A model generated the notes under the pieces. It saw nothing but the letters and a program-made list of their open reading frames with translations. It did not search any database and had not been told where the DNA came from. A stretch of 64,000 bases of DNA from Cytophagales bacterium. GTDB lineage: Bacteria; Bacteroidota; Bacteroidia; Cytophagales; Cyclobacteriaceae. The first letter of the stretch is position 1. Each line of letters begins with the position of its first letter. Made by a program: the position numbers and the translations under genes. The stretch covers positions 1-64,000 of the forward strand of contig JAFLBR010000016.1 in assembly GCA_017303795.1 (NCBI GenBank), in the 5' to 3' direction. Below are positions 1 to 64,000 of this stretch, piece by piece.

Positions 1-72
1 TTTACCCGAGCGGAACTGCTCCAGGGCTTTCTTCTTGATTTCCTCTAAATTGAATTGCTCTTCTTGTTTCAT
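1..72 (-). CDS. IS256-family transposase, N-terminal fragment (cut by window edge)
   Basis: Only the first 24 codons are visible. The peptide begins MKQEEQFNLEEIKKKALEQF and continues RSGK, which resembles the start of IS256-family DDE transposases from Bacteroidota (acidic Met-Lys-x-Glu start, then a basic helix ending in RSGK). The start ATG lies just inside a perfect 11-bp inverted repeat that looks like the element's terminus. The catalytic core lies outside the window, so whether the element is intact cannot be judged. The family call is from memory of the N-terminal pattern and is probable, not proven. Confidence 0.65.
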   Translation of the reverse strand, partial: MKQEEQFNLEEIKKKALEQFRSGK

Positions 73-74
73 TA

Positions 75-113
75 TGTGTCAAAGTTAGTGTTTGTCCTAC
101 TTTGACACAGTTC
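75..113. mobile_element. Terminal end of the IS256-like element with inverted repeat
   Basis: TGTGTCAAAGT (75-85) and ACTTTGACACA (99-109) are perfect reverse complements separated by 13 bases, directly upstream of the transposase start. The outer arm reads GAACTGTGTCAAAGT on the minus strand, similar to IS256-family ends that carry a GTGTCAAA core. The element boundary is probably near 113. A target-site duplication cannot be tested because the other end is not in the window. Confidence 0.55.
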
Positions 114-116
114 AGT

Positions 117-617
117 TTACAGCCTCTTCATTGATGGGAGTTTATCAAAGTAGATTGTTGTTTGTCTTGCCATACTTGGATGGAAAGTAATATTAGGAAC
201 TATATAATAGCTTTGCTGAAGAATATTTTTCTTCTGAATAGCACTAACATCTGTTCCTAATTTCTTTAATAACGATTCTAATTCTTCAGCACTTGCTTTG
301 AATCCTTCTAATTTTTCAGCACTTGATTGAAAACGTTCTAATCTAACTTTCAGCGTATCAGATTGTTCTATTTCTTTCTTAACCTCTAGTTTAATATTTT
401 CAAGACTACTAAATCCAACAAAACCGAAGACTGCAATTAGTATAGTAGTAATCCCAACTAGTAATTGAATATGGAACTTCAACTCATAATACCTAGCATC
501 TTGTAATCCAGATGAACGATTTTTAGATTGTTTCATTAGTTTGTGCCAACTGATTGCATTCCACAGGGCAATCACAATAAGAACAACTAACAGTATAGTT
601 TCTAATTTATCCACCAT
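117..617 (-). CDS. Two-helix membrane protein with coiled coil, abutting an IS end
   Basis: This 166-aa protein is not recognised. It has two hydrophobic segments (about residues 8-22 and 51-70) and then a charged heptad-like region (about 75-130) rich in Lys, Glu and Leu, with a repeated SAEKLEGFKASAEELES pattern that predicts a coiled coil. The C-terminal part contains aromatic and basic residues and ends KLPSMKRL. The stop codon lies only a few bases from the presumed end of the IS256-like element, so the natural C-terminus may have been cut off by the insertion. The region is more AT-rich than the flanking core genes, which fits accessory DNA. The start is an ATG at 617. Confidence 0.6.
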   Translation of the reverse strand: MVDKLETILLVVLIVIALWNAISWHKLMKQSKNRSSGLQDARYYELKFHIQLLVGITTILIAVFGFVGFSSLENIKLEVKKEIEQSDTLKVRLERFQSSAEKLEGFKASAEELESLLKKLGTDVSAIQKKNILQQSYYIVPNITFHPSMARQTTIYFDKLPSMKRL

Positions 618-699
618 CGTATTATTAGATAAAGGCTGAAATTTGATTTCGTAAGGTTCCCCAATATACCATTTTCAAGAATAGAATTATACACAGCAA

Positions 700-1800
700 C
701 TATCTAATCGCAAACATCTTGCCTGGCAACGACTTCACTGCATTCTTAAATTCGAGTGTTAATAATAGAGACGCTAACTGACTGGGTGGGAGCGAGGATT
801 TAAAACTTAACTCGTCAATCATAACCGGAGCATTCCGTTCTTTCAGAATCCGAAGTACGGTTTGTTCATCGGTACTATAAACCGTAAGGTCAAGTGTAGT
901 TTGGGTGGCAACTGAAGTTTCAGCCGACCAGTTCATTATATATTCCAGATCCTTTACGGTGGCAAACAAATTAGCACGGTTGGTTTTAATCAACTTGTTG
1001 CATCCTTCGGAATAGGTTTGACCGAGATTACCCGGAACTGCAAACACATCCTTATTATAACCATTGGCAATCTCGGCTGTAATTAACGCACCACCTTTTT
1101 CAGCAGCTTCCACTACAATCAACGCATCGCACATACCAGCGATAATGCGGTTGCGTGCCGGAAAGTTATGGGCATCGGGCTTGGTACCGAAACGATTTTC
1201 AGTAAGCAACGCACCGTGGCTCAACATTTTTTTGGCCGTTTCTTTATGGGCTGCCGGATAAATAATGTCAATACCGCTTCCCATAACACCAATGGTGGCT
1301 AAGTTATTTTTTAAAGCAGCTTTGTGCGCGTGTATATCAATACCATACGCAAGACCACTTATAATGAGTGGCTGATGCGGCACTAATTCCTGACAAATGC
1401 GCTCCACCATTTCTTTGCCATACTCTGTAGCCTGGCGTGTACCCACTATACCAACCGCTTTTGCGGTATTCAGATTTTGATTGCCTTTATAATAGAGTAG
1501 GGCCGGAGCATCTTCTATAGCTTTAAGTCGATGTGGATATTTTTTATCGTTGTAGAGAATAATCTCTACATCATCGCGCTCTGCTTGCTTTAGTTCTTTT
1601 TCCGCTTCTTTATAGGTGTCACCATTTTTAATCGCATCGGCAGAGATTTCACCCACACCGGGGATTTTTAAAAGTTTGGCTTTGGGAGTTTTAAAAACCT
1701 GTTCAGCCGAACCGCAATAACTTACTAACTGCTTAACCAGAAAATCGCCAATACCGGGCGTAAAATGTAAGGCAATAAATGAAAGTCGCTCCTGATCCAT
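700..1800 (-). CDS. dprA: DNA-processing protein DprA (Smf)
   Basis: DprA loads RecA onto incoming single-stranded DNA during natural transformation. The 366-aa length is normal for the family. An N-terminal helix-hairpin-helix region contains LLKIPGVGEISADAI (about residues 43-57). The Rossmann-like core follows, with GIVGTRQATEYG, SGLAYGIDIHAHKAAL, GVMGSGIDIIYPAAH and the NFPARNRIIAG block that marks the family. The last 60 residues match the DprA winged-helix domain (PVMIDELSFKSSLPPSQLAS). The gene lies 49 bp after the MerR-like gene on the same strand. Presence of dprA suggests DNA uptake is possible, but no other competence gene is in the window. Confidence 0.95.
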   Translation of the reverse strand: MDQERLSFIALHFTPGIGDFLVKQLVSYCGSAEQVFKTPKAKLLKIPGVGEISADAIKNGDTYKEAEKELKQAERDDVEIILYNDKKYPHRLKAIEDAPALLYYKGNQNLNTAKAVGIVGTRQATEYGKEMVERICQELVPHQPLIISGLAYGIDIHAHKAALKNNLATIGVMGSGIDIIYPAAHKETAKKMLSHGALLTENRFGTKPDAHNFPARNRIIAGMCDALIVVEAAEKGGALITAEIANGYNKDVFAVPGNLGQTYSEGCNKLIKTNRANLFATVKDLEYIMNWSAETSVATQTTLDLTVYSTDEQTVLRILKERNAPVMIDELSFKSSLPPSQLASLLLTLEFKNAVKSLPGKMFAIR

Positions 1801-1849
1801 GTGTTGAGACCGGAAATTGGTATTTTGATTTGATAACTACTAAATGGCT

Positions 1850-2185
1850 TTAGAGTTTTTCGCGAACCTGCACCAGAAACTGACGCACTTTTTTCAGTGA
1901 GTCGAGCAAATCCATTTTATCGCGAACAGATTGACTATCGTTTTTAAGCATTTCCTTTGCGCCTTGCAGGGTAAAACCTTTCTCTTTTACCAGATGGTAA
2001 ATAGTGCGCACATGGTCAATGTCTTCTTTGGTGAACTGTCGGTTGCCCTTGCGGTTTTTCTTAGGCTGAATGAGGTCAAACTCGGATTCCCAAAAGCGGA
2101 TAAGGGAGGGGGCTACATTAAACTGCTCGGCTACTTCACCGATAGAGTAATATATCTTCTCAATTTCTTTTTCTTTATACGCCAT
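1850..2185 (-). CDS. MerR-family transcriptional regulator
   Basis: A 111-aa protein with a MerR-type winged helix-turn-helix at residues 10-80: YYSIGEVAEQFNVAPSLIRF, then WESEF and the RQFTKEDIDHVRTIYHLV helix. The remaining 30 residues form a short helix. There is no room for a ligand-binding or metal-binding domain and no conserved cysteines, so it belongs to the short MerR group common in Bacteroidota, whose effectors are unknown. It sits between a CapA-like gene and dprA on the same strand. Its target is not evident from the sequence. Confidence 0.9.
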   Translation of the reverse strand: MAYKEKEIEKIYYSIGEVAEQFNVAPSLIRFWESEFDLIQPKKNRKGNRQFTKEDIDHVRTIYHLVKEKGFTLQGAKEMLKNDSQSVRDKMDLLDSLKKVRQFLVQVREKL

Positions 2186-2300
2186 GAGGGACTAAAGGGG
2201 CCTTGTTGAGTCGCAGTTTGGTTGCGAATGCTGTGCAAAGTAACAATTCTTTAAACTTGAAGCAATGCTGCAATTTTTTTTTATCGACAAGCTGTGCACA

Positions 2301-3341
2301 TCATTTTGCGGACGGTAAAACCCAGCCATCGTCATTGATTTTGAGTGTGCTTTCCGGAAAATCTTCACGCGTAAGTTGTTGAATGCGTTTTAGTACCTGC
2401 AATTGTGCGTCCATTTTTACCGGAGCCCGAAAAGTTTGGTTGGTGGAGGTGATATGCGCTTTTAGAAACTCACCTGTAGGTGAAGCATACACCTTAATAA
2501 TAGGAGCGAGGCCATTTACGCCATTCACATTTATGCCACTGTAGGTGCAAAAATTACCAAGGCTGTAGGCAATAAACCTATTTTTATAAACTTCAACGGC
2601 CCGGGTAACATGTGGCCCATGTCCAAAAATGATATCTGCCCCCGAATCAATCAGGCTGTGGGCAAATGCATACACATTGCCCCTGTTTTCGCCATAGAAA
2701 ATTTCATTTTTGCGAGGCACATGCTGATGTTGCGGGCCCTCAGCGCCACCATGGAAAGAAACAATAACTACATCGCTAAGCGAATCTAATTTCTGCACAA
2801 TGGCTTTCGCGGAAGCAATATCATTCAGGTTTAAGCAACCACTGTTAGGCGCAAATGCGGTAAACCCATATCGCACACCATTTTTTTCGAAGATTACATA
2901 AGGTGTAGTGGTTAAACCAGCATGATAAATGCCAGATTGATCTAATGCTTTCATGCTGCTCTTTCTACCAGCATCACCAAAATCGCCTGCATGGTTATTG
3001 GCCAGACTCATTACATCAAAGCCTGCAGCGGCAAGATTCTGTGCATACTTAACCGGGCTGCGAAATACGTAACACACTTTCGGATCGCGACAGGTTTTTG
3101 CCGTTCCACCTTCATCTAACAACACGCCCTCCAAATTGCCCATGGTAACATCGGCATTTCTCAAAACGGCTGCTACTTGCTGAAACAAATCGGTACCATC
3201 GTTGGGTGGAAGTCCACCTGCATTTGGATAATTGGTGCCCATCATAATATCACCTACGCCAATCACGGTAACGGTATCTTTCTTTTGGGCAAAAGATGAA
3301 ATTGAGCTAACAACAAGAAGCAGAATGAAAATACTACGCAT
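2301..3341 (-). CDS. CapA-family (PGA_cap) metallophosphatase-like exported protein
   Basis: This 346-aa protein has a signal peptide (MRSIFILLLVVSSISSFAQ) and the metallophosphoesterase-like fold of the CapA/PgsA family. Visible blocks are VIGVGDIMMG (metal ligand Asp), GNLEGVL, SLANNHAGDFG (NNH), VVIVSFHGGAEG and GADIIFGHGPHV with the final IAYSLGNF. In Bacillus, CapA takes part in poly-gamma-glutamate capsule assembly, but no capB, capC or capE homologue is nearby, so a capsule role is not supported. The Bacteroidota members are usually described only as CapA family proteins and probably act on a periplasmic or surface substrate. Confidence 0.9.
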   Translation of the reverse strand: MRSIFILLLVVSSISSFAQKKDTVTVIGVGDIMMGTNYPNAGGLPPNDGTDLFQQVAAVLRNADVTMGNLEGVLLDEGGTAKTCRDPKVCYVFRSPVKYAQNLAAAGFDVMSLANNHAGDFGDAGRKSSMKALDQSGIYHAGLTTTPYVIFEKNGVRYGFTAFAPNSGCLNLNDIASAKAIVQKLDSLSDVVIVSFHGGAEGPQHQHVPRKNEIFYGENRGNVYAFAHSLIDSGADIIFGHGPHVTRAVEVYKNRFIAYSLGNFCTYSGINVNGVNGLAPIIKVYASPTGEFLKAHITSTNQTFRAPVKMDAQLQVLKRIQQLTREDFPESTLKINDDGWVLPSAK

Positions 3342-3462
3342 ACTAAAAATTCAAGGCCGCAAATATAATGACAAAAACCTTTCAGGTCTTTATAACAGAA
3401 GTAAAGACCTGAAGGGTTTAAGATTCTATTTTAGGAAGCGATAAAAGATTTGAAATCAAAAA

Positions 3463-4422
3463 TCAATCTAGGGAAATTGCCGACTGGCTGCCGATCTCAA
3501 TTAACTTTTCGTATTCTTTATTATTGAGATCGCGCTGGAAGAAGTTGATTGGATTAAGATAAGTGCCGTTGTGCAATACTTCGTAATGCAGATGTGGTCC
3601 AACAGAAGTACCCGTGTTTCCCACATAGCCAATTACCTGGCCGCGTTTTACTTTTTCGCCCGCGTATACAATAAACTTTGTCATGTGGCCATAACGCGTT
3701 TGCAGGCCCGAGCCATGATCAATAAAAACCATATTACCGAGCGTTTCAGAATATTGGGCAATGGCTACAGAGCCATCTCCGGTAGCATAGATAGGTGCGC
3801 CTTGTGGCGCTGTAAAGTCAAGACCATTATGTGGTCTTACATATCCCAGCAATGGATGCATGCGTAATCCAAATAAGGTGTGTAATTGTTTCAGGTCTTT
3901 GTTGCTTACAGGTTGAATAGCAGGCCGCGAAGCCCAGATTTTTTCTTTGCGGGTCAGTTCATCCTGCAATTGTTGTAACGATTGAGCTTCAATTTCTAAT
4001 CTGTTTTTTAGTTTCTCGGCTTGTTCGTAAGCCTGCCGTACCAGAGGATAATAAATACCTTCACTTGCTTTGGCACGACCACCCACACCGGCTTCGCGCT
4101 GCGATTGATCGAGTGGTTGCAGATCTAAAATAACGCGGTAGTTGTTATCATCGTTATGTTCAAGCGCACTTAGTTGTACCGAGGTGCGATCTAATTGCTT
4201 ATATAAAACCTCCCACTCAGCTTTCAGGCTCTGGTTAATTTGAGTCTGGAATGTTTCGTCTATAGGTGGATAACGCGAATTAAAATAAAGCAATGCGGCA
4301 ACGCCCAACACAAATGAAATTCCGATAAAGCGAACCAACCTTTGGGCTGCATCTTTTGGCGATACAATTACCGGTTCATATTTGCAGGTTTCAGCATTGT
4401 ATGTGTATCGCATCCGGTTCAT
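3463..4422 (-). CDS. M23-family membrane-anchored murein endopeptidase (second of pair)
   Basis: This 319-aa protein has one N-terminal transmembrane helix (about residues 28-48, FIGISFVLGVAALLYF), a coiled-coil linker (about 60-160) and a C-terminal LytM/M23 domain. Zinc and catalytic motifs are visible: GLRMHPLLGYVRPHNGLDF (HxxxD), then TRYGHM and GPHLHYEVL (HxH). It should cut peptidoglycan cross-bridges or regulate an amidase from the periplasmic face. Its start ATG overlaps the stop of the upstream M23 gene by one base (TAATG), so the two are probably translationally coupled. Both proteins share the architecture and probably arose by duplication. Confidence 0.93.
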   Translation of the reverse strand: MNRMRYTYNAETCKYEPVIVSPKDAAQRLVRFIGISFVLGVAALLYFNSRYPPIDETFQTQINQSLKAEWEVLYKQLDRTSVQLSALEHNDDNNYRVILDLQPLDQSQREAGVGGRAKASEGIYYPLVRQAYEQAEKLKNRLEIEAQSLQQLQDELTRKEKIWASRPAIQPVSNKDLKQLHTLFGLRMHPLLGYVRPHNGLDFTAPQGAPIYATGDGSVAIAQYSETLGNMVFIDHGSGLQTRYGHMTKFIVYAGEKVKRGQVIGYVGNTGTSVGPHLHYEVLHNGTYLNPINFFQRDLNNKEYEKLIEIGSQSAISLD

Positions 4423-5393
4423 TAGTCGAGCGATTGGTTTTGTTTCTTCGATACAGTCAACAACACTTCATATTGGTCGGCCGAAATGCCTTCCATAAAA
4501 AACTTAATCGGATCGAGGCTAACGCCATTCTTAATTACCTCGTAGTGCAAGTGTGGTGCAATAGAACCGCCTGAACTTCCAATGGTGCCAATGGGTTGTC
4601 CTTTTTCTAATTTCTGCCCGGTGCGTGCTTCAATTTCTTCCAAGTGCGAGTAGCGGGTAATGTAACCGTTACCGTGATCAATCTCTATATAATTACCGTA
4701 GCCGGCAATCAAATCACTCTTTTTGGTAATTAGCACACGGCCGGGTGCAGTAGCCAGCACAAGTGTGCCACGTGGTGCTGCTATATCTACACCATCGTGT
4801 TGATACTTGCCCTTGTGAAATGGATTGATGCGTACACCAAAGCCCGATACTAACTTTTCCAATTCAAAGTTTTGAATAGGCGCAATAGAAGGGGTGGCGA
4901 TTAACTCAGGCATGTCCGATCGGCCTACACGCGCATTCAAACTAAAAAATTTATTGCCGCTTTGCGCTGAATGAATCAACTCGGTAAATCGATTACCTAA
5001 CTGCGAAACCGATTCATTAAACTCGGCTTTGTTTGAAAGTAAAATTTCTTCGCGCTCCGGAAACACTTGCCCGGTGGTTTCGGCAGCCTCTGTTTCAAAT
5101 AACTTTTGGTAGAGCGAAAGGTCTTTTTTCTTAAGATCAGTAAGTTGATTGTTCGATTCTGTAAGCAGCGCTGAAAGAATAACTTTATGTTCAGAGAGGG
5201 CGCGATTCTCCGCACGCAATTGTTTCTCCTTAGGCGTTTCGATAATAAGGTTTTGCAAGAAGAGCAGGGCCGCAAAAAAGACAAATCCAAAAACAAGATA
5301 ACCTACTATACCCATGGCGATACGCACAACCGAAAACCGGGCGCGTTCGAAACGTAACGTTTTGGGGTTATAATAGAATTTTGTCAGGGCCAT
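4422..5393 (-). CDS. M23-family membrane-anchored murein endopeptidase (first of pair)
   Basis: This 323-aa paralogue of the following gene has a transmembrane helix near residues 25-47, a coiled coil (about 55-125) and a C-terminal M23 domain with GVRINPFHKGKYQHDGVDI (HxxxD), TRYSHL and APHLHYEVI. All zinc ligands and the catalytic His pair are present, so it is expected to be an active lysostaphin-like endopeptidase. It is divergent from alaS with a 180-bp spacer between the starts. The TAATG junction with the second M23 gene indicates one transcript for both. Confidence 0.93.
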   Translation of the reverse strand: MALTKFYYNPKTLRFERARFSVVRIAMGIVGYLVFGFVFFAALLFLQNLIIETPKEKQLRAENRALSEHKVILSALLTESNNQLTDLKKKDLSLYQKLFETEAAETTGQVFPEREEILLSNKAEFNESVSQLGNRFTELIHSAQSGNKFFSLNARVGRSDMPELIATPSIAPIQNFELEKLVSGFGVRINPFHKGKYQHDGVDIAAPRGTLVLATAPGRVLITKKSDLIAGYGNYIEIDHGNGYITRYSHLEEIEARTGQKLEKGQPIGTIGSSGGSIAPHLHYEVIKNGVSLDPIKFFMEGISADQYEVLLTVSKKQNQSLD

Positions 5394-5490
5394 GTGGGGT
5401 TAAACACAACACAATTATTAATAACCCAAACTAACCTTTATTCAACACTCGAAAATCAAACCTTTCATTTCAAAATGAACCCAAGCGGGT

Positions 5491-5498
5491 TAATTTTG
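5491..5498 (+). promoter_or_regulatory. Candidate Bacteroidota -7 box upstream of alaS
   Basis: TAATTTTG matches the Bacteroidota -7 consensus TAnnTTTG and lies 76 bp before the alaS start in the divergent spacer. No convincing -33 TTTG is seen at the expected distance, so the call is weak. Two short inverted repeats, AACCC-AAGC-GGGTT and GGGTT-AAA-AACCC, flank the box and could be operator or leader structure. Confidence 0.3.
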
Positions 5499-5573
5499 TG
5501 GTTTATCTGGGTTAAAAACCCATAAATATAGAGAAAAACACCACTTGCAAAAGTTAAAACGGACTTAGATTTA

Positions 5574-8222
5574 ATGGATTCAGCAACAATCAGACGGAAA
5601 TTCCTCGATTTTTTTGAAAATAAGGGTCATAAGATAGTGCCTTCGGCCCCGCTCGTACTTAAAAACGACCCCTCATTACTCTTCACCAACTCGGGTATGG
5701 TGCAGTTTAAAGACAACTTTCTGGGCAACAGTGTACCGAAGTATAAACGCGTTGCCGATACACAGAAATGTCTTCGCGTAAGCGGAAAGCATAACGACCT
5801 GGAAGATGTGGGGCTTGATACGTATCACCACACCATGTTCGAAATGTTGGGCAACTGGAGCTTTGGCGATTACTTTAAGCAAGAAGCAATAGCGTGGGCG
5901 TGGGAGTTGTTAACAGAAGAATACAAACTCCCGAAAGACAGACTTTATGTGACCGTGTTTGGTGGCGATAAAGGCGATAACCTTCCGGTAGATGAAGAAG
6001 CCAAAGATTTGTGGAAACAGTTTGTAAGTGAAGATCGCATCATTCACGGTATCAAGAAAGATAACTTCTGGGAGATGGGTGAACAAGGACCCTGTGGTCC
6101 GTGTTCAGAAATTCACATTGACCTGCGCCCCGAAGGAGAAGTAAAACAGAAGCCGGGTAGAGAATTAGTAAACAGCGATCATCCACAAGTAGTGGAAATC
6201 TGGAATCTGGTATTCATTCAGTTTAACCGATTGGCATCGGGAGCATTAGAACCACTGCCCGATAAGCATGTAGACACGGGCATGGGCTTCGAGCGGTTGT
6301 GTATGGCTATTCAAGGGAAGACATCTAATTATGATACGGATGTGTTCCGGCCTTTGATGGATTTTATTGCGAAGGAAGCAGGCATTATTTACTCCGCAAC
6401 AGTTCCCCTCTCCCTGGGGAGAGGGGTTAGGGGTGAGGGGCAAGGGGGTGAGGTCAAAACCGACATTGCTATTCGAGTAATTGCCGATCACATTCGGGCA
6501 GTTGCCTTTACTATTGCCGATGGTCAGTTACCCAGCAATACTGGTGCGGGTTATGTGATCAGAAGAATCTTGAGAAGAGCCGTTCGGTATGGATTCTCTT
6601 ATTTGAATTTTAAAGAACCATTCTTTCATAAACTGGTGCCCGTGTTGGCGAATCAGTTTAAGGATGTTTTTCCCGAGTTGCAGCAGCAATTAGATTATGT
6701 AACGCGAGTTGTGTTGGAAGAGGAGGTTTCTTTTTTGAGAACATTGGAGCGAGGCTTAAAACGAATTGAGAATTTTGATACTAACATAACCGGGGTTCAG
6801 GCTTTTGAACTTTACGACACTTTTGGTTTTCCATTCGATCTTACTTCATTGATTGCGCGTGAACGCGGATTCTCTGTAGATGAAAAAGGGTTCAACGAAG
6901 AAATGTCCAAACAAAAATCCCGCTCCAAAGCCGATGCTACCAAAGAAACCGGAGATTGGATTTTAGTAGGCGAGGATATAAAGACGGAGTTTATCGGCTA
7001 TGAGCATCTTACTGCCGAAGCCCGCATTGTTAAGTACCGGAAAGTAAAACAGAAGAATAAAGAGTCGTACCAATTGGTATTGGATAAAACTCCTTTTTAT
7101 GCCGAGAGTGGTGGACAGGTTGGCGATACCGGTTTTATTGAAACTGCCAATGAAAAAATTGCCATAACCGATACTAAAAAAGAAAACGAATTGATTGTGC
7201 AGTATGCCGATTCAGTTCCGGAAAATTTATCAGCAACGTTTTTTGTTTCAGTAAACGAAAGCCAGCGCAGGCAAACTATGAATAACCATTCGGCCACGCA
7301 TTTATTGCATGCTGCGTTGCGCCAGGTGTTGGGTAAGCATGTAGAACAGAAAGGTTCGTTGGTTAATGAAAAAATTCTGCGTTTTGACTTCTCGCACTTT
7401 GCCGGTATGACGGAGCAAGAGTTAGAAAAAGTTGAAACAATTGTGAACCAGAAAATCCGCGAGAACATTGCATTGAATGAACAACGCAATGTACCGTTAG
7501 AGAAAGCTAAGTCACTGGGTGCAATGGCATTGTTTGGCGAAAAGTATGGCGAGTTTGTGCGCGTAATTACGTTCGATCCGAAATTTTCAGTTGAATTATG
7601 TGGTGGTACGCATGTTCCGTTTACCGGAAATATTGGCTTGCTGAAAATAATTTCCGAGAGTTCAGTTGCGGCTGGCGTGCGCAGAATTGAAGCCGTAACA
7701 GCCGATGGTGCACAACAGTATCTGAATGATAACCTGAAATTACTGAACGAAGTAAAAGCCGTTTTAAAAAATCCAAAAGATGTGCTGGCTTCGGCTCGTA
7801 CGTTAATGGACGAGAAACATGCTCTGGAGAAAAAGCTGGAAGTACTGTATCAGCAACAAGCCAATGTGCTGAAAGATGAACTGGCGCGTAAGGCGACAAA
7901 ATCAAATGGTCACACTTTAATCGTAGAAAAAATTAGCGTGCCCACTGCCGATACTTTAAAGAACATTGCCTATGCTTTGCGAAATCAGTTCGATGATTTG
8001 TTACTGATACTGGCAGCCGATGTAGATGGCAAACCGCAAGTGGCCGTAATGCTGGGCGAAAAAACCGAGGCTGCAAAAAAATACCATGCCGGCAATCTGG
8101 TAAAAGAACTGGCGAAAGAAATTGATGGTGGCGGTGGCGGTCAGCCTTTCTTTGCCACAGCAGGTGGCAAAAAGTTAGAGGGGTTGGATGGAGTGTTAAT
8201 AAAAGCGAAACAATTAATCTAA
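5574..8222 (+). CDS. alaS: Alanyl-tRNA synthetase
   Basis: AlaRS charges tRNA-Ala. The 882-aa protein has the class II catalytic domain (opening with ATIRRKFLDFFENKGHKIVP and the GMVQFKD and LEDVG blocks), the editing domain with NNHSATHLLHAALRQVLG and CGGTHVPFTGNIG, and the C-terminal C-Ala/DHHA1 domain with the glycine-rich GGGGGQPFFATAGG. The zinc-site histidines and cysteine are present. Oddity: residues about 277-294 (VPLSLGRGVRGEGQGG region) are encoded by a GC-rich palindromic repeat and interrupt the usual stretch before TDIAIRVIADHIRA. The insertion is in frame. Three further genes follow with gaps of 2 to 6 bp, suggesting an operon. Confidence 0.98.
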   Translation: MDSATIRRKFLDFFENKGHKIVPSAPLVLKNDPSLLFTNSGMVQFKDNFLGNSVPKYKRVADTQKCLRVSGKHNDLEDVGLDTYHHTMFEMLGNWSFGDYFKQEAIAWAWELLTEEYKLPKDRLYVTVFGGDKGDNLPVDEEAKDLWKQFVSEDRIIHGIKKDNFWEMGEQGPCGPCSEIHIDLRPEGEVKQKPGRELVNSDHPQVVEIWNLVFIQFNRLASGALEPLPDKHVDTGMGFERLCMAIQGKTSNYDTDVFRPLMDFIAKEAGIIYSATVPLSLGRGVRGEGQGGEVKTDIAIRVIADHIRAVAFTIADGQLPSNTGAGYVIRRILRRAVRYGFSYLNFKEPFFHKLVPVLANQFKDVFPELQQQLDYVTRVVLEEEVSFLRTLERGLKRIENFDTNITGVQAFELYDTFGFPFDLTSLIARERGFSVDEKGFNEEMSKQKSRSKADATKETGDWILVGEDIKTEFIGYEHLTAEARIVKYRKVKQKNKESYQLVLDKTPFYAESGGQVGDTGFIETANEKIAITDTKKENELIVQYADSVPENLSATFFVSVNESQRRQTMNNHSATHLLHAALRQVLGKHVEQKGSLVNEKILRFDFSHFAGMTEQELEKVETIVNQKIRENIALNEQRNVPLEKAKSLGAMALFGEKYGEFVRVITFDPKFSVELCGGTHVPFTGNIGLLKIISESSVAAGVRRIEAVTADGAQQYLNDNLKLLNEVKAVLKNPKDVLASARTLMDEKHALEKKLEVLYQQQANVLKDELARKATKSNGHTLIVEKISVPTADTLKNIAYALRNQFDDLLLILAADVDGKPQVAVMLGEKTEAAKKYHAGNLVKELAKEIDGGGGGQPFFATAGGKKLEGLDGVLIKAKQLI
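6405..6453. repeat. REP-like palindromic interspersed repeat inserted in alaS
   Basis: CCCCTCTCCC (6405-6414) and GGGAGAGGGG (6417-6426) form a perfect 10-bp stem with a 2-base loop, followed by TTAGGGGTGAGGGG. On the minus strand the peptide reads LTPNPSPQGEG, a hallmark of a dispersed repeat that often yields spurious ORFs in bacterial genomes (known from memory). It lies inside the alaS catalytic region and keeps the frame. G+C content is far above the surrounding gene. Confidence 0.85.
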
Positions 8223-8228
8223 AATAAA

Positions 8229-8810
8229 ATGAAAAAATTCTTACTGGTGTGTGCCGCTTGTCTGTTGCTTGTCACCACATATGCTCAGGATTCAAAAGAA
8301 GCCATAAAGCAGTTTAATTCTTATTCGAAGTTGGTGTTGGATAAAGAATTCGATAAGGCGTTGGATCATGTGCATGAAGGAATTTTTGAAATTGCACCCC
8401 GCGAACAGATGAAGGCAATTCTGGAGCAGACATTCAATAATACCATGATGGAGGTTGAAATGTCGATGCCGGAAATAGATGGCGTAAGTGCAACTAAAAA
8501 GATCGAGGATACTCATTATATAAAATTCATCAGTAAGAATATTGTAAAGATGCGTTTCAGTCCGCAGGCAATTGGCGAAGGCGATGAGGCAATAGCTAAA
8601 GTGCGGCAAGGTTTAGAAGCCCAGTTTGGTCAGGCAAATGTATCGTATGATAATGCCACCCGGTTTTTTAGTGTTTCGGCAACAAAGCCGGTAATCGCTT
8701 CATCAACCGATAAGAAAAACTGGAAGTTTGTTACGATCGATAGCGATCAACTTATTCCCATGCTTGAGAAATTCATTCCAAAAGAAATGCTTGATCTGAA
8801 GGTTGATTAA
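8229..8810 (+). CDS. Small exported protein of unknown function
   Basis: This 193-aa protein is not recognised. Residues 1-20 are a clear signal peptide (KKFLLVCAACLLLVTTYAQ) with an AQ cleavage site typical of Bacteroidota exported proteins. The mature part is mixed alpha/beta with no cysteines after the signal and no obvious active site. The pattern (helical start about residues 25-55, then repeated short strands) is compatible with a small ligand-binding or NTF2-like fold, but this is only an impression. It lies 6 bp after alaS and 6 bp before gatB, so it is likely co-transcribed with translation genes. Confidence 0.75.
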   Translation: MKKFLLVCAACLLLVTTYAQDSKEAIKQFNSYSKLVLDKEFDKALDHVHEGIFEIAPREQMKAILEQTFNNTMMEVEMSMPEIDGVSATKKIEDTHYIKFISKNIVKMRFSPQAIGEGDEAIAKVRQGLEAQFGQANVSYDNATRFFSVSATKPVIASSTDKKNWKFVTIDSDQLIPMLEKFIPKEMLDLKVD

Positions 8811-8816
8811 CAAGGA

Positions 8817-10262
8817 ATGAAGGTTCAGGATAAATACACCATCGTAATCGGCCTTGAAGTTCACGCCCAATTACAGACACAAAGTAAAATCTATAACTCA
8901 GATTCGGCTGCGTATGGTGGTTTGCCTAATTCGCACGTAAGTGTAATTACGCTGGCGCATCCGGGCACGTTGCCCAAACTTAATCGCAAAGCAGTAGAGT
9001 ATGCTATCAAGATGGGGCTTGCCTGCAACTCTGAAATTTCGCGATACCAGATTTTTGATCGTAAAAATTATTTTTACCCCGATCTGCCGAAAGGCTATCA
9101 GTTAACACAGGATCGCACGCCCATTTGCAAAGGTGGGTTTATCACCATCACCACTAAAGCGGGCGAACGTAACATACCGCTTAATCGCATTCACATAGAA
9201 GAAGATGCCGGTAAGTCCATTCACCTGGAAAATGAACCCGATACGTTAGTTGATTTTAATCGCTCGGGTGTTGCGCTTATTGAAATTGTAACTGAACCAG
9301 AGTTGCGCAGTTCAGAAGAAGCTGCTGCTTTGCTGGCAGAGGTGCGCAAAGTAGTGCGCTACTTAGACATCTGCGATGGTAACATGGAAGAAGGTTCATT
9401 GCGCTGCGATGCCAACGTATCGCTGATGCTGAAAGATGCAACCGTGTATGGCAAAAAGGTGGAGATTAAAAACATGAACTCCATGCGCCATGTACAACGT
9501 GCGGTTGATTTTGAGGTAGAACGCCAAAGGGCGATTCTGGAAAGTGGCGGGCAGATTATTTCTGAAACCCGAACCTTCGATGCAAACACTGGTGAAACCT
9601 ATGGCATGCGCACCAAGGAAGAGTTGAACGATTACCGGTATTTTCCTGATCCGGATCTTAGTCCGCTACAGATTTCAGAAGAATGGTTAGAAACGGTTAA
9701 AGCATCTATGCCTGCGTTGCCACGCGAGTTGAAAGAGAAATTTATTGCAACATATAAATTGCCGGTGTACGATGCCAGCTTACTTACTCAATCAAAAGAG
9801 TTAGCGCAATACTTTGAAACGGCATGTACGTTTACCACAAACTATAAAGCGGTTTCCAATTGGCTGATGGGCCCTGTTAAATCATACCTGAATGAAACCA
9901 ATCAGGAGGCTGATAAATTACCGGTGTCGCCACAAAAGTTGGCGCGGGTAATTGAACTGATTGATTTCGGTAAAGTAAATTTTGCTACCGCTTCTCAGAA
10001 GTTGTTTCCGGAAATGCTGGCCAATCCACAACTTGAACCTGCGGAGCTTGCTCAAAAACTGAATCTGATACAAGACAGCAATCAGGATTCGTTATTACCC
10101 GTGGTGGAACAAATCCTGAACGAGTTTCCGCAGAAGGTGGAAGAGTATAAAAAGGGTAAGAAAAATATTCTTACTATGTTTATGGGCGAGGCTATGAAGC
10201 GTACTAAAGGCAAGGCCGACCCGAAATTGATTAATGAATTGTTTTTGCAAAAGTTGAATTGA
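8817..10262 (+). CDS. gatB: Aspartyl/glutamyl-tRNA amidotransferase subunit B
   Basis: GatB is the kinase-transamidase subunit that converts Glu-tRNA-Gln or Asp-tRNA-Asn to the amidated form, together with GatA and GatC (not in this window). The 481-aa length is normal. Family motifs are visible: VIGLEVHAQL at the start, FDRKNYFYPDLPKGYQ, IHIEEDAGKS, VDFNRSGVALIEIVTEP, GSLRCDANVSL and DYRYFPDPDL. The C-terminal YqeY-like tail domain (about residues 330-480) is present. It is the third gene of the alaS cluster, and its stop (ttgaattga) is followed at once by the start of the next gene. Confidence 0.97.
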   Translation: MKVQDKYTIVIGLEVHAQLQTQSKIYNSDSAAYGGLPNSHVSVITLAHPGTLPKLNRKAVEYAIKMGLACNSEISRYQIFDRKNYFYPDLPKGYQLTQDRTPICKGGFITITTKAGERNIPLNRIHIEEDAGKSIHLENEPDTLVDFNRSGVALIEIVTEPELRSSEEAAALLAEVRKVVRYLDICDGNMEEGSLRCDANVSLMLKDATVYGKKVEIKNMNSMRHVQRAVDFEVERQRAILESGGQIISETRTFDANTGETYGMRTKEELNDYRYFPDPDLSPLQISEEWLETVKASMPALPRELKEKFIATYKLPVYDASLLTQSKELAQYFETACTFTTNYKAVSNWLMGPVKSYLNETNQEADKLPVSPQKLARVIELIDFGKVNFATASQKLFPEMLANPQLEPAELAQKLNLIQDSNQDSLLPVVEQILNEFPQKVEEYKKGKKNILTMFMGEAMKRTKGKADPKLINELFLQKLN

Positions 10263-10264
10263 AC

Positions 10265-11392
10265 ATGAAGCATATGAAAAAAATATTGGGAAGTGTGTTG
10301 ATGGTAGTATTACTGGCTGCGTGTACCGAAAAGAAACCCGGTTGGGAAATAACCCTTTCGGGGAAAGTTGGCTTTCCGCAAGCCGGAGAAATTTCAGTGA
10401 AAGAACTGAAGCAGGATAACAGCGGTGTGGCCGATACGATCAAACTTAAAAGCGATTATACTTTTGTAAAAAAAATGTGGCTTACTGAACCTGGTTATTA
10501 TCAAATTAATTTTTACAACAAGCAGGTTGTTACCTTAATTCTGGATAAGAGTAATGTAACGGTTAATGTTGATGGCAACAATCCCGGTGGTTTTGTGGAG
10601 GTAAAAGGTTCGCCCGATCAGGACTTGATTGCGAAAGTGCAACAGATGATGAGCAATCTGCAAACATCGCCTGAGTTATCGCAATTGGAAATGGAATTTG
10701 CACAGGCATCGACACAACAGAATACTGCTAGGGTAGAGGAGTTACAGCAACAATACCTCGATTTGATGGATAAAGGTTTTGTGTTGATTGGAGATGTACT
10801 TCGCGATGAGCCACCCTCATTAGCTGTACTTAATTTATTGCAACAAAATGTTTTGGATAAAGATAAGTTCTTCGATTTGTATGTAAGCACAGCGGAAAAA
10901 TTCAAAAAAGATTGGCCCGATTCGCGGCACACCAAAGAGTTTGTTGAAATGGTGGACAAGATGAAGATTACAGCTGTAGGCCAGCTTGCTCCAGAAATAG
11001 ATTTACCAAATCCGGAGGGTGTGCAAACCAAACTCTCGTCTTTACGCGGTAAGTATGTGTTGATTGATTTCTGGGCTAAATGGTGTGGCCCGTGCAGGCG
11101 CGAAAACCCGAATGTGGTTAAAGCCTATCATAAGTTTAAGGATAAAGGCTTTGAAGTATTTGGTGTATCGTTAGATCGCACCAAAGAAGATTGGTTACAA
11201 GCTATTGCCGAAGATGGCCTGGTATGGACTCAGGTTTCAGATCTTTTATATTTCCAATCGAAGGCTGCAGCCGATTATAACATCAATGCCATTCCGTTTT
11301 CAATTTTGATTGATCCGGAAGGAAAGATTATTGCAAAAAATTTACGCGGCCCGGCTTTGGAAAAGAAGTTGGGAGAGGTGTTGGGACAATAA
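10265..11392 (+). CDS. TlpA-like thioredoxin-domain lipoprotein
   Basis: A lipoprotein (lipobox LLAAC) with an N-terminal DUF4369-like beta region (about residues 25-130), a helical middle and a C-terminal TlpA/ResA-type thioredoxin domain containing FWAKWCGPCRRENP. The CxxC pair is intact, so it can act as a periplasmic thiol-disulfide reductase. Bacteroidota carry many such proteins, often with unclear substrates. I place the start at the ATG at 10265, just after the gatB stop. An upstream in-frame TTG and a second ATG at 10274 are alternatives. It is the last gene of the alaS cluster and converges on the permease gene. Confidence 0.88.
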   Translation: MKHMKKILGSVLMVVLLAACTEKKPGWEITLSGKVGFPQAGEISVKELKQDNSGVADTIKLKSDYTFVKKMWLTEPGYYQINFYNKQVVTLILDKSNVTVNVDGNNPGGFVEVKGSPDQDLIAKVQQMMSNLQTSPELSQLEMEFAQASTQQNTARVEELQQQYLDLMDKGFVLIGDVLRDEPPSLAVLNLLQQNVLDKDKFFDLYVSTAEKFKKDWPDSRHTKEFVEMVDKMKITAVGQLAPEIDLPNPEGVQTKLSSLRGKYVLIDFWAKWCGPCRRENPNVVKAYHKFKDKGFEVFGVSLDRTKEDWLQAIAEDGLVWTQVSDLLYFQSKAAADYNINAIPFSILIDPEGKIIAKNLRGPALEKKLGEVLGQ

Positions 11393-11401
11393 ACACTGGG
11401 A

Positions 11402-13699
11402 TTATTCATTTCTGATTTCATCCACCGGATTGGTAAGTGCTGCTTTTATAGTTTGCATGCTGAGTGTAATAAATGCAATCAGCAGCACTAAAACTCCGGC
11501 ACTTGTAAAAATTCCAATTCCTATTTCAATCTTGTTGGCGAAGCGGGCAAGCCACAAATCCATCAGGTAATAACCAACCGGTGCGGCCAGCAGAAATGCA
11601 ATCACTATTCGTTTGGTAAATGTAACGGTAAGCAGGTTGGAAATATCTACAGCGGTTGCACCCAATACTTTGCGAATGCCCATTTCTTTCGTGCGACTTT
11701 GAATTACGGCCCACGATAGGGCAAACAATCCGAAGCAAGATAAAATCATGCTGATGAAAGAAAAGGTGATCACGATCTTATAAAAGAAAATATCCTCTTT
11801 ATATTTTTTGATTAAGTCCTCTTGTATAATTCTGGGGTTAAATGCGAAATCAGGAAAAACTGCTTTCCATTCGGCTTGCATTAACGGAAGCAAGCGGGCA
11901 AGATCATTACCCTTATAATCGATTAAGATAGAAGGGCCGTTTTGCGAATAGGAAATAATAACCGGAGGAATTTCTAATTTGAATGAACCACAGGTAAAAT
12001 CTTCCACCACCCCAATAATCTGATCTTCAGTGCCGGGTATTAACGCACCCAGCGGCTCTTGCAGGTTAAACTGTTTTACCAAAGTCTGGTTTACAACTTT
12101 GCCTTTGTTGGATGAGGAGGGTAGTTGCCCCGCAACTAATTTCAGATCAAGGGTTTTAAAGAAATCCTCATCGCCACTAAATAAGTACGGGGTGTAGAAT
12201 TTGTCATCTTCCAGATCGTACCGGGCCATCCAGTTGCCCGAGATTGGGTTGCCACCGCTTACCGTTACATGGTTAACGTCTTGCAATTGCGCCAGCTTCT
12301 GTTTCAATGCAGGCAATCCTTCGGAAAATTTTCTATCGGGAGTAGTAAGCTGTACCAGATTTCGGTTAAAGCCGAGTGGTGCACTTCTGAGGTGTTGCAT
12401 CTGTTCGATGATGGTTATCGCACAAATGGCTAACGTAATGGAGATAATAAATTGAACGGTAAACAACAGTTTGCTGAATGTAGTCTTAGACGAATCTTTA
12501 CTCATCAAATTAACAGGCTTCATTTTCCATTGTCTGGAAACTGAAAGAATAACAATTAGTGCGATAGATAAAAACAGAACTGTACCCAACAGCGTAACCA
12601 CGGTTATGTTTAAAAAGTAGGCAGGTGCCAGCTCGGCTTCAAACACAGAGTTAAAAAGCGGAATAACAAAGTAGGTTATAACCAGCGATGCTACATAACC
12701 GGTAACGATATACACACTGGCCTCTGTAATAGAAAAGGTTAACAAACTTCGCTTTGTAATACCTAATGTTTTCTTAATACCGATTTCCTTTTTTCGGTTT
12801 TGCCAGAATAACAAAAACAAGTTGATGAAATTAAAACTTGCAATAAAGAGCACCAACGCGCAAACTACATACCCAATGGTAATAAACATGGGGTTACGCG
12901 TTTTCATGTACACCATTTTGTTGTCGGTGCTGAAATAGGAATCGGTTAAAGGTGTTAGCGAATAAGTCATTTTACCGGCACCAATAAGGCCGGGACGTTG
13001 CGGATCGCTGTTGATTTTTTCAATCAAGTCAAGATCGGAAGCTGCCTGTGCGAGTAGTACATAACTTGCACCTCCGTTCCATTTTTCGGGAAATACGGAA
13101 TGATGTACAAGCGCATCAAAAGTTAGATGACTATTTTCAATTGGCTTATCCACCACAGCCGATACTACCACGTGTTGAGTTGTATCTGCAGTAATTAAGG
13201 TAAGTTCTTTGCCAGTAACATTGGTATCATTAAAAAGTAAAAGTGCTTTTTCTTTGGTGAGAACAATTTTTCCGGGTGCCAGACAATTAGTTTTATTTCC
13301 TTGCGTGAGTTCGAAATCAAACAAACTAAAGAAAGTACTATCTACCGATAAGATTGTAAAATCTTGAAAAGCGTTGTTCTGTGTTTGGATGCTAACACCA
13401 TCTAAATTAGTCAGCTGACAAATTTTTTCTGCTTCGGCATAGTTAGCACTCAGGTACTCGTGCAGGTAAGATGGGATGTAGGCAATGCGGCCACTGTTTC
13501 CAAACGGGTCGTTACTGAATAACTGGAATACCCGATTTTGTTTGGAGTGAAAGGTGTCGGTCTTGGTTTCAAAAACCAGAAATGAAATTAAGATGTTAGC
13601 GCAGACAAACCCAACAACTAAACTTAACAGAATAACCGAAGTGTAAACTTTTCTGGCCCACAGGTTTCGGAAAATAAGTTTAAGGTTGAGTGAGAGCAC
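11402..13699 (-). CDS. FtsX/MacB-type ABC transporter permease
   Basis: A 765-aa permease with the duplicated MacB_PCD-FtsX layout. The first transmembrane helix (about residues 18-40) is followed by a large periplasmic domain, three helices (about 270-385), a second helix near 410-430, a second periplasmic domain, and a last three-helix bundle (about 645-755). The GIKKTLGITKRSLL and MGIRKVLGATAVDIS motifs are the coupling segments that contact an ATPase. The ATPase is not encoded next to it. In Bacteroidota this family appears in many copies and may export peptides or lipoproteins, or act in cell-envelope mechanotransmission. The exact substrate is unknown. Confidence 0.88.
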   Translation of the reverse strand: MLSLNLKLIFRNLWARKVYTSVILLSLVVGFVCANILISFLVFETKTDTFHSKQNRVFQLFSNDPFGNSGRIAYIPSYLHEYLSANYAEAEKICQLTNLDGVSIQTQNNAFQDFTILSVDSTFFSLFDFELTQGNKTNCLAPGKIVLTKEKALLLFNDTNVTGKELTLITADTTQHVVVSAVVDKPIENSHLTFDALVHHSVFPEKWNGGASYVLLAQAASDLDLIEKINSDPQRPGLIGAGKMTYSLTPLTDSYFSTDNKMVYMKTRNPMFITIGYVVCALVLFIASFNFINLFLLFWQNRKKEIGIKKTLGITKRSLLTFSITEASVYIVTGYVASLVITYFVIPLFNSVFEAELAPAYFLNITVVTLLGTVLFLSIALIVILSVSRQWKMKPVNLMSKDSSKTTFSKLLFTVQFIISITLAICAITIIEQMQHLRSAPLGFNRNLVQLTTPDRKFSEGLPALKQKLAQLQDVNHVTVSGGNPISGNWMARYDLEDDKFYTPYLFSGDEDFFKTLDLKLVAGQLPSSSNKGKVVNQTLVKQFNLQEPLGALIPGTEDQIIGVVEDFTCGSFKLEIPPVIISYSQNGPSILIDYKGNDLARLLPLMQAEWKAVFPDFAFNPRIIQEDLIKKYKEDIFFYKIVITFSFISMILSCFGLFALSWAVIQSRTKEMGIRKVLGATAVDISNLLTVTFTKRIVIAFLLAAPVGYYLMDLWLARFANKIEIGIGIFTSAGVLVLLIAFITLSMQTIKAALTNPVDEIRNE

Positions 13700-13729
13700 T
13701 AGTGTTGGCGTTAGAACTGAAGCTTAGAT

Positions 13730-13781
13730 AAGCTGTATCAAAGGTGTTGTCAAGATGAGTCGAAATCCTTTGATACAGCTT
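13730..13781. repeat. 15-bp perfect inverted repeat in the spacer
   Basis: AAGCTGTATCAAAGG (13730-13744) and CCTTTGATACAGCTT (13767-13781) are perfect reverse complements with a 22-base loop. It lies between the M56 gene stop and the permease start, both on the minus strand. No T-tract follows on either strand, so it is not a clear terminator. It could be an mRNA stem or a protein-binding site. Confidence 0.6.
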
Positions 13782-13789
13782 GGATTATA

Positions 13790-15514
13790 TTAAAACGTAA
13801 TGCTCTCTGTTTTAAAACCAACAAAAGAAAACACGAGCATGCCGGTCTGTTTATTCACTTCAAGTTTATAGTCTCCATTCTTGTCGCTAACCGTACCTTG
13901 AGTGCTTCCTGCCAAAATGATATTCATACCCAAAAGCGGTTGGCCATCGACATCGGTAACTTTACCAACCATAAAGTATTTTCCACCTTCCTGAATCAGA
14001 CTTCCATTGGTACGCATCGACTGCTTTACTTCTTCGAGTTTGCCCGCTGGTTGAGCAGTATCGTCCAGACTGTAAATAATAGGAATAACCATTCGTTGTC
14101 TTACAGCCATTCCGCGTTGTTTGCCAGGATTCCAGGGTTCGGCCTGGGCCATAATCCGTACAGCTTCTTCATCGCAACCACCACCAATACCTTTTAACGG
14201 TCTAACATCAGAGATAGAGCCATCCTGATTAACAACAAACTCAATAAACACTCGCCCTTGAATACCCTTTTGTCTCGCTTCAGCCGGATAACTTAAATTG
14301 GCTGCGATGTATTTGTAGAATTTATCCATGCCACCTCTCGGTTGTGCCGTTTCTTCTACCACTGCATAAATTTCATTTTCATCTTTTAATTCAAGATTGG
14401 AGATATCAACGGTAAGCACGCCCACTGTTTTTCGATTGGGGATAGGGTAGGTGTTTAACAGAATTTGTTTAACAGCCGAGTTGGCAGCAAACTTATTTCG
14501 GATTTCATCGGCATCGCCTTCCATATAATTAAATTTCGCTCCGGGGTATTGCGCCTGATACTTATTTGCAATATCCTGTTTTACAATCTCAGGAAATTCA
14601 ACCTGAGTTAATGTGCTGTCAGTAATTTCATGCATAATCTGATCCTGACAGGCAACCACTACAAAATAGGTGGCCAGCATAAGCACTGCCGAGGCCATCT
14701 TCCACTGACTTATTTTTCTTCTAACAGTTTTCATCATGTTAATTCGTTTTAAGGTGAAGGAATTGGTAAAATGATTGGCGAGAACAAACCCGTTTTGTTG
14801 TAAAGTAACCTTCGCCAGCAAGCCACAATACCGGTCCACATCCATGCTTTCCACCGAGCGCGCATCGGCTTCAAATTCATGAACTTGTACCAGGGAGATT
14901 TTATAATACCGGATGATGGGATTAAACCAACACACAGCTTGTAAGAGATGAATCAAAATTATATCGAACGAGTGGCCTTTCTGAATATGAACGGCTTCGT
15001 GTTGCAGAATCTCTTCTTTCTCGGCAGCCTCTATCTGGTTGCCACCACTCAAAAAAATGTAATGGAAAAATGAGAAGATACCGCGCACCCGATCGGACTC
15101 TGCTACAGTGTATGCTTTCCAGGTATAGCGTTTAGCCTGGTTGAATAACCACACAATCTTACCAACCCGAATTAAGAGTAGCAGGATAAAAAATATTGCT
15201 ACGCAGATATAAACGGGTGTAATCCAACTCCAATAATTTGTTTGAGCTTCTGGCGTAACAACATTTCCATGACCAACAATAACAATTTCGGGCAGCCAGT
15301 GTGCAGGTATGGTGTTGCCAAGTGTAGGGATAATACCGTTTTGTGTGCCCGTTATGGTGAACAACGGAAATAGAAGTGAACCCAGCATCGCGGAAAGCAA
15401 GAACCAACGCTTTGTGGTAAACTGGGTTTCGTTGCGGAATAGCAGCCAATACACAGCGTAGAAAAAAACCAGCCCGAGGTTAAGTTCAATCAGGTAATTG
15501 ATGATGGTGTTCAT
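13790..15514 (-). CDS. M56 (BlaR1-like) sensor protease fused to TonB C-terminal and carboxypeptidase-regulatory domains
   Basis: The 574-aa protein starts with four hydrophobic segments typical of M56 peptidases (about residues 5-30, 36-55, 95-125 and 275-292) and carries the zinc motif HEAVH at 172-176. A periplasmic region follows. A TonB_C-like domain (about 395-485) contains YPAEARQKGIQGRVFIEFVV. The last 60 residues look like a CarboxypepD_reg beta-sandwich (VTDVDGQPLLGMNIILAGST). By analogy with BlaR1/MecR1, it would sense an envelope signal and trigger cleavage of the BlaI-type repressor encoded just upstream, with a 4-bp ATGA overlap. The target genes are unknown; no beta-lactamase is in the window. 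Confidence 0.88.
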   Translation of the reverse strand: MNTIINYLIELNLGLVFFYAVYWLLFRNETQFTTKRWFLLSAMLGSLLFPLFTITGTQNGIIPTLGNTIPAHWLPEIVIVGHGNVVTPEAQTNYWSWITPVYICVAIFFILLLLIRVGKIVWLFNQAKRYTWKAYTVAESDRVRGIFSFFHYIFLSGGNQIEAAEKEEILQHEAVHIQKGHSFDIILIHLLQAVCWFNPIIRYYKISLVQVHEFEADARSVESMDVDRYCGLLAKVTLQQNGFVLANHFTNSFTLKRINMMKTVRRKISQWKMASAVLMLATYFVVVACQDQIMHEITDSTLTQVEFPEIVKQDIANKYQAQYPGAKFNYMEGDADEIRNKFAANSAVKQILLNTYPIPNRKTVGVLTVDISNLELKDENEIYAVVEETAQPRGGMDKFYKYIAANLSYPAEARQKGIQGRVFIEFVVNQDGSISDVRPLKGIGGGCDEEAVRIMAQAEPWNPGKQRGMAVRQRMVIPIIYSLDDTAQPAGKLEEVKQSMRTNGSLIQEGGKYFMVGKVTDVDGQPLLGMNIILAGSTQGTVSDKNGDYKLEVNKQTGMLVFSFVGFKTESITF

Positions 15515-15879
15515 GGCTTTTTGTTTTTAAGGTTTTCCAATTCGAGCATTAGCTTATCAATATCAGATACATTCAGGTTTTCTTTGGCAAAAAACGATAC
15601 CAGGTTTTGAAACGAGCCATTGAAATAACCTTTCACCATGTTGTTGAGGTAAAAGCGCGTGTAATTCTCTTTCGCGATAAGCGGAAAGTACTCATGTGTT
15701 TTGCCGTATGCTTTATATCCCACAAAACCTTTCTTCTCTAAAATTCTTACTATGGTTGAAACCGTATTGTAAGCAGGTTTGGGTTCAGGCAAATGATCCA
15801 TAATATCTTTTACAAATCCTTTTTCAATCGTCCACAGGATTTGCATTATCTGGTCTTCGGCTTTGGTTAGTTCTTTCAT
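15511..15879 (-). CDS. BlaI/MecI/CopY-family transcriptional repressor
   Basis: This winged-helix repressor starts at MKELTKAEDQIMQILWTIEK and matches BlaI/MecI in length (122 aa) and motifs: KAEDQIMQILW, then AYNTVSTIVRILEKKGFV for the recognition helix and wing, and KTHEYFPLIAKENY. The C-terminal half is the dimerisation domain and contains the protease-cleavage region in characterised family members. It overlaps the M56 gene by 4 bp, which supports a two-gene sensor/repressor unit. An in-frame upstream start at 15909 would extend into the upstream gene and is less likely. Confidence 0.93.
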   Translation of the reverse strand: MKELTKAEDQIMQILWTIEKGFVKDIMDHLPEPKPAYNTVSTIVRILEKKGFVGYKAYGKTHEYFPLIAKENYTRFYLNNMVKGYFNGSFQNLVSFFAKENLNVSDIDKLMLELENLKNKKP

Positions 15880-15881
15880 AG

Positions 15882-16346
15882 CTAATTTATGTATTGTACA
15901 GGGCTGCATTGTGCAAAAGGCACCGTGTTGGTTAGCGGAAACTTGTATGTTTTAATAAACTCGGTTAGTAGTTTTGAAAATTGAACTTGTCTATCAGATG
16001 ATAATTCGTCTTCCTTAAAGTGAAACAAGAAGTAATCAATTTTACCACTCTTGTCTATGTAAATTCTGTTAAAACATCGGGTGGTTTTTTCCCAGTTAAA
16101 ATCATTTGCCTTTAGAAATTTGCCAAGGTCTTTAAGTAGCGAGGTATAGCCTTGCATAAATTCCTGCTCGCGTCCGTTAAAGGCGGCCAGCGTGGTGTCG
16201 CTATGCAGCGCGCTCTTGTATGCTTTGTCAAGACTATCAACAGAGATGCCTCTATCAAGCGCATTCTGAAAAGAGGTAGCCAATTGTTGGCTATGCACAT
16301 TTGAAAAGGCTATCGGGATTAAGAGGAAAACCAATGCGAATTTCAT
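15882..16346 (-). CDS. Small exported protein upstream of the BlaI/M56 pair
   Basis: This 154-aa protein is not recognised. It has a signal peptide (MKFALVFLLIPIAFSNVHSQ). The C-terminal region (about 95-150) contains RIYIDKSGKIDYFLFHFK and a KYKFPLTNTVPFAQCSP-like end, a beta-alpha-beta pattern that resembles the TonB C-terminal fold. The likeness is weak. The stop lies 3 bp from the BlaI start, so it is likely the first gene of that transcript. Its position suggests an envelope-related role in the same response. Confidence 0.7.
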   Translation of the reverse strand: MKFALVFLLIPIAFSNVHSQQLATSFQNALDRGISVDSLDKAYKSALHSDTTLAAFNGREQEFMQGYTSLLKDLGKFLKANDFNWEKTTRCFNRIYIDKSGKIDYFLFHFKEDELSSDRQVQFSKLLTEFIKTYKFPLTNTVPFAQCSPVQYIN

Positions 16347-16445
16347 AGGTTGTTGTTTAGGTCAACTATCAATTACGTTTCAAAACTAAATACTTAGTTA
16401 TAAGAAACAAACTCAGAAGACAAAAAATCATCAAATGCTTAAAAA

Positions 16446-17099
16446 TCAGTTTGTTGTAAAACAGTAGGCAAGGATGTTTGCCCCCATTTGAAGGGCTTGC
16501 TGGCGCTTTTCGGTGGGCACATTGTGTATGCGTTGGTCTTCCCAGCCATTACCCAAATCCGTTTCGAACGAATAGAATACAACTAAGCGACCTTCGTAAA
16601 AAAGTCCAAGACCCTGAGCCGGTTTGCCATCGTGTTCGTGAATTTTAGGCAGGCCGTTCGGGAATTTAAACTTCTGATGGTAGATGGCGTGGGAGTAGGG
16701 CACTTCAATCAACTCCAACTCGGGAAATACTTTCTTCAATTCAATGCGAACAAATTTATCAAGTCCATAATTATCGTCCACATGTAAAAAGCCTCCGCCT
16801 ATCAGGTAGTTTCTCAGGTTCTGGGCTTCACTTGCTGAGAAGACTACGTTACCATGGCCCGTCATGTAGATGTAAGGATAATTGAAGATATCGGAACTGC
16901 CGGCTTCGGCTACTTCATCTTCAACCTGAATGGTTGTGCCTAATTCTTTATTGCTGAACTCTACCAGGTTGGGTAGTGCTGTTTTGTTGGCATACCAATC
17001 GCCCCCGCCATTGTATTTTAGTTTGGCTATTTTAATAGCAGGTTGAGCGTGCAACGCTATAACCTGAATAAGACTAAGAAGCAGGAAGAGTACTTTCAT
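16446..17099 (-). CDS. DUF4159-domain exported protein
   Basis: A 217-aa protein with a signal peptide (MKVLFLLLSLIQVIALHAQ). The rest matches the DUF4159 family: KIAKLKYNGGGDWYANKTAL near the N-terminus, YIYMTGHGNVVFS, LIGGGFLHVDDNYG and FYSFETDLGNGWED. DUF4159 has a class I glutamine amidotransferase-like fold without a proven activity. In other bacteria it often sits with MoxR/DUF58 gliding or envelope operons, but no such genes are here. The function is not known. Confidence 0.88.
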   Translation of the reverse strand: MKVLFLLLSLIQVIALHAQPAIKIAKLKYNGGGDWYANKTALPNLVEFSNKELGTTIQVEDEVAEAGSSDIFNYPYIYMTGHGNVVFSASEAQNLRNYLIGGGFLHVDDNYGLDKFVRIELKKVFPELELIEVPYSHAIYHQKFKFPNGLPKIHEHDGKPAQGLGLFYEGRLVVFYSFETDLGNGWEDQRIHNVPTEKRQQALQMGANILAYCFTTN

Positions 17100-17110
17100 C
17101 TAATGCTAAA

Positions 17111-17146
17111 ATAAAAAACGGTTGCCAATTGGCAACCGTATATTTT
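17111..17146. terminator. Rho-independent, bidirectional-type terminator
   Basis: CGGTTGCC (17119-17126), AATT, GGCAACCG (17131-17138) is a perfect 20-bp palindrome flanked by an A-run on the left and a T-rich run on the right. It follows the beta-barrel gene on the minus strand. Confidence 0.85.
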
Positions 17147-17164
17147 TTGAAAGGAGAATTTTGT

Positions 17165-17719
17165 TTAGAAGGCAAAGCCAAAAGTCAATCCAGCTCGTAC
17201 CCCAAAACCGTCAAAAATTCCGTAGTCCAAATCACTCTGACCACTACCACTAGTTTGTTTATAATTTGCACTCAGTAATTGAGGTCCAATAAACATATCA
17301 AGTGAAATTTTTTCTTTGAAGATCCATTGCTTTCCTATTGTTACTCCACCACCAAGAATTGAGAGTGAACCTTTAGTGGGATCTCCATTGAAGTCTGTTC
17401 CCTCGGCAGAAAAATTTAAGTATCTCACGAAAGGAGCAACATAAACACCTGCCGGAGCTTCAGATTCTGATAAATAAAAGCGATACTCGGGCGTTACTCC
17501 AATACCAGTGAAACTGGCATCTTCAGGACTATAAAATGTATAGAGAAGTCCAAGTTGAAGACTACTATTAGCATTTAGTTTCCGTTCGTAGGATACGTTT
17601 AGTGTTTTGAAAATTGGACTGAAGATATTGACTTTAACAACATTCTCTTGCGCTTTGGCAGATGTAAATACGCCACCCATTAAAAGTACCACAAGGGCAA
17701 CAACTAAATTTTTTTTCAT
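17165..17719 (-). CDS. Small outer-membrane beta-barrel protein (DUF3575-like)
   Basis: A 184-aa protein with a signal peptide (KKNLVVALVVLLMGGVFTSAKAQ) and alternating hydrophobic/polar strands through to a terminal Phe, the usual mark of a BAM-inserted barrel. The start of the mature part, VVKVNIFSPIFKTLNVSYER, resembles the DUF3575 and OmpA-like small barrel families. Eight strands would fit the length. The ligand or role is unknown. It is followed by a strong terminator and transcribed divergently from the lipoprotein at 17836. Confidence 0.8.
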   Translation of the reverse strand: MKKNLVVALVVLLMGGVFTSAKAQENVVKVNIFSPIFKTLNVSYERKLNANSSLQLGLLYTFYSPEDASFTGIGVTPEYRFYLSESEAPAGVYVAPFVRYLNFSAEGTDFNGDPTKGSLSILGGGVTIGKQWIFKEKISLDMFIGPQLLSANYKQTSGSGQSDLDYGIFDGFGVRAGLTFGFAF

Positions 17720-17835
17720 GTGAAGTTGGTTTGTTATAATTCAAATATAGCAAACAACGTGCAAAATAATTTTTGGTTACCCATTAAACCTTTGGCGCAT
17801 GTAAGATTCTAAGCTATGTTTTAAATAACTAACAC

Positions 17836-18732
17836 ATGAAAACTATTTTCAAGAACAGTCTCTTAGGCTTTGCTTTAATCTCGCTCACCCTCTTATCATC
17901 TTGCTTGAATGATAGGTTTGATCTTTCTGACCAGGATTCTCAAAACATTGAAAACGAAGCAGTAACCGATGGCTACTTTGAAGATGCCGAAGATATGGCT
18001 GCTTTGGTTGTAGCTGCTGAAGGTGAAACAGCAGGTGGTCGTCAGGCAGAATTTGGAAAAGTTAATGGTACCAAGCCATCCGATTTACGGTTTGCAGGAA
18101 CCTGTGTTAGCGTTACCCTTGAAATGGCCGAAGATACCCAACCCGGAAATCCGCATGGCTATATCACCATTAATTTCGGTGAAGGCTGTACCGATAGTAA
18201 AGGCAATACCCGTAAAGGAATTATAGTAGTTGAGTTTAAAGGCAAACGCTTTTTCCCAGGCTCAAAAATCATCACCACATTCGATGGCTACCATATTAAT
18301 GGTGTTAGAATAGAAGGAACCCGCACCGTTACCAATGTTACCGGTAGCACCAACAATGCACCAAAGTTTGAAATTGTTTTAGAAGATGGTCGCGCAACCT
18401 GGCCAGACGAAACTTTTGCTACCCGCGAGGGAAGCCATACCCGCGAATGGATACGGGCTACTACTCCGTTAGAAGATGAATGGATTGTGGAAGGCTCGGC
18501 AACAGGTTCTAACCGTAACGGAACGCTTTATCAGGTAGAGATTACCAAACCATTGATTTACAAGCGTGAGTGCGCCATTAGCAACCGGGTGTTTATGGCA
18601 GTAGAGGGCACAAAGGTGCTTACCGTAAATAATAACACAATTACACTTGATTATGGAACCGGTGAGTGCGATCGGATTGTAACGATCACCATCAATGGCC
18701 AGTCGCGGTCTGTAATAGTAAGAGGAGAGTAA
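17836..18732 (+). CDS. Lipoprotein of unknown function
   Basis: A 298-aa protein with a lipoprotein signal (lipobox LLSSC, Cys at about residue 23). After an acidic linker (residues 25-65, rich in Asp and Glu) a beta-rich domain follows, with Gly, Thr and Asn repeats such as RTVTNVTGSTNN, suggesting a beta-sandwich or barrel. Four Cys residues after the signal may form disulfides. The family is not recognised. The gene ends just before a strong terminator. Confidence 0.75.
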   Translation: MKTIFKNSLLGFALISLTLLSSCLNDRFDLSDQDSQNIENEAVTDGYFEDAEDMAALVVAAEGETAGGRQAEFGKVNGTKPSDLRFAGTCVSVTLEMAEDTQPGNPHGYITINFGEGCTDSKGNTRKGIIVVEFKGKRFFPGSKIITTFDGYHINGVRIEGTRTVTNVTGSTNNAPKFEIVLEDGRATWPDETFATREGSHTREWIRATTPLEDEWIVEGSATGSNRNGTLYQVEITKPLIYKRECAISNRVFMAVEGTKVLTVNNNTITLDYGTGECDRIVTITINGQSRSVIVRGE

Positions 18733-18751
18733 GCGCTTGTGGGGAGCGCGG

Positions 18752-18787
18752 AAAAGTCCGTTGCCATTTGGCGCGGGCTTTTTTTTG
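18752..18787 (+). terminator. Rho-independent terminator after the lipoprotein gene
   Basis: AAGTCCGTTGCC pairs with GGCGCGGGCTT across an ATTT loop (a 12-base arm with one bulge and three G-U pairs) and is followed by at least six T residues at 18781-18786. It separates the lipoprotein gene from thyA. Confidence 0.85.
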
Positions 18788-18823
18788 TTCTTTGCTTAGG
18801 CGTAATTGCAGTCAAAGTCTGCT

Positions 18824-19618
18824 ATGCGCCAATACCTCGATTTACTACAGGATATTTTAGATAATGGAGCCATAAAAACCGATCGCACCGGTACGGGTAC
18901 GCGCTCAGTATTTGGTCGGCAACTCCGGTTTAACCTTGCGGATGGTTTTCCGTTGGTCACCACAAAAAAACTTCACCTGCGCTCTATTATTTATGAGTTG
19001 CTTTGGTTTTTGAAAGGCGATACTAACATCAAATACTTGAAAGATAATGGAGTAAGTATTTGGGATGAGTGGGCCGATGAAAACGGAAACCTCGGCCCGG
19101 TTTACGGAAGCCAGTGGCGCAGTTGGCCCGCACCCGATGGCCGCAGAATAGATCAGATCACGCAAGTGTTAAATCAGATCAAACAAAAACCAGATTCGCG
19201 CAGGCACATTGTATCTGCCTGGAACCCGGCCGAAGTAGATCAGATGGCTTTGCCTCCGTGCCACGCCTTATTTCAATTTTATGTGGCGGAAGGGAAACTT
19301 TCTTGTCAACTCTATCAGCGCAGTGCCGATTATTTTTTAGGTGTACCGTTTAACATTGCCAGCTACGCCTTGCTTACACATATGTTTGCACATCAAACTG
19401 ATCTGAAGCCTGGTGAGTTTGTCTGGACTGGGGGCGATGTGCATTTGTACTCCAATCACCTGGAGCAGGCACAACTTCAATTAAGTCGCCAGCCGTTTGC
19501 GCTACCACAAATAAACATTAAAAGAAAGCCAAACTCACTCTTTGATTATGAGTTTGAAGATTTTGAAATACTCAATTACCAATCGCATCCATCCATTAAG
19601 GCGCCTATAGCCGTTTAG
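18824..19618 (+). CDS. thyA: Thymidylate synthase
   Basis: ThyA makes dTMP from dUMP using methylene-tetrahydrofolate. Starting at the ATG at 18824 the protein has 264 aa, the usual bacterial length. The active site [12 protein letters not shown] has its Cys at residue 146, the same number as in Escherichia coli. The phosphate-binding [18 protein letters not shown] and [18 protein letters not shown] are also intact. A longer TTG-initiated form would begin inside the spacer and is unlikely. No dihydrofolate reductase gene follows; the next gene is a DUF5916 protein 15 bp later. Confidence 0.98.
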
Positions 19619-19633
19619 TTTAAAAGTAAAATT

Positions 19634-21895
19634 TTGATCCCCCCACGATTTTTTTTGCGCTGGCTATGCTTTGGTTTTAGTATTACCCTGGTTGGATGCA
19701 CATGTGTGGTTGCTCAAAGCACCAGGCCAACCTTTACAATTTACAAAACTGAAACACCTGTTGTGTTAGACGGTGTGGGCGATGAAGCAGCCTGGACAAA
19801 TGCGAAGGTAATGTCCGATCTCCAACAGCAGTTTCCATACGATACCTTACCTGCAAAAACCAAAACCGAATTTAGATTTACTTACGATGATGAGTTTCTC
19901 TATGTAAGTGCCAAAGCTTACGATAATGTAAAGGGCGGGCACGTTATATCTTCACTCCGAAGAGATTTCAGAGGTGCAGGCCTCGATGGCATTTCGGTAG
20001 TCCTTGATCCTTTTCAGGACCTTACCAATGGATTCTTTTTTGGCTTGAGTCCGGCCGGTGTACAGCGCGAAGGTTTGGTATCCAACGGGGGCATGATAAG
20101 CGAAGATCTTGACCTTTCGTGGGATAACAAGTGGTATGCCGAAGCCAGAATACACGATGGCTACTGGACAGCCGAGTTTGCAATTCCATTTAAGACTCTT
20201 CGGTTTAAAGCCGGAGCCCCTGCATGGAACATAAGGTTTTATCGTATTGATAGCAAAGAAAACGAGCGAGCTTGCTGGCCCTGGACGCCACGAATTTTTG
20301 AACCGATGAACCTAAATTACACCGGAGAAATGATTTGGGATGCACCTCTAAAAAATCCCGGATCAAATATTTCTATTATTCCATATGCAGCAGCCCGAAC
20401 CTCGCGAAATTTTCAGAATGAAGAACCGCGTAAAGATCAACTTCAGTTTGGAGGCGATGCCAAGATGGCTATTACACCTTCGCTAAACTTAGACCTTACT
20501 TTTAATCCTGATTTCTCGCAGGTTGAAGTTGACCGACAGGTTACCAACCTCGATCGTTTTGAGTTATTCTTTCCGGAACGCAGACAATTTTTTCTGGAGA
20601 ATGCCGACCTGTTTGCTTCGTTTGGACACTTAAGGGCAAGGCCATTCTTCTCCAGAAGGTTAGGTATAACGCGCGATCCAAACACAGGCCAAAACATTCA
20701 GAACAAAATCTATTTTGGCGCCCGCTTAAGTGGAAACCTAAATAAGTTTTGGCGGATTGGATTTCTCAACATGCAAACTGCCAGCGATGAAAAAACACAA
20801 ACTCCTTCTTTCAATAATACGGTGGCTACCGTGCAACGCAGAGTTGGTAAAAATTCTAATCTGCGAGCTATACTAATCAATCAGCAATTGTTCGGTAACG
20901 ATACTTTACCTTTTAAGCTTGGCGGGTACCAGTACAATCGGATTGCAGGCCTGGATTACAATTATAATTTTCTAGGTAATAAATGGACGGGAAACGTATT
21001 TCTGCACAAACAATTCTCTGAGTCGCAAGCCGCGGCCCAGTTTGCGCACGGATATAGTTTAGTGTATAACACCAGAACGTTAAACTTCAATTGGTATCAT
21101 CAGGTAATTGGAAGCGGCTATGCTCCGGCACTTGGCTACGTACCACGCAACGGTTACAAAAGAATTTCACCTTCGGGTAACTATTTTTTCTATCCCAATT
21201 CCAGGATTTTAAACAATCATGGACCTGTAGCTGACATGTCCGTTCTATGGGACGATAATTTTGGATATACCGATCATGAATACACCGTTGGATATTCGGC
21301 TACGTTTCAGAATCAGGCTACCTTATTAGTGAACGTGAAAGATTTTTATACGTTCCTTTTTCAGGATTTTGATCCTACCAATTCGCCATCAGAAGATATG
21401 GCGGTGAAGTTACCCACAGGTACCGATTATCGGTACACGTGGGTGCAGGCTAACTTCTTGTCCGATCCGCGTAAGCCATTCAATTTTGAATTAACGGGTA
21501 TTGCAGGCAGGTACTTTAACGGAACCCGTAAATCAATTTCGGGTTTACTTAATTATCGGATCCAACCATACGGTGTTTTTTCACTTGATGTAGGCTACAA
21601 TCAGATAAGGCTTCCGGATCCATATCGCAGTGCTAATATTTTTCTGGCTGGCCCGCGGTTCGATTTAACGCTTACCCGGTCGGTATTTTTTACCACATTC
21701 TTTCAGTATAATAGTCAGTATCGCAATGTAAATATCAATTCACGCTTTCAGTGGCGGTTCAAGCCTGTGTCAGATCTTTTCATTGTTTACACCGATAACT
21801 ACTATTATACCTTCGAAGAGGTTGGGCAGTATACCAATTTTACACCCAAGAACAGGGCTTTGGTTTTGAAATTAACATACTGGCTAAACATGTAA
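19634..21895 (+). CDS. DUF5916-domain outer-membrane protein with CBM9-like N-terminus
   Basis: A 753-aa protein. The signal peptide (FFLRWLCFGFSITLVGCTC) begins at a TTG codon at 19634, since no ATG precedes the signal sequence. Residues about 35-230 form a CBM9/DOMON-like beta-sandwich (VVLDGVGDEAAWTNA, FTYDDEFLYVSAKAYDN, WTAEFAIPFKTLRF). The rest, from about 260 onward, is the DUF5916 barrel-like domain with NLDLTFNPDFSQVEVDRQ and FFPERRQFFLENADLF. The function is unknown; carbohydrate or peptide binding at the outer membrane is inferred from the CBM9-like part. It is 15 bp after thyA. Confidence 0.85.
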   Translation: MIPPRFFLRWLCFGFSITLVGCTCVVAQSTRPTFTIYKTETPVVLDGVGDEAAWTNAKVMSDLQQQFPYDTLPAKTKTEFRFTYDDEFLYVSAKAYDNVKGGHVISSLRRDFRGAGLDGISVVLDPFQDLTNGFFFGLSPAGVQREGLVSNGGMISEDLDLSWDNKWYAEARIHDGYWTAEFAIPFKTLRFKAGAPAWNIRFYRIDSKENERACWPWTPRIFEPMNLNYTGEMIWDAPLKNPGSNISIIPYAAARTSRNFQNEEPRKDQLQFGGDAKMAITPSLNLDLTFNPDFSQVEVDRQVTNLDRFELFFPERRQFFLENADLFASFGHLRARPFFSRRLGITRDPNTGQNIQNKIYFGARLSGNLNKFWRIGFLNMQTASDEKTQTPSFNNTVATVQRRVGKNSNLRAILINQQLFGNDTLPFKLGGYQYNRIAGLDYNYNFLGNKWTGNVFLHKQFSESQAAAQFAHGYSLVYNTRTLNFNWYHQVIGSGYAPALGYVPRNGYKRISPSGNYFFYPNSRILNNHGPVADMSVLWDDNFGYTDHEYTVGYSATFQNQATLLVNVKDFYTFLFQDFDPTNSPSEDMAVKLPTGTDYRYTWVQANFLSDPRKPFNFELTGIAGRYFNGTRKSISGLLNYRIQPYGVFSLDVGYNQIRLPDPYRSANIFLAGPRFDLTLTRSVFFTTFFQYNSQYRNVNINSRFQWRFKPVSDLFIVYTDNYYYTFEEVGQYTNFTPKNRALVLKLTYWLNM

Positions 21896-22013
21896 AGGCG
21901 GCTAATTGCTTCTGTTCTGTTATTTTTGCCGCTCATTAAATTTTACCCAATAAAGTTTGATTAATACCCTTAAAAATCAACCCTTTTGCGGGATATTCCG
22001 TTAGTTAGCGCGT

Positions 22014-22691
22014 ATGGCTGAAAAGAGTAGCATTTTTGACATGATTGGCCCTGTGATGATCGGCCCGTCCAGCTCTCATACAGCCGGGGTAGTACGTATT
22101 GCTCGTGCCGCCATCAAAATTCTGGGCGATACCCCAGACGAAAGCGAAATTACCTTTTATAATTCTTTTGCCCGCACCTACGAAGGCCACGGAAGCGACC
22201 GTGCCATTATTGCCGGTCTAATGGACTTTGGAACAGACGATAAGCGCATTCGCGAGTCGTTGGAGATAGCACAACAGCAGGGACTTCAGTACACATTTAA
22301 GTCGGTGGGAAACGCTTCTGCGTTACATCCCAACTCCATCAGACTCAAGCTAAAGAAAGGCAAACGAACCGTAGAAGTTTTAGGCGAAAGCAAGGGTGGC
22401 GGCATAATTAATATTGCTGAAGTAAACGGTTTTAAAGCCGACTTCTCTGCCGCGCTGCATACGCTTATCATTTTTGCAGACGATAAGAAAGGCAGCATTG
22501 CTTTTATTGCAAATGTGTTGGCGCATGACGATTGCAACATTGCCACCATGTCCGTTTCCCGTAAGGGTAAGAACGACCAGGCCTGCCTTGTAATTGAAAT
22601 GGACTCGGGCATTAAGGCTGTAACATTTGAATACTTGCGGAGTCTAAGCTGGGTAAAGGAAGTGATTTATATACCGGATATTGTTTTATAA
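22014..22691 (+). CDS. sdaAB: L-serine dehydratase, beta subunit
   Basis: This subunit of the iron-sulfur L-serine deaminase has 225 aa. FDMIGPVMIGPSSSHTAG is the signature of the beta domain, followed by FARTYEGHGSDRAIIAG and HPNSIRL. A C-terminal ACT domain (about residues 150-225, TLIIFADDKKGSIAFIANVL) is a likely serine sensor. The alpha subunit, which carries the iron-sulfur cluster ligands, is not in the window. A TATTTTTG box lies at 21921-21928, about 85 bp before the start, and may be its promoter. TolC follows 4 bp later. Confidence 0.95.
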   Translation: MAEKSSIFDMIGPVMIGPSSSHTAGVVRIARAAIKILGDTPDESEITFYNSFARTYEGHGSDRAIIAGLMDFGTDDKRIRESLEIAQQQGLQYTFKSVGNASALHPNSIRLKLKKGKRTVEVLGESKGGGIINIAEVNGFKADFSAALHTLIIFADDKKGSIAFIANVLAHDDCNIATMSVSRKGKNDQACLVIEMDSGIKAVTFEYLRSLSWVKEVIYIPDIVL

Positions 22692-22695
22692 ACCT

Positions 22696-24033
22696 ATGAT
22701 GAAAAAGTTACTGTTGTGCTGCATTTTATTAGTTACCGCATGGGCAGCACATGCACAAGAAAAGAAAGTATGGACATTGCAGGAGTGCGTGGACTATGCT
22801 CTAAAAAATAACCTTAACGTAAAGACAAACTTATTAAATGCAGAAACCAGCAAGGTTAATCTGGATCAATCTAAGTTTCAGATGTTGCCCACGTTAAACG
22901 GAGGCGGTTCGTATGGTTATAACTGGGGTCGTAATATTGACCCTACTACCAACCAATTTGAAACAGAACGAATTAACTCTATAAACTTTCAGGCAAGTTC
23001 ATCTTTGTTATTGTTTAACGGGTTCCGGTTATTTAATAATTACAAACAAAGCGTTACCGACAATGAAGCGGCTGCGGAAGATTTCATCAAAGCGAAAAAT
23101 GATGTAATCATAAATGTAGTTACGCTTTACACAACAGTTATTTTCAATAAAGAGTTGTTAAGTAATGCCCAATCGCAATTAACAACTACAACGCAACAAT
23201 TAGAGCGCACCCGTAAATTAGCAGAAGCTGGTTCCGTGCCTCGTGGTAATGTGTTGGATTTGGATGCACAGCAGGCATCGAATGAATTGAATGTTATCAC
23301 AAATGAAAATGCAGTTAACCTTTCAATTCTAAGGTTAAAACAAGCGCTGCAAATTCCTGGCTCACAAACAATGGATATTGAGGTGCCGGAATTATCGGTT
23401 GCCGATGGTACAATTGACGAGACTGCAGAACAGATTTATGAGAAAGCTTTAACGGCTATGCCTGAGGTAAGGAGTGCCAGACTAAAACTTCAAAGTTCAT
23501 TGTTTGCATTTAAATCGGCTCGGGGTAGTTATTTTCCACGTTTAAGTGTAAATGGAAATTTGTTCACCAATTACTCCAGTAGACTTGATGATCTTGCGCC
23601 TGGTGGTTACTCACGAGGAGAACAACTTAACGATAATCTGGCTCAGTCAGCATCACTCCAGTTACAAATACCAATTTTTAATGGCTACCAAACTAGAGCC
23701 TCAGTTAAACGGTCGTATTTTAATACGCAACAAGCTGAAATCAATTTAACAAGTGCAGAGAATACATTGCGTCAGGCAGTTGAAACATCTTACAATGATG
23801 CATCAGCTTCTTCTAAAACATACCAATCAGCATTAAGACTTGTAAACGCCCGCGAAGAAGCGTTTCGCATGTTAAAACAACGCTACGACAACGGTGCCGC
23901 TAACTTTGTAGAATATCAAACTGCCGAGAACGCACTCTTTCAGGCTAAATCAGATTTAGTTCGCGCTAAATATGATTTCATTTTCAAGAAGAAAGTGCTG
24001 GACTTTTATCAAGGCAAACCCATAGAATTTTAA
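22696..24033 (+). CDS. TolC-family outer-membrane efflux protein
   Basis: A TolC-type channel protein with a signal peptide (MKKLLLCCILLVTAWAAHAQ) and the usual two outer-membrane-efflux (OEP) repeats made of long amphipathic helices, with WTLQECVDYALKNNLNVKT near the mature start. I place the start at the ATG at 22696 (ATG ATG), since the longer TTG form overlaps the sdaAB stop. It pairs with the downstream HlyD-type adaptor to make the periplasmic and outer-membrane parts of an efflux or type I secretion system. No inner-membrane pump follows. Confidence 0.95.
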   Translation: MMKKLLLCCILLVTAWAAHAQEKKVWTLQECVDYALKNNLNVKTNLLNAETSKVNLDQSKFQMLPTLNGGGSYGYNWGRNIDPTTNQFETERINSINFQASSSLLLFNGFRLFNNYKQSVTDNEAAAEDFIKAKNDVIINVVTLYTTVIFNKELLSNAQSQLTTTTQQLERTRKLAEAGSVPRGNVLDLDAQQASNELNVITNENAVNLSILRLKQALQIPGSQTMDIEVPELSVADGTIDETAEQIYEKALTAMPEVRSARLKLQSSLFAFKSARGSYFPRLSVNGNLFTNYSSRLDDLAPGGYSRGEQLNDNLAQSASLQLQIPIFNGYQTRASVKRSYFNTQQAEINLTSAENTLRQAVETSYNDASASSKTYQSALRLVNAREEAFRMLKQRYDNGAANFVEYQTAENALFQAKSDLVRAKYDFIFKKKVLDFYQGKPIEF

Positions 24034-24055
24034 TCACTCCTTATCCTATACTGTA

Positions 24056-25447
24056 ATGGCAAAACAAACGAAGAAAAAATCGAACAAAACACTATACATC
24101 ATTATCGGGGTAGTGGCCGTTCTTATTCTATTTTTGATTATTGGAAAATCTTCTGGTCTGATCGGCAAACCAAAAACACTTGAGGTCGATGCATCAAAAG
24201 CCAAGAAGGTTTCTATTGTAGAGAAAGTAAGTGCATCAGGAACGGTGCAGCCTGTAATAGAAGTTAAACTTGCTCCGGAAGTATCGGGTGAAATTATTGA
24301 GTTACGTGTAGAAGATGGTGACTCGGTAAAACAAGGTGCTATACTGGTTAAGATTCGTCCTGATATCGTGATTAGTCAATTGGAACGTTCTGAGGCTGCA
24401 CTTAGTCAGCAATTGGCAAATCTGGAATCGACTAAAGCATCATTGGCAAGAGCGCAGGCTACCTATACCCGTGCTGAACAAGATTACAAGCGTCAGGAAA
24501 AGCTATGGAACGAAAAAGTAATTTCAGAAGCTGATTGGCAACTGGCACAGCAAAATTTTAAAGTTGCTACCAACGATTTGAAATCGGCTGAACAATCTGT
24601 AGAAGCTGCTAAATATGTGGTGAGCAGCACCGAAGCTGGTGTACGCGAGTCGCGCGAGAATGTTCGCAGAACTTCAGTTGTTGCACCTATGAACGGTATT
24701 GTATCTAAACTGAATGTAAAGCAAGGCGAGCGCGTAGTAGGTACAGCACAGATGGCTGGTACAGAAATGATGCGTATTGCCGACCTGAATAAAATGGAAG
24801 TGCGCGTGAATGTAAATGAAAACGATATTGTGCGTGTGCATTTGGGCGATTCAGTACTGATTGATGTGGATGCATACAGCAGTACAGGCAAAGAGTTTAA
24901 AGGACTTGTTACTAACATTGCCAATACGGCTCGCGATAAAGTTTCGGCTGATGCGATTACCGAATTTGAGGTGCGCATTCTCATTCTGCAATCTTCGTAT
25001 GAAGATTTAATCAAAACCGGAAATAAATATCCTTTCCGTCCGGGTATGACAGCCAGTGTGGATATCATTACTACCCGTAAAGACAATGTGCTATCGGTAC
25101 CATTGGCGGCTGTTACTACCCGTGCTCCAGAAGGTGATAAAAATTCTACTCCAGTTAATCAGGATAACGACAGACCACAAGTAACCGATTCCAGCAAACC
25201 AAAAGCTGAAAAGAAGCAAGACAAGGTTGTGGTATTTATAAATGATAACGGAGTTGCAAAAATGATTGAAGTAAAAACAGGTATCAGCGATTACGACAAC
25301 ATTGAAATTTTATCAGGTTTACCTGATTCGGCTACCGTAATTACCGGGCCATTCCTTGAAGTTTCCAAGCGCCTGAAAGATGGCGATAAGATTACGGTGA
25401 AACAGGAAGGGAAGAAAGACGACAAAGCGAAAGAAGAGAGTAAGTAA
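24056..25447 (+). CDS. HlyD/RND-family periplasmic adaptor subunit
   Basis: A 463-aa membrane-fusion protein. One N-terminal transmembrane helix (about residues 13-31) is followed by a lipoyl-like half (SASGTVQPVIEVKLAPEVSG), a long coiled-coil hairpin (about 105-205), the second lipoyl half (SVVAPMNGIVSKLNVKQGER) and a beta-barrel with PFRPGMTASVDI. A charged, low-complexity insert (about 360-385, rich in Asp, Lys and Pro) interrupts the membrane-proximal domain. A Lys/Glu-rich tail ends the protein. The adaptor is probably of the MacA type, but the partner ATPase/permease is not here. A terminator follows. Confidence 0.93.
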   Translation: MAKQTKKKSNKTLYIIIGVVAVLILFLIIGKSSGLIGKPKTLEVDASKAKKVSIVEKVSASGTVQPVIEVKLAPEVSGEIIELRVEDGDSVKQGAILVKIRPDIVISQLERSEAALSQQLANLESTKASLARAQATYTRAEQDYKRQEKLWNEKVISEADWQLAQQNFKVATNDLKSAEQSVEAAKYVVSSTEAGVRESRENVRRTSVVAPMNGIVSKLNVKQGERVVGTAQMAGTEMMRIADLNKMEVRVNVNENDIVRVHLGDSVLIDVDAYSSTGKEFKGLVTNIANTARDKVSADAITEFEVRILILQSSYEDLIKTGNKYPFRPGMTASVDIITTRKDNVLSVPLAAVTTRAPEGDKNSTPVNQDNDRPQVTDSSKPKAEKKQDKVVVFINDNGVAKMIEVKTGISDYDNIEILSGLPDSATVITGPFLEVSKRLKDGDKITVKQEGKKDDKAKEESK

Positions 25448-25468
25448 TAATCTCGAAAGTAATAAAGG

Positions 25469-25496
25469 AAGCCACGCAAAATGCGTGGCTTTTTGT
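25469..25496 (+). terminator. Rho-independent terminator after the HlyD gene
   Basis: AAGCCACGCA pairs with TGCGTGGCTT around a short AAA loop and runs into a T-rich stretch. It ends the sdaAB-TolC-HlyD transcript. Confidence 0.88.
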
Positions 25497-25553
25497 TTTT
25501 ACAATATCGCGTAAGATTTTTAAAGCGTATCTTGCGGGTTCAAAATAAAAACT

Positions 25554-26084
25554 ATGATTGCTCATCCTTGGCACGAGGCCCCTGCGGGTTCAAACCCACC
25601 CGAATATGTAAATGCGATAATCGAGATTTCAATTGGTATGCGTACCAAATATGAAGTGGATAAAGAAACCGGCTTGTTAAAATTAGATCGCGTACTTTAT
25701 TCAGCTGTTCACTATCCGGCTAACTATGGTTTCATTCCGCAATCACTTGGCGAGGATAATGACCCACTTGATATAATGGTGTTATGCCGAGAACCCATCC
25801 GGCCACTATGTCTTGTCCCAGCAAGGGTAATAGGCGTAATGCGTATGGTAGATCAAGGGCTGGCAGATGATAAAATTCTGGCTGTTGCCGATAATGATGC
25901 CAACACACGCCACGTTACTGACATTACCGAGTTTGCCAACCACTATAAATTAGAGTTAAAAGAATTTTTTGAGAGTTATAAAAAACTTGAAAACAAAACC
26001 GTTACTGTTCCTGAATTTCAAGGTAAGGCTGTAGCTATGAAAATTGTTGAAGATGCATTGAAGTATTACAAGACAAAATTCTGA
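25554..26084 (+). CDS. ppa: Inorganic pyrophosphatase (family I)
   Basis: A 176-aa soluble type I pyrophosphatase, the usual length. The metal-binding and active-site blocks are visible: [39 protein letters not shown] (with the catalytic Asp cluster) and a final helix in [19 protein letters not shown]. It removes pyrophosphate made by biosynthetic reactions. The gene stands alone after a terminator and converges on the CPBP gene 14 bp away. Confidence 0.97.
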
Positions 26085-26098
26085 TCGCTTTCTCTTAG

Positions 26099-27031
26099 CT
26101 AAATCAGTTTCTGAAAGTAGGCTCCGGCTTCCATCAGCCATGCAACACCCACATGTATAAACACCCCGCCCCACACAGAGCGGGTGTAAAGAGCTATGGT
26201 CCCTAAAATGTATCCACCAAAAATTGAACTTATGGTTTCGCCAACCGGCTTACCAAAATGCAGATAACAATAGATGGTAACCATGGGTATAATGGCGTCT
26301 TTGCCCAATACTTGCGCCAAACCAATTACAAAGAAGCCACGAAAAAGTAACTCTACGTTTAGGAAATCCATCCCATATAGGAATTCAAAAATGAATGCGG
26401 GCAGATAATCGGGCCATTGCCAAAGCTCCGCTACAGTATTGCTTTTGTAAATAGGATAGTAGCTTGAAAAACTGGGATGAAAACTGGCTATCAAAATAAC
26501 AGGTGCAACAACCATCAATAGATAGATATAAGGTTTTATGTTGCCTGTATGCGTTAAACCATAATGCGCGGATGGTGTTTTGTCAAAAGCTTTGTAAAAG
26601 ATTAATAAAGGCAACAGAATAATGAAGAATCCTGTAGCATGATTGGTTGTTCTGAAAATCCAGGAGTAACCTTCGTACTGTTGACTGAACAGCGAAGCAA
26701 TTTCATGCAAGTAAGGGAAGCCTCTGTCAAAAGAAAGAATAAATAACCCAACCAGAGACAACACCCAAAACGTTTTAGCTTTCCAGAAAGTGTAATTGTT
26801 TTTAAATGCTGATACCAGCAAACAGGTTATATAATACCCAACAGCATATAAGATAAAGTAATAGCCAACCCGAATCCATTTACCGGTATGTCGATCAATT
26901 ATTCCATTCTCCAGATTGATTGTATAGTTAATTACAATAGACAAAGCCAACAGTGCAGCTACTGTCAGGTAATAGGCCAATCTGAAATCCTGTTGCAGAT
27001 GTTCGCGGACAAGATTTAGTAACTTCTTCAC
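26099..27031 (-). CDS. CPBP-family intramembrane metalloprotease
   Basis: A 310-aa polytopic protein with about eight transmembrane helices. The C-terminal third carries CPBP (Rce1/Abi) motifs: ELLFRGFF (the catalytic Glu and Arg), YCYLHFGKPVGE and VFIHVGVAWLM. In this family the Glu and His residues bind metal for proteolysis inside the membrane. The substrate is unknown; in bacteria some family members process bacteriocin or CAAX-like signals. It starts with GTG at 27031, overlapping the maf stop by 4 bases (GTGA), and closes the chain of overlapping genes. Confidence 0.88.
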   Translation of the reverse strand: MKKLLNLVREHLQQDFRLAYYLTVAALLALSIVINYTINLENGIIDRHTGKWIRVGYYFILYAVGYYITCLLVSAFKNNYTFWKAKTFWVLSLVGLFILSFDRGFPYLHEIASLFSQQYEGYSWIFRTTNHATGFFIILLPLLIFYKAFDKTPSAHYGLTHTGNIKPYIYLLMVVAPVILIASFHPSFSSYYPIYKSNTVAELWQWPDYLPAFIFEFLYGMDFLNVELLFRGFFVIGLAQVLGKDAIIPMVTIYCYLHFGKPVGETISSIFGGYILGTIALYTRSVWGGVFIHVGVAWLMEAGAYFQKLI

Positions 27032-27702
27032 AAAAATGTTTTGAGGTTTTGCGCTACCAGGTGAATGGGTAAACCCATCACGGTGAAGTATGAGCCTTCA
27101 AGATGATCGATGATTGTAATACTTTTTCCAGTGGTAGGCTGCGTAATGGTTTGTTCAATCAAATCACTCCGGCCAATGCCGTTCAGGAAATTTATTTCTT
27201 CCTGCGAACAGGGATTGAATTTTTCGGGGAGGCAATCTTGCGCACCGTACGCACCGGCCTTATCTAAAGGTTTAAAAGTATCGATGTAGTATTCGATATC
27301 GTTGATGGATAGTGCTCTGAACGTAACGTTTGTCTGGTCGCTAAAGCATACCGTCTTTTCTTTCGATAGCAGACACACTGCAGTTACTACCGTGTGCGTT
27401 TTACCGCTTAGCTGGGTAAGCATTTTAATCGCTTCGTTACGATCCAATGGTTTATTCAGAATTTCATTTTCCAGAATAACTACGGTATCGGAAGCTACTA
27501 CTACTTCGTTAGTAAGTTCTGACTCAAACACCTTTGCTTTTTTCTGAGCCAAAAATGCAGGCACTTCTTTAACTGGCATCGCGGCAGAAAAAGATTCATC
27601 GATATCCGGAGTGCGAACAGTAAACGTAAAACCGACTTCGCGCATCAGGTATTGCCTGCGTGGCGAACTGGAAGCGAGTATGAGTGAGCGGATGAGTTTC
27701 AA
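27028..27702 (-). CDS. maf: Maf-family nucleotide pyrophosphatase
   Basis: Maf/YhdE proteins hydrolyse non-canonical nucleotides such as m5UTP or dTTP. The 224-aa protein has the N-terminal LILASSSPRRQYLM signature, VVASDTVVILENEILNKP and a LDKAGAYGAQD block with the catalytic Asp-Lys-Ala-Gly-Ala-Tyr-Gly. Only a TTG codon at 27702 gives a natural start, and it overlaps the stop of the upstream DUF5615 gene (TTGA), so initiation is probably coupled. At 224 aa it is somewhat longer than many family members because of extra residues near the C-terminal third. Confidence 0.93.
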   Translation of the reverse strand: MKLIRSLILASSSPRRQYLMREVGFTFTVRTPDIDESFSAAMPVKEVPAFLAQKKAKVFESELTNEVVVASDTVVILENEILNKPLDRNEAIKMLTQLSGKTHTVVTAVCLLSKEKTVCFSDQTNVTFRALSINDIEYYIDTFKPLDKAGAYGAQDCLPEKFNPCSQEEINFLNGIGRSDLIEQTITQPTTGKSITIIDHLEGSYFTVMGLPIHLVAQNLKTFL

Positions 27703-28055
27703 TTGGAAATAACTTTTACTCCTTGTCGACTTAATTCAATCATTCCATTTGCCTTAATGGCTTCAAGAATTTGGGGCAAATGAAACTCAAAATGCTTTAC
27801 CAGTTCAGTCAACTTAAGATTGCCAACTGTTACAAAGATTAATTTGTGAGGTTCTCTTTTTAAAAGATACGAGTGGAAGAAGTCGGTATCTTTTGTAATT
27901 AAAATAAGTTTATCCTGAATCGATAACCTCCGTATTTCAGTATCACTTGTTAAATTTCCTGAAGGTAGTTGTAAGGTGTGTTTGCAGGTATGACCTGCTT
28001 TTGAGAAACATTCAACCAGGCTTTTGGGTAACTGCGCGTCAACCAGAAAATTCAT
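27699..28055 (-). CDS. DUF5615 PIN-like protein, putative toxin
   Basis: A 118-aa protein of the DUF5615 (Mut7-C/PIN-like) family. MNFLVDAQLPKSLVECF at the N-terminus gives the first acidic residue of a PIN-like nuclease, and LILITKDTDFFHSYL gives the conserved TKDxDF motif. It overlaps the DUF433 gene upstream by 4 bp. DUF433-DUF5615 pairs are widely predicted toxin-antitoxin modules. It is placed as toxin by fold; no activity is proven. It is embedded in the same transcript as maf and a CPBP protease, unusual for a mobile toxin-antitoxin system. Confidence 0.85.
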   Translation of the reverse strand: MNFLVDAQLPKSLVECFSKAGHTCKHTLQLPSGNLTSDTEIRRLSIQDKLILITKDTDFFHSYLLKREPHKLIFVTVGNLKLTELVKHFEFHLPQILEAIKANGMIELSRQGVKVISN

Positions 28056-28291
28056 GCACTCATCGGGTACGATGTACCCTTGTATTTTAATACTTCAGTT
28101 GCATAAGCTAATGCCGCTAAAATGTCTTCGCGCTGAAGATCATTAAATTCAGATAGAATTTCTTCAATTGTATTTCCGCTGGAGAGGTATTCTAAAATAC
28201 TTTCAACCAGATAGCGGGTATTACGAATAGTAGGCTTTCCATGTCCTACTTCAGGATTTAGGGTGATTCTTTCAAGCCATTTCTTTTCCAT
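28052..28291 (-). CDS. DUF433 protein, putative antitoxin
   Basis: A 79-aa DUF433 protein starting at the ATG at 28291. LERITLNPEVGHGKPTIRNT and the SILEYLSSGNTIEEILSEF helix are typical of the family, which has a small winged or homeodomain-like helix-turn-helix. It is the presumed antitoxin of the downstream DUF5615 protein. The 4-bp ATGA overlap is typical of an antitoxin-first module. It lies 21 bp after the DUF1015 gene on the same strand. Confidence 0.87.
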   Translation of the reverse strand: MEKKWLERITLNPEVGHGKPTIRNTRYLVESILEYLSSGNTIEEILSEFNDLQREDILAALAYATEVLKYKGTSYPMSA

Positions 28292-28312
28292 GACCACAAG
28301 TTAAAAAATTAT

Positions 28313-29614
28313 TTAAAATGGCCCGAATGCAGGACTCAAAAACTCTTCCTCTTTAATAGAACTAAACAGCAAGCCACACACTACTTTGGGATAAAAGTAG
28401 GTTGACTTCTGAGGCATGGTATAACCACTGGCACACACGCGCTTTACATCTTCAATGGAAATATCCTGCGTAATGATGGCCATCTGAACTTCACCCCGGA
28501 TAACTTTAGCGAGGCAATCTGAAAAACTTCTGTCGAACAAAATGTTTTCGGACTTGCGTTGATCTTTACCGGGAATGCCCAATATTTTTTCGATAATAAA
28601 ATAATGCAGCACTGTTAAGTCAAGTTCTTTAACGGTTTCTGGAAATTTCCAGGTCATTCGTGTAAATGCTTCGGGCTTAAGCCTGATCTTGAGCGAGCGA
28701 TCTTTGAGCAGAACACCAAACGCCCATTTCTTACCCAGAATAATTTCGTTCAACGTATCGGCATCTTCAATTTCTTTTATCTCAAAGTCGGCTTGAAGTT
28801 TTGCTACAAACTCAGCTTCCGAAAAATTTGATAAATCATGAATTAACCGATGTGTAGGTAAGATTCGTAAATCATCGGCCTCCGTATTCGTTAAGTACAT
28901 CAAATGAAAATTGTACCCTTCATTACCGGTGTGGTTTGGGTTTTGTTGCTTTTGCTGATGCTTATAAAACAGCGAACCTTCATAGCGATGATGCCCATCA
29001 GCCAGAATTATTTTTTTGGTTTCTAATGCGTGTACAAACTTTTCAATAACCGAAACATCATGAATAATAGCCAACACATCGCGCACGCCCTGATAATCTT
29101 CGCTTTCATACAATGGCGCGAGCATAGCCTCGTCCATATATTTCTCCAATTCAAAATCCGGATCGGTATATAGTCCGTGAGTGGGACTAACATGTAATTC
29201 CGTTTTGTCGAGTAATTCAATTCTATCATTTACCGCTTTCGGTATGGTACTTTCATGTCGCAGAATAACCTGATCTTCCCAATCATAGGTGCGGATATAG
29301 CAGATAAAACCTTTTCGACAAAAGTCTTTTTTGGAGCCTGCTAATTTGAAATACTGATAATACACATAGATAGCCGGAAGCCTATCCTGAACCAATGTTC
29401 CGGTATCTTTCCATTGTTGTAACAGCAAACCTGCTTTGGTTGCAGCATTGGGACCTTGTGGCACCGATAAGTGAATGCTGTTAAGTGGATTTTGAAACAA
29501 TGCCTTACGTTGTTTGTCAGATACCACATCAAACAGGGGCGAAGTGAGTGAATCTATTTTTCTGGTTAATGCTTCATTATACCGCCACGCGCGGAATGGT
29601 TTTATCTCAGCCAT
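28313..29614 (-). CDS. DUF1015-family protein
   Basis: This 433-aa soluble protein matches the DUF1015 family: IKPFRAWRYNEALTRKI at the start, IHLSVPQGPNAAT, YVYYQYFKLAGSKKDFCRKG and the conserved LADGHHRYEGSLFY. The family is found across bacteria and archaea, often near serine or branched-chain amino acid enzymes. Its activity is not established. The HHR motif in a GHHRYE block suggests a catalytic or metal-binding site. It follows accC by 4 bp and is probably co-transcribed with it. Confidence 0.9.
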   Translation of the reverse strand: MAEIKPFRAWRYNEALTRKIDSLTSPLFDVVSDKQRKALFQNPLNSIHLSVPQGPNAATKAGLLLQQWKDTGTLVQDRLPAIYVYYQYFKLAGSKKDFCRKGFICYIRTYDWEDQVILRHESTIPKAVNDRIELLDKTELHVSPTHGLYTDPDFELEKYMDEAMLAPLYESEDYQGVRDVLAIIHDVSVIEKFVHALETKKIILADGHHRYEGSLFYKHQQKQQNPNHTGNEGYNFHLMYLTNTEADDLRILPTHRLIHDLSNFSEAEFVAKLQADFEIKEIEDADTLNEIILGKKWAFGVLLKDRSLKIRLKPEAFTRMTWKFPETVKELDLTVLHYFIIEKILGIPGKDQRKSENILFDRSFSDCLAKVIRGEVQMAIITQDISIEDVKRVCASGYTMPQKSTYFYPKVVCGLLFSSIKEEEFLSPAFGPF

Positions 29615-29618
29615 AAAA

Positions 29619-31106
29619 TCAAGTCCGGTTTTTCTTCCAGTTGGATACCGCTTTTGTATTTTCTACAGGAGCAAGGGTTGCAGTTTCTTTTGGTTGCAGC
29701 GTAGCAAGCAATGCCGATAACAATTCCTCATCCTTATCGTCTTGTGTTTTTAGCACATCAGGTGTAAAATATTTTTCTACAAACTTGGTATCAAAGTTTC
29801 CGCTGGTGAAGGCTTGGTGTTGCATTACAAACTTGCAGAAGCCAAGTGTAGTTTCCAATCCGGTAATGGTATATTCATTAATAGCCCGAATTGTTTTGGC
29901 AATGGCACGTTCGCGCGTACTATCGTGGCAAATCATTTTAGCTATCATCGGATCGTAATAGAACGGCACCGCCATGCCTTGTTCAAAACCATCGTCTACC
30001 CGAATGCCATGACCTTGCGGACGATTATATGTTTTTAAAGTACCAATGTCGGGTAAGAAATTATTGGTGGGGTCTTCTGCATAAACACGAACCTCTACAG
30101 CATGACCGTTGATGGTAAGGTCTTCCTGTTTAAAGGGAAGCTTTTCACCTTCTGCTACTTTTATCTGAAGCTTTACCAGATCAAGTCCTGTAATTTCTTC
30201 CGTTACCGGATGCTCAACCTGCAACCGCGTATTCATTTCCAGAAAATAAAAGTTCAGATTTTCATCTACAATAAACTCAACCGTACCGGCATTGTAATAG
30301 TTGGCGGCACGCGCAACGTTAACAGCCGCTTCGCCCATTTTTTTTCTTAGTTCAGGTGTGAGAATAGAAGATGGCGCTTCTTCAATTACTTTCTGATGCC
30401 TGCGCTGAATGGAACACTCACGTTCAAACAAATGCACTACGTTTCCATGCTGATCGCCAAAAATTTGAAACTCAATGTGGCGCGGCTGTGTCACATATTT
30501 TTCAATGAATACCGAGCCATCGCCAAAAGCAGATTTAGCTTCACTCACGGCTCGCTCCATCTGTGTTTCAAAATCAGGTTCAGCATCAACAATGCGCATA
30601 CCTTTGCCACCGCCACCGGCACTGGCTTTTATCAGAATAGGATAACCAATTTCAGCAGCGATTTTCTTTGCCTTAGGCAGATCAGAGATGGGCTCTGAAG
30701 TTCCGGGTACCAGCGGCACATTAAATTTTGCTACAGCTGCTTTTGCGGCCAGTTTACTGCCCATCAATTCAATTGATTCCGGTGAAGGCCCTATAAAAAT
30801 CAAACCTTCCTTTCTTACCAATGCGGCAAAGTCTTCGTTCTCCGACAGGAAACCATAGCCAGGGTGAATAGCATCGGCACCGGTTTGTTTAGCTGCGGCA
30901 ATAATCTTCTCCATCACCAGATACGATTGTGCTGATGGGGGTGGCCCAATGCAAACAGCTTCATCCGCAAAGCGAACATGCAAAGCTTGCCGATCCGCTT
31001 CGCTAAACACGGCCACGGTTTTAATTCCCAGTTCTCGGGCACTGCGCATAATGCGCAAGGCAATCTCGCCCCGGTTGGCAACCAATAGTTTCTGAATTTT
31101 TTTCAT
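29619..31106 (-). CDS. accC: Biotin carboxylase subunit of an acyl-CoA carboxylase
   Basis: The protein (495 aa from the ATG at 31106) carries the biotin carboxylase fold: KLLVANRGEIALRIMRSARE, then the ATP-grasp loop IKASAGGGGKGMRIV, HIEFQIFGDQHGNVVHL, FLEMNTRLQVEHPVTEEITG and DSTRERAIA. It is longer than E. coli AccC (449 aa), with a C-terminal extension of about 40 residues ending in a basic tail. In Bacteroidota, forms of this length often serve acyl-CoA (propionyl or acetyl) carboxylases. No biotin carrier or carboxyltransferase gene is in the window. A TTG at 31127 would add seven residues, which is less likely. Confidence 0.95.
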   Translation of the reverse strand: MKKIQKLLVANRGEIALRIMRSARELGIKTVAVFSEADRQALHVRFADEAVCIGPPPSAQSYLVMEKIIAAAKQTGADAIHPGYGFLSENEDFAALVRKEGLIFIGPSPESIELMGSKLAAKAAVAKFNVPLVPGTSEPISDLPKAKKIAAEIGYPILIKASAGGGGKGMRIVDAEPDFETQMERAVSEAKSAFGDGSVFIEKYVTQPRHIEFQIFGDQHGNVVHLFERECSIQRRHQKVIEEAPSSILTPELRKKMGEAAVNVARAANYYNAGTVEFIVDENLNFYFLEMNTRLQVEHPVTEEITGLDLVKLQIKVAEGEKLPFKQEDLTINGHAVEVRVYAEDPTNNFLPDIGTLKTYNRPQGHGIRVDDGFEQGMAVPFYYDPMIAKMICHDSTRERAIAKTIRAINEYTITGLETTLGFCKFVMQHQAFTSGNFDTKFVEKYFTPDVLKTQDDKDEELLSALLATLQPKETATLAPVENTKAVSNWKKNRT

Positions 31107-31290
31107 TGGCAAAATTCTATCCTGCAATGCTAACGAATTAGGGAAACAAGTGCGTAAGCTTTGCGTGAAAATCTTGAGGATTCACTGGTTGTGTAGAAGT
31201 GAGATAACAGGTATTTTGCTATTTCGTAAATTGCAATAGCATGGAGTCATTGATAAAATCAAGAATTGACTTTAAGAGTGTAAAACTGAT

Positions 31291-32340
31291 ATGACCTTTA
31301 TAGCTGGATATATTTATAAAAATTCTGTACAGATAGTTTCGGATTCCGCAGTGACTGGTCCAAAAAGGCCGGAAAATCATGACATTCCTAATTTAATTTT
31401 TTGCAGTTCGTTTAGAGAGACCGTACATATTTCTGGGGATCAAGCTATTTCAGAATCAGCTAATAAATTGAATAATATTGATGGACGGATACTAATTGCT
31501 TACGCAGGTTTGACTAGCGAAGGAGATGGAACGCTTCGAGATTTGATTCTAAGATTTAAAGTCAATTTTGGTAAACCCATATCTCATGTAATCAAAGAGT
31601 ATTTTGCTGAAAATATTTATAAGAACTCCCAGTATATTATTGGATTCAATGAGGAAGATAAACCCCATTTATTTGTTTGCTATGAAAATGGACGAAGCTA
31701 CTTAGAGAATAATCGACCCGGTATCGCATTCGCTGGAGTGTTTCCCTATAATATTCATGAGTCAGCAAAGTGGGCATTTCAATGGGCGAGTAAACTAGGA
31801 TATTCGGAAGATGAAACTCTCGTTTTTATGCAGGCATTATTGCAGACAATATCTGTAACAAATAGAACAATAGAATACAGAGTTGGTGGTCACTTTAATG
31901 GCGCTTTAGTTTCACGAGAAGGAGTTAGATGGTCAAGGGATACGTTATACATAATGTACTCAACAAATAATTTCGAACTGGGAGATAAATTTATAGTCGC
32001 AAAGTACAATAGAGAAAACTCAACATTTCTTATAGGAAATGATTCAAAATGGTTATTTCATCCTTCTATCGGAAGCAATAGTAAAGAGGAGGTCAAGAAA
32101 AAATGGAATGATTCTATCCATGAGTGCTATAACAATGAGCTTCCTGATTTTTGCGTTTTTATATCATACGATAAGAGAACCGTTGTATCTATAAGCAACG
32201 AAAGCGGAAAGAACCATCGGATTGAACGAGTGCATGGAGGCATACAAATTCCTTATCATATTAAAATAGAAATGAATAAGTACTTAAATCCACCCGATGG
32301 CACTATTGGAATCTACACATATTCTAATTTCATAAAATGA
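31291..32340 (+). CDS. Divergent proteasome-beta/HslV-like Ntn-hydrolase protein
   Basis: This 349-aa protein opens Met-Thr, so removal of Met would leave Thr1. With that numbering Asp17, Ser18 and Thr21 fall in IVSDSAVTG, exactly as in the proteasome beta and HslV pattern (Thr1, Asp17, Ser/Arg, Thr21). Lys59 (Met1 numbering) in NKLNNIDGRILIAYAG occupies the place of the catalytic Lys33 strand, followed by the AGLTSEGDG turn. An extra 25 residues lie between. The C-terminal 200 residues are not recognised. The gene is AT-rich compared with the neighbours and stands alone between accC and an alpha-oxoamine synthase. The fold is an inference. The substrate is unknown. Confidence 0.55.
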   Translation: MTFIAGYIYKNSVQIVSDSAVTGPKRPENHDIPNLIFCSSFRETVHISGDQAISESANKLNNIDGRILIAYAGLTSEGDGTLRDLILRFKVNFGKPISHVIKEYFAENIYKNSQYIIGFNEEDKPHLFVCYENGRSYLENNRPGIAFAGVFPYNIHESAKWAFQWASKLGYSEDETLVFMQALLQTISVTNRTIEYRVGGHFNGALVSREGVRWSRDTLYIMYSTNNFELGDKFIVAKYNRENSTFLIGNDSKWLFHPSIGSNSKEEVKKKWNDSIHECYNNELPDFCVFISYDKRTVVSISNESGKNHRIERVHGGIQIPYHIKIEMNKYLNPPDGTIGIYTYSNFIK

Positions 32341-32402
32341 CTTAAGACATGTGAGAATATGACCTTTTAATAGGTCTTTTAACACATTACGTTAATTTTT
32401 TC

Positions 32403-32410
32403 TATTTTTG
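32403..32410 (+). promoter_or_regulatory. Candidate -7 box upstream of the alpha-oxoamine synthase gene
   Basis: TATTTTTG fits the Bacteroidota -7 consensus TAnnTTTG and lies 75 bp before the start at 32485. A possible -33 element in TCTTTTAAC (about 32375-32383) is weak. Confidence 0.4.
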
Positions 32411-32484
32411 CCGCGAATTTGGCGCAGATAAGTCTGACCAAAACAGTTTAAAAATCAAGTGCTTACGTTTACTCAAACCTTACT

Positions 32485-33738
32485 ATGGTCGATTTATTTG
32501 ACAAGCTGAAAATGGAGGCCGGCCCGCTGGCCAAATACTCACACCTGCCCGATGACTATTTCTTCTTTCCAAAGCTGGAAGGCGAAATCGGTCCGCGCAT
32601 GAAGTTCAACGGCAAAACCGTTTTGAACTGGAGTTTGAATAACTACCTCGGGTTGGCTAACCACCCCGAAGTAAGAAAGGCTGATGCCGATTCGGCTGCG
32701 CAATATGGCCTGGCATCACCAATGGGTGCGCGTATGATGTCGGGTAACTCAGTACATCATCTTGAGTTAGAAAAGCAACTGGCAGCTTTCGTACAGAAAG
32801 AAGACGCTATGTTGTTAAACTATGGCTATCAGGGTGTGCTTTCTATTATCGATGCCATTGTAGATCGCAAAGATGTAATTGTTTATGATAGCGAGTCGCA
32901 CGCCTGTATTATTGATGGCGTACGGTTGCACATGGGTAAGCGCTTTGTTTATCCACACAACAACATGGAAAACTTAGAGAAGCAATTACAGCGTGCTACC
33001 AAACTGGCTAACGAAACCGGTGGTGGTATTCTGGTAATTACGGAAGGTGTTTTCGGAATGTCGGGTAACATGGGCGATCTGAAAGGAATTGTTGAACTGA
33101 AGAAGAAATATAACTTCCGCCTGTTTGTAGATGATGCCCACGGCTTTGGTACAATGGGTGCTACTGGTGCCGGTGTAGGTGAGGAGCAAGGTGTTCAAGA
33201 TCAGATAGACTTATACTTCTCTACGTTTGCCAAATCAATGGCCAGCATTGGTGCGTTTGTGGCAGGCGATAAAAAAATTCTGAAGTTCTTACGGTACAGT
33301 GTACGTTCACAGATCTATGCTAAGTCGTTGCCGATGCCATTGGTAATTGGCGGTTTGAAACGCCTTGAATTAGTGAAGAAACATCCTGAATTGAGGGCCG
33401 ATCTGAAGAAGATTATGGCTGCTATTAAAGCTGGCTTGAAAGATCGCGGTTTCAGCATCAATCCAACCCAGACACCACCCACTCCGGTACTCTTTAAAGG
33501 TGGGGTTGGCGAGGCCGCTAATATGTCGATGGATTTGCGCGAGAATTATGGCATTTTCTGCTCGGTAGTAATCTACCCGGTGGTGCCAAAAGACGTAATT
33601 ATGTTCAGAATTATCCCTACAGCGGCCCATACGCTGGCCGATGTGGAAGAGACCCTGAACGCGTTTTCTGCGCTAAAAACGAAGCTTGACAGCGGTTTTT
33701 ACAAGGAAGAGGCACTGGTGTCAGTTACCAAGGTCTAA
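32485..33738 (+). CDS. Alpha-oxoamine synthase family PLP enzyme, probably serine palmitoyltransferase
   Basis: The 417-aa protein belongs to the fold-type I PLP enzymes that also include glycine C-acetyltransferase (Kbl) and 8-amino-7-oxononanoate synthase (BioF). The active-site lysine lies in YFSTFAKSMASIGAFVAG, closer to the serine palmitoyltransferase pattern (TFSKSLASIGG) than to Kbl or BioF. SHACIIDGVRL and VDDAHGFGTMG bind PLP. Serine palmitoyltransferase is common in Bacteroidota, which make sphingolipids, so that is the best guess. No tdh or bio gene is near, which argues against Kbl and BioF. An experimentally defined relative would be needed to decide. Confidence 0.7.
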   Translation: MVDLFDKLKMEAGPLAKYSHLPDDYFFFPKLEGEIGPRMKFNGKTVLNWSLNNYLGLANHPEVRKADADSAAQYGLASPMGARMMSGNSVHHLELEKQLAAFVQKEDAMLLNYGYQGVLSIIDAIVDRKDVIVYDSESHACIIDGVRLHMGKRFVYPHNNMENLEKQLQRATKLANETGGGILVITEGVFGMSGNMGDLKGIVELKKKYNFRLFVDDAHGFGTMGATGAGVGEEQGVQDQIDLYFSTFAKSMASIGAFVAGDKKILKFLRYSVRSQIYAKSLPMPLVIGGLKRLELVKKHPELRADLKKIMAAIKAGLKDRGFSINPTQTPPTPVLFKGGVGEAANMSMDLRENYGIFCSVVIYPVVPKDVIMFRIIPTAAHTLADVEETLNAFSALKTKLDSGFYKEEALVSVTKV

Positions 33739-33825
33739 AAAAGTGGCCTTTTGGCTTGTTTTTAAAGCCTTTTGCTTAAATTAGCCTTAGGATTTCAAAA
33801 ATTTTAACATCTAAACATCCATAAA

Positions 33826-34014
33826 ATGAAAAAATTTGAAGAACTAAAGACCATCATAGCATCATTAGAAGGTGATGCAGATAAGTTCTACAATAAGGGA
33901 AATAGCGCTGCTGGTACCCGTATCCGTAAAGGAATGCAAGACTTAAAAAATGCGGCTCAGGAAATCAGACAAGAGGTACAGGAATTGAAGAATAAAGAGG
34001 GAGGACAAGGATAA
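33826..34014 (+). CDS. Histone H1-like (Hc1-type) small basic protein
   Basis: A 62-aa protein with KKFEELKTIIASLEGDADKF, then TRIRKGMQDLKNAAQEIRQE and a short Lys-rich tail. This matches the short Hc1-like proteins annotated as histone H1 in many Bacteroidota. It is mixed charged rather than extremely basic, and helical throughout. It may bind DNA or RNA or assist chromosome organisation, but the function in this phylum is not proven. A strong bidirectional terminator follows. Confidence 0.85.
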   Translation: MKKFEELKTIIASLEGDADKFYNKGNSAAGTRIRKGMQDLKNAAQEIRQEVQELKNKEGGQG

Positions 34015-34041
34015 TTGCCGCTTTATTTTAGTACTTAACCC

Positions 34042-34072
34042 AAAAGGGCTGAATCAATGATTCAGCCCTTTT
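34042..34072. terminator. Bidirectional Rho-independent terminator
   Basis: AAAAGGGCTGAATCA (34042-34056) and TGATTCAGCCCTTTT (34058-34072) are perfect reverse complements separated by one base. Both outer ends are A or T runs, so it can stop transcription from the H1-like gene and from dapA (convergent). Confidence 0.92.
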
Positions 34073-34093
34073 GCTTTGTGCTTGTGGTGACGG

Positions 34094-34957
34094 TTATAAC
34101 TTATACTTTTCAATCTTCTTCTTCAGATTATCGGAAGGATTAACCAATGGCAAGCGCACATGCGGTTCGCAAACACCCAATAAACTTAACAGGTATTTTA
34201 TACCTACCGGGTTTCCTTCTTCGTACATCGGCCCGTTTATGTCCAGCAAATTAAATTGCTCTTTCTGTGCGGCTGCCAGTTTGCCGGCAAAAGCAAAGTC
34301 TTTTATTTTTTTAAACACGCCAGGGTAGGCGTTGGCCAATACCGAAATTACACCCACACCACCCGTGGCATAGATGGCGAGCGTAAGCATATCATCGCCC
34401 GAAATCAGCATGAAGTCTTTTGGTTTCTCTTTCGCGATTTTCATGCATTGCTCCAGATTGCCCGAAGCTTCCTTAATACCAATTATATTATCGAGTTGTG
34501 CCAGCCGTAAAGTAGTATCGGCAGTTAGGTTTGAGGCTGTGCGGCCGGGTACATTGTAAAGTATAACCGGCACGGTTGATACTCTGGCCACGGCTTTAAA
34601 ATGCTGATAGATTCCTTCTTGCGAAGGTTTGTTATAATACGGACTCACCGAAAGAATTGCAGCTACACCTGTAAGATCGGTGTGTATAAGTTCTTCCAAC
34701 ACGCTTTGTGTATCGTTTCCGCCAATGCCGTAAACCACAGGCAGGTTGCGTTTATTATTCTTCAATACAAAATCCAGCACCGCTTGCTTCTCTTTTTTAC
34801 TAAGCGTAGCCGATTCGCCCGTAGTGCCCATCACCACATAATAATCAACGCCCTTGCCGGTATGCGACAATAATTTCTTTAGTGCTTTGTAATCTATCGA
34901 GCCGTCTTCATGCATAGGAGTAACAAGTGCTACACCCGTGCCTATCAAATTCTTCAT
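34094..34957 (-). CDS. dapA: 4-hydroxy-tetrahydrodipicolinate synthase
   Basis: DapA condenses pyruvate with aspartate semialdehyde in the lysine/diaminopimelate pathway. The 287-aa TIM barrel has GTTGESATLSKKEK for pyruvate-carboxylate binding, VILYNVPGRTASN with the catalytic Tyr, and GIKEASGNLEQ with the Schiff-base Lys. ISGDDM completes the active site. Its start overlaps the upstream DUF6913-like gene by 4 bp. dapD, another step of the same pathway, lies 12 kb away at 47004. Confidence 0.97.
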   Translation of the reverse strand: MKNLIGTGVALVTPMHEDGSIDYKALKKLLSHTGKGVDYYVVMGTTGESATLSKKEKQAVLDFVLKNNKRNLPVVYGIGGNDTQSVLEELIHTDLTGVAAILSVSPYYNKPSQEGIYQHFKAVARVSTVPVILYNVPGRTASNLTADTTLRLAQLDNIIGIKEASGNLEQCMKIAKEKPKDFMLISGDDMLTLAIYATGGVGVISVLANAYPGVFKKIKDFAFAGKLAAAQKEQFNLLDINGPMYEEGNPVGIKYLLSLLGVCEPHVRLPLVNPSDNLKKKIEKYKL

Positions 34958-35463
34958 CGCAATTGTTTGGTGTAATTATACATGGTTTCAATTAGTCCCT
35001 TGTTGGTGCCATTCTGTTCAATCATCATCTCAAAGTAAGTCTGGCCTTGCTCATCATAGCGGCCAATGCGGCAATGTGCTTTGCTGCGGGCCAGTAAATG
35101 TAAAATAAGTGGATGTGGCTGCCTGTCGATGTTGAACAAATAATCAAACGGAGTTTCAATAAACTTTTCGGCAATGGCAGAATTGAGATTGCCCCAGAAT
35201 GTTAAGTCTTTGCTGGTGAAAAAATCAAACTTGAATTCGTAGTTCTCTTTTTTTTCGGGCAGGTATTCCAGCACCTGTACTTTTTTTCCGTCCTGTTCCA
35301 GATGATGAATAAAATCTTTTATGTCAAGGTGTTTTTGCTTGTCTTCCACAGTAAAAAGAATGCCCACCGTTGCGGCTTGTTTGTAAGGTTTGCTGTTGCG
35401 TGAGGTCTTATTTTTCTTTAGCGCAGAGTCGGTGCGCATTTGTAGAAAATTCAGTTTAAACAT
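34954..35463 (-). CDS. DUF6913-like protein
   Basis: A 169-aa soluble protein with TVGILFTVEDKQKHLDIKDF, then YLFNIDRQPHPLILHLLARS and HCRIGRYDEQGQTYFEMMIE. The layout matches the DUF6913 family, a Bacteroidota-specific family often located next to dapA. The strands and the GRYDE block hint at an alpha/beta Rossmann-like fold resembling glycosyltransferase family 9 or lipid-A enzymes, but this is impressionistic. The stop overlaps dapA by 4 bp. The function is unknown. Confidence 0.7.
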   Translation of the reverse strand: MFKLNFLQMRTDSALKKNKTSRNSKPYKQAATVGILFTVEDKQKHLDIKDFIHHLEQDGKKVQVLEYLPEKKENYEFKFDFFTSKDLTFWGNLNSAIAEKFIETPFDYLFNIDRQPHPLILHLLARSKAHCRIGRYDEQGQTYFEMMIEQNGTNKGLIETMYNYTKQLR

Positions 35464-35517
35464 GGCCGAAAGCTACTAAAGTATGTGCAATTGTTAGATT
35501 GAAATTTTGATTGGAGG

Positions 35518-37545
<2,028 letters not shown>

Positions 37546-38241
37546 TTACAAATTAATAAAATTAAGCGTTTGACAGGCAACCAATGCGGCAGTTTCGGTA
37601 CGCAACCGGGTAGGGCCGAGGCTGGTTTTAACAAAACCATTTGCCAATGCCAGTGCTAACTCATCTGGCCGGAAATCGCCCTCGGGGCCGATTAACACGA
37701 AGTAACTTTTGTTGGTCTGCGCCAATGCTTTTAAGTGATGTGGGTTTTCGGAATCCACATAGCAAATAAACTTTTCTGCGGCCGGTAAGGCCACCACCTC
37801 TGCAAATGGTTTTAGCTGGTGTAGGGCAGGTAAATAATACTGGCCGGATTGTTTCATGGCGCTTACCGCGATTTTAACCAGACGATCGTGATTGATGTTT
37901 TTACGTTCTGAATTTTTACACAACATAAAATGAACTTCTTCCACACCAATCTCTACCGCCTTTTCAATCAGCCATTCCATGCGGTCGATGTTTTTGGTAG
38001 GCGCAATGGCTAAACCGATGCTGAACTTTCGCGGTTCCTGAAAAACAGTTTCAAAGATTTCAAAAGTACATTTGCGGGCATCGGTTGAAGTGATTCTGGT
38101 TTTGTAAAAACGACCGGCACCATCCGTAACCTGCAATTCATCACCAACCTGCATACGCAAAACTTTTACGGCATGCCGGGATTCTTCTTCATCCAGGTGA
38201 TGAATGCCCTTAGGAATTTCCGGTTGATAAAATAGGTTCAC
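37546..38241 (-). CDS. rsmE: 16S rRNA (uracil-1498-N3)-methyltransferase
   Basis: The 231-aa SPOUT-family methyltransferase modifies U1498 of 16S rRNA. An N-terminal PUA-like barrel (HHLDEEESRHAVKVLRMQVG) precedes the SPOUT knot with KNIDRMEWLIEKAVEIGVEEV, FVLIGPEGDF and SLGPTRLRTETAA. The start codon is GTG at 38241, 5 bp after the acyl-CoA-binding protein gene. It lies in a run with ligA on the same strand. Confidence 0.95.
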   Translation of the reverse strand: MNLFYQPEIPKGIHHLDEEESRHAVKVLRMQVGDELQVTDGAGRFYKTRITSTDARKCTFEIFETVFQEPRKFSIGLAIAPTKNIDRMEWLIEKAVEIGVEEVHFMLCKNSERKNINHDRLVKIAVSAMKQSGQYYLPALHQLKPFAEVVALPAAEKFICYVDSENPHHLKALAQTNKSYFVLIGPEGDFRPDELALALANGFVKTSLGPTRLRTETAALVACQTLNFINL

Positions 38242-38246
38242 CTTGC

Positions 38247-38510
38247 TCAGGCGTAGTTCTGGTGCAGCTTTTCCATCAGCGCTACGTAATCCTGCATGGC
38301 CTGTTCTTTGGCAATACCTTTTTTAGAAGCCCATGCATCAAACTTAGCAATACCTTTAAAATCGAAACCACCGGGGCGTTCTCCGGTAACATCGCCATCG
38401 GTAGCCTGTTTAAAGAGGCCGTATAATTCCAACAGTTCTTCGTTGGAGGGACGTTTGGTTAGTTCTTTTGAGCGGGCAACAGCCGCATTAAAATCATCGA
38501 GTAGTGCCAT
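38247..38510 (-). CDS. Acyl-CoA-binding protein
   Basis: The 87-aa protein starts at the ATG at 38510 (MALLDDFNAAVARSKELTKR). It matches the four-helix acyl-CoA-binding protein family found in eukaryotes and some bacteria, with the ligand-binding LYGLFKQATDGDVTG block, then KFDAWASKKG and the YVALMEKL helix. It binds long-chain acyl-CoA esters in the cytosol. A longer upstream extension to 38597 looks non-coding. It is 5 bp before rsmE. Confidence 0.92.
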   Translation of the reverse strand: MALLDDFNAAVARSKELTKRPSNEELLELYGLFKQATDGDVTGERPGGFDFKGIAKFDAWASKKGIAKEQAMQDYVALMEKLHQNYA

Positions 38511-38589
38511 GTTGAATTGATTTAAAAAGTAAAGTCCGGACATACATCCAGTAATTTTTAAATAAGTGGAGGTAATACCATTAGCAATC

Positions 38590-38976
38590 TTACTCAATTA
38601 TCCACTGATAGGTATGATTCTTTGTTTCTTTAAATTGATTGTGAATCGCTTGCTGTGTTTCAAAGATTGAAGTATCTGAGGATTTCCTAATCTCAATGTA
38701 GTTAAAAACGAGTTCCTCAGGTGCAAAACTGTTTATTCCTGAAGCCACGGGTGCGTGCGTATTATTCAATAGCAGGAAATAGCCTTTTAGGTTTACAGTA
38801 TCCCATTTTGTAAGATTTAATTTATCGCTTTTAAGTATTGAATAATCAGAATTGGAAAATGGAAATATTACGATTTCAATATCCTCACCTGAACGATTAT
38901 GAATTTCACCAACTGTTGTAAAATCACAACTTGAAAATAATAACAAGGTTATTGCGTAACCTATTAGTAGTTTCAC
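38590..38976 (-). CDS. Small lipoprotein of unknown function
   Basis: A 128-aa lipoprotein. I place the start at the GTG at 38976 (KLLIGYAITLLLFSSCDF), which gives a signal peptide with lipobox LFSSC. A longer reading frame would overlap gltA and is not credible. The mature part has no recognised domain; it contains VGEIHNRSGEDIEIVIFPF and a beta-rich middle with a HTYQW end. It lies 19 bp downstream of the gltA stop and may be read through from it. Confidence 0.7.
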   Translation of the reverse strand: MKLLIGYAITLLLFSSCDFTTVGEIHNRSGEDIEIVIFPFSNSDYSILKSDKLNLTKWDTVNLKGYFLLLNNTHAPVASGINSFAPEELVFNYIEIRKSSDTSIFETQQAIHNQFKETKNHTYQWIIE

Positions 38977-38995
38977 TTGGTAATATTTTATCAGA

Positions 38996-40282
38996 TTATC
39001 GTTTTGCGATCGGAACGTACTCGCGCAGGTTCTGGCCAGTGTAAATCTGCCGCGGTCTGCCAATCGGTTCTTTGTTCTCGCGAAGTTCTTTCCACTGTGC
39101 AATCCATCCCGGCAAACGGCCAATGGCAAACATAACAGTGAACATGTCCACCGGAATGCCCAGGGCGCGGTAGATGATACCGGAATAAAAATCTACGTTA
39201 GGATAAAGCTTGCGTTCAACAAAGTATGGATCCTTCAAGGCAATCTCTTCCAGCTTCATGGCTATTTCCAAGGTAGGGTCGTTAACGCCCAACTTAGCCA
39301 GCACATCGTCAGCAGCTTTCTTAATAATTTTTGCGCGCGGGTCGAAGTTCTTATACACGCGGTGGCCAAAGCCCATCAGGCGGAACGGATCGTTCTTATC
39401 TTTTGCTTTGGCAATCCACTTATCGGTATCGCCACCATCTTTCTTAATCTGTTCCAGCATTAGAATTACTTCCTGATTGGCGCCACCGTGCAGCGGGCCC
39501 CACAGGGCATTAATACCCGCGGAGATGGATGAATAAATACTGGCTTTGGATGAGCCTACAATCCGCACTGTTGAGGTTGAACAATTTTGTTCGTGATCGG
39601 CATGCAGAATCAAAAGTTTATCTAACGCATCGGATACTACCGGGTCCACCTCATAATGATCGGCCGGAAGGGCAAACATCATTTTAAGGAAACGTGAGCA
39701 GTAGTTGAGTGTGTTATCGGGATAGTTAACCGGATGACCGACTGCATTTTTATAAGCCCATGCGGCAAAGGTTGGCATCTTGGCCAGCGAGCGTACAATG
39801 CTAAGGTAAACACCTTCTGATGAGCGGTTAGGATCTAATGACTCCGGGTAGAAAGCTGTTTGCGCACAGAACAACGAAGCCAGCACGCCCATAGGATGCG
39901 AAGTAGAAGGGAAGCCATCCAGAATTTTCTTGATGTCTTCATGCACCATGGTGTGGTTCTTAATATCGTTCGAGAACTTGGCAAGTTGTTCAGTACTTGG
40001 TAAGTCCCCGAAAATCAACAGGTAAGAAACTTCCAAAAAGTTAGACTTAGCAGCCAGGTCTTCAATGGAATATCCGCGGTAGCGAAGAATACCTTTGTCG
40101 CCATCCAGAAAGGTGATAGCACTTTTGGTGGCTCCGGTATTTTTATATCCAAAGTCGAGGGTAACGGCTCCGGTTTGTTCAAGCAGGTTACCAATATCGA
40201 TACCCAGTTCGCCTTCCGACCCTTCTACGATAGGAAACGTATATGATTTTCCGTCTATAATTAATTCTGCGCTCTTAGCCAT
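38996..40282 (-). CDS. gltA: Citrate synthase
   Basis: The 428-aa enzyme makes citrate from oxaloacetate and acetyl-CoA. The type II hexameric form is suggested by its length, like E. coli GltA. Motifs are LDKLLILHADHEQNCSTSTV with the first catalytic His, NALWGPLHGGANQEV with the second, and GFGHRVYKNFDPRA with the CoA and oxaloacetate residues. The N-terminal beta region (ELIIDGKSYTFPIVEGSEGE) is typical of the type II enzyme. Confidence 0.97.
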   Translation of the reverse strand: MAKSAELIIDGKSYTFPIVEGSEGELGIDIGNLLEQTGAVTLDFGYKNTGATKSAITFLDGDKGILRYRGYSIEDLAAKSNFLEVSYLLIFGDLPSTEQLAKFSNDIKNHTMVHEDIKKILDGFPSTSHPMGVLASLFCAQTAFYPESLDPNRSSEGVYLSIVRSLAKMPTFAAWAYKNAVGHPVNYPDNTLNYCSRFLKMMFALPADHYEVDPVVSDALDKLLILHADHEQNCSTSTVRIVGSSKASIYSSISAGINALWGPLHGGANQEVILMLEQIKKDGGDTDKWIAKAKDKNDPFRLMGFGHRVYKNFDPRAKIIKKAADDVLAKLGVNDPTLEIAMKLEEIALKDPYFVERKLYPNVDFYSGIIYRALGIPVDMFTVMFAIGRLPGWIAQWKELRENKEPIGRPRQIYTGQNLREYVPIAKR

Positions 40283-40359
40283 AGTATAGAATTTTTACTT
40301 AAAACTTAAAGGTTAAAGATAGGGTTCCGGGTAGTTAGAAAAAAATGACTTTTGAAGAT

Positions 40360-41187
40360 TTAGTTATTTCCTAATATCAGTGGCATGCCGTCTTTGCCGC
40401 TGCCTACCACAATGATTTTACTATTGGGGGATTTTGAAAGTTCGAGGGTTGCCTCTATCCCTCTCATTTTTAAAAGTTTGTCGGTTAAACTGTTGTTGAT
40501 GATGTTGTTTGCACGCGATTCACCTTCTGCTGCAATGCGCTTACGTTCGGCTTCACTTTTTTCTTTATCGAGACGAAACTGGTAGGCGAGGGCTTCCTGT
40601 TCCTGTTGTAGTTTGTTTTGAATGGCTACTTTTATTTGTTCTGGTAGCTCAATTGAACGAAGCAAAACTGCCGGGGCATAAACAAAATTTAATAGGAGAA
40701 TTTTTTCTGATTCAGCTCGAATAGCGGATTCAACTTCTGCTCTTTTGGTAGAATATATTTCTTCAGCTGTGTACCTACCCATCACTTGTCGAACGGTCGA
40801 GCGTACCTCTGGTATAACCAATACATCAACATAATCTACTGTAGTGCCTTTAAAGAATTTTTCATGAATGAACCCTATCTTATCAGTCATAGGGCTATAG
40901 CGAACAGTTATATCAACGTGAATTGACAAACCATTTTTATCCAATACATCCATATTTTCATCTTTGGAATTCTCGCTTACGGCATATATGAATACTTCAT
41001 TCCAGGGTGCCTTTAAATGTGTACCAGGCCCCTCAATGTTATCCTTGTCCAAACCTTTCCCAAAAGGATAGAATAATACAGCCCGCTCGGTAGCGCTAAT
41101 GGTGTAGAACAAACTGGATGATAGGGCCAGGATTACTATAAAAGCAATCACAGTTAGAATGATAAGGGGAAGTCTGCGGTTATTCAT
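40360..41187 (-). CDS. Prohibitin-like SPFH-domain membrane protein
   Basis: A 275-aa protein with one N-terminal transmembrane helix (about residues 7-28) and an SPFH/prohibitin domain (FYTISATERAVLFYPFGKGL, VDITVRYSPMTDKIGF, VIPEVRSTVRQVMGRYTAEE). A coiled coil (about 195-230) rich in Glu, Lys and Arg follows, and then a short tail. Family proteins form large membrane rings and often regulate FtsH-type proteases. FtsH is not in the window. It stands alone between gltA and the histone-like gene. Confidence 0.9.
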   Translation of the reverse strand: MNNRRLPLIILTVIAFIVILALSSSLFYTISATERAVLFYPFGKGLDKDNIEGPGTHLKAPWNEVFIYAVSENSKDENMDVLDKNGLSIHVDITVRYSPMTDKIGFIHEKFFKGTTVDYVDVLVIPEVRSTVRQVMGRYTAEEIYSTKRAEVESAIRAESEKILLLNFVYAPAVLLRSIELPEQIKVAIQNKLQQEQEALAYQFRLDKEKSEAERKRIAAEGESRANNIINNSLTDKLLKMRGIEATLELSKSPNSKIIVVGSGKDGMPLILGNN

Positions 41188-41290
41188 AGAGTCAAAATTT
41201 TAGAAGAAATGCCTTTAATGCAGTCAGGCAAATTACTACAAATAGCTATCGGGTTGGCACAAATTGAAAAAGAAAATACGAGTGGGATAA

Positions 41291-41316
41291 AAAAAGAGCG
41301 GCTTTGCAGGCCGCTC
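41291..41316 (-). terminator. Rho-independent terminator after the Lys/Ala-rich protein gene
   Basis: GAGCGGC (41296-41302) and GCCGCTC (41310-41316) form a 7-bp stem with a 7-base loop. On the minus strand the stem is followed by seven T residues. Confidence 0.85.
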
Positions 41317-41339
41317 TCATAATTAAATTAAAACCTGAA

Positions 41340-41687
41340 TCAGATTGATGAACCTGAGCCTTCGCCAGACCCTGATGGGGTTTCGATTACGGGTGTAGGA
41401 TTAGGGGTTACTACTACTGGTGCAGGTGTAGGAATTGGTGCCGGAGCAGGAGCCGGTGTTACTTTCTTAGGGGCTGGTCTTTTTTTAGGAGCTGGTTTCT
41501 TAGCTACCTTTTTAACCACCTTCTTTACTACTTTCTTAGCCTTTTTCACTACCTTCTTAACGGCTTTCTTCGCTTTTTTAGCAACCTTCTTAACTACCTT
41601 TTTAGCTGATTTCTTTACTGACTTTTTAGCTGCTTTCTTCGGTTTGGCTTTCCCTTTCTTAGCAGCCTTCTTCGCTTTCTTTGCCAT
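41340..41687 (-). CDS. Lys/Ala-rich histone-like protein with Pro-rich tail
   Basis: The first 70 residues of this 115-aa protein consist mostly of Lys, Ala and Val in KKVVKKVAKKAKKAVKK-like repeats, the pattern of histone H1/Hc2-like or AlgP-type C-terminal tails. The tail is Pro-, Ala- and Thr-rich and ends in a Gly/Ser stretch (SGSGEGSGSSI). No globular domain is present. It is likely to bind nucleic acid through charge and may compact DNA. Repeat-number change by slippage is plausible because the codons are near-identical. It is the second histone-like gene within 8 kb. Confidence 0.8.
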   Translation of the reverse strand: MAKKAKKAAKKGKAKPKKAAKKSVKKSAKKVVKKVAKKAKKAVKKVVKKAKKVVKKVVKKVAKKPAPKKRPAPKKVTPAPAPAPIPTPAPVVVTPNPTPVIETPSGSGEGSGSSI

Positions 41688-41814
41688 GGGACTAGAGTTT
41701 TATTTTGGTTGGAGTTAGACTGAGCATTGCATTTACAATACTCTCTATGTAAATGTACTTACAGATTATTTATGGATGCAACAAGTAATGGATTAATTTT
41801 TACGGCTACGAGTA

Positions 41815-43179
41815 TTATTTCCCGATACAGAACTTTGAAAAAATATTCGCTAACAAGTCTTCACTTGTGATTTGCCCTGTTATCTCCCCGAGGTGATGCA
41901 ACGATTGGCGGATGTCCATAGCCAGGAAGTCGCCCGTAATGCCGGTGTCTAAACCATTTAACACCCGCGTTAACGCATCATGGGTTTCGGTTAACTTTTG
42001 GAAATGCCGCAGGTTGGTAACTAAAACATCGCCTTGCTTTACGGTACTTATTTTTACCTGATTGAGAATGGCCTCTTTTAAAATATCCAGATTTTTTTTG
42101 CTGGCTGCTGAGATAAAAACAAAATCCTGATTTTCAATTTTATCCAAAAGCGCAGGACTCGCTGCATCAACTTTATTACCCACTTTAATGTAGGGAATGC
42201 CCAATGCTTTTACTTCGGCCTCTTCGGCTTCTATTTCAGTTTGGGTAGTGGAAGCAAGATCAAATAGATATAAAATCAACGCAGCTTTCTTCATGCTTTC
42301 GCGCGTACGCGAAACACCAATAGCTTCTATCGTATCGCTTGTATCGCGTAAGCCGGCTGTATCCATAAACCGAAATGCCACGCCATCCAGAATCATTTCA
42401 TCTTCAATTACATCGCGCGTAGTGCCCGGTATGTCCGATACAATGGCCCGCTCTTCGTTTAACAGTGCATTTAATAAGGTGGACTTGCCAGCGTTTGGTT
42501 TACCGGCAATTACCGTGGGGATTCCATTTTTGATTACGTTGCCTTGTTCGAACGAACTGATTAACCGCGCGAGGTAGCTTTGAATTTTCAGAATCAGATT
42601 TCTTAAATCGCTGCGCCCGGCAAACTCTACATCTTCTTCACCAAAGTCCAGCTCAAGTTCTATCAATGAAGCAAAGTGAATCAACTCTTCGCGCAGGTGT
42701 TTAATTTCTTTTGAAAACCCACCGCGCATCTGGTTAAGTGCAGCTTGCCGTGCATTATCCGTTTCGGCATGAATCAGATCGGCAACGGCTTCGGCCTGCG
42801 CCAAATCAAACCGACCATTTAAAAATGCGCGTCTGGTAAACTCACCCGGCTCAGCCAAACGTACACCTTGCTGCAAGAAGAGTTTTATGATTTCACGTAC
42901 AATAACAGGCGAACCGTGACAAGAAATTTCTATTGAATTCTCTTTGGTGAAAGAGTTAGGTTCTTTAAACACCGTAACCAATACTTCATCTATCGGGTTA
43001 TCAATTCCAATGGTGCCGAAGTGTACGGTATGGGTAGGTTGGGTCTCCAGTTTTTTTCCAACAAATACTTTATCAGTGATTTTGATTGCATCAACTCCCG
43101 AAAGCCGGATTACTGCCAAGGCGCTTACACCCTGGGGAGTGGTAAGGGCGATAATGGTATCATTTACTGTTGTAAGCAT
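41815..43179 (-). CDS. mnmE: tRNA uridine-5-carboxymethylaminomethyl GTPase MnmE
   Basis: MnmE, with MnmG, modifies the wobble uridine of several tRNAs. From the ATG at 43179 the protein has 454 aa. The formyl-THF-binding N-terminal domain (TIIALTTPQGVSALAVIRLSG), a helical domain, the inserted G domain (GKPNAGKSTLLNALL, DTAGLRDT, GNKVDA) and the C-terminal FCIGK with the essential Cys are all intact. A longer TTG-initiated form (43206) is less likely. Confidence 0.97.
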   Translation of the reverse strand: MLTTVNDTIIALTTPQGVSALAVIRLSGVDAIKITDKVFVGKKLETQPTHTVHFGTIGIDNPIDEVLVTVFKEPNSFTKENSIEISCHGSPVIVREIIKLFLQQGVRLAEPGEFTRRAFLNGRFDLAQAEAVADLIHAETDNARQAALNQMRGGFSKEIKHLREELIHFASLIELELDFGEEDVEFAGRSDLRNLILKIQSYLARLISSFEQGNVIKNGIPTVIAGKPNAGKSTLLNALLNEERAIVSDIPGTTRDVIEDEMILDGVAFRFMDTAGLRDTSDTIEAIGVSRTRESMKKAALILYLFDLASTTQTEIEAEEAEVKALGIPYIKVGNKVDAASPALLDKIENQDFVFISAASKKNLDILKEAILNQVKISTVKQGDVLVTNLRHFQKLTETHDALTRVLNGLDTGITGDFLAMDIRQSLHHLGEITGQITSEDLLANIFSKFCIGK

Positions 43180-43217
43180 CCGCGAAAATAGGTCTTTCGG
43201 CTTCAAGCCTCAAGTTG

Positions 43218-43245
43218 CTGGCTACAAAAGCAGGCTTGTAGCCAG
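43218..43245. repeat. Hairpin in the mntH-mnmE spacer
   Basis: CTGGCTACA (43218-43226) and TGTAGCCAG (43237-43245) form a 9-bp perfect stem with a 10-base loop. There is no T-tract on either side. It could be a weak terminator, an mRNA structure, or a dispersed repeat. Confidence 0.55.
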
Positions 43246-43257
43246 TTTAATTACAAA

Positions 43258-45156
43258 TCAATTATCCCTTACAATAAGAACGGGCACTTTCACGCGATGG
43301 CGTACCGTATCAACCGTTGTTCCGAAGATAAGATCCTTAAACCAGTTATGGCCATGCGCGCCCATCACTAACAGGTCGGCATCAAATTGCTTCACCATTT
43401 CGGGTATAATTTGTTTAGGATTTCCAAAACCAATTTTCATCTCAACCTGGTAGCCGAGATTTTTTAGCTGATCGACATATTCATTAAGTGCGCGTGTATC
43501 TTCATCCGATTCGTGGTCGGCAATCTGACTGCCATACCACATGGCTCCGGCAGTTTCAACAATGTGTATTAACAGGTAGCGCGCTTCTTTGCCGCCTTGT
43601 GCTGTTGCACTGCGAATGGCAAGCGCATCAGCCGAACTAAAATCGATGGTTACAGTAATGTTGCGATAGGGTATAGGTTTCAGGTTTACCAGTTCGGCCG
43701 CGCTACCGTGTGGTGCGTGCGATTTCTTTTCTCTGCGTTTACGATCTAATGTGGGTTTAAACGTAATATACAATAGCAACACTCCAGCAAATACACAAAC
43801 CGGCAATGCACTAATCCATACTACCCATGCACGCGATCCGGCATCGGCAATCCAGCCGGTAATTTCATTTATAACCAATTGTACATTAAGCGAAACAATT
43901 ATGATGGCAATTGCCCACGCAGCAAGTTTTACAATAGGTTTAATTGCAAACACGCCCATCTTTTCTTTATCGCTGGTAAAGTGAATAAGTGGAATGATAG
44001 CAAACCCCAGTTGAAGACTCAGCACTACCTGACTAAATACAAGCAACTCGCCTGTGCGCCCTTCTCCGTATAAAAGAATAACAATGTATGCCGGTATAAT
44101 GGCAATAAGCCGCGTGATGAGTCTGCGAAGCCACGGTGCAATGCGCAGATTCAGATAACCTTCCATTACAATCTGGCCCGATAACGTTCCGGTAATGGTT
44201 GAGCTTTGTCCGGCAGCAATCAGTGCTACACCAAACATAATAGAAGCCCACTCGTTACCGAGCATAGGCGATAAGAACTTATACGCATCCTGTATTTCAG
44301 ATACCTCGTACATGCCTGCACGAAAAAATGTGGAAGCGGCCAGAATCAGAATAGCGGCATTTACAAAGAAGGCCGCATTCAATGCGATAGTAGAATCGAT
44401 CAGGTTATATTTAATCGCGCTCCAGATTCCTTTTTCGCTGGTATCAATTCTTCGGGTTTGTACCAGCGAGGAGTGGAGGTAAAGATTGTGTGGCATAACC
44501 GTAGCACCAATAATCCCAATGGCGATATACAAGGCTGTCTCATTCGGGATAGAGGGAATAAACCCTTTCACCAACTCACCCATATCGGGTTTGGCCCAGA
44601 TCATCTCCAACAGAAATGCAGCACCAATGGTTGCAACCAATGCAATGATAAAGGCTTCGATTTTGCGCATGCCATAGCTTTGCAGAATGAGCAGCAGCAA
44701 TGTATCTAACACAGTAAGCGATACGCCCCATATTAAGGGTATCCCAAATAAGAGTTGAAGCCCGATAGCCATACCCAGTACTTCAGCCAGATCAGTCGCG
44801 GCAATGGCAATCTCGGCCAAAACCCACAAACTGAAATTCACAACCGGATGATAGGCATTACGCGAGGCTTGTGCCAGATCGAGTTGCCGCACAATACCTA
44901 ATCGTGCACTTAGCGATTGTAACAACAGTGCCATCAGGTTCGACATGAGCAAAACCCAGATTAACGTATAACCAAATTGGCTACCACCGGCAATATCGGT
45001 AGCCCAGTTGCCCGGATCCATGTAGCCCACGCTTACCAGATAGGCGGGCCCCAGGAATGCAAAGAGTTTGCGCCAGCCTTTGCGTTTGGTTACATCAACC
45101 GAAGCATGTACTTCGCTTAGCGATTTACGTTGTTCGTTATTTCCATTGCCTTTCAT
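43258..45156 (-). CDS. mntH: Nramp-family divalent metal transporter fused to a UspA domain
   Basis: Residues 1 to about 460 are an Nramp (Slc11) transporter with about eleven helices. The metal-site motifs are DPGNWATDIAGGS in TM1 and VMPHNLYLHSSLV in TM6. The last 140 residues are a UspA-like domain with the ATP-binding pattern GAHGHNWFKDLIFGT (G-2x-G-9x-G-T) and a VPVLIV end. Total length is 632 aa from the ATG at 45156; a TTG at 45165 is an alternative. The DtxR-type repressor gene ends one base before this start. Manganese or iron import is inferred from Nramp and the MntR-like partner. The UspA part may gate transport by ATP binding. Confidence 0.92.
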   Translation of the reverse strand: MKGNGNNEQRKSLSEVHASVDVTKRKGWRKLFAFLGPAYLVSVGYMDPGNWATDIAGGSQFGYTLIWVLLMSNLMALLLQSLSARLGIVRQLDLAQASRNAYHPVVNFSLWVLAEIAIAATDLAEVLGMAIGLQLLFGIPLIWGVSLTVLDTLLLLILQSYGMRKIEAFIIALVATIGAAFLLEMIWAKPDMGELVKGFIPSIPNETALYIAIGIIGATVMPHNLYLHSSLVQTRRIDTSEKGIWSAIKYNLIDSTIALNAAFFVNAAILILAASTFFRAGMYEVSEIQDAYKFLSPMLGNEWASIMFGVALIAAGQSSTITGTLSGQIVMEGYLNLRIAPWLRRLITRLIAIIPAYIVILLYGEGRTGELLVFSQVVLSLQLGFAIIPLIHFTSDKEKMGVFAIKPIVKLAAWAIAIIIVSLNVQLVINEITGWIADAGSRAWVVWISALPVCVFAGVLLLYITFKPTLDRKRREKKSHAPHGSAAELVNLKPIPYRNITVTIDFSSADALAIRSATAQGGKEARYLLIHIVETAGAMWYGSQIADHESDEDTRALNEYVDQLKNLGYQVEMKIGFGNPKQIIPEMVKQFDADLLVMGAHGHNWFKDLIFGTTVDTVRHRVKVPVLIVRDN

Positions 45157-45157
45157 A

Positions 45158-45811
45158 TCAGCCAACTACTAAAATGTTTTGAGAAACTGCTTTTGAGATA
45201 AATACGCGGTGGTCGTCAATCAGAATCTCCATTGAGTCATCGTACTCTTCTTTACCGAGTACTTTAATTTTTACACCGGGCCGGGCACCAATTTTATCCA
45301 GATACTTCAACAGGTTTGAGTCGGAGTCCTTAACCGCGGCAATCTTGCCCTGATAGCCAATAGCCAGTTGATCGACCGGAACCTGCGGTATTATTTTGAT
45401 CTTTCCTTTGTGATCGGGGATAGGATCGCCATGCGGATCAACTTTAGGATAACCAAGAAATTCATCCAGCTTTTCAATTAAGCGCGGGGAATTAATGTGT
45501 TCTAATTGTTCAGCTACTTCATGTACTTCATCCCACGCAAACCCGAGTTTATCCACCAGAAAAGTTTCCCAAAGCCGGTGTTTCCGGATTACCATCAGGG
45601 CTTCGCTTTTGCCTTGCGCAGTTATGTTTACCCCATAATACTTTTCGTAAGTAATAACTTCCTTAGCGGAAAGCTTTTTGATCATATCGGTAACCGAGGC
45701 CGCTTTGGTACTCATGGCTTCGGCCAGTTCGTTGGTGAGCACCGCTTTAGAGCCGCCATCCGAAAGATGATAGATGGCTTTGAGGTAGTTTTCTTCCGTA
45801 AGACTAAGCAT
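45158..45811 (-). CDS. DtxR/MntR-family metal-dependent transcriptional repressor
   Basis: A 217-aa metalloregulator with an N-terminal winged helix (EENYLKAIYHLSDGG, then TNELAEAMSTKAASVTDMIK), a metal-binding dimerisation domain (HRLWETFLVDKLGFAWDEVH, then AEQLEHI) and a C-terminal FeoA/SH3-like domain (about residues 145-217). The His and Glu ligands of the DtxR/MntR group are visible. It is encoded immediately before the Nramp-UspA gene, so it probably represses the transporter when metal is abundant. A DtxR-type palindrome lies 33 to 52 bp upstream of its start, supporting self-regulation. Confidence 0.93.
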   Translation of the reverse strand: MLSLTEENYLKAIYHLSDGGSKAVLTNELAEAMSTKAASVTDMIKKLSAKEVITYEKYYGVNITAQGKSEALMVIRKHRLWETFLVDKLGFAWDEVHEVAEQLEHINSPRLIEKLDEFLGYPKVDPHGDPIPDHKGKIKIIPQVPVDQLAIGYQGKIAAVKDSDSNLLKYLDKIGARPGVKIKVLGKEEYDDSMEILIDDHRVFISKAVSQNILVVG

Positions 45812-45843
45812 TGACTTTCGTGAGTTGACATCACAAAAGTATA

Positions 45844-45863
45844 TTTTTAGATTAGTCTAAAAA
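45844..45863. promoter_or_regulatory. DtxR/MntR-box-like operator
   Basis: TTTTTAGATTAGTCTAAAAA is an inverted repeat with arms TTTTTAGA and TCTAAAAA around TTAG. It resembles the TTAGnnTAnnCTAA-type operators of DtxR/MntR regulators. It lies 33 bp upstream of the repressor start. A second half-site, TTTAGATTAAAAA, follows at 45868-45880. Confidence 0.65.
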
Positions 45864-45868
45864 ATAAT

Positions 45869-46972
45869 TTAGATTAAAAATTTACGAACCTGTTCCAGAA
45901 ACCGGGCTTCTTCATCCCGCCAGGTAACGTTTAACGGCTGTGATGTGTAGAACGAATCATTCAGCTGAACCAGAATTTTGGGAAGATCAGGATTGTCGAA
46001 ATCGACCGCTATGGCTGCGTGGTGCGGTTCACAAAGCTCGATCCATGCTGGTTCGGGCTGAAGCAGAATTGGAAGTTGGCAGGCAAGGTATTCGTAGAGT
46101 TTGGTTGGCACTTTGTCCAGGATGTGCGGGGCAGGTGGGTAGCAGATAATACCAAAACTTGCGGTGCGGATGGCTTCCAGAATTTCAGTGTGTGGCACCA
46201 GTTGGTTGCCTCCGATAAGTTTTATAAAAGAACATCCGGCTATAGCCGATTTGATTTTTTGCAACGTGGCTGGAACAGCACAGTACCCGATAATCTCCAA
46301 CTCAACTTTCGGGTTAAGTGGATGCAACTTTAGGGCAAGGTTGATGGCCTGAAAAACTCCGGTGCTTTCGGCCAGTGTTCCAGTAAACACCAGTTTGATT
46401 TTATTGGCCGGAGGTTGACGGATAAAGTTGGCTGGAACCACCGCTTTGTTCTCTAGCACCAAACTTTTTGAGCGTACAAATGGCAACTCATTTGCGTAGC
46501 ATTTTTCGGCTAACAACACCCCATGAAAGAGGGGAGTGAGCAGCATTTCTTTAAGCCGAACCCAGCCTGCCAACAGAGGTTTTAAAGGCCAGGCAAAACC
46601 GGTAGTATGGAGGATGTTTCGCGCGTAATTTTCCTGAATATCGTACACAATTTTAGTCCCAAATAAAATTCTGTTTATGATACTAACCATCAATAATTCA
46701 TGGGTATTAACTATCAATAGCTCAGGTTTTACTTGAATACACTTTTTGAGCACAGTCAACGGTGCCAATAGTCGCCCGATGCTGATTCTCTTGAAGGATT
46801 TCAGTGTGATTCTGGTGATGGAATCGGCAGGTGTTTTGGTTCGGGATGGATAGCCAATCACGTACACTTCATAGTCCCCAAGCCTGGTCAGCGAGGCAGC
46901 AAGTTTTTCACTCATCCGGGTATCATCTACCGGTTTCAAAATTGAGGCAAGGACTATTCTTCGTTTTTTCAT
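45869..46972 (-). CDS. GT4-like glycosyltransferase
   Basis: A 367-aa GT-B glycosyltransferase. The N-terminal half contains RIVLASILKPVDDTRMSEKL and GTKIVYDIQENYARN. The C-terminal half has KLVFTGTLAESTGVFQAINL and the nucleotide-sugar block TKLYEYLACQLPILL with the conserved E-x-x-A/C ending. The acceptor and donor are not evident. There is no polysaccharide cluster nearby, so it is a stand-alone gene, perhaps for cell-surface sugars. It is divergent from dapD with about 30 bp between starts. Confidence 0.88.
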   Translation of the reverse strand: MKKRRIVLASILKPVDDTRMSEKLAASLTRLGDYEVYVIGYPSRTKTPADSITRITLKSFKRISIGRLLAPLTVLKKCIQVKPELLIVNTHELLMVSIINRILFGTKIVYDIQENYARNILHTTGFAWPLKPLLAGWVRLKEMLLTPLFHGVLLAEKCYANELPFVRSKSLVLENKAVVPANFIRQPPANKIKLVFTGTLAESTGVFQAINLALKLHPLNPKVELEIIGYCAVPATLQKIKSAIAGCSFIKLIGGNQLVPHTEILEAIRTASFGIICYPPAPHILDKVPTKLYEYLACQLPILLQPEPAWIELCEPHHAAIAVDFDNPDLPKILVQLNDSFYTSQPLNVTWRDEEARFLEQVRKFLI

Positions 46973-47003
46973 TTATTGCGGCCCGGTTTAAAATTAAGCA
47001 TAA

Positions 47004-47816
47004 ATGCAACTACAGGAATTGATTGAAAAGGCGTGGGCCGATCGTGAGTTATTAAAAACGGTAGAAACCCAACAGGCAGTGCGCGAAGTGGTGTCCTTGT
47101 TAGATACAGGAAAGCTGCGGGTGGCCGAGCCTGCCGGTGATGTTTGGAAAGTAAACGAGTGGGTAAAAAAGGCGGTAATCCTCTACTTCCCTATCCAGCA
47201 AATGGAGGTGATAGAAGTGGGGCCGTTTGAGTTTCACGACAAAATCGCACTAAAAAAGAACTATAAAGAACTGGGTGTACGGGTGGTGCCGCATGCCGTT
47301 GCACGCCACGGTTCGTTTGTGAGCAAGGGTGTAATTATGATGCCCTCGTACGTAAACATTGGCGCGTATGTGGACGAAGGCACCATGGTAGATACCTGGG
47401 CCACCGTTGGTAGCTGTGCGCAGGTTGGCAAGAATGTGCACTTAAGTGGTGGCGTTGGTTTGGGTGGTGTGCTGGAACCTGTACAGGCTGCTCCGGTAAT
47501 TATTGAAGACAACGTGTTTGTTGGGTCGCGCTGTATTGTGGTAGAAGGCGTGCGTGTGGGCCGCGAAGCAGTTTTGGGTGCGAATGTAGTATTAACAGCC
47601 AGCTCTAAGATTATAGATGTAACTGGTTCTAAACCTGTGGATTATAAAGGATTTGTACCACCACGTTCGGTGGTCATTCCCGGCACTATTCCCAAGCAGT
47701 TTCCGGCTGGTGAGTATCAGGTGCCATGTGCGCTGATTATTGGTACCCGTAAAGAGAGTACCGATAAGAAGACCTCGCTTAACGATGCTTTGCGCGATAA
47801 TAGCGTGTCGGTTTAG
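47004..47816 (+). CDS. dapD: Tetrahydrodipicolinate N-succinyltransferase
   Basis: DapD succinylates tetrahydrodipicolinate in the succinylase branch of lysine/meso-diaminopimelate synthesis, the step after DapA and DapB. The 270-aa protein has a left-handed beta-helix of hexapeptide repeats (VIMMPSYVNIGAYVDEGTM, then GVGLGGVLEPV) and a C-terminal strand-rich part. KNYKELGVRVVPHAVARHG and the SVVIPGTIPKQFPAGEYQVP block are typical. The final 16 codons are present again 95 bp downstream with only synonymous differences. Confidence 0.97.
   Translation: MQLQELIEKAWADRELLKTVETQQAVREVVSLLDTGKLRVAEPAGDVWKVNEWVKKAVILYFPIQQMEVIEVGPFEFHDKIALKKNYKELGVRVVPHAVARHGSFVSKGVIMMPSYVNIGAYVDEGTMVDTWATVGSCAQVGKNVHLSGGVGLGGVLEPVQAAPVIIEDNVFVGSRCIVVEGVRVGREAVLGANVVLTASSKIIDVTGSKPVDYKGFVPPRSVVIPGTIPKQFPAGEYQVPCALIIGTRKESTDKKTSLNDALRDNSVSV
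47769..47816 (+). repeat. dapD 3' end, copy 1 (functional terminus)
   Basis: Codons for KTSLNDALRDNSVSV plus the stop TAG. A second copy, 47864-47911, encodes the same peptide and the stop TAA. Confidence 0.9.
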
Positions 47817-47829
47817 ATTGATGAGGGTG

Positions 47830-47853
47830 GTGGTTCGTGGGGACACGAACCAC
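47830..47853. repeat. 10-bp perfect hairpin between the two dapD ends
   Basis: GTGGTTCGTG (47830-47839) and CACGAACCAC (47844-47853) are perfect reverse complements around a GGGA tetraloop (of the GNRA type). It could be a REP-like palindrome or a terminator of dapD; a T-run is missing. Confidence 0.75.
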
Positions 47854-47863
47854 GGCATTCAGG

Positions 47864-47911
47864 AAGACTTCGCTTAACGATGCTTTACGCGATAATAGCG
47901 TATCGGTTTAA
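47864..47911 (+). pseudogene. Second copy of the dapD 3' end (remnant)
   Basis: 48 bases encode KTSLNDALRDNSVSV and a TAA stop in one frame. Compared with the dapD terminus the differences are ACC/ACT, TTG/TTA, GTG/GTA and TAG/TAA, all synonymous. No start codon or upstream homologous reading frame is present, so it is a remnant. The rest of the spacer up to 48149 (about 240 bp) holds no gene and only short palindromes such as CAAGTACTTG near 47950. Confidence 0.85.
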
Positions 47912-48173
47912 AATTTGGTGATGTAAGCAGCTGCTTCAAAAATACCCAAGTACTTGGTCATTTTTGTTATGCAGTTGCACATGTACTTGTGCAAAATCTG
48001 GCTTTTTAAGATTTTCTAAAAAATTTATCGCAGTAGCAATGATGAGTCTCCTTGCGCACCACCAACCCCCTGACTTTAAACCTTCTACTCGTTATCCGGG
48101 TCTAACGGTTACCTGATTTGGCATACATGGCATATCCTTTGTCATTAGAATGGTTAAGATTAACTTTATAGCC

Positions 48174-48989
48174 ATGAAATCGCTACTAAAAAGCGTTGCA
48201 TTGATTCTGCTTCTCAGCGCATTTACCATGCCTGGCGATAGCGAATTTGTTACCCTAAAGAATACCAGTTTTGGTAAAGGTGAGGTATTAACCTATCGAG
48301 TAAACTTTGGATTCTTTACTGTAGGTAAAGCCTCTACAGTAATTGATAATAAGGTGTTTATGATGAACGGACGCCCCAGCTATAAGGTAGATGCTTTTGG
48401 CGAAACATCAGGCATGGTATCGTGGGTAACCAAGGTAAACGACCAGTGGGGTGCTTACATCGATACCGCTGCGTTGGTCACCCATGTATCCTATCGCAAA
48501 ATCCGCGAAGGCAACTATCGCAAAGATGAAATGGTAACTTACGATCACGAAAAGAATCAGGCCGAAGTAAAAGTATTGGACAAAAAGACCAACATTTATG
48601 GTGACCCGAAATACTACCAAACTCCGGAAAACGTGCGCGATATGGTGGCCGGTTTTCTGTATATGCGGGTAATCGATTTCAACAAACACAAAAAAGGCGA
48701 TACCGTTTCCATCTCTGGATTTTTTGAAGACACCGCTTACAATCTGAAAATCATTTATGCCGGCAAAGACAAGGTTAACACCAAAATCGGCAAAATCCCC
48801 TGCCATAAACTGGTGCCCGTAATGCCCGATAACAAACTGTTTGATGGCGAAAATTCTGTTACCTGTTGGATTTCGGATGATGGCAACCGCATACCCGTAA
48901 AAATTCAGGCCAAGATGTTTATTGGTAGCACTGGCATTGAGTTAACAGGCATAAGAGGTTTGCGTAACCAACTTCGCGTGTTGCAATAA
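48174..48989 (+). CDS. DUF3108-domain exported protein
   Basis: The protein (271 aa from the ATG at 48174) has a signal peptide (MKSLLKSVALILLLSAFTMP). The mature part is a beta-rich DUF3108 domain (GEVLTYRVNFGFFTVGKAST, then VDAFGETSGMVSWVTKVNDQ, and WISDDGNRIPVKIQAKM). DUF3108 proteins are periplasmic, of unknown function, and are thought to be lipid-transport or envelope factors. An ATG at 48150 would add eight residues but weakens the signal peptide. It is not linked to dapD by spacing. Confidence 0.88.
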   Translation: MKSLLKSVALILLLSAFTMPGDSEFVTLKNTSFGKGEVLTYRVNFGFFTVGKASTVIDNKVFMMNGRPSYKVDAFGETSGMVSWVTKVNDQWGAYIDTAALVTHVSYRKIREGNYRKDEMVTYDHEKNQAEVKVLDKKTNIYGDPKYYQTPENVRDMVAGFLYMRVIDFNKHKKGDTVSISGFFEDTAYNLKIIYAGKDKVNTKIGKIPCHKLVPVMPDNKLFDGENSVTCWISDDGNRIPVKIQAKMFIGSTGIELTGIRGLRNQLRVLQ

Positions 48990-49069
48990 AATCGCCTGTC
49001 TGCCGAATTGAAATGGAAGTAATTTCTAAGAGTTTCTTAATTTCGGGCATTACCTAAATCTAAACTTTT

Positions 49070-49444
49070 ATGTTGAAGGAATTTAAAGCTTTTGCCATGC
49101 GGGGCAATGTTATCGACCTCGCTATTGGGGTGATTATCGGTGGCGCCTTTGGTGCTATTGTTAGCTCGCTGATCAATGATGTTATCACACCACTTGTATT
49201 GAAACCAGCGCTTGATGCTGCGCAACTTAGTCAATTGGAAGATTTAACTGTTATGGGTGCTGTTAAGTACGGTAAGTTTCTGGCTGCTACTATTAACTTT
49301 ATTATCATAGCATTTGTACTCTTCTTGATTGTGAAGGGAATTAACTCAGCCAAGAAGAAAGAAGAAGCTGCACCGGCCGCTCCGGCAGCACCGCCTGCTG
49401 ATATTCAGTTGCTAACTGAAATAAGAGATTTGCTGAAGAAGTAA
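49070..49444 (+). CDS. mscL: Large-conductance mechanosensitive channel
   Basis: MscL opens under membrane tension and releases solutes in osmotic downshock. The 124-aa protein has the N-terminal LKEFKAFAMRGNVIDLAIGV, the TM1 pore helix IIGGAFGAIVSSL and TM2 (ATINFIIIAFVLFLIVKGI), followed by a short Ala/Pro-rich linker and a final amphipathic helix (LLTEIRDLLKK). All parts of the family are present. A bidirectional terminator follows. Confidence 0.97.
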   Translation: MLKEFKAFAMRGNVIDLAIGVIIGGAFGAIVSSLINDVITPLVLKPALDAAQLSQLEDLTVMGAVKYGKFLAATINFIIIAFVLFLIVKGINSAKKKEEAAPAAPAAPPADIQLLTEIRDLLKK

Positions 49445-49467
49445 ACCTTATAAGCTGTAAGCTAAAA

Positions 49468-49497
49468 CAAAAGCCACGCGTTTCGCGTGGCTTTTGT
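49468..49497. terminator. Bidirectional Rho-independent terminator
   Basis: AAGCCACGCG (49471-49480) and CGCGTGGCTT (49484-49493) form a 10-bp stem with a TTT loop, flanked by A- and T-rich ends. It serves mscL and the convergent 2TM gene. Confidence 0.9.
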
Positions 49498-49781
49498 TAT
49501 TCCTGATGCTGACTTTTTAGTTTCTGATAGCGCTTCTCCTGCGTTTGCCATTGAATCAATCCAAAGGAAAGTAGCCCTAGAATAGACCAGATCAATACAC
49601 CAACTGCAATCCGTGAAAGCGATAATTCATAATCGGTGCGCGTAAAGTACCGGAACATTTCCACGCCCGTGTAAACTGGCAAAGCAAACATGACTACCCC
49701 GTGTTTAAAGGCATACTTCCATTTGCCCACCTTGCGTTTTTCTTCCCACCAGGTAATAAAACGTTCGTCTATTTCGGTCAT
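49497..49781 (-). CDS. Small two-helix membrane protein
   Basis: A 94-aa protein with two transmembrane segments (about residues 27-42 and 55-76) and basic ends. EKRKVGKWKYAFKHGVVMFA precedes the first segment. It is not recognised. The ATG overlaps the stop of the hydroxybutyryl-CoA dehydrogenase gene by 4 bp, so it is translationally coupled to that enzyme. The role is unknown. Confidence 0.78.
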   Translation of the reverse strand: MTEIDERFITWWEEKRKVGKWKYAFKHGVVMFALPVYTGVEMFRYFTRTDYELSLSRIAVGVLIWSILGLLSFGLIQWQTQEKRYQKLKSQHQE

Positions 49782-50668
49782 TTCTTAAATCGTTCTGCTA
49801 AAACAAGTTCTTTACTACCAGCTTTGTATTGATAAAAACCGCTGCCACTCTTTACGCCTTTGTGTCCGGCCTGCACCATATTTACCAACAGAGGGCAAGG
49901 GGCATATTTCGGATTCCCGAATCCCATGTACAACACGTTCAAAATAGATAGGCAAACATCCAAGCCGATAAAGTCGGCTAATTGAAGTGGCCCCATGGGG
50001 TGGGCCATACCCAGTTTCATTACGGTATCAATTTCTTCTACGCCCGCCACGCCTTCATACAAAGTATAGATGGCTTCGTTTATCATGGGCATGAGTATGC
50101 GGTTAGCCACAAAGCCGGGGTAATCGTTTACTTCTACTGGTACCTTTTCCAGCTTACGCGATAAGTCCATAATCTGGTTGGTTACCGCATCGCTGGTGCG
50201 ATACCCACGAATTACTTCTACCAACTTCATTACCGGAACCGGATTCATAAAGTGCATACCAATTACCAGATCCGGACTTTTGGTTACCGAAGCAATTTTA
50301 GTAATAGAGATTGAAGAAGTGTTGGAGGCGAGAATAGTACCCGGCTTGGTGCACTCGTCAACTTCTTTAAAGATTTTTAGTTTCAGATCCAGGTTTTCAG
50401 TTGCGGCTTCCACTACCAGGTCGGCATCTTTTACACCTTCTTTTAAAAAAGTGGTAGTTGTTAAATTGGCGAGCGTTTTTTTCTTTCCATCTTCAGTTAG
50501 AATTCCTTTCTCTACCTGGCGCCCAAGATTTTTTTCGATGGTGGCTACGGCTTTTTTCAGAGCGTCTTCTGAGATGTCGATCAGGCTAACCGAATAGCCA
50601 TATTGTGCAAACACGTGAGCAATACCGTTGCCCATTGTACCGGAACCAATTACTGCAATATTTTTCAT
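49778..50668 (-). CDS. 3-hydroxybutyryl-CoA dehydrogenase
   Basis: A 296-aa NAD-binding dehydrogenase of the 3-hydroxyacyl-CoA family: IAVIGSGTMGNGIAHVFAQY (Rossmann), then LVVEAATENLDLKLKIF, GTILASNTSSISIT and the catalytic MHFMNPVPVMKLVEVIRG with its His. The C-terminal helical domain with the FVANRILMPMINEA block is present. It oxidises L-3-hydroxybutyryl-CoA or related short-chain CoA esters, in butanoate or beta-oxidation metabolism. No other beta-oxidation gene is near. Confidence 0.94.
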   Translation of the reverse strand: MKNIAVIGSGTMGNGIAHVFAQYGYSVSLIDISEDALKKAVATIEKNLGRQVEKGILTEDGKKKTLANLTTTTFLKEGVKDADLVVEAATENLDLKLKIFKEVDECTKPGTILASNTSSISITKIASVTKSPDLVIGMHFMNPVPVMKLVEVIRGYRTSDAVTNQIMDLSRKLEKVPVEVNDYPGFVANRILMPMINEAIYTLYEGVAGVEEIDTVMKLGMAHPMGPLQLADFIGLDVCLSILNVLYMGFGNPKYAPCPLLVNMVQAGHKGVKSGSGFYQYKAGSKELVLAERFKK

Positions 50669-50708
50669 TATAGATAGGTATATTTAAAGTGAAGTTAACG
50701 TAAAGATA

Positions 50709-51215
50709 ATGGCTATAACGCAAAGTAAACGCATCAAAAGTTTGTCAACCCGGTATCTGGGGTTTTATAAGATGAGCGTACTTTTTGTCTTACTTATTGT
50801 GATGGCTTTCCTTGTTTGGGGTTCTTATATATCGTATCAAAAATCAGGACGATGGTTTATGAACATTTACACCACAATCTATATAAGTTTTATTGCCTGG
50901 GGCTGGGTTCGAATTAACCGAAACGTACACCAGGTTGAGTTTGATGACGACTTCCTGTACGTAATCCTGAAAGGGCAGGATATTATTATTCCATTAGAGA
51001 ACATTAAAGACGTGGATATTAAAACGCTTGGTGGAGTTTACGAAGTGGAATTGTTTCAGGGGGAGCAGTTGGGTAAAAAATTCTATTTTAAACCATCGTT
51101 ATTTTATCCATTCAATTTTAAGAAGAAAGACGAGCTGGTGAATGTGTTACGCAGAAATATAAACCGGGCCTATCAAAAGAAACAAGTCTGGCAAACAAAT
51201 GCGTTGCATAGTTGA
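50709..51215 (+). CDS. Membrane protein with PH-like C-terminal region
   Basis: A 168-aa protein with two transmembrane segments (about residues 22-42 and 50-68) and a soluble C-terminal beta-rich part (VHQVEFDDDFLYVILKGQDI, then IPLENIKDVDIKTLGG) that resembles a bacterial PH-like domain. It is not in a recognised family. It is divergently arranged from the hydroxybutyryl-CoA dehydrogenase gene, and a partial pseudogene copy begins 60 bp downstream. Confidence 0.72.
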   Translation: MAITQSKRIKSLSTRYLGFYKMSVLFVLLIVMAFLVWGSYISYQKSGRWFMNIYTTIYISFIAWGWVRINRNVHQVEFDDDFLYVILKGQDIIIPLENIKDVDIKTLGGVYEVELFQGEQLGKKFYFKPSLFYPFNFKKKDELVNVLRRNINRAYQKKQVWQTNALHS

Positions 51216-51272
51216 AGGTTAACCGCAAAGACGCTGAGCCGCAAAGGATCGAATGCTGTAATGATGGGACGT

Positions 51273-51360
51273 CTAAAGCAATTCTACCGTAACCTCCTTT
51301 GCCAAACCCATCGCGTTAAAGCGTAATACTAATTGCTGATTTTCTACGATTGAATCTGCG
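51273..51360 (-). pseudogene. 3'-end remnant of the small lipoprotein gene
   Basis: In one minus-strand frame this fragment reads ADSIVENQQLVLRFNAMGLA followed by KEVTVE, then LL and a stop. The same 26 residues end the lipoprotein gene at 52287, differing only at six third-codon positions. The fragment has no start and meets an in-frame stop upstream, so it is not a gene. It lies on the other side of fic from the intact copy. The spacer 51216-51432 otherwise holds only the palindrome at 51387-51400. Confidence 0.88.
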
Positions 51361-51386
51361 TGAGCAAATCAAGAATTTCCACCATG

Positions 51387-51400
51387 GTTAAGTACTTAAC
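51387..51400. repeat. Palindrome between the remnant and fic
   Basis: GTTAAGTACTTAAC is a perfect 14-bp palindrome. It is nested inside a second inverted repeat, AAATCAAG (51366-51373) with CTTGATTT (51400-51407). It lies 33 bp beyond the fic stop. Confidence 0.6.
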
Positions 51401-51432
51401 TTGATTTAGCAGGTAGATGGAGATTTCTATTT

Positions 51433-52260
51433 TTATTGTAAAAAGAATAACGAGAAGGCGGGCCCTGAACCAGAACGCTTATTTATTTGCGGTTGTTTCA
51501 TAGCGGCTTCATACTTAACCTGAAGTTCTTTTAACCAATTTATATGCTGAGCACCTAAAAACGCTACGATGGCATCGAGGTTCCGATCATCTGTACTTTT
51601 TTGCAAGGCTTCAAAATAAGCAATCTTATATTCAGCTCTCACTACTGTTAGCGGCTGATTATGGTAAGCTTGAATAAAGTTCATTAGTAGTCTGCTAACC
51701 CGCCCATTCCCATCACTAAACGGGTGTATATTTACAAGATCATAGTGCGCAGCAAATGCAAGCGCGTGAATATCTTCTACTGTACTGGCTATGGTTATCC
51801 GCTCCTGAAGCGATTCGGCTAATGCATTAACTGAACCTGGTACTTTGTCAAAATTCATAAAGTAGGCCTTTCCGGCAGTAACCATTACCTTTCTGTAATC
51901 TCCCTTAGTTTCATCCGTATTTCCCGAAACGGAATTCACGATTATCCCGGTACGGTGCATTACTTTGGCTGCTATTTCTTTAATAAAATCAGGTGTAATC
52001 TTTCGTTTCGCTTTAGCGGCAGACAGCACGAATGTTAGGGCTTCATGATGGTCTAATACCATATCATGGTGAGAATGCTTTTTCCCGCCTGTGCTAAAGC
52101 CGTTATCAATTAAATTTTTTGCTTCGTCCAGAGTTAACGTTGAGCCTTCAATCTGTGTGCTGTGCGCTGTGATGGCAATATGATTAAAGTCATCAATATT
52201 AAGGGCAGCACCGGCTGTCTTAATATACAGGTCGTTCACTTTCGTAAATTCTTCCCACAT
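51433..52260 (-). CDS. Fic-domain protein (class II, with N-terminal inhibitory motif)
   Basis: A 275-aa Fic protein that would transfer AMP or another phosphate group to a protein target. The catalytic motif HPFSDGNGR sits at residues 179-187. An inhibitory motif of the (S/T)xxxE(G/N) form, STQIEG, is at 34-39, before the core, so it is a class II enzyme held inactive by its own helix. A C-terminal helical extension (about 215-275) follows. It lies between an intact lipoprotein gene and a remnant of that gene's 3' end, suggesting it was inserted there. The target is unknown. Confidence 0.94.
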   Translation of the reverse strand: MWEEFTKVNDLYIKTAGAALNIDDFNHIAITAHSTQIEGSTLTLDEAKNLIDNGFSTGGKKHSHHDMVLDHHEALTFVLSAAKAKRKITPDFIKEIAAKVMHRTGIIVNSVSGNTDETKGDYRKVMVTAGKAYFMNFDKVPGSVNALAESLQERITIASTVEDIHALAFAAHYDLVNIHPFSDGNGRVSRLLMNFIQAYHNQPLTVVRAEYKIAYFEALQKSTDDRNLDAIVAFLGAQHINWLKELQVKYEAAMKQPQINKRSGSGPAFSLFFLQ

Positions 52261-52286
52261 AAAATTTAACTTTAAAAACCCTGAAT

Positions 52287-52649
52287 TTACAACTTTTCAA
52301 CCGTAACCTCTTTGGCCAAACCCATCGCGTTAAAGCGTAACACCAATTGCTGATTTTCTACTATTGAATCTGCGCAAACCTTGCCGGGATCAACATCGTA
52401 ATAATAAAACTTCTGATTGCGTTTGTAAAGTTCGTTGCGGTCGGGGCGGCCCAACAGTTCGATAACATCTTTTTCGGATAAGCCTTTCAGTTCTTCCAAT
52501 TGATTAATCAAATGCGAAATATTTTGTTCGCGGAAACGCTGGCAGCCGTTCTTATCTTCTTTCCACTGCACTAAATCAAGAGGCGATAAATCGGGCATGG
52601 GCTTACCACATGCAATTAACACCACACTAAGAAACAACCACTTTTTCAT
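52287..52649 (-). CDS. Small lipoprotein with BamE/SmpA-like pattern
   Basis: A 120-aa lipoprotein (lipobox VLIAC) starting at the ATG at 52649; an upstream ATG at 52655 is an alternative. The mature part contains LKGLSEKDVIELLGRPDR, similar to the GMT-x-x-E-V-x-x-L-L-G-x-P pattern of BamE/SmpA-like proteins, followed by FYYYDVDP. The start overlaps the end of the sterol-desaturase gene by 23 bp. The last 26 codons exist again beyond fic. The function is unknown; the BamE resemblance is weak. Confidence 0.75.
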   Translation of the reverse strand: MKKWLFLSVVLIACGKPMPDLSPLDLVQWKEDKNGCQRFREQNISHLINQLEELKGLSEKDVIELLGRPDRNELYKRNQKFYYYDVDPGKVCADSIVENQQLVLRFNAMGLAKEVTVEKL

Positions 52650-53856
52650 TTCCATCAGATAAAGAGTAAAACCAAATTGCAGAGAGCAGTGCGTAAAGCG
52701 CGGCTACTATGTAAGCGTAAACCGGTAAAAGCCAGGCATACGTTAGAGCCACAGCAATTGCGGTAAACAAAATTATTCTCAGCCACTCTGCTATACGTAC
52801 CCATTGCTTTTGTTCAAACAACACTCCGCAGTTAACAACCCACATAGAAATTAATGTGGCTGCAATTGCTTTCTCGCCCATGCTATAGTTTTTCTGTGTA
52901 AACAAAAAGAACGCGGTAACCGCCAGGCAAATGATGTACTGAAACAACACATAATAATTTAAGCGCACCGGGTAGGAGGGATTGTATTTTTTGTAATCCT
53001 TTTGCACTTCGGGTGCTGCGCGATAACCACCCAACGATTTCGGCAACCAACCGGGCTTCTTAAACAAGTATTTTAATTTATCGCTCCAGTCTGGTATCAG
53101 CTTCAATTCTTTCGACATCTCAGCATAATGGCTGAAGTTAGCCCAAACGGGGTTCAAACTATTAAGCGGTTTTGTAATGCCATACGTGGGGCGTTCTTCT
53201 TCGGCTTGAAACGTACCAAACATTTTATCCCATATAATTAACGAGCCCGCATGATTCTTATCTATGTATTTTGGATTGCGCCCATGATGCACCCGGTGGT
53301 GTGAAGGCGTGTTAAAAATATATTCGAACCAGCCCATCTTGTTAATGGTTTCGGTGTGAATCCAGAATTGATACAACGTATTCAAAGCCGAGATCAACGC
53401 AAAGTGCAGGGTATCAAATCCCAGCAAGGCAATAGGTAAACTAAATCCAAATGTCCAGATAACCTGAAAGCTGCTTTGCCGCAGTGCCACCGATAAATTA
53501 TATTCTTCACTTTGGTGATGTACCACATGGCCGCCCCAAAACAAATTTATTTCGTGGCTCATACGATGCGCCCAGTAATAGGCCAGATCCACCAACAGAA
53601 AAAGAACTAACCAGTAAATCCAGTTTTTATTTTCCCACGTAAAAAGCGCGAAATTATTATACAGCAACTCGTACACTCCAATCGCGAACACGCGCATAAA
53701 CAAACCCGACAGCTGCGAGGTTATACCACAACTCAGGTTGGCGATGGCATCGGGCATGCGATACAGTTTTTTGTGCGAAAGCCGTTCTACCACCAGTTCA
53801 ATTCCTATCAGGATGAAAAAGATGGGAATGGATAAAACGATCGGGTTGAGATTCAA
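52627..53856 (-). CDS. Sterol desaturase/fatty-acid-hydroxylase-family membrane enzyme
   Basis: A 409-aa integral membrane protein starting at TTG at 53856. The His-rich di-iron motifs are HRMSH (about residue 97), GHVVHHQSEEYN, TPSHHRVHHGRNP and the intervening HTETINKMG. Several helices precede and follow, with extra helices in the C-terminal 120 residues. The family includes sterol desaturases, alkylglycerol monooxygenase and carotenoid hydroxylases. The substrate here is not known. A C-terminal region with four further transmembrane segments resembles alkylglycerol monooxygenase-like forms. Confidence 0.88.
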   Translation of the reverse strand: MNLNPIVLSIPIFFILIGIELVVERLSHKKLYRMPDAIANLSCGITSQLSGLFMRVFAIGVYELLYNNFALFTWENKNWIYWLVLFLLVDLAYYWAHRMSHEINLFWGGHVVHHQSEEYNLSVALRQSSFQVIWTFGFSLPIALLGFDTLHFALISALNTLYQFWIHTETINKMGWFEYIFNTPSHHRVHHGRNPKYIDKNHAGSLIIWDKMFGTFQAEEERPTYGITKPLNSLNPVWANFSHYAEMSKELKLIPDWSDKLKYLFKKPGWLPKSLGGYRAAPEVQKDYKKYNPSYPVRLNYYVLFQYIICLAVTAFFLFTQKNYSMGEKAIAATLISMWVVNCGVLFEQKQWVRIAEWLRIILFTAIAVALTYAWLLPVYAYIVAALYALLSAIWFYSLSDGNEKVVVS

Positions 53857-53891
53857 GCGGAAACGTTAGTTTTGCGATCAAATTTAAGCAG

Positions 53892-54320
53892 ATGACATTA
53901 AAGATTTTAAAAGGCGTTTGGTTCTTTTCGGTGTTGGGCCTGTTGGGAATGTTTTTTTATGTGTATGCTGGTCTGCCTGAGTTGGTTACCCTTTGGGATG
54001 GCCCCGAACCGATTACCATTACACGGAACGGCCTTTTCTATACGCTCATTCTTACTATTGGTTTATTGAACGCAACCGTTTATCTGGTGCGCCAACTCTT
54101 GGCAAATAATCCGGGTTTTGTTGCCTGGTTTTATGGTATGATGGCCACCATTAATTTGTTCATCATAGCGGTGCTGGGTTTTGTGCATGTGTTTAACGGT
54201 GGCGATCGTTACGATTACACCCGCATGGCACCGGCTATTTACGGAAGCCTGATTCTGGCAGGTGTGTGGCTGATCAGTTGGCCAGTGATTAAAATCTTTC
54301 AAAAATTTTCGACCAAATAA
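53892..54320 (+). CDS. Small four-helix membrane protein
   Basis: A 142-aa protein with four predicted transmembrane helices (about 8-27, 43-65, 80-101 and 115-135). There are no charged motifs in the helices and no recognised family. NGLFYTLILTIGLLNATVYL is helix two. It is divergent from the sterol-desaturase gene. Its role is unknown. Confidence 0.7.
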   Translation: MTLKILKGVWFFSVLGLLGMFFYVYAGLPELVTLWDGPEPITITRNGLFYTLILTIGLLNATVYLVRQLLANNPGFVAWFYGMMATINLFIIAVLGFVHVFNGGDRYDYTRMAPAIYGSLILAGVWLISWPVIKIFQKFSTK

Positions 54321-54426
54321 TCGGTTAGAAATTCTCACTTCCATTTGCTGAAAATCAGAATCTTAACATTCGGCAATTAATGTGATCTGACAAGGGTGCT
54401 TGCTAACCTCGCACTTGATGTAAATC

Positions 54427-54434
54427 TATTTTTG
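54427..54434 (+). promoter_or_regulatory. Candidate -7 box in the parE upstream region
   Basis: TATTTTTG matches TAnnTTTG and lies 147 bp before parE. The spacer 54321-54580 also holds an 8-bp inverted repeat, ATCAGAAT (54501-54508) and ATTCTGAT (54527-54534), close to the gene. No -33 element fits well. Confidence 0.35.
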
Positions 54435-54580
54435 CTGTTACTTAGAACTGATTTGAGATCGGTTAAAATTTTTTAAATCACTTTCAAATCAGTGTGTTGA
54501 ATCAGAATTGACATTTCTCAATAGAGATTCTGATCAATTTTTTAATCTTTGCGCGACTTTAAAAAAAGAGGTTTTACATC

Positions 54581-56461
54581 ATGGCTAAAGAAATGGAGTA
54601 CAACGAATCCAGTATTCGTTCGCTTGATTGGCGTGAGCACATCCGGCTGCGTCCGGGTATGTACATTGGTAAGTTGGGCGATGGTTCCGCTAAGGACGAT
54701 GGTATTTATGTGTTGGTGAAAGAGGTAATCGATAACTCTATTGATGAACACATGATGGGTTATGGAAAAGTGATTGAGGTTACCATTACCGAACAGAAAG
54801 TTACTGTGCGCGATTATGGCCGCGGCATTCCGTTAGGCAAAGTGGTGGATGTAGTTTCTAAAATCAACACCGGTGCCAAATACGATTCCGGTGCTTTTCA
54901 AAAGTCGGTAGGGTTAAATGGTGTGGGTACCAAAGCAGTAAATGCACTGTCCAACTATTTTAAGGTACAGGCTTTTCGCGATGGTAAAACCAAAGTGGCT
55001 GAGTTTAAGAAAGGGGTACTGACCACCGATGCGAAAGAAACTAAAACCACCGATAAGAACGGAACCTATGTTGAGTTTGAACCGGATAATACCATGTTCA
55101 AGCATTATCATTTCATTCCGGAGTACCTGGATGATCTGATGTGGAACTACGCTTTCCTCAATGCGGGACTTACCATTAATTACAATGGCAGAAAGTTTTA
55201 TTCCAAAGAAGGCTTGCTCGATTTATTGAAACAGAAGTCAGATGCAGAAGACATCCGCTACCCGATCATTCACTTTAAAGGCGATGATATAGAAGTTGCG
55301 CTTACTCACGGCAGTCAGTATGGTGAAGAATACTACTCGTTTGTAAATGGCCAGAATACCACACAAGGCGGCACACACTTAGCCGCTTTTCGCGAAGGTG
55401 TAGTGCGTGGAGTACGCGATTTTTACAAGAAAGATTTTGATGCAGCCGATATCCGCGCCAGCATTATTGCTTCTATTGCCGTACGAGTGCAAGAGCCCGT
55501 TTTCGAATCGCAGACTAAAACCAAACTGGGTTCGCTTAACATGGCACCCGATGGAGCAACGGTAAAAAATTTCGTGGGCGATTTCGTAGCCAAAGAATTA
55601 GAAATCTACCTGCATAAAAATTCGGCTGTAGCCGAGGCTATGCTGAAACGCATTCTGCAATCGGAACGCGAGCGCAAAGAAATTGCCGGTATTAAAAAAC
55701 TGGCGAACGAAAGAGCCAAGAAAGCAAACCTGCATAATAAAAAACTACGCGACTGCCGGTTTCATTTCGATGATGAGAAAGGAGAGAAGGGTGCTGAGTC
55801 GATGATCTTTATTACCGAGGGTGATTCTGCTTCGGGTTCTATTACCAAATCACGCAATGTAGAAACGCAGGCGGTGTTCAGCTTACGCGGAAAGCCATTG
55901 AACAGTTTTGGCCTCACCAAAAAAGTGGTTTACGAAAACGAAGAGTTTAACTTATTGCAGCACGCGCTCAATATAGAAGATGGCCTGGATGGCTTGCGTT
56001 ATAATAAAGTGATTGTAGCTACCGATGCCGATGTGGATGGTATGCACATTCGGTTATTGTTAATGACATTCTTCCTGCAATTCTTCCCCGACCTGGTAAA
56101 ATCGGGGCATGTGTACATTCTGGAAACACCGTTGTTCCGCGTACGCAATAAAAAAGAAACCATCTATTGTTATAGCGAAGAAGAGAAGCAAGCAGCTGTA
56201 AGTAAGTTGGGTAGCAAACCAGAGATTACGCGCTTCAAAGGACTGGGAGAAATTTCGCCCGATGAATTTGGAACGTTTATAGGAGAGGATATTCGCCTGC
56301 AACCCGTTAACATCGACAAAGAAAAACACCTTCAAAAAACACTTGAGTTCTACATGGGCAAAAACACACCCGATAGACAAGAGTTTATTATTGAAAATCT
56401 GCGCATTGAATTAGATGCCGTGGAGGCAAAGGCTGAGTTGGTGGAGAGTGAGGGGGAATAG
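54581..56461 (+). CDS. parE: DNA topoisomerase IV subunit B
   Basis: The 626-aa ATPase subunit of topoisomerase IV (or a type IIA relative). It carries the GHKL ATPase motifs [23 protein letters not shown] and [14 protein letters not shown], the transducer domain, and the TOPRIM motifs [11 protein letters not shown] and [11 protein letters not shown], then PLFRVRN near the C-terminus. Length and its pairing with the adjacent ParC gene support ParE rather than GyrB. The 200-bp spacer to parC is made of short tandem repeats. Confidence 0.94.
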
Positions 56462-56478
56462 GCGTTAGTAGTTAGTAT

Positions 56479-56504
56479 TTAGTCCTTAGTCCTTAGTCCT
56501 TAGT
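56479..56504. repeat. Short 7-bp tandem repeat in the parE-parC spacer
   Basis: TTAGTCC occurs three times in a row and once more as TTAGT (56479-56504). The rest of the 56462-56662 spacer contains variants such as AGTTAGTA and GTAATCAGTA and is of low complexity. A phase-variation role is possible but not shown. Confidence 0.75.
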
Positions 56505-56662
56505 ATTGAGGAAGTAGCAATAAGAAGTTAGTAAGTGGTAATCAGTAAGAAGTTAACGGTAATCGGTTGGCAGTAATCAGTAGGCTGTAGTCCGGTATTA
56601 TTTGTTAAGGGCCAAACAAATTGAGTAACCAGAAACAAGCAACCAGCAACAAGAACTAAGCA

Positions 56663-59539
56663 ATGAGTAAGAAAAAAGTAAAGATTGTTAAAGACGAAAA
56701 TGGCGAATCAATCCACGAACTGGAGTCGCTGGATGGTTTGTATCAAAACTGGTTTTTGGATTATGCCTCGTATGTAATTCTGGAGCGGGCCGTGCCGCGC
56801 ATTGAAGATGGCTTAAAACCAGTGCAGCGTAGAATTGCGCATTCATTAAAGGAGATGGACGATGGTCGTTTTAACAAAGTGGCCAACGTAATTGGTAGTA
56901 CCATGCAATATCACCCGCATGGCGATGCTGCCATTGGCGAAGCGATTGTAAACATCGGCCAGAAAGATTTATTGTTAGATACACAAGGTAACTGGGGCGA
57001 TGTGCGCACAGGCGACAGCGCAGCGGCTCCACGTTATATAGAAGCACGCCTTTCCAAATTTGCGCTTGATGTAGTCTATAATGCACAAACTACAGAGTGG
57101 CAATTGAGTTATGATGGCCGCAAGAAAGAACCCGTTACGCTGCCGGTAAAATTTCCGTTGTTGCTGGCGCAAGGGGTAGAAGGTATTGCCGTTGGTCTAT
57201 CAACCAAAATTCTTCCGCACAACTTTGTAGAGTTAATCAAAGCTTCGATTGATGTACTGAAAGGCAAGAACCCTAAAATCTATCCTGACTTTTTAACGGG
57301 TGGTATTGCTGATTTTACAGAGTACGATCAGGGCTTTCGTGGTGGTAAAATTAAAGTACGCGCCAAAATTGAAATCGTAGACAAGAAGACACTGGCCATC
57401 AAAGAAATTCCGTTCAGCACTACTACCAGTTCGCTGATGGATTCGATTGTGAAGGCGAGCGAGAAAGGTAAGATCAAAGTAAAACAGGTTGTTGATAACA
57501 CCGCTAAAGATGTTGAGATTCAGGTGCACCTGCAATCGGGTATTTCGCCTGAAGTTGCGATAGATGCGCTGTATGCCTTTACGGATTGCGAGATTTCTAT
57601 TTCACCTAATGCCTGCGTAATTGTGGAAGACAAGCCACAGTTTATGAAGGTAAACGACATTCTGAAATACAACACCGAACAAACTGTTCAGTTGTTGAAG
57701 CAGGAGTTGGAGATCAGGAAGAATGAACTGATGGAGAAAATTCTCTTTTCTTCATTAGAAAAAATCTTCATCGAAAAACGCATTTACCGAACAATTGAAG
57801 AAATAGAAACATTTGAAGCGGTAATTGAAACAGTTGATAAAGGTCTTAAGCCTTACAAAAAACAATTCTACCGCGAGATTACCCGCGATGATATTTTGCG
57901 TTTGCTCGAAATCCGCATCAAGCGTATTTCCAAATACGATTCGTTTAAGGCCGATGAGTTGCTGAAAGATTTGGAGAATGAGTTGAAGCAAACATTACAT
58001 CACCTTAAACATCTTACCGACTACGCCATTGCCTATTACCAAAACCTGTTGGATAAATATGGTAAAGGCCGCGAACGCAAAACTGAAATCAAGAGTTTCC
58101 AGTCCGTAACGGCTACCGAAGTAATTGCCAACAATCAGAAACTATATGTAAACCGCGAAGATGGTTTTGTAGGGTGGGGCTTGCGCAAAGATGAATTCAT
58201 TGCGGATTGTTCTGAACTGGACGACATCATCGTAATCCGTAAAGACGGCAAAGCGTTGGTAAGCCGCATTGGCGAACGTAAGTTTATGGGTAAAGATATT
58301 CTGCACATTGGCGTGTGGAAGAAAGGCGATGAGCGCATGGTGTACAACCTGATTTATAGCGATGGTAAAAGCGGCACCACATTCGCCAAGCGATTTAACA
58401 TGCCCGCGATTATTCGCGATAAAGAATATAACCTCGATCAAGGCAACCCGAACAGTAAAGTACATTACCTGAGCGCCAACCCGAATGGTGAAGCTGAAGT
58501 AGTGGAAGTGAAACTGAGCCAGAGCAGCACCGCTCGCAAAAAGATTTTCGAGTTCGATTTTTCTGAACTGGAAATTAAAGGTCGTGGGGCGCGTGGTAAC
58601 ACCATTACCAAATACCCCGTGCGCAAAGTTGATTTTAAAGAAGCGAAAGGTTCTACCTTAAGCGGATTGAAACTGTGGTTCGATCAGGCTAGTGGCCGGT
58701 TAAACAAAGACGAGCGCGGCAAGTATGTAAATAAGTTTGATGGCGATGATAAAATTCTGGCAGTTACAACCAGTGGTAATTATAAGATCACCAGCTTTGA
58801 ACTCACCAATCGCTACGAGCCGGAGAAAACAATTCTGGTAGAGAAGTTTAATCCGAATAAAATAATCTCGGCTGTGTATTGGGATGGCGAGAGCAAACAA
58901 CATTTTGTAAAACGCTTTCTGATTGAGACCAACACATTCGATAAAGAGTTCAACTTTATTAGTGAAGGCATTGGTTCGCGGTTAGAGTTTGCAACCACCA
59001 GCGATACGCCTGAAGTTGAAATTGAATTGGTGAAGGGTAAGGGTAAGGATAAAGAAACCGAAGTAGTAAACCTGGAAGACCTGATAGATGTGAAAGGGTG
59101 GAAGTCGGTGGGCAACAGACTTTCGCAATACAAAGTAACGAAGGTACGGCCGCTGGAAGAGCCCGAAGACAGCGGGGCAGAGGAAGATGATGACGAAGCT
59201 GCAAAGGCGACCGGTACCGGAAAGGGTGGCGAGTCGCCAAAAAAAAAATCAGGCAACGATGAAAGCGATGAAGGGGAAACCTTCAACGAAAACTCAGAAG
59301 TCAGCGAGCCCATCGTTGAAGACGATGGTCAAACAGCCCTCTTTGGCGAAAAAAAATCCCCCTACGCAGAAGCTTCGGGGGACAGGGAAAAGCCAAAAGG
59401 TAAAGTCAAGCCCAAAGAAGCAAAGCAAGCCGACCTCTTCGGGGAAGAAAAAAAAGAAGTAAAGAAAGAAACGGATGGGGGTGATGATAAGGAAGGCAAA
59501 ACGTTTACTCCAGGTGATTCGATAGAGTTGGACTTGTGA
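56663..59539 (+). CDS. parC: DNA topoisomerase IV subunit A, with acidic tail
   Basis: The 958-aa subunit has the winged-helix/tower core with GLKPVQRRIAHSLKEM, MQYHPHGDAAIGEAIV and the catalytic Tyr125 (AAAPRYIEARL). Coiled-coil segments (about residues 350-475) and the CTD beta-pinwheel region (about 480-825) follow. The final 130 residues form a charged, disordered tail with many Glu, Asp and Lys. Two pentapeptides in it, QTALF (890-894) and QADLF (922-926), match the sliding-clamp-binding pattern. A palindromic repeat lies between them. The tail is much longer than in E. coli ParC (752 aa). Confidence 0.93.
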   Translation: MSKKKVKIVKDENGESIHELESLDGLYQNWFLDYASYVILERAVPRIEDGLKPVQRRIAHSLKEMDDGRFNKVANVIGSTMQYHPHGDAAIGEAIVNIGQKDLLLDTQGNWGDVRTGDSAAAPRYIEARLSKFALDVVYNAQTTEWQLSYDGRKKEPVTLPVKFPLLLAQGVEGIAVGLSTKILPHNFVELIKASIDVLKGKNPKIYPDFLTGGIADFTEYDQGFRGGKIKVRAKIEIVDKKTLAIKEIPFSTTTSSLMDSIVKASEKGKIKVKQVVDNTAKDVEIQVHLQSGISPEVAIDALYAFTDCEISISPNACVIVEDKPQFMKVNDILKYNTEQTVQLLKQELEIRKNELMEKILFSSLEKIFIEKRIYRTIEEIETFEAVIETVDKGLKPYKKQFYREITRDDILRLLEIRIKRISKYDSFKADELLKDLENELKQTLHHLKHLTDYAIAYYQNLLDKYGKGRERKTEIKSFQSVTATEVIANNQKLYVNREDGFVGWGLRKDEFIADCSELDDIIVIRKDGKALVSRIGERKFMGKDILHIGVWKKGDERMVYNLIYSDGKSGTTFAKRFNMPAIIRDKEYNLDQGNPNSKVHYLSANPNGEAEVVEVKLSQSSTARKKIFEFDFSELEIKGRGARGNTITKYPVRKVDFKEAKGSTLSGLKLWFDQASGRLNKDERGKYVNKFDGDDKILAVTTSGNYKITSFELTNRYEPEKTILVEKFNPNKIISAVYWDGESKQHFVKRFLIETNTFDKEFNFISEGIGSRLEFATTSDTPEVEIELVKGKGKDKETEVVNLEDLIDVKGWKSVGNRLSQYKVTKVRPLEEPEDSGAEEDDDEAAKATGTGKGGESPKKKSGNDESDEGETFNENSEVSEPIVEDDGQTALFGEKKSPYAEASGDREKPKGKVKPKEAKQADLFGEEKKEVKKETDGGDDKEGKTFTPGDSIELDL
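59357..59391. repeat. REP-like palindrome in the parC tail
   Basis: TCCCCC (59357-59362) pairs with GGGGGA (59377-59382) around CTACGCAGAAGCTTCG, which contains the GAAGCTTC palindrome. It encodes PYAEASGDR in the ParC tail, keeping the frame. The sequence resembles the interspersed TACGC-AAGCTTCG repeat type of Bacteroidota. Confidence 0.65.
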
Positions 59540-59582
59540 TTACAGAAGTTGTAATGATTTTGGCTTGATATTCGTAAGTGAA

Positions 59583-59966
59583 ATGAATAAGCGAAATCCT
59601 TATTCTCGACTCCATTTAGTAACTATCTCATTAGGGTGGTCAATAATGATTTTTAGCTTGTCTGAACTTGGAATACTATTATTAAAGTCCTGGGTATTTC
59701 TGCTAATTACTTTTTTTTCGACAGGCTTGTTTGTACTATACTCAAAATTTGGATTATATAGGGTAAAACATCACTGGACCTATAAAAAATTTGTTATTGT
59801 GACAGCTTCATTTCTTGTAGTGATAGCGATTTTATTTAATAAAATCATATTAATTACGTCCAGCTATTTCTATGAGATAGCATACACTTGTGAAGTTGTA
59901 ATATTCCTTTTGTTCAGCATTTCAATTGCTTACCTAAAAAAGGAAAAAAAAGATGGCGCTTTATAA
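59583..59966 (+). CDS. Four-helix membrane protein, first gene of AT-rich cassette
   Basis: A 127-aa protein with four hydrophobic segments (about 10-30, 36-55, 70-88 and 97-118). It starts at the ATG at 59583, since the longer reading begins at a TTG and lacks support. The sequence is AT-rich with many Lys, Ile and Phe codons. It overlaps the next gene by 14 bp. No family is recognised; the position next to a metallopeptidase suggests a membrane partner. Confidence 0.7.
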   Translation: MNKRNPYSRLHLVTISLGWSIMIFSLSELGILLLKSWVFLLITFFSTGLFVLYSKFGLYRVKHHWTYKKFVIVTASFLVVIAILFNKIILITSSYFYEIAYTCEVVIFLLFSISIAYLKKEKKDGAL

Positions 59967-60654
59967 AATACTATTAACAATCATTGCATCAACCACAATA
60001 CTTACAATTGGGTATGATATATATGAATGGAGAAAAGCACCACCTTATGATGAAGGTGTAGCCATTGATGAGTGGATCCCATCTCCTGCAGTAACCATAT
60101 GGCTTATAACAGTCGGAGTTTGTCTGTTTTTATTGGCCACTTGTTATCATGTAAATATTTTTGATTACTCTTCTCCAATAGAACACAAGAATGTTTCTTT
60201 TGTAACATTGAAGGATTTTAAAGGTGTAAAATTGCCTAACAGAACTTTAGAAGGAAGCAAGGAGTTTGCTTATATAGTGACAACATTGTTTATTAATAGG
60301 AAACCCGATGAAATTGTAGTAAAGTCTCATTTTCATCCTTCAAGATCATATGTCTTTAATAGATTGACAGCAGATCGCCTTTTACTAGATCACGAGCTAT
60401 ACCATTTTCATATAACTGAATTTTGTGCCCGAAAAATGAGAAAGGATTTAAGAGAATTAACATCCGTACCATCTGATGCAGAAGTCAGTTTTGTTTTGGA
60501 TAAAACGCAGAGAGAGATATCTAGCTTACAATCACAGTATGATTACGATACGCATCACGGTTATATTTTAAAACAGCAAAAATTTTGGAAGAATAAGGTT
60601 GATAGTTTATTATTTTTGTACAAGGAATATGAAGACACATCCATAAGATTTTGA
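59953..60654 (+). CDS. DUF922-like membrane-anchored zinc metallopeptidase
   Basis: A 233-aa protein with two transmembrane segments near the N-terminus (about 5-20 and 46-66). A zinc motif HELYH is at residues 147-151 (LLLDHELYHFHITEFCARKM), and further on SQYDYDTHHG (194-203) is followed by KQQKFW. Both blocks match the DUF922 pattern (HEQGHFD-xx-E-x-x-A-R and YD-x-x-T-x-HG-x-x-x-x-Q-x-x-W), which is a predicted Zn-dependent protease family. Here the first motif has Leu-Tyr instead of Gln-Gly. It sits between a membrane protein and a lipoprotein, in an AT-rich three-gene set. Confidence 0.75.
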   Translation: MALYKILLTIIASTTILTIGYDIYEWRKAPPYDEGVAIDEWIPSPAVTIWLITVGVCLFLLATCYHVNIFDYSSPIEHKNVSFVTLKDFKGVKLPNRTLEGSKEFAYIVTTLFINRKPDEIVVKSHFHPSRSYVFNRLTADRLLLDHELYHFHITEFCARKMRKDLRELTSVPSDAEVSFVLDKTQREISSLQSQYDYDTHHGYILKQQKFWKNKVDSLLFLYKEYEDTSIRF

Positions 60655-60658
60655 ATAT

Positions 60659-61399
60659 ATGAAAGCAAATTCAATATTATTATTTATTTTTTTAGTGTTG
60701 GTCTGTGCGAGTTGTTCAAAAGAGAGTCGATTCCCAACTGATAAGAGGTATTGGGATTCAAAGGACTATGGTGATGTTATTCTTAAGATAGGTTATGGAA
60801 CTCCTGATGGCGAAGAATTTCCAAGATTCTCTAATCCTGAAACTGGTATTGTTATCAGAAAGCTTTTGGATGCTGAGAATTATAGAGTTATTATTGAAGA
60901 CCCAGAGTTGGGATTAAATTACCGAAACGAGGAGGCTGAAAAATTCTTCAATCACTATCGTGATTTAGCCAAAACATATTCAATAATGGATGTTCAAGAT
61001 AAATTTGTTTATGCCGAAGAATTAGCGGAGATACTTAAATTCGGTCTGCATTTGCAAATAGTATACTTCAAGTTAGGTAATGAAAGAATTGTAGCTCAAT
61101 CTGATTCTCCAGATTCTAAAAGAATTCAAGACATAGTTAGGTCTAATGAAACTACAGCAGTTAAAAACTTTAACGTTTTCCTAGATCAAGTGAATAATGA
61201 AAAGTCTTATGGTGAATATGCTTCTCTTCTTGCAGACGGAATAAATGAAGTTTTTCCTAAGTTGATTAGCAACTTTCCAAAAGCTAATTATTCCTCAATG
61301 AAGTCTAAGGCTGAGCTTATGTTAAATAAATCACAAAATGAAAAAGTTAAGACTGCCCTTACCTCACTTATTGAACGATTAAAGGGATTATCAGATTAG
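60659..61399 (+). CDS. Lipoprotein, third gene of AT-rich cassette
   Basis: A 246-aa lipoprotein (lipobox VCASC). The mature part is helical and charged, with DVILKIGYGTPDGEEFPRF near the start. No domain is recognised. It follows the DUF922-like gene by 4 bp. It may be a substrate, chaperone or immunity-type partner of the metallopeptidase, but there is no direct evidence. Confidence 0.72.
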   Translation: MKANSILLFIFLVLVCASCSKESRFPTDKRYWDSKDYGDVILKIGYGTPDGEEFPRFSNPETGIVIRKLLDAENYRVIIEDPELGLNYRNEEAEKFFNHYRDLAKTYSIMDVQDKFVYAEELAEILKFGLHLQIVYFKLGNERIVAQSDSPDSKRIQDIVRSNETTAVKNFNVFLDQVNNEKSYGEYASLLADGINEVFPKLISNFPKANYSSMKSKAELMLNKSQNEKVKTALTSLIERLKGLSD

Positions 61400-61572
61400 G
61401 TATCGAAGTGAGTAGCATTTTCTAAGCCCTTGTTGGAGTTCTTATCCACCAAAACTCTTTATTTCTGATTGACCTATGCACTTCTTTCAGTTCTCCTCAA
61501 GCAATTTTGGTAAGTTTGCTAGTGAGATTCATATCTGATTAAGTTGGAAGGATACGATTTTTTTAAGTCACA

Positions 61573-62718
61573 TTAACCCACCTCAATATCCAGCAGCTTC
61601 ACAACTTGTTTTTCGTTTACCGAGGCAGGCATTAACCGCAACGCACAGTTACGCAGTTTGGCAAGCAACTGGTTTTCCCATTGCGCCACCTTACCCAGCT
61701 GGTAGCTGGTATTCACAATGTAATGTGTACGCGGCAGCCGTTGCGTTTCAAATAGATTAAATGCAGTTTCGGTTTGTGTGTGTTGATGCAATAGGCGGGC
61801 AATCAACCATGCATCTTCAATACCCATGCACGCGCCTTGCCCCATGTTGGGTGTAGTAGCGTGTGCGGCATCGCCTAACAACACCGCCTTGCCAAACGCA
61901 TACTTCGAAATGGGTTTTAAATCTATGATATCACTCCAGATAAGTTCGGAGGCTGGCGTTTGCGAAATGATTTCGGGAATAGGGTGGAAGTACTTACTGA
62001 AGTTATCGGCTAATTGTTTTATGGTCATGCGTTGCATAGCCTCGCTTTTGGCGGGTGCATTCTTACAGGCAAACCAATAAATTTTATTTCCGCCTACCGG
62101 CACGTAGCCAAACCGTCCCGCTGGGCCCCAGGTTTCGTACGCTGCGTTTTCAATGCCCCACGTGTTGGTAACAATGCCGCGCCAGCAAGTATAGCCCGAA
62201 TACCGAATCTGCGCCAGCGGTAAAAGTTTTTTACGGATTACAGAATGAATACCATCGGCTACCAACGCACATGCTGCTGAAACCCGGTTGCCATTTTGCA
62301 AAACAATTTCTACATGAGTTGGATATTCTTGGATGTCGATTGCTTTGTGTTGGGTAAGAATTTTTTCGGGTGGCAGGGCCTGCACTAAAATCTGGTGCAA
62401 GGCTCCGCGGTGTATAGCTACGTTGTCTAACCCATGTTCGCGACTAAGTTTACCGGCATCCATCACCGAAATGGTTTTGCCATTTTCATCTTGTATAACC
62501 ATAGCCGAAATAGGGTGACCTTCGGCTTTGATTGTTTCTGCCAAACCAAGTTGGTGCATTACGCGCATGGCATTACCGGCCAGACTAATTCCGGCACCCA
62601 CACCTTTAATTTCGGGTACAGCTTCCAACACCCGGAAATCAATTTTGAAATGTTGTAAGGCAACTGCTGTGGTTAATCCGGCAATACCACCACCAATTAT
62701 TAAGACGGGGAGAGTCAT
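61573..62718 (-). CDS. FAD-dependent monooxygenase (PHBH/UbiH-type)
   Basis: A 381-aa aromatic-hydroxylase-like flavoprotein. PVLIIGGGIAGLTTAVALQH is the N-terminal FAD-binding motif, then RGALHQILVQAL, LVADGIHSVIRKKLLP (the DG motif) and LLGDAAHATTPNMGQGACMG (the GD motif). It is soluble, and probably hydroxylates an aromatic or a related small molecule. The gene is 162 bp away from the Crp-family regulator, on the same strand, and may be controlled by it. Confidence 0.92.
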   Translation of the reverse strand: MTLPVLIIGGGIAGLTTAVALQHFKIDFRVLEAVPEIKGVGAGISLAGNAMRVMHQLGLAETIKAEGHPISAMVIQDENGKTISVMDAGKLSREHGLDNVAIHRGALHQILVQALPPEKILTQHKAIDIQEYPTHVEIVLQNGNRVSAACALVADGIHSVIRKKLLPLAQIRYSGYTCWRGIVTNTWGIENAAYETWGPAGRFGYVPVGGNKIYWFACKNAPAKSEAMQRMTIKQLADNFSKYFHPIPEIISQTPASELIWSDIIDLKPISKYAFGKAVLLGDAAHATTPNMGQGACMGIEDAWLIARLLHQHTQTETAFNLFETQRLPRTHYIVNTSYQLGKVAQWENQLLAKLRNCALRLMPASVNEKQVVKLLDIEVG

Positions 62719-62880
62719 GGGTTTATTTTTTGGTTATCGAAACGGAAATTCTCACCGGTTGGACTTAACATATGTTAAATTGGAAAGCAAGTTACGCAGC
62801 AAATGCGTTCAGCATAAAGAAGACTTTTAATTTAATGGAATAGCCAGTGGCCTCCATTCAATCAGTAATCTCTTTAAGAA

Positions 62881-63447
62881 TTATTGTTTACCCGCGCGGA
62901 TGCGGCTAATGCTTACCTGCGTAGTGCCAAGATAACTCGCAATGTGTTTTAGCGGTGCACGGTTAGTAATACCCGGATATAACTTTTCCAGTTCGTGATA
63001 GCGTTCTTTTGCAGAAAGAAACCGAATACTTTCAATGCGTTGCTGACCTTGCAGCATACCCAACACGGCTTGCTTGCGGGCAATATACTCCAATGCATGA
63101 TGTTGTGTACACAACTGTTCAAAAGCCGGATATGAAAAGTAGTAAATATCTGAATCTTCCAACGTTTCAATGGCCTTGTGCGAAGGCTGTCCGTTGAACA
63201 GGGACGGGACAGCACCAATAAATTGCTGGTCGATAGCAAAGTAATCGGTAATGTCTTTACCGTTACGTTTGTAGAACACGCGGGCAAGCCCGCGATTAAG
63301 AAAATAGAAATACTCAGCCTTTTGGCCGATGCGCAGTAGCAGTTGGCCTTTGGCTATAGGTTTATGCTTGATTAAATCATCCAATGCAATGATAATCTTA
63401 TCTGATAGGGGTTGTAAGTATTGCAATTGCTGGATAATGGGATTCAT
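62881..63447 (-). CDS. Crp/Fnr-family transcriptional regulator
   Basis: A 188-aa protein with a cyclic-nucleotide-binding-like domain (about residues 1-120, PIAKGQLLLRIGQKAEYFYF) and a C-terminal winged helix with RAPLKHIASYLGTTQVSISR. There are no N-terminal cysteines for an Fnr iron-sulfur cluster. The effector is not known; Bacteroidota have many such regulators with unknown ligands. It lies upstream of the FAD monooxygenase gene. Confidence 0.9.
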   Translation of the reverse strand: MNPIIQQLQYLQPLSDKIIIALDDLIKHKPIAKGQLLLRIGQKAEYFYFLNRGLARVFYKRNGKDITDYFAIDQQFIGAVPSLFNGQPSHKAIETLEDSDIYYFSYPAFEQLCTQHHALEYIARKQAVLGMLQGQQRIESIRFLSAKERYHELEKLYPGITNRAPLKHIASYLGTTQVSISRIRAGKQ

Positions 63448-63543
63448 TTTTTTGAATTCTCTTTTTTCGCGATTTCATTTTGCAATTAAGCTTAATAAAG
63501 ATACTTGATTGATTTTTTTAAATCTTGTGTTTGTCCAGAACGT

Positions 63544-64000
63544 TTATTTAGGATCGTAACCGCTATTGAAAAACATTATATGCCTGTATAGCGTATCAGA
63601 ACGCCAGCTACAAGCTATTTCCGCAAAGTGAATATTGCCCGTCTGATCACGCAAATTAATACTTTGGCCATCTTCAGCGTTGTTCAACTCTATGGGATCA
63701 GCTTTATAAATGACAAGTTTTTCCTTAAGAAGGGATAATTCAAGCGGATTTGTCAGATGAACTTTTCTGGCAAATACTTCAGGATGTACGGAGGGCGGAA
63801 TGGGTACTTTGTCAACTAATAGATCAAATCCTTTCGCACAAATTTCAAAGTTCTCTGGGAATAGTTGATAATACTCTCCGGTGTAACGATTGGTCAGGTT
63901 TATATTACCAGACGCAATAAGTATAGAATCATAATCAGCACTTTTAAAGTTGCGATGTAGGGTTAGGTTGTTACTAAAGGCATCAAATTCTTTATCGGTT
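63544..64000 (-). CDS. Partial protein of unknown function (5' end beyond window)
   Basis: The open frame runs from the right window edge to a stop at 63544-63546, about 151 codons. It reads TDKEFDAFSNNLTLHRNFKS, and further on ANxx-free stretches such as INLTNRYTGEYYQLFPENFE and VFARKVHLTNPLELSLLKEK, ending MFFNSGYDPK. No stop interrupts it, and the base use matches coding DNA. The family is not recognised. The start lies outside the window. Confidence 0.7.
   Translation of the reverse strand, partial: TDKEFDAFSNNLTLHRNFKSADYDSILIASGNINLTNRYTGEYYQLFPENFEICAKGFDLLVDKVPIPPSVHPEVFARKVHLTNPLELSLLKEKLVIYKADPIELNNAEDGQSINLRDQTGNIHFAEIACSWRSDTLYRHIMFFNSGYDPK

Follow-up and report, generated by a model that had tools for sequence, protein, structure and literature searches.

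Background

What a solitary proteasome-like gene does in a bacterial genome is the question raised by the open reading frame at positions 31,291-32,340 of the window, by which we mean the whole stretch of 64,000 nucleotides analysed (contig JAFLBR010000016.1 of a Cytophagales bacterium). Many bacterial proteasome homologs have no known function. The 2021 survey of Fuchs, Alva and Lupas presented 22 new subfamilies and, in the part of it drawn on here, describes no genomic contexts or co-occurrence suggestive of function (PMC8665760); its main text contains no words beginning with "restriction" or "defen". A subfamily linked to restriction genes and found once in a viral contig would allow testing by phage challenge. 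The original prediction, made from the sequence of the window, was a self-activating hydrolase or a peptidase used in stress or defence. Here we have analysed the gene, its relatives and their surroundings, and the reading we favour, at a probability of roughly 0.55, is that it encodes a divergent, propeptide-free proteasome-like Ntn hydrolase which has spread horizontally and most likely serves phage defence in an accessory role.

Results

The gene and its product

31291..32340, + strand: gene of the proteasome-like Ntn hydrolase, P0001 (translation of 349 aa)

The translation of this open reading frame starts with MTFIAGYIYKNSVQIVSDSAVT. The length given in the original prediction proved correct and is about twice that of HslV and greater than that of Anbu. 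The gene is AT-rich, as had been noted (34.9% GC vs 42.1% for the window, with 28.6% GC at third positions), it is the sole copy in its genome, and among the adjoining ORFs, judged by eye, no ATPase partner was seen. A chance open reading frame was ruled out by the open frame and the catalytic residues retained in relatives. In the window neither the Rfam nor the tRNA scan gave a match, and promoter and terminator scans did not exceed shuffles.

Conservation of the active site

Nine relatives, 17-23% identical to P0001, were aligned with it (alignment A6); in two of them, L015 (the same as L002) and L026, the M-T motif was taken to mark the start, the first possible start codon lying upstream of it. 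The residues concerned are encoded in the window as follows.

31294..31296, + strand: Thr2 codon, the predicted N-terminal nucleophile Thr1 once Met is removed (Thr in 9/10, Ser in 1/10)
31342..31344, + strand: Asp18 codon, Asp17 of the catalytic triad (10/10)
31357..31464, + strand: enlarged segment between Asp17 and Lys33, residues 23-58 (motif SFGE in the family, SFRE here)
31465..31467, + strand: Lys59 codon, Lys33 of the catalytic triad (10/10)
31507..31509, + strand: Gly73 codon, Gly47 of the oxyanion hole (10/10)

The residue-by-residue match with proteasome beta subunits claimed for Thr1, Asp17, Ser18 and Thr21 was borne out by T2, D18, S19 and T22 of the translation, counted with Met removed; the position of Ser18 is Thr in two of the ten members. 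Relatives without Thr at position 2 had been named as evidence against the assignment, and the one exception found, L072, carries Ser, which is the other nucleophile given for the proteasome-like family (PMC8665760). The lysine placed in the Lys33 strand is K59 within NKLNNIDGRILIAYAG, invariant in all ten members and 14 residues ahead of the invariant Gly, which equals the K33-G47 spacing of the proteasome. The family carries the residues by which Fuchs et al. 2021 recognise proteasome-like proteins (Thr1/Ser1, Asp17, Lys33 and Gly47 in the numbering of PMC8665760), with the T1-D17 spacing of 16 residues and the K33-G47 spacing of 14 residues exact in 10/10.

The distance from D17 to K33 is 34-45 residues across the ten members and 41 in P0001, vs 16 in the proteasome, and within this segment the F and E of the SFGE motif are invariant (10/10). 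In P0001 numbering, the residues invariant throughout A6 are M1, D18, T22, F41, E43, K59, G73, G149, Q185, G199, G200 and G204.

Predicted fold and profile comparisons

31291..31953, + strand: Ntn core, residues 1-221 (the span over which the AlphaFold model aligns with 20S subunits)
31954..32337, + strand: C-terminal extension, residues 222-349 (pLDDT block means 25-56; few structure matches extend there)

The AlphaFold model is arranged like a proteasome beta subunit and, together with the structure comparison, supports the Ntn fold on which the original prediction depended; by the usage of Fuchs et al. 2021 the modelled fold is proteasome beta-like. Both structure models are of modest confidence (pLDDT 57 and 53), helices 1 and 2 are seen in both, the residues directly ahead of Lys (20-58) have pLDDT below 50, and the structural alignments to 20S subunits show 7-17% identity among the matches listed. 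The C-terminal extension had been put at 200 residues, which was too long: about 130 residues lie beyond the modelled core, and the remaining extra length sits between D17 and K33.

Sequence profiles recognise the family faintly. The sole Pfam match of P0001 is Proteasome (PF00227; E 6.2e-4, 19.9 bits, below the curated cut-off of 22.4), and PF00227 matches 3/8 family members at E up to 1. P0001 has no match in PADLOC, NCBIfam or PHROGs; among eight members PADLOC gave a single weak match (AbiEi, E 0.085), and NCBIfam gave weak matches to several unrelated families, with archaeal proteasome beta for two members at E of at least 0.023. A PDB sequence search with P0001 returned one match (E 1.1), and PDB profile searches returned chains of the proteasome and of HslV, starting at E 0.016 and 0.006, amid a few unrelated chains. 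When profiles were compared with each other, the HslV-like proteins from the same eight genomes matched weakly (probability 7%), and hhalign against one Anbu-like protein, so labelled by eye, gave a probability of 47% limited to the first 32 columns.

Distribution of the family

The family is rare and patchy within the sampled genomes, whose relatives, family, order, class and phylum samples overlap. With P0001 as query, matches were found in 0/57 other genomes of the relatives sample, 3/294 of the family sample and 0/394 of the phylum sample. The class sample had a match in 1/394 other genomes. Profile searches reached 4/389 other genomes in the family, one of them new, and 7/389 others in the order at E up to 0.01, comprising one already known, three new members (L018, L019 and L020, covering model positions 1-367, 1-333 and 1-204 of a model 371 long) and three partial matches (L021-L023, E 8.3e-5 to 7.7e-3 over 52-67 model positions) left out of the count of relatives. 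A scan of genome_contigs with A2 gave four loci, all among those already found, in Nafulsella turpanensis, Algoriphagus locisalis, Algoriphagus mannitolivorans and an uncultured Cytophagales MAG; N. turpanensis and A. locisalis are Bacteroidota of the order Cytophagales and belong to the same GTDB family as the window's genome.

A further relative is encoded by the viral contig IMGVR_UViG_3300037722_001728 (L073). Single-protein searches of genome_contigs and viral_contigs with P0001 found no relative, A1 and A2 had no match in scans of the viral contigs, and such a scan with the L073 protein found itself only. By tblastn, P0001 had no match in the plasmid and phage collections; neither did the proteins of L002, L026, L013 and L073 in the plasmids, nor those of L013 and L073 in the phages.

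Gain of the gene in the window's genome

The gene lies between a biotin-carboxylase-like gene (29619-31127, - strand) and a gene of the 2-amino-3-ketobutyrate CoA ligase/serine palmitoyltransferase kind (32485-33738, + strand), both named by eye. The latter is present in 25/30 genomes of the same genus, the window's own included. In flanking sequence reaching up to 1.5 kb, the hydrolase accompanies it in 1/25, the window's own genome, and the carboxylase gene in 16/25, own included; of the nine without the carboxylase gene, seven were read further and carry other genes there, and two end with the contig. The stretch between flanks common to the window and the same-genus genome G008 (blastn against L070) is:

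31155..32396, no strand: 1242 bp here, 242 bp in G008

Because the flanks are 1242 bp apart here vs 242 bp in G008, about 1 kb was gained in the window, essentially the hydrolase gene. At the hydrolase's spot the close relative G009 (L062, about 3463-4597) has some 1.1 kb of DNA that is unrelated and contains small ORFs, and given this the gap may take up inserts repeatedly.

Two other places in the window were noted. Two adjacent low-GC ORFs of 233 and 246 aa (59953-61399; 33% GC, 26% at third positions) sit between topoisomerase-IV-like and FAD-monooxygenase-like genes, named by eye; the first has a DUF922 match below threshold, and the pair is probably another small insertion. At 27699-28297 a DUF433 gene (81 aa) is followed by a DUF5615/PIN-like gene (118 aa), a low-GC arrangement resembling a toxin-antitoxin pair.

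Gene neighbourhoods of the relatives

There are no restriction genes beside the window copy and no methyltransferase matches (PF02384/PF01555) on its contig. Several relatives are placed otherwise. In A. locisalis the order is type III mod, a PDC-S02-type gene, res and, 9 nt past the res stop, the hydrolase gene; two genes without Pfam match (558 and 145 aa; L012, 7224-9349) come right after it, and some 3 kb further on, within 5 kb of the hydrolase gene, there is a gene that by eye is transposase-like. In G880 (L026) hsdR, hsdM and hsdS are followed 63 nt on by the hydrolase gene, with an integrase 7.2 kb off. In A. mannitolivorans small genes surround it, with hsdS on one side of them and, on the other, a gene that by eye resembles hsdR. 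G831 (L024) has a same-strand methyltransferase at 282 bp, and Nafulsella has a methylase-fold ORF at 664 bp, the match of which reports one internal stop, with matches to IetA, an ATPase, and IetS about 2 kb and more off. The viral contig carries helicase/primase-like, minor-tail-like and ParB-methyltransferase genes, the methyltransferase being 0.9 kb from the hydrolase gene. In three cases the gene lies within same-strand restriction clusters.

Three relatives have no methyltransferase nearby. The G123 copy follows 1.4 kb past a Mg-chelatase/ComM-type gene that ends after 219 aa (ChlI/Mg-chelatase match; L011, 8212-8871), with small genes between, and is probably the result of an insertion into this gene; the G1049 copy has DUF4238 and unknown genes around it and, by eye, transposase-like genes within 5 kb; and in G1322, where no methyltransferase was seen, the upstream gene matches a phage transcriptional regulator. 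The G123, G880 and viral copies are in mobile settings.

In a count made after the pattern had been noticed, on seven loci and so leaving out G1322 and the viral contig, a methyltransferase (PF02384 and PF01555 matches, weak ones pooled) lay within 5 kb of 5/7 relatives, where genome coverage with rounded genome sizes predicts 0.15 (tail probability 1.7e-8); one of these genomes, G831, is methyltransferase-rich, with 35 such matches alone. With the window included the count is 5/8 against 0.17 expected (tail probability 7e-8), and at other distances it is 4/7 within 3 kb and 5/7 within 10 kb. By eye, six of all ten loci have a methyltransferase within 5 kb. Tyrosine integrases, taken as the control for a mobile setting (transposases and accessory genes at large being outside it), were within 5 kb in 0/7 and within 10 kb in 1/7. 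The linkage of several relatives to restriction-modification genes, which hints at a defence role, is the new part of the finding.

These neighbourhoods bear directly on the alternative that the gene is general mobile cargo with a housekeeping-like role, such as clearing damaged proteins, its linkage being mere clustering of accessory genes. The four of ten loci without a nearby methyltransferase (the window among them), the copy beyond the truncated ComM-type gene, the unrelated DNA at the window's spot in G009 and the transposase-like genes near the A. locisalis and G1049 copies all agree with it. It is opposed by the excess of methyltransferases within 5 kb, by the three placements inside restriction clusters and by the integrases, which show no such proximity and so weaken a reading based on mobile elements alone. 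We regard this alternative as a minority possibility.

Discussion

The first half of the original prediction, a proteasome-like hydrolase, is supported by the fold and the active site; for the second, a role in defence, the restriction linkage of several relatives gives support by context, and the window's own surroundings give none. In the mechanism we propose, methionine aminopeptidase would cleave off Met1 and thereby expose Thr1, which would attack an amide bond with the aid of Lys33 and Asp17 (Lys59 and Asp18 of the translation) and of an oxyanion hole of the Gly47 type. Substrate entry or binding would be shaped, in place of an ATPase partner, by the C-terminal extension and by the enlarged segment that precedes Lys and contains the F-x-E motif. 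The gene spreads by horizontal transfer, in many cases together with restriction-modification and other defence genes, and one copy is in a viral contig. Of this picture, the analysis shows the predicted fold, the conserved catalytic residues with their spacings, the patchy distribution and lateral gain, and the bias in the relatives' gene context; the activity, its activation by Met removal, the substrate, the parts played by loop and extension, and the defence role are proposed. Since the window copy is solitary, a linked restriction system would not be essential. Against the defence reading stand this copy, which has no adjoining restriction genes, and those of G123, G1049 and G1322, which have none nearby. 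A more specific form, which we consider doubtful, is a restriction-linked effector: with its gene lying inside type I and type III restriction operons, a self-activating Ntn hydrolase would be held by the restriction complex, freed when a phage blocks restriction, and would then cut host or phage proteins.

The protein might instead be a connectase-like specific amidase or peptide ligase rather than a general protease, with a small molecule or one protein as its target. Connectase, which belongs to the same family and acts as a ligase in monomeric form, carries an insertion between strands 3 and 4 (PMC8665760), the D17-K33 segment is enlarged in our family and no ATPase adjoins the window gene; helices 1 and 2, absent from connectase (PMC8665760), are nevertheless predicted in both models, and the enlarged segment is modelled at low confidence, so that we hold this identity to be unlikely. 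Quite improbable is a proteolytic controller that cuts HsdR/Res or another linked part and so restrains restriction at unmodified host sites: placement inside type I and type III clusters and the precedent of restriction alleviation by ClpXP proteolysis, which acts on EcoKI in E. coli (PMC4231737, PMC11109961), suit it, whereas the window copy and three relatives lack linked restriction genes and the unfolding partner it calls for is not seen adjoining the window gene.

With the 20S proteasome beta subunit the protein shares the Ntn core fold predicted over residues 1-221, Thr1, Asp17, Lys33 and Gly47 and the 16- and 14-residue spacings; it differs in starting with M-T, hence without a propeptide, in the longer D17-K33 distance and in the extension of about 130 residues. 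HslV belongs to the same fold family and has the same catalytic residues, but is compact, whereas P0001 has 128 residues after the core. An HslV-like gene, named by eye, occurs in 8/8 genomes searched, including the window's own (G000:C18, 97.9 bits), and no hslU-like gene was recognised by eye among the ORFs around the window gene; membership in HslV was rejected on length, on the PF00227 score below cut-off and on the separate HslV-like gene in the same genome. Like Anbu, the family starts with MT(F/Y), and over its first 32 columns it can be aligned, at the probability of 47% given above, to an Anbu-like protein; unlike Anbu, it is longer, and hhalign finds no likeness past the N-terminus. 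A. mannitolivorans carries both kinds, its third proteasome-like protein (247 aa; L035; G234:C1:494609-495121) being Anbu-like by eye.

Compared by their descriptions, the 22 subfamilies of Fuchs et al. 2021 offer several parallels. PMI-1 to PMI-6, RPC, DAH, connectase and others share the active-site residues and have insertions between secondary-structure elements, and some subfamilies have extra C-terminal domains (PMC8665760). The D17-K33 segment of our family is 18-29 residues longer than in the proteasome, and its position relative to strand 3 falls in a low-confidence part of the models; the insertion between strands 3 and 4 is a feature of connectase, PMI-5 and PMI-6.

In the literature searched, a part of the whole, we found no proteasome homolog with a role in phage defence. 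Alteromonas phage V22 has a proteasome-like gene listed among metabolic genes under protein catabolism, in a passage that gives it no defence role (PMC7289586), and the portion of PMC13026095 considered here refers to a defence island and, separately from it, to Ntn hydrolases for bile salts. The restriction context of the relatives provides a testable starting point for proteasome homologs without known function. The parallel in way of working, with no relation of fold claimed, is PrrC of EcoprrI, whose gene is an additional effector inside the operon of a type I restriction system (PMC3874165); like the ClpXP control of EcoKI, it offers a model open to test. PrrC, unlike our hydrolase, is an anticodon nuclease, and the type I complex keeps it sequestered until infection by T4 sets it free (PMC3874165).
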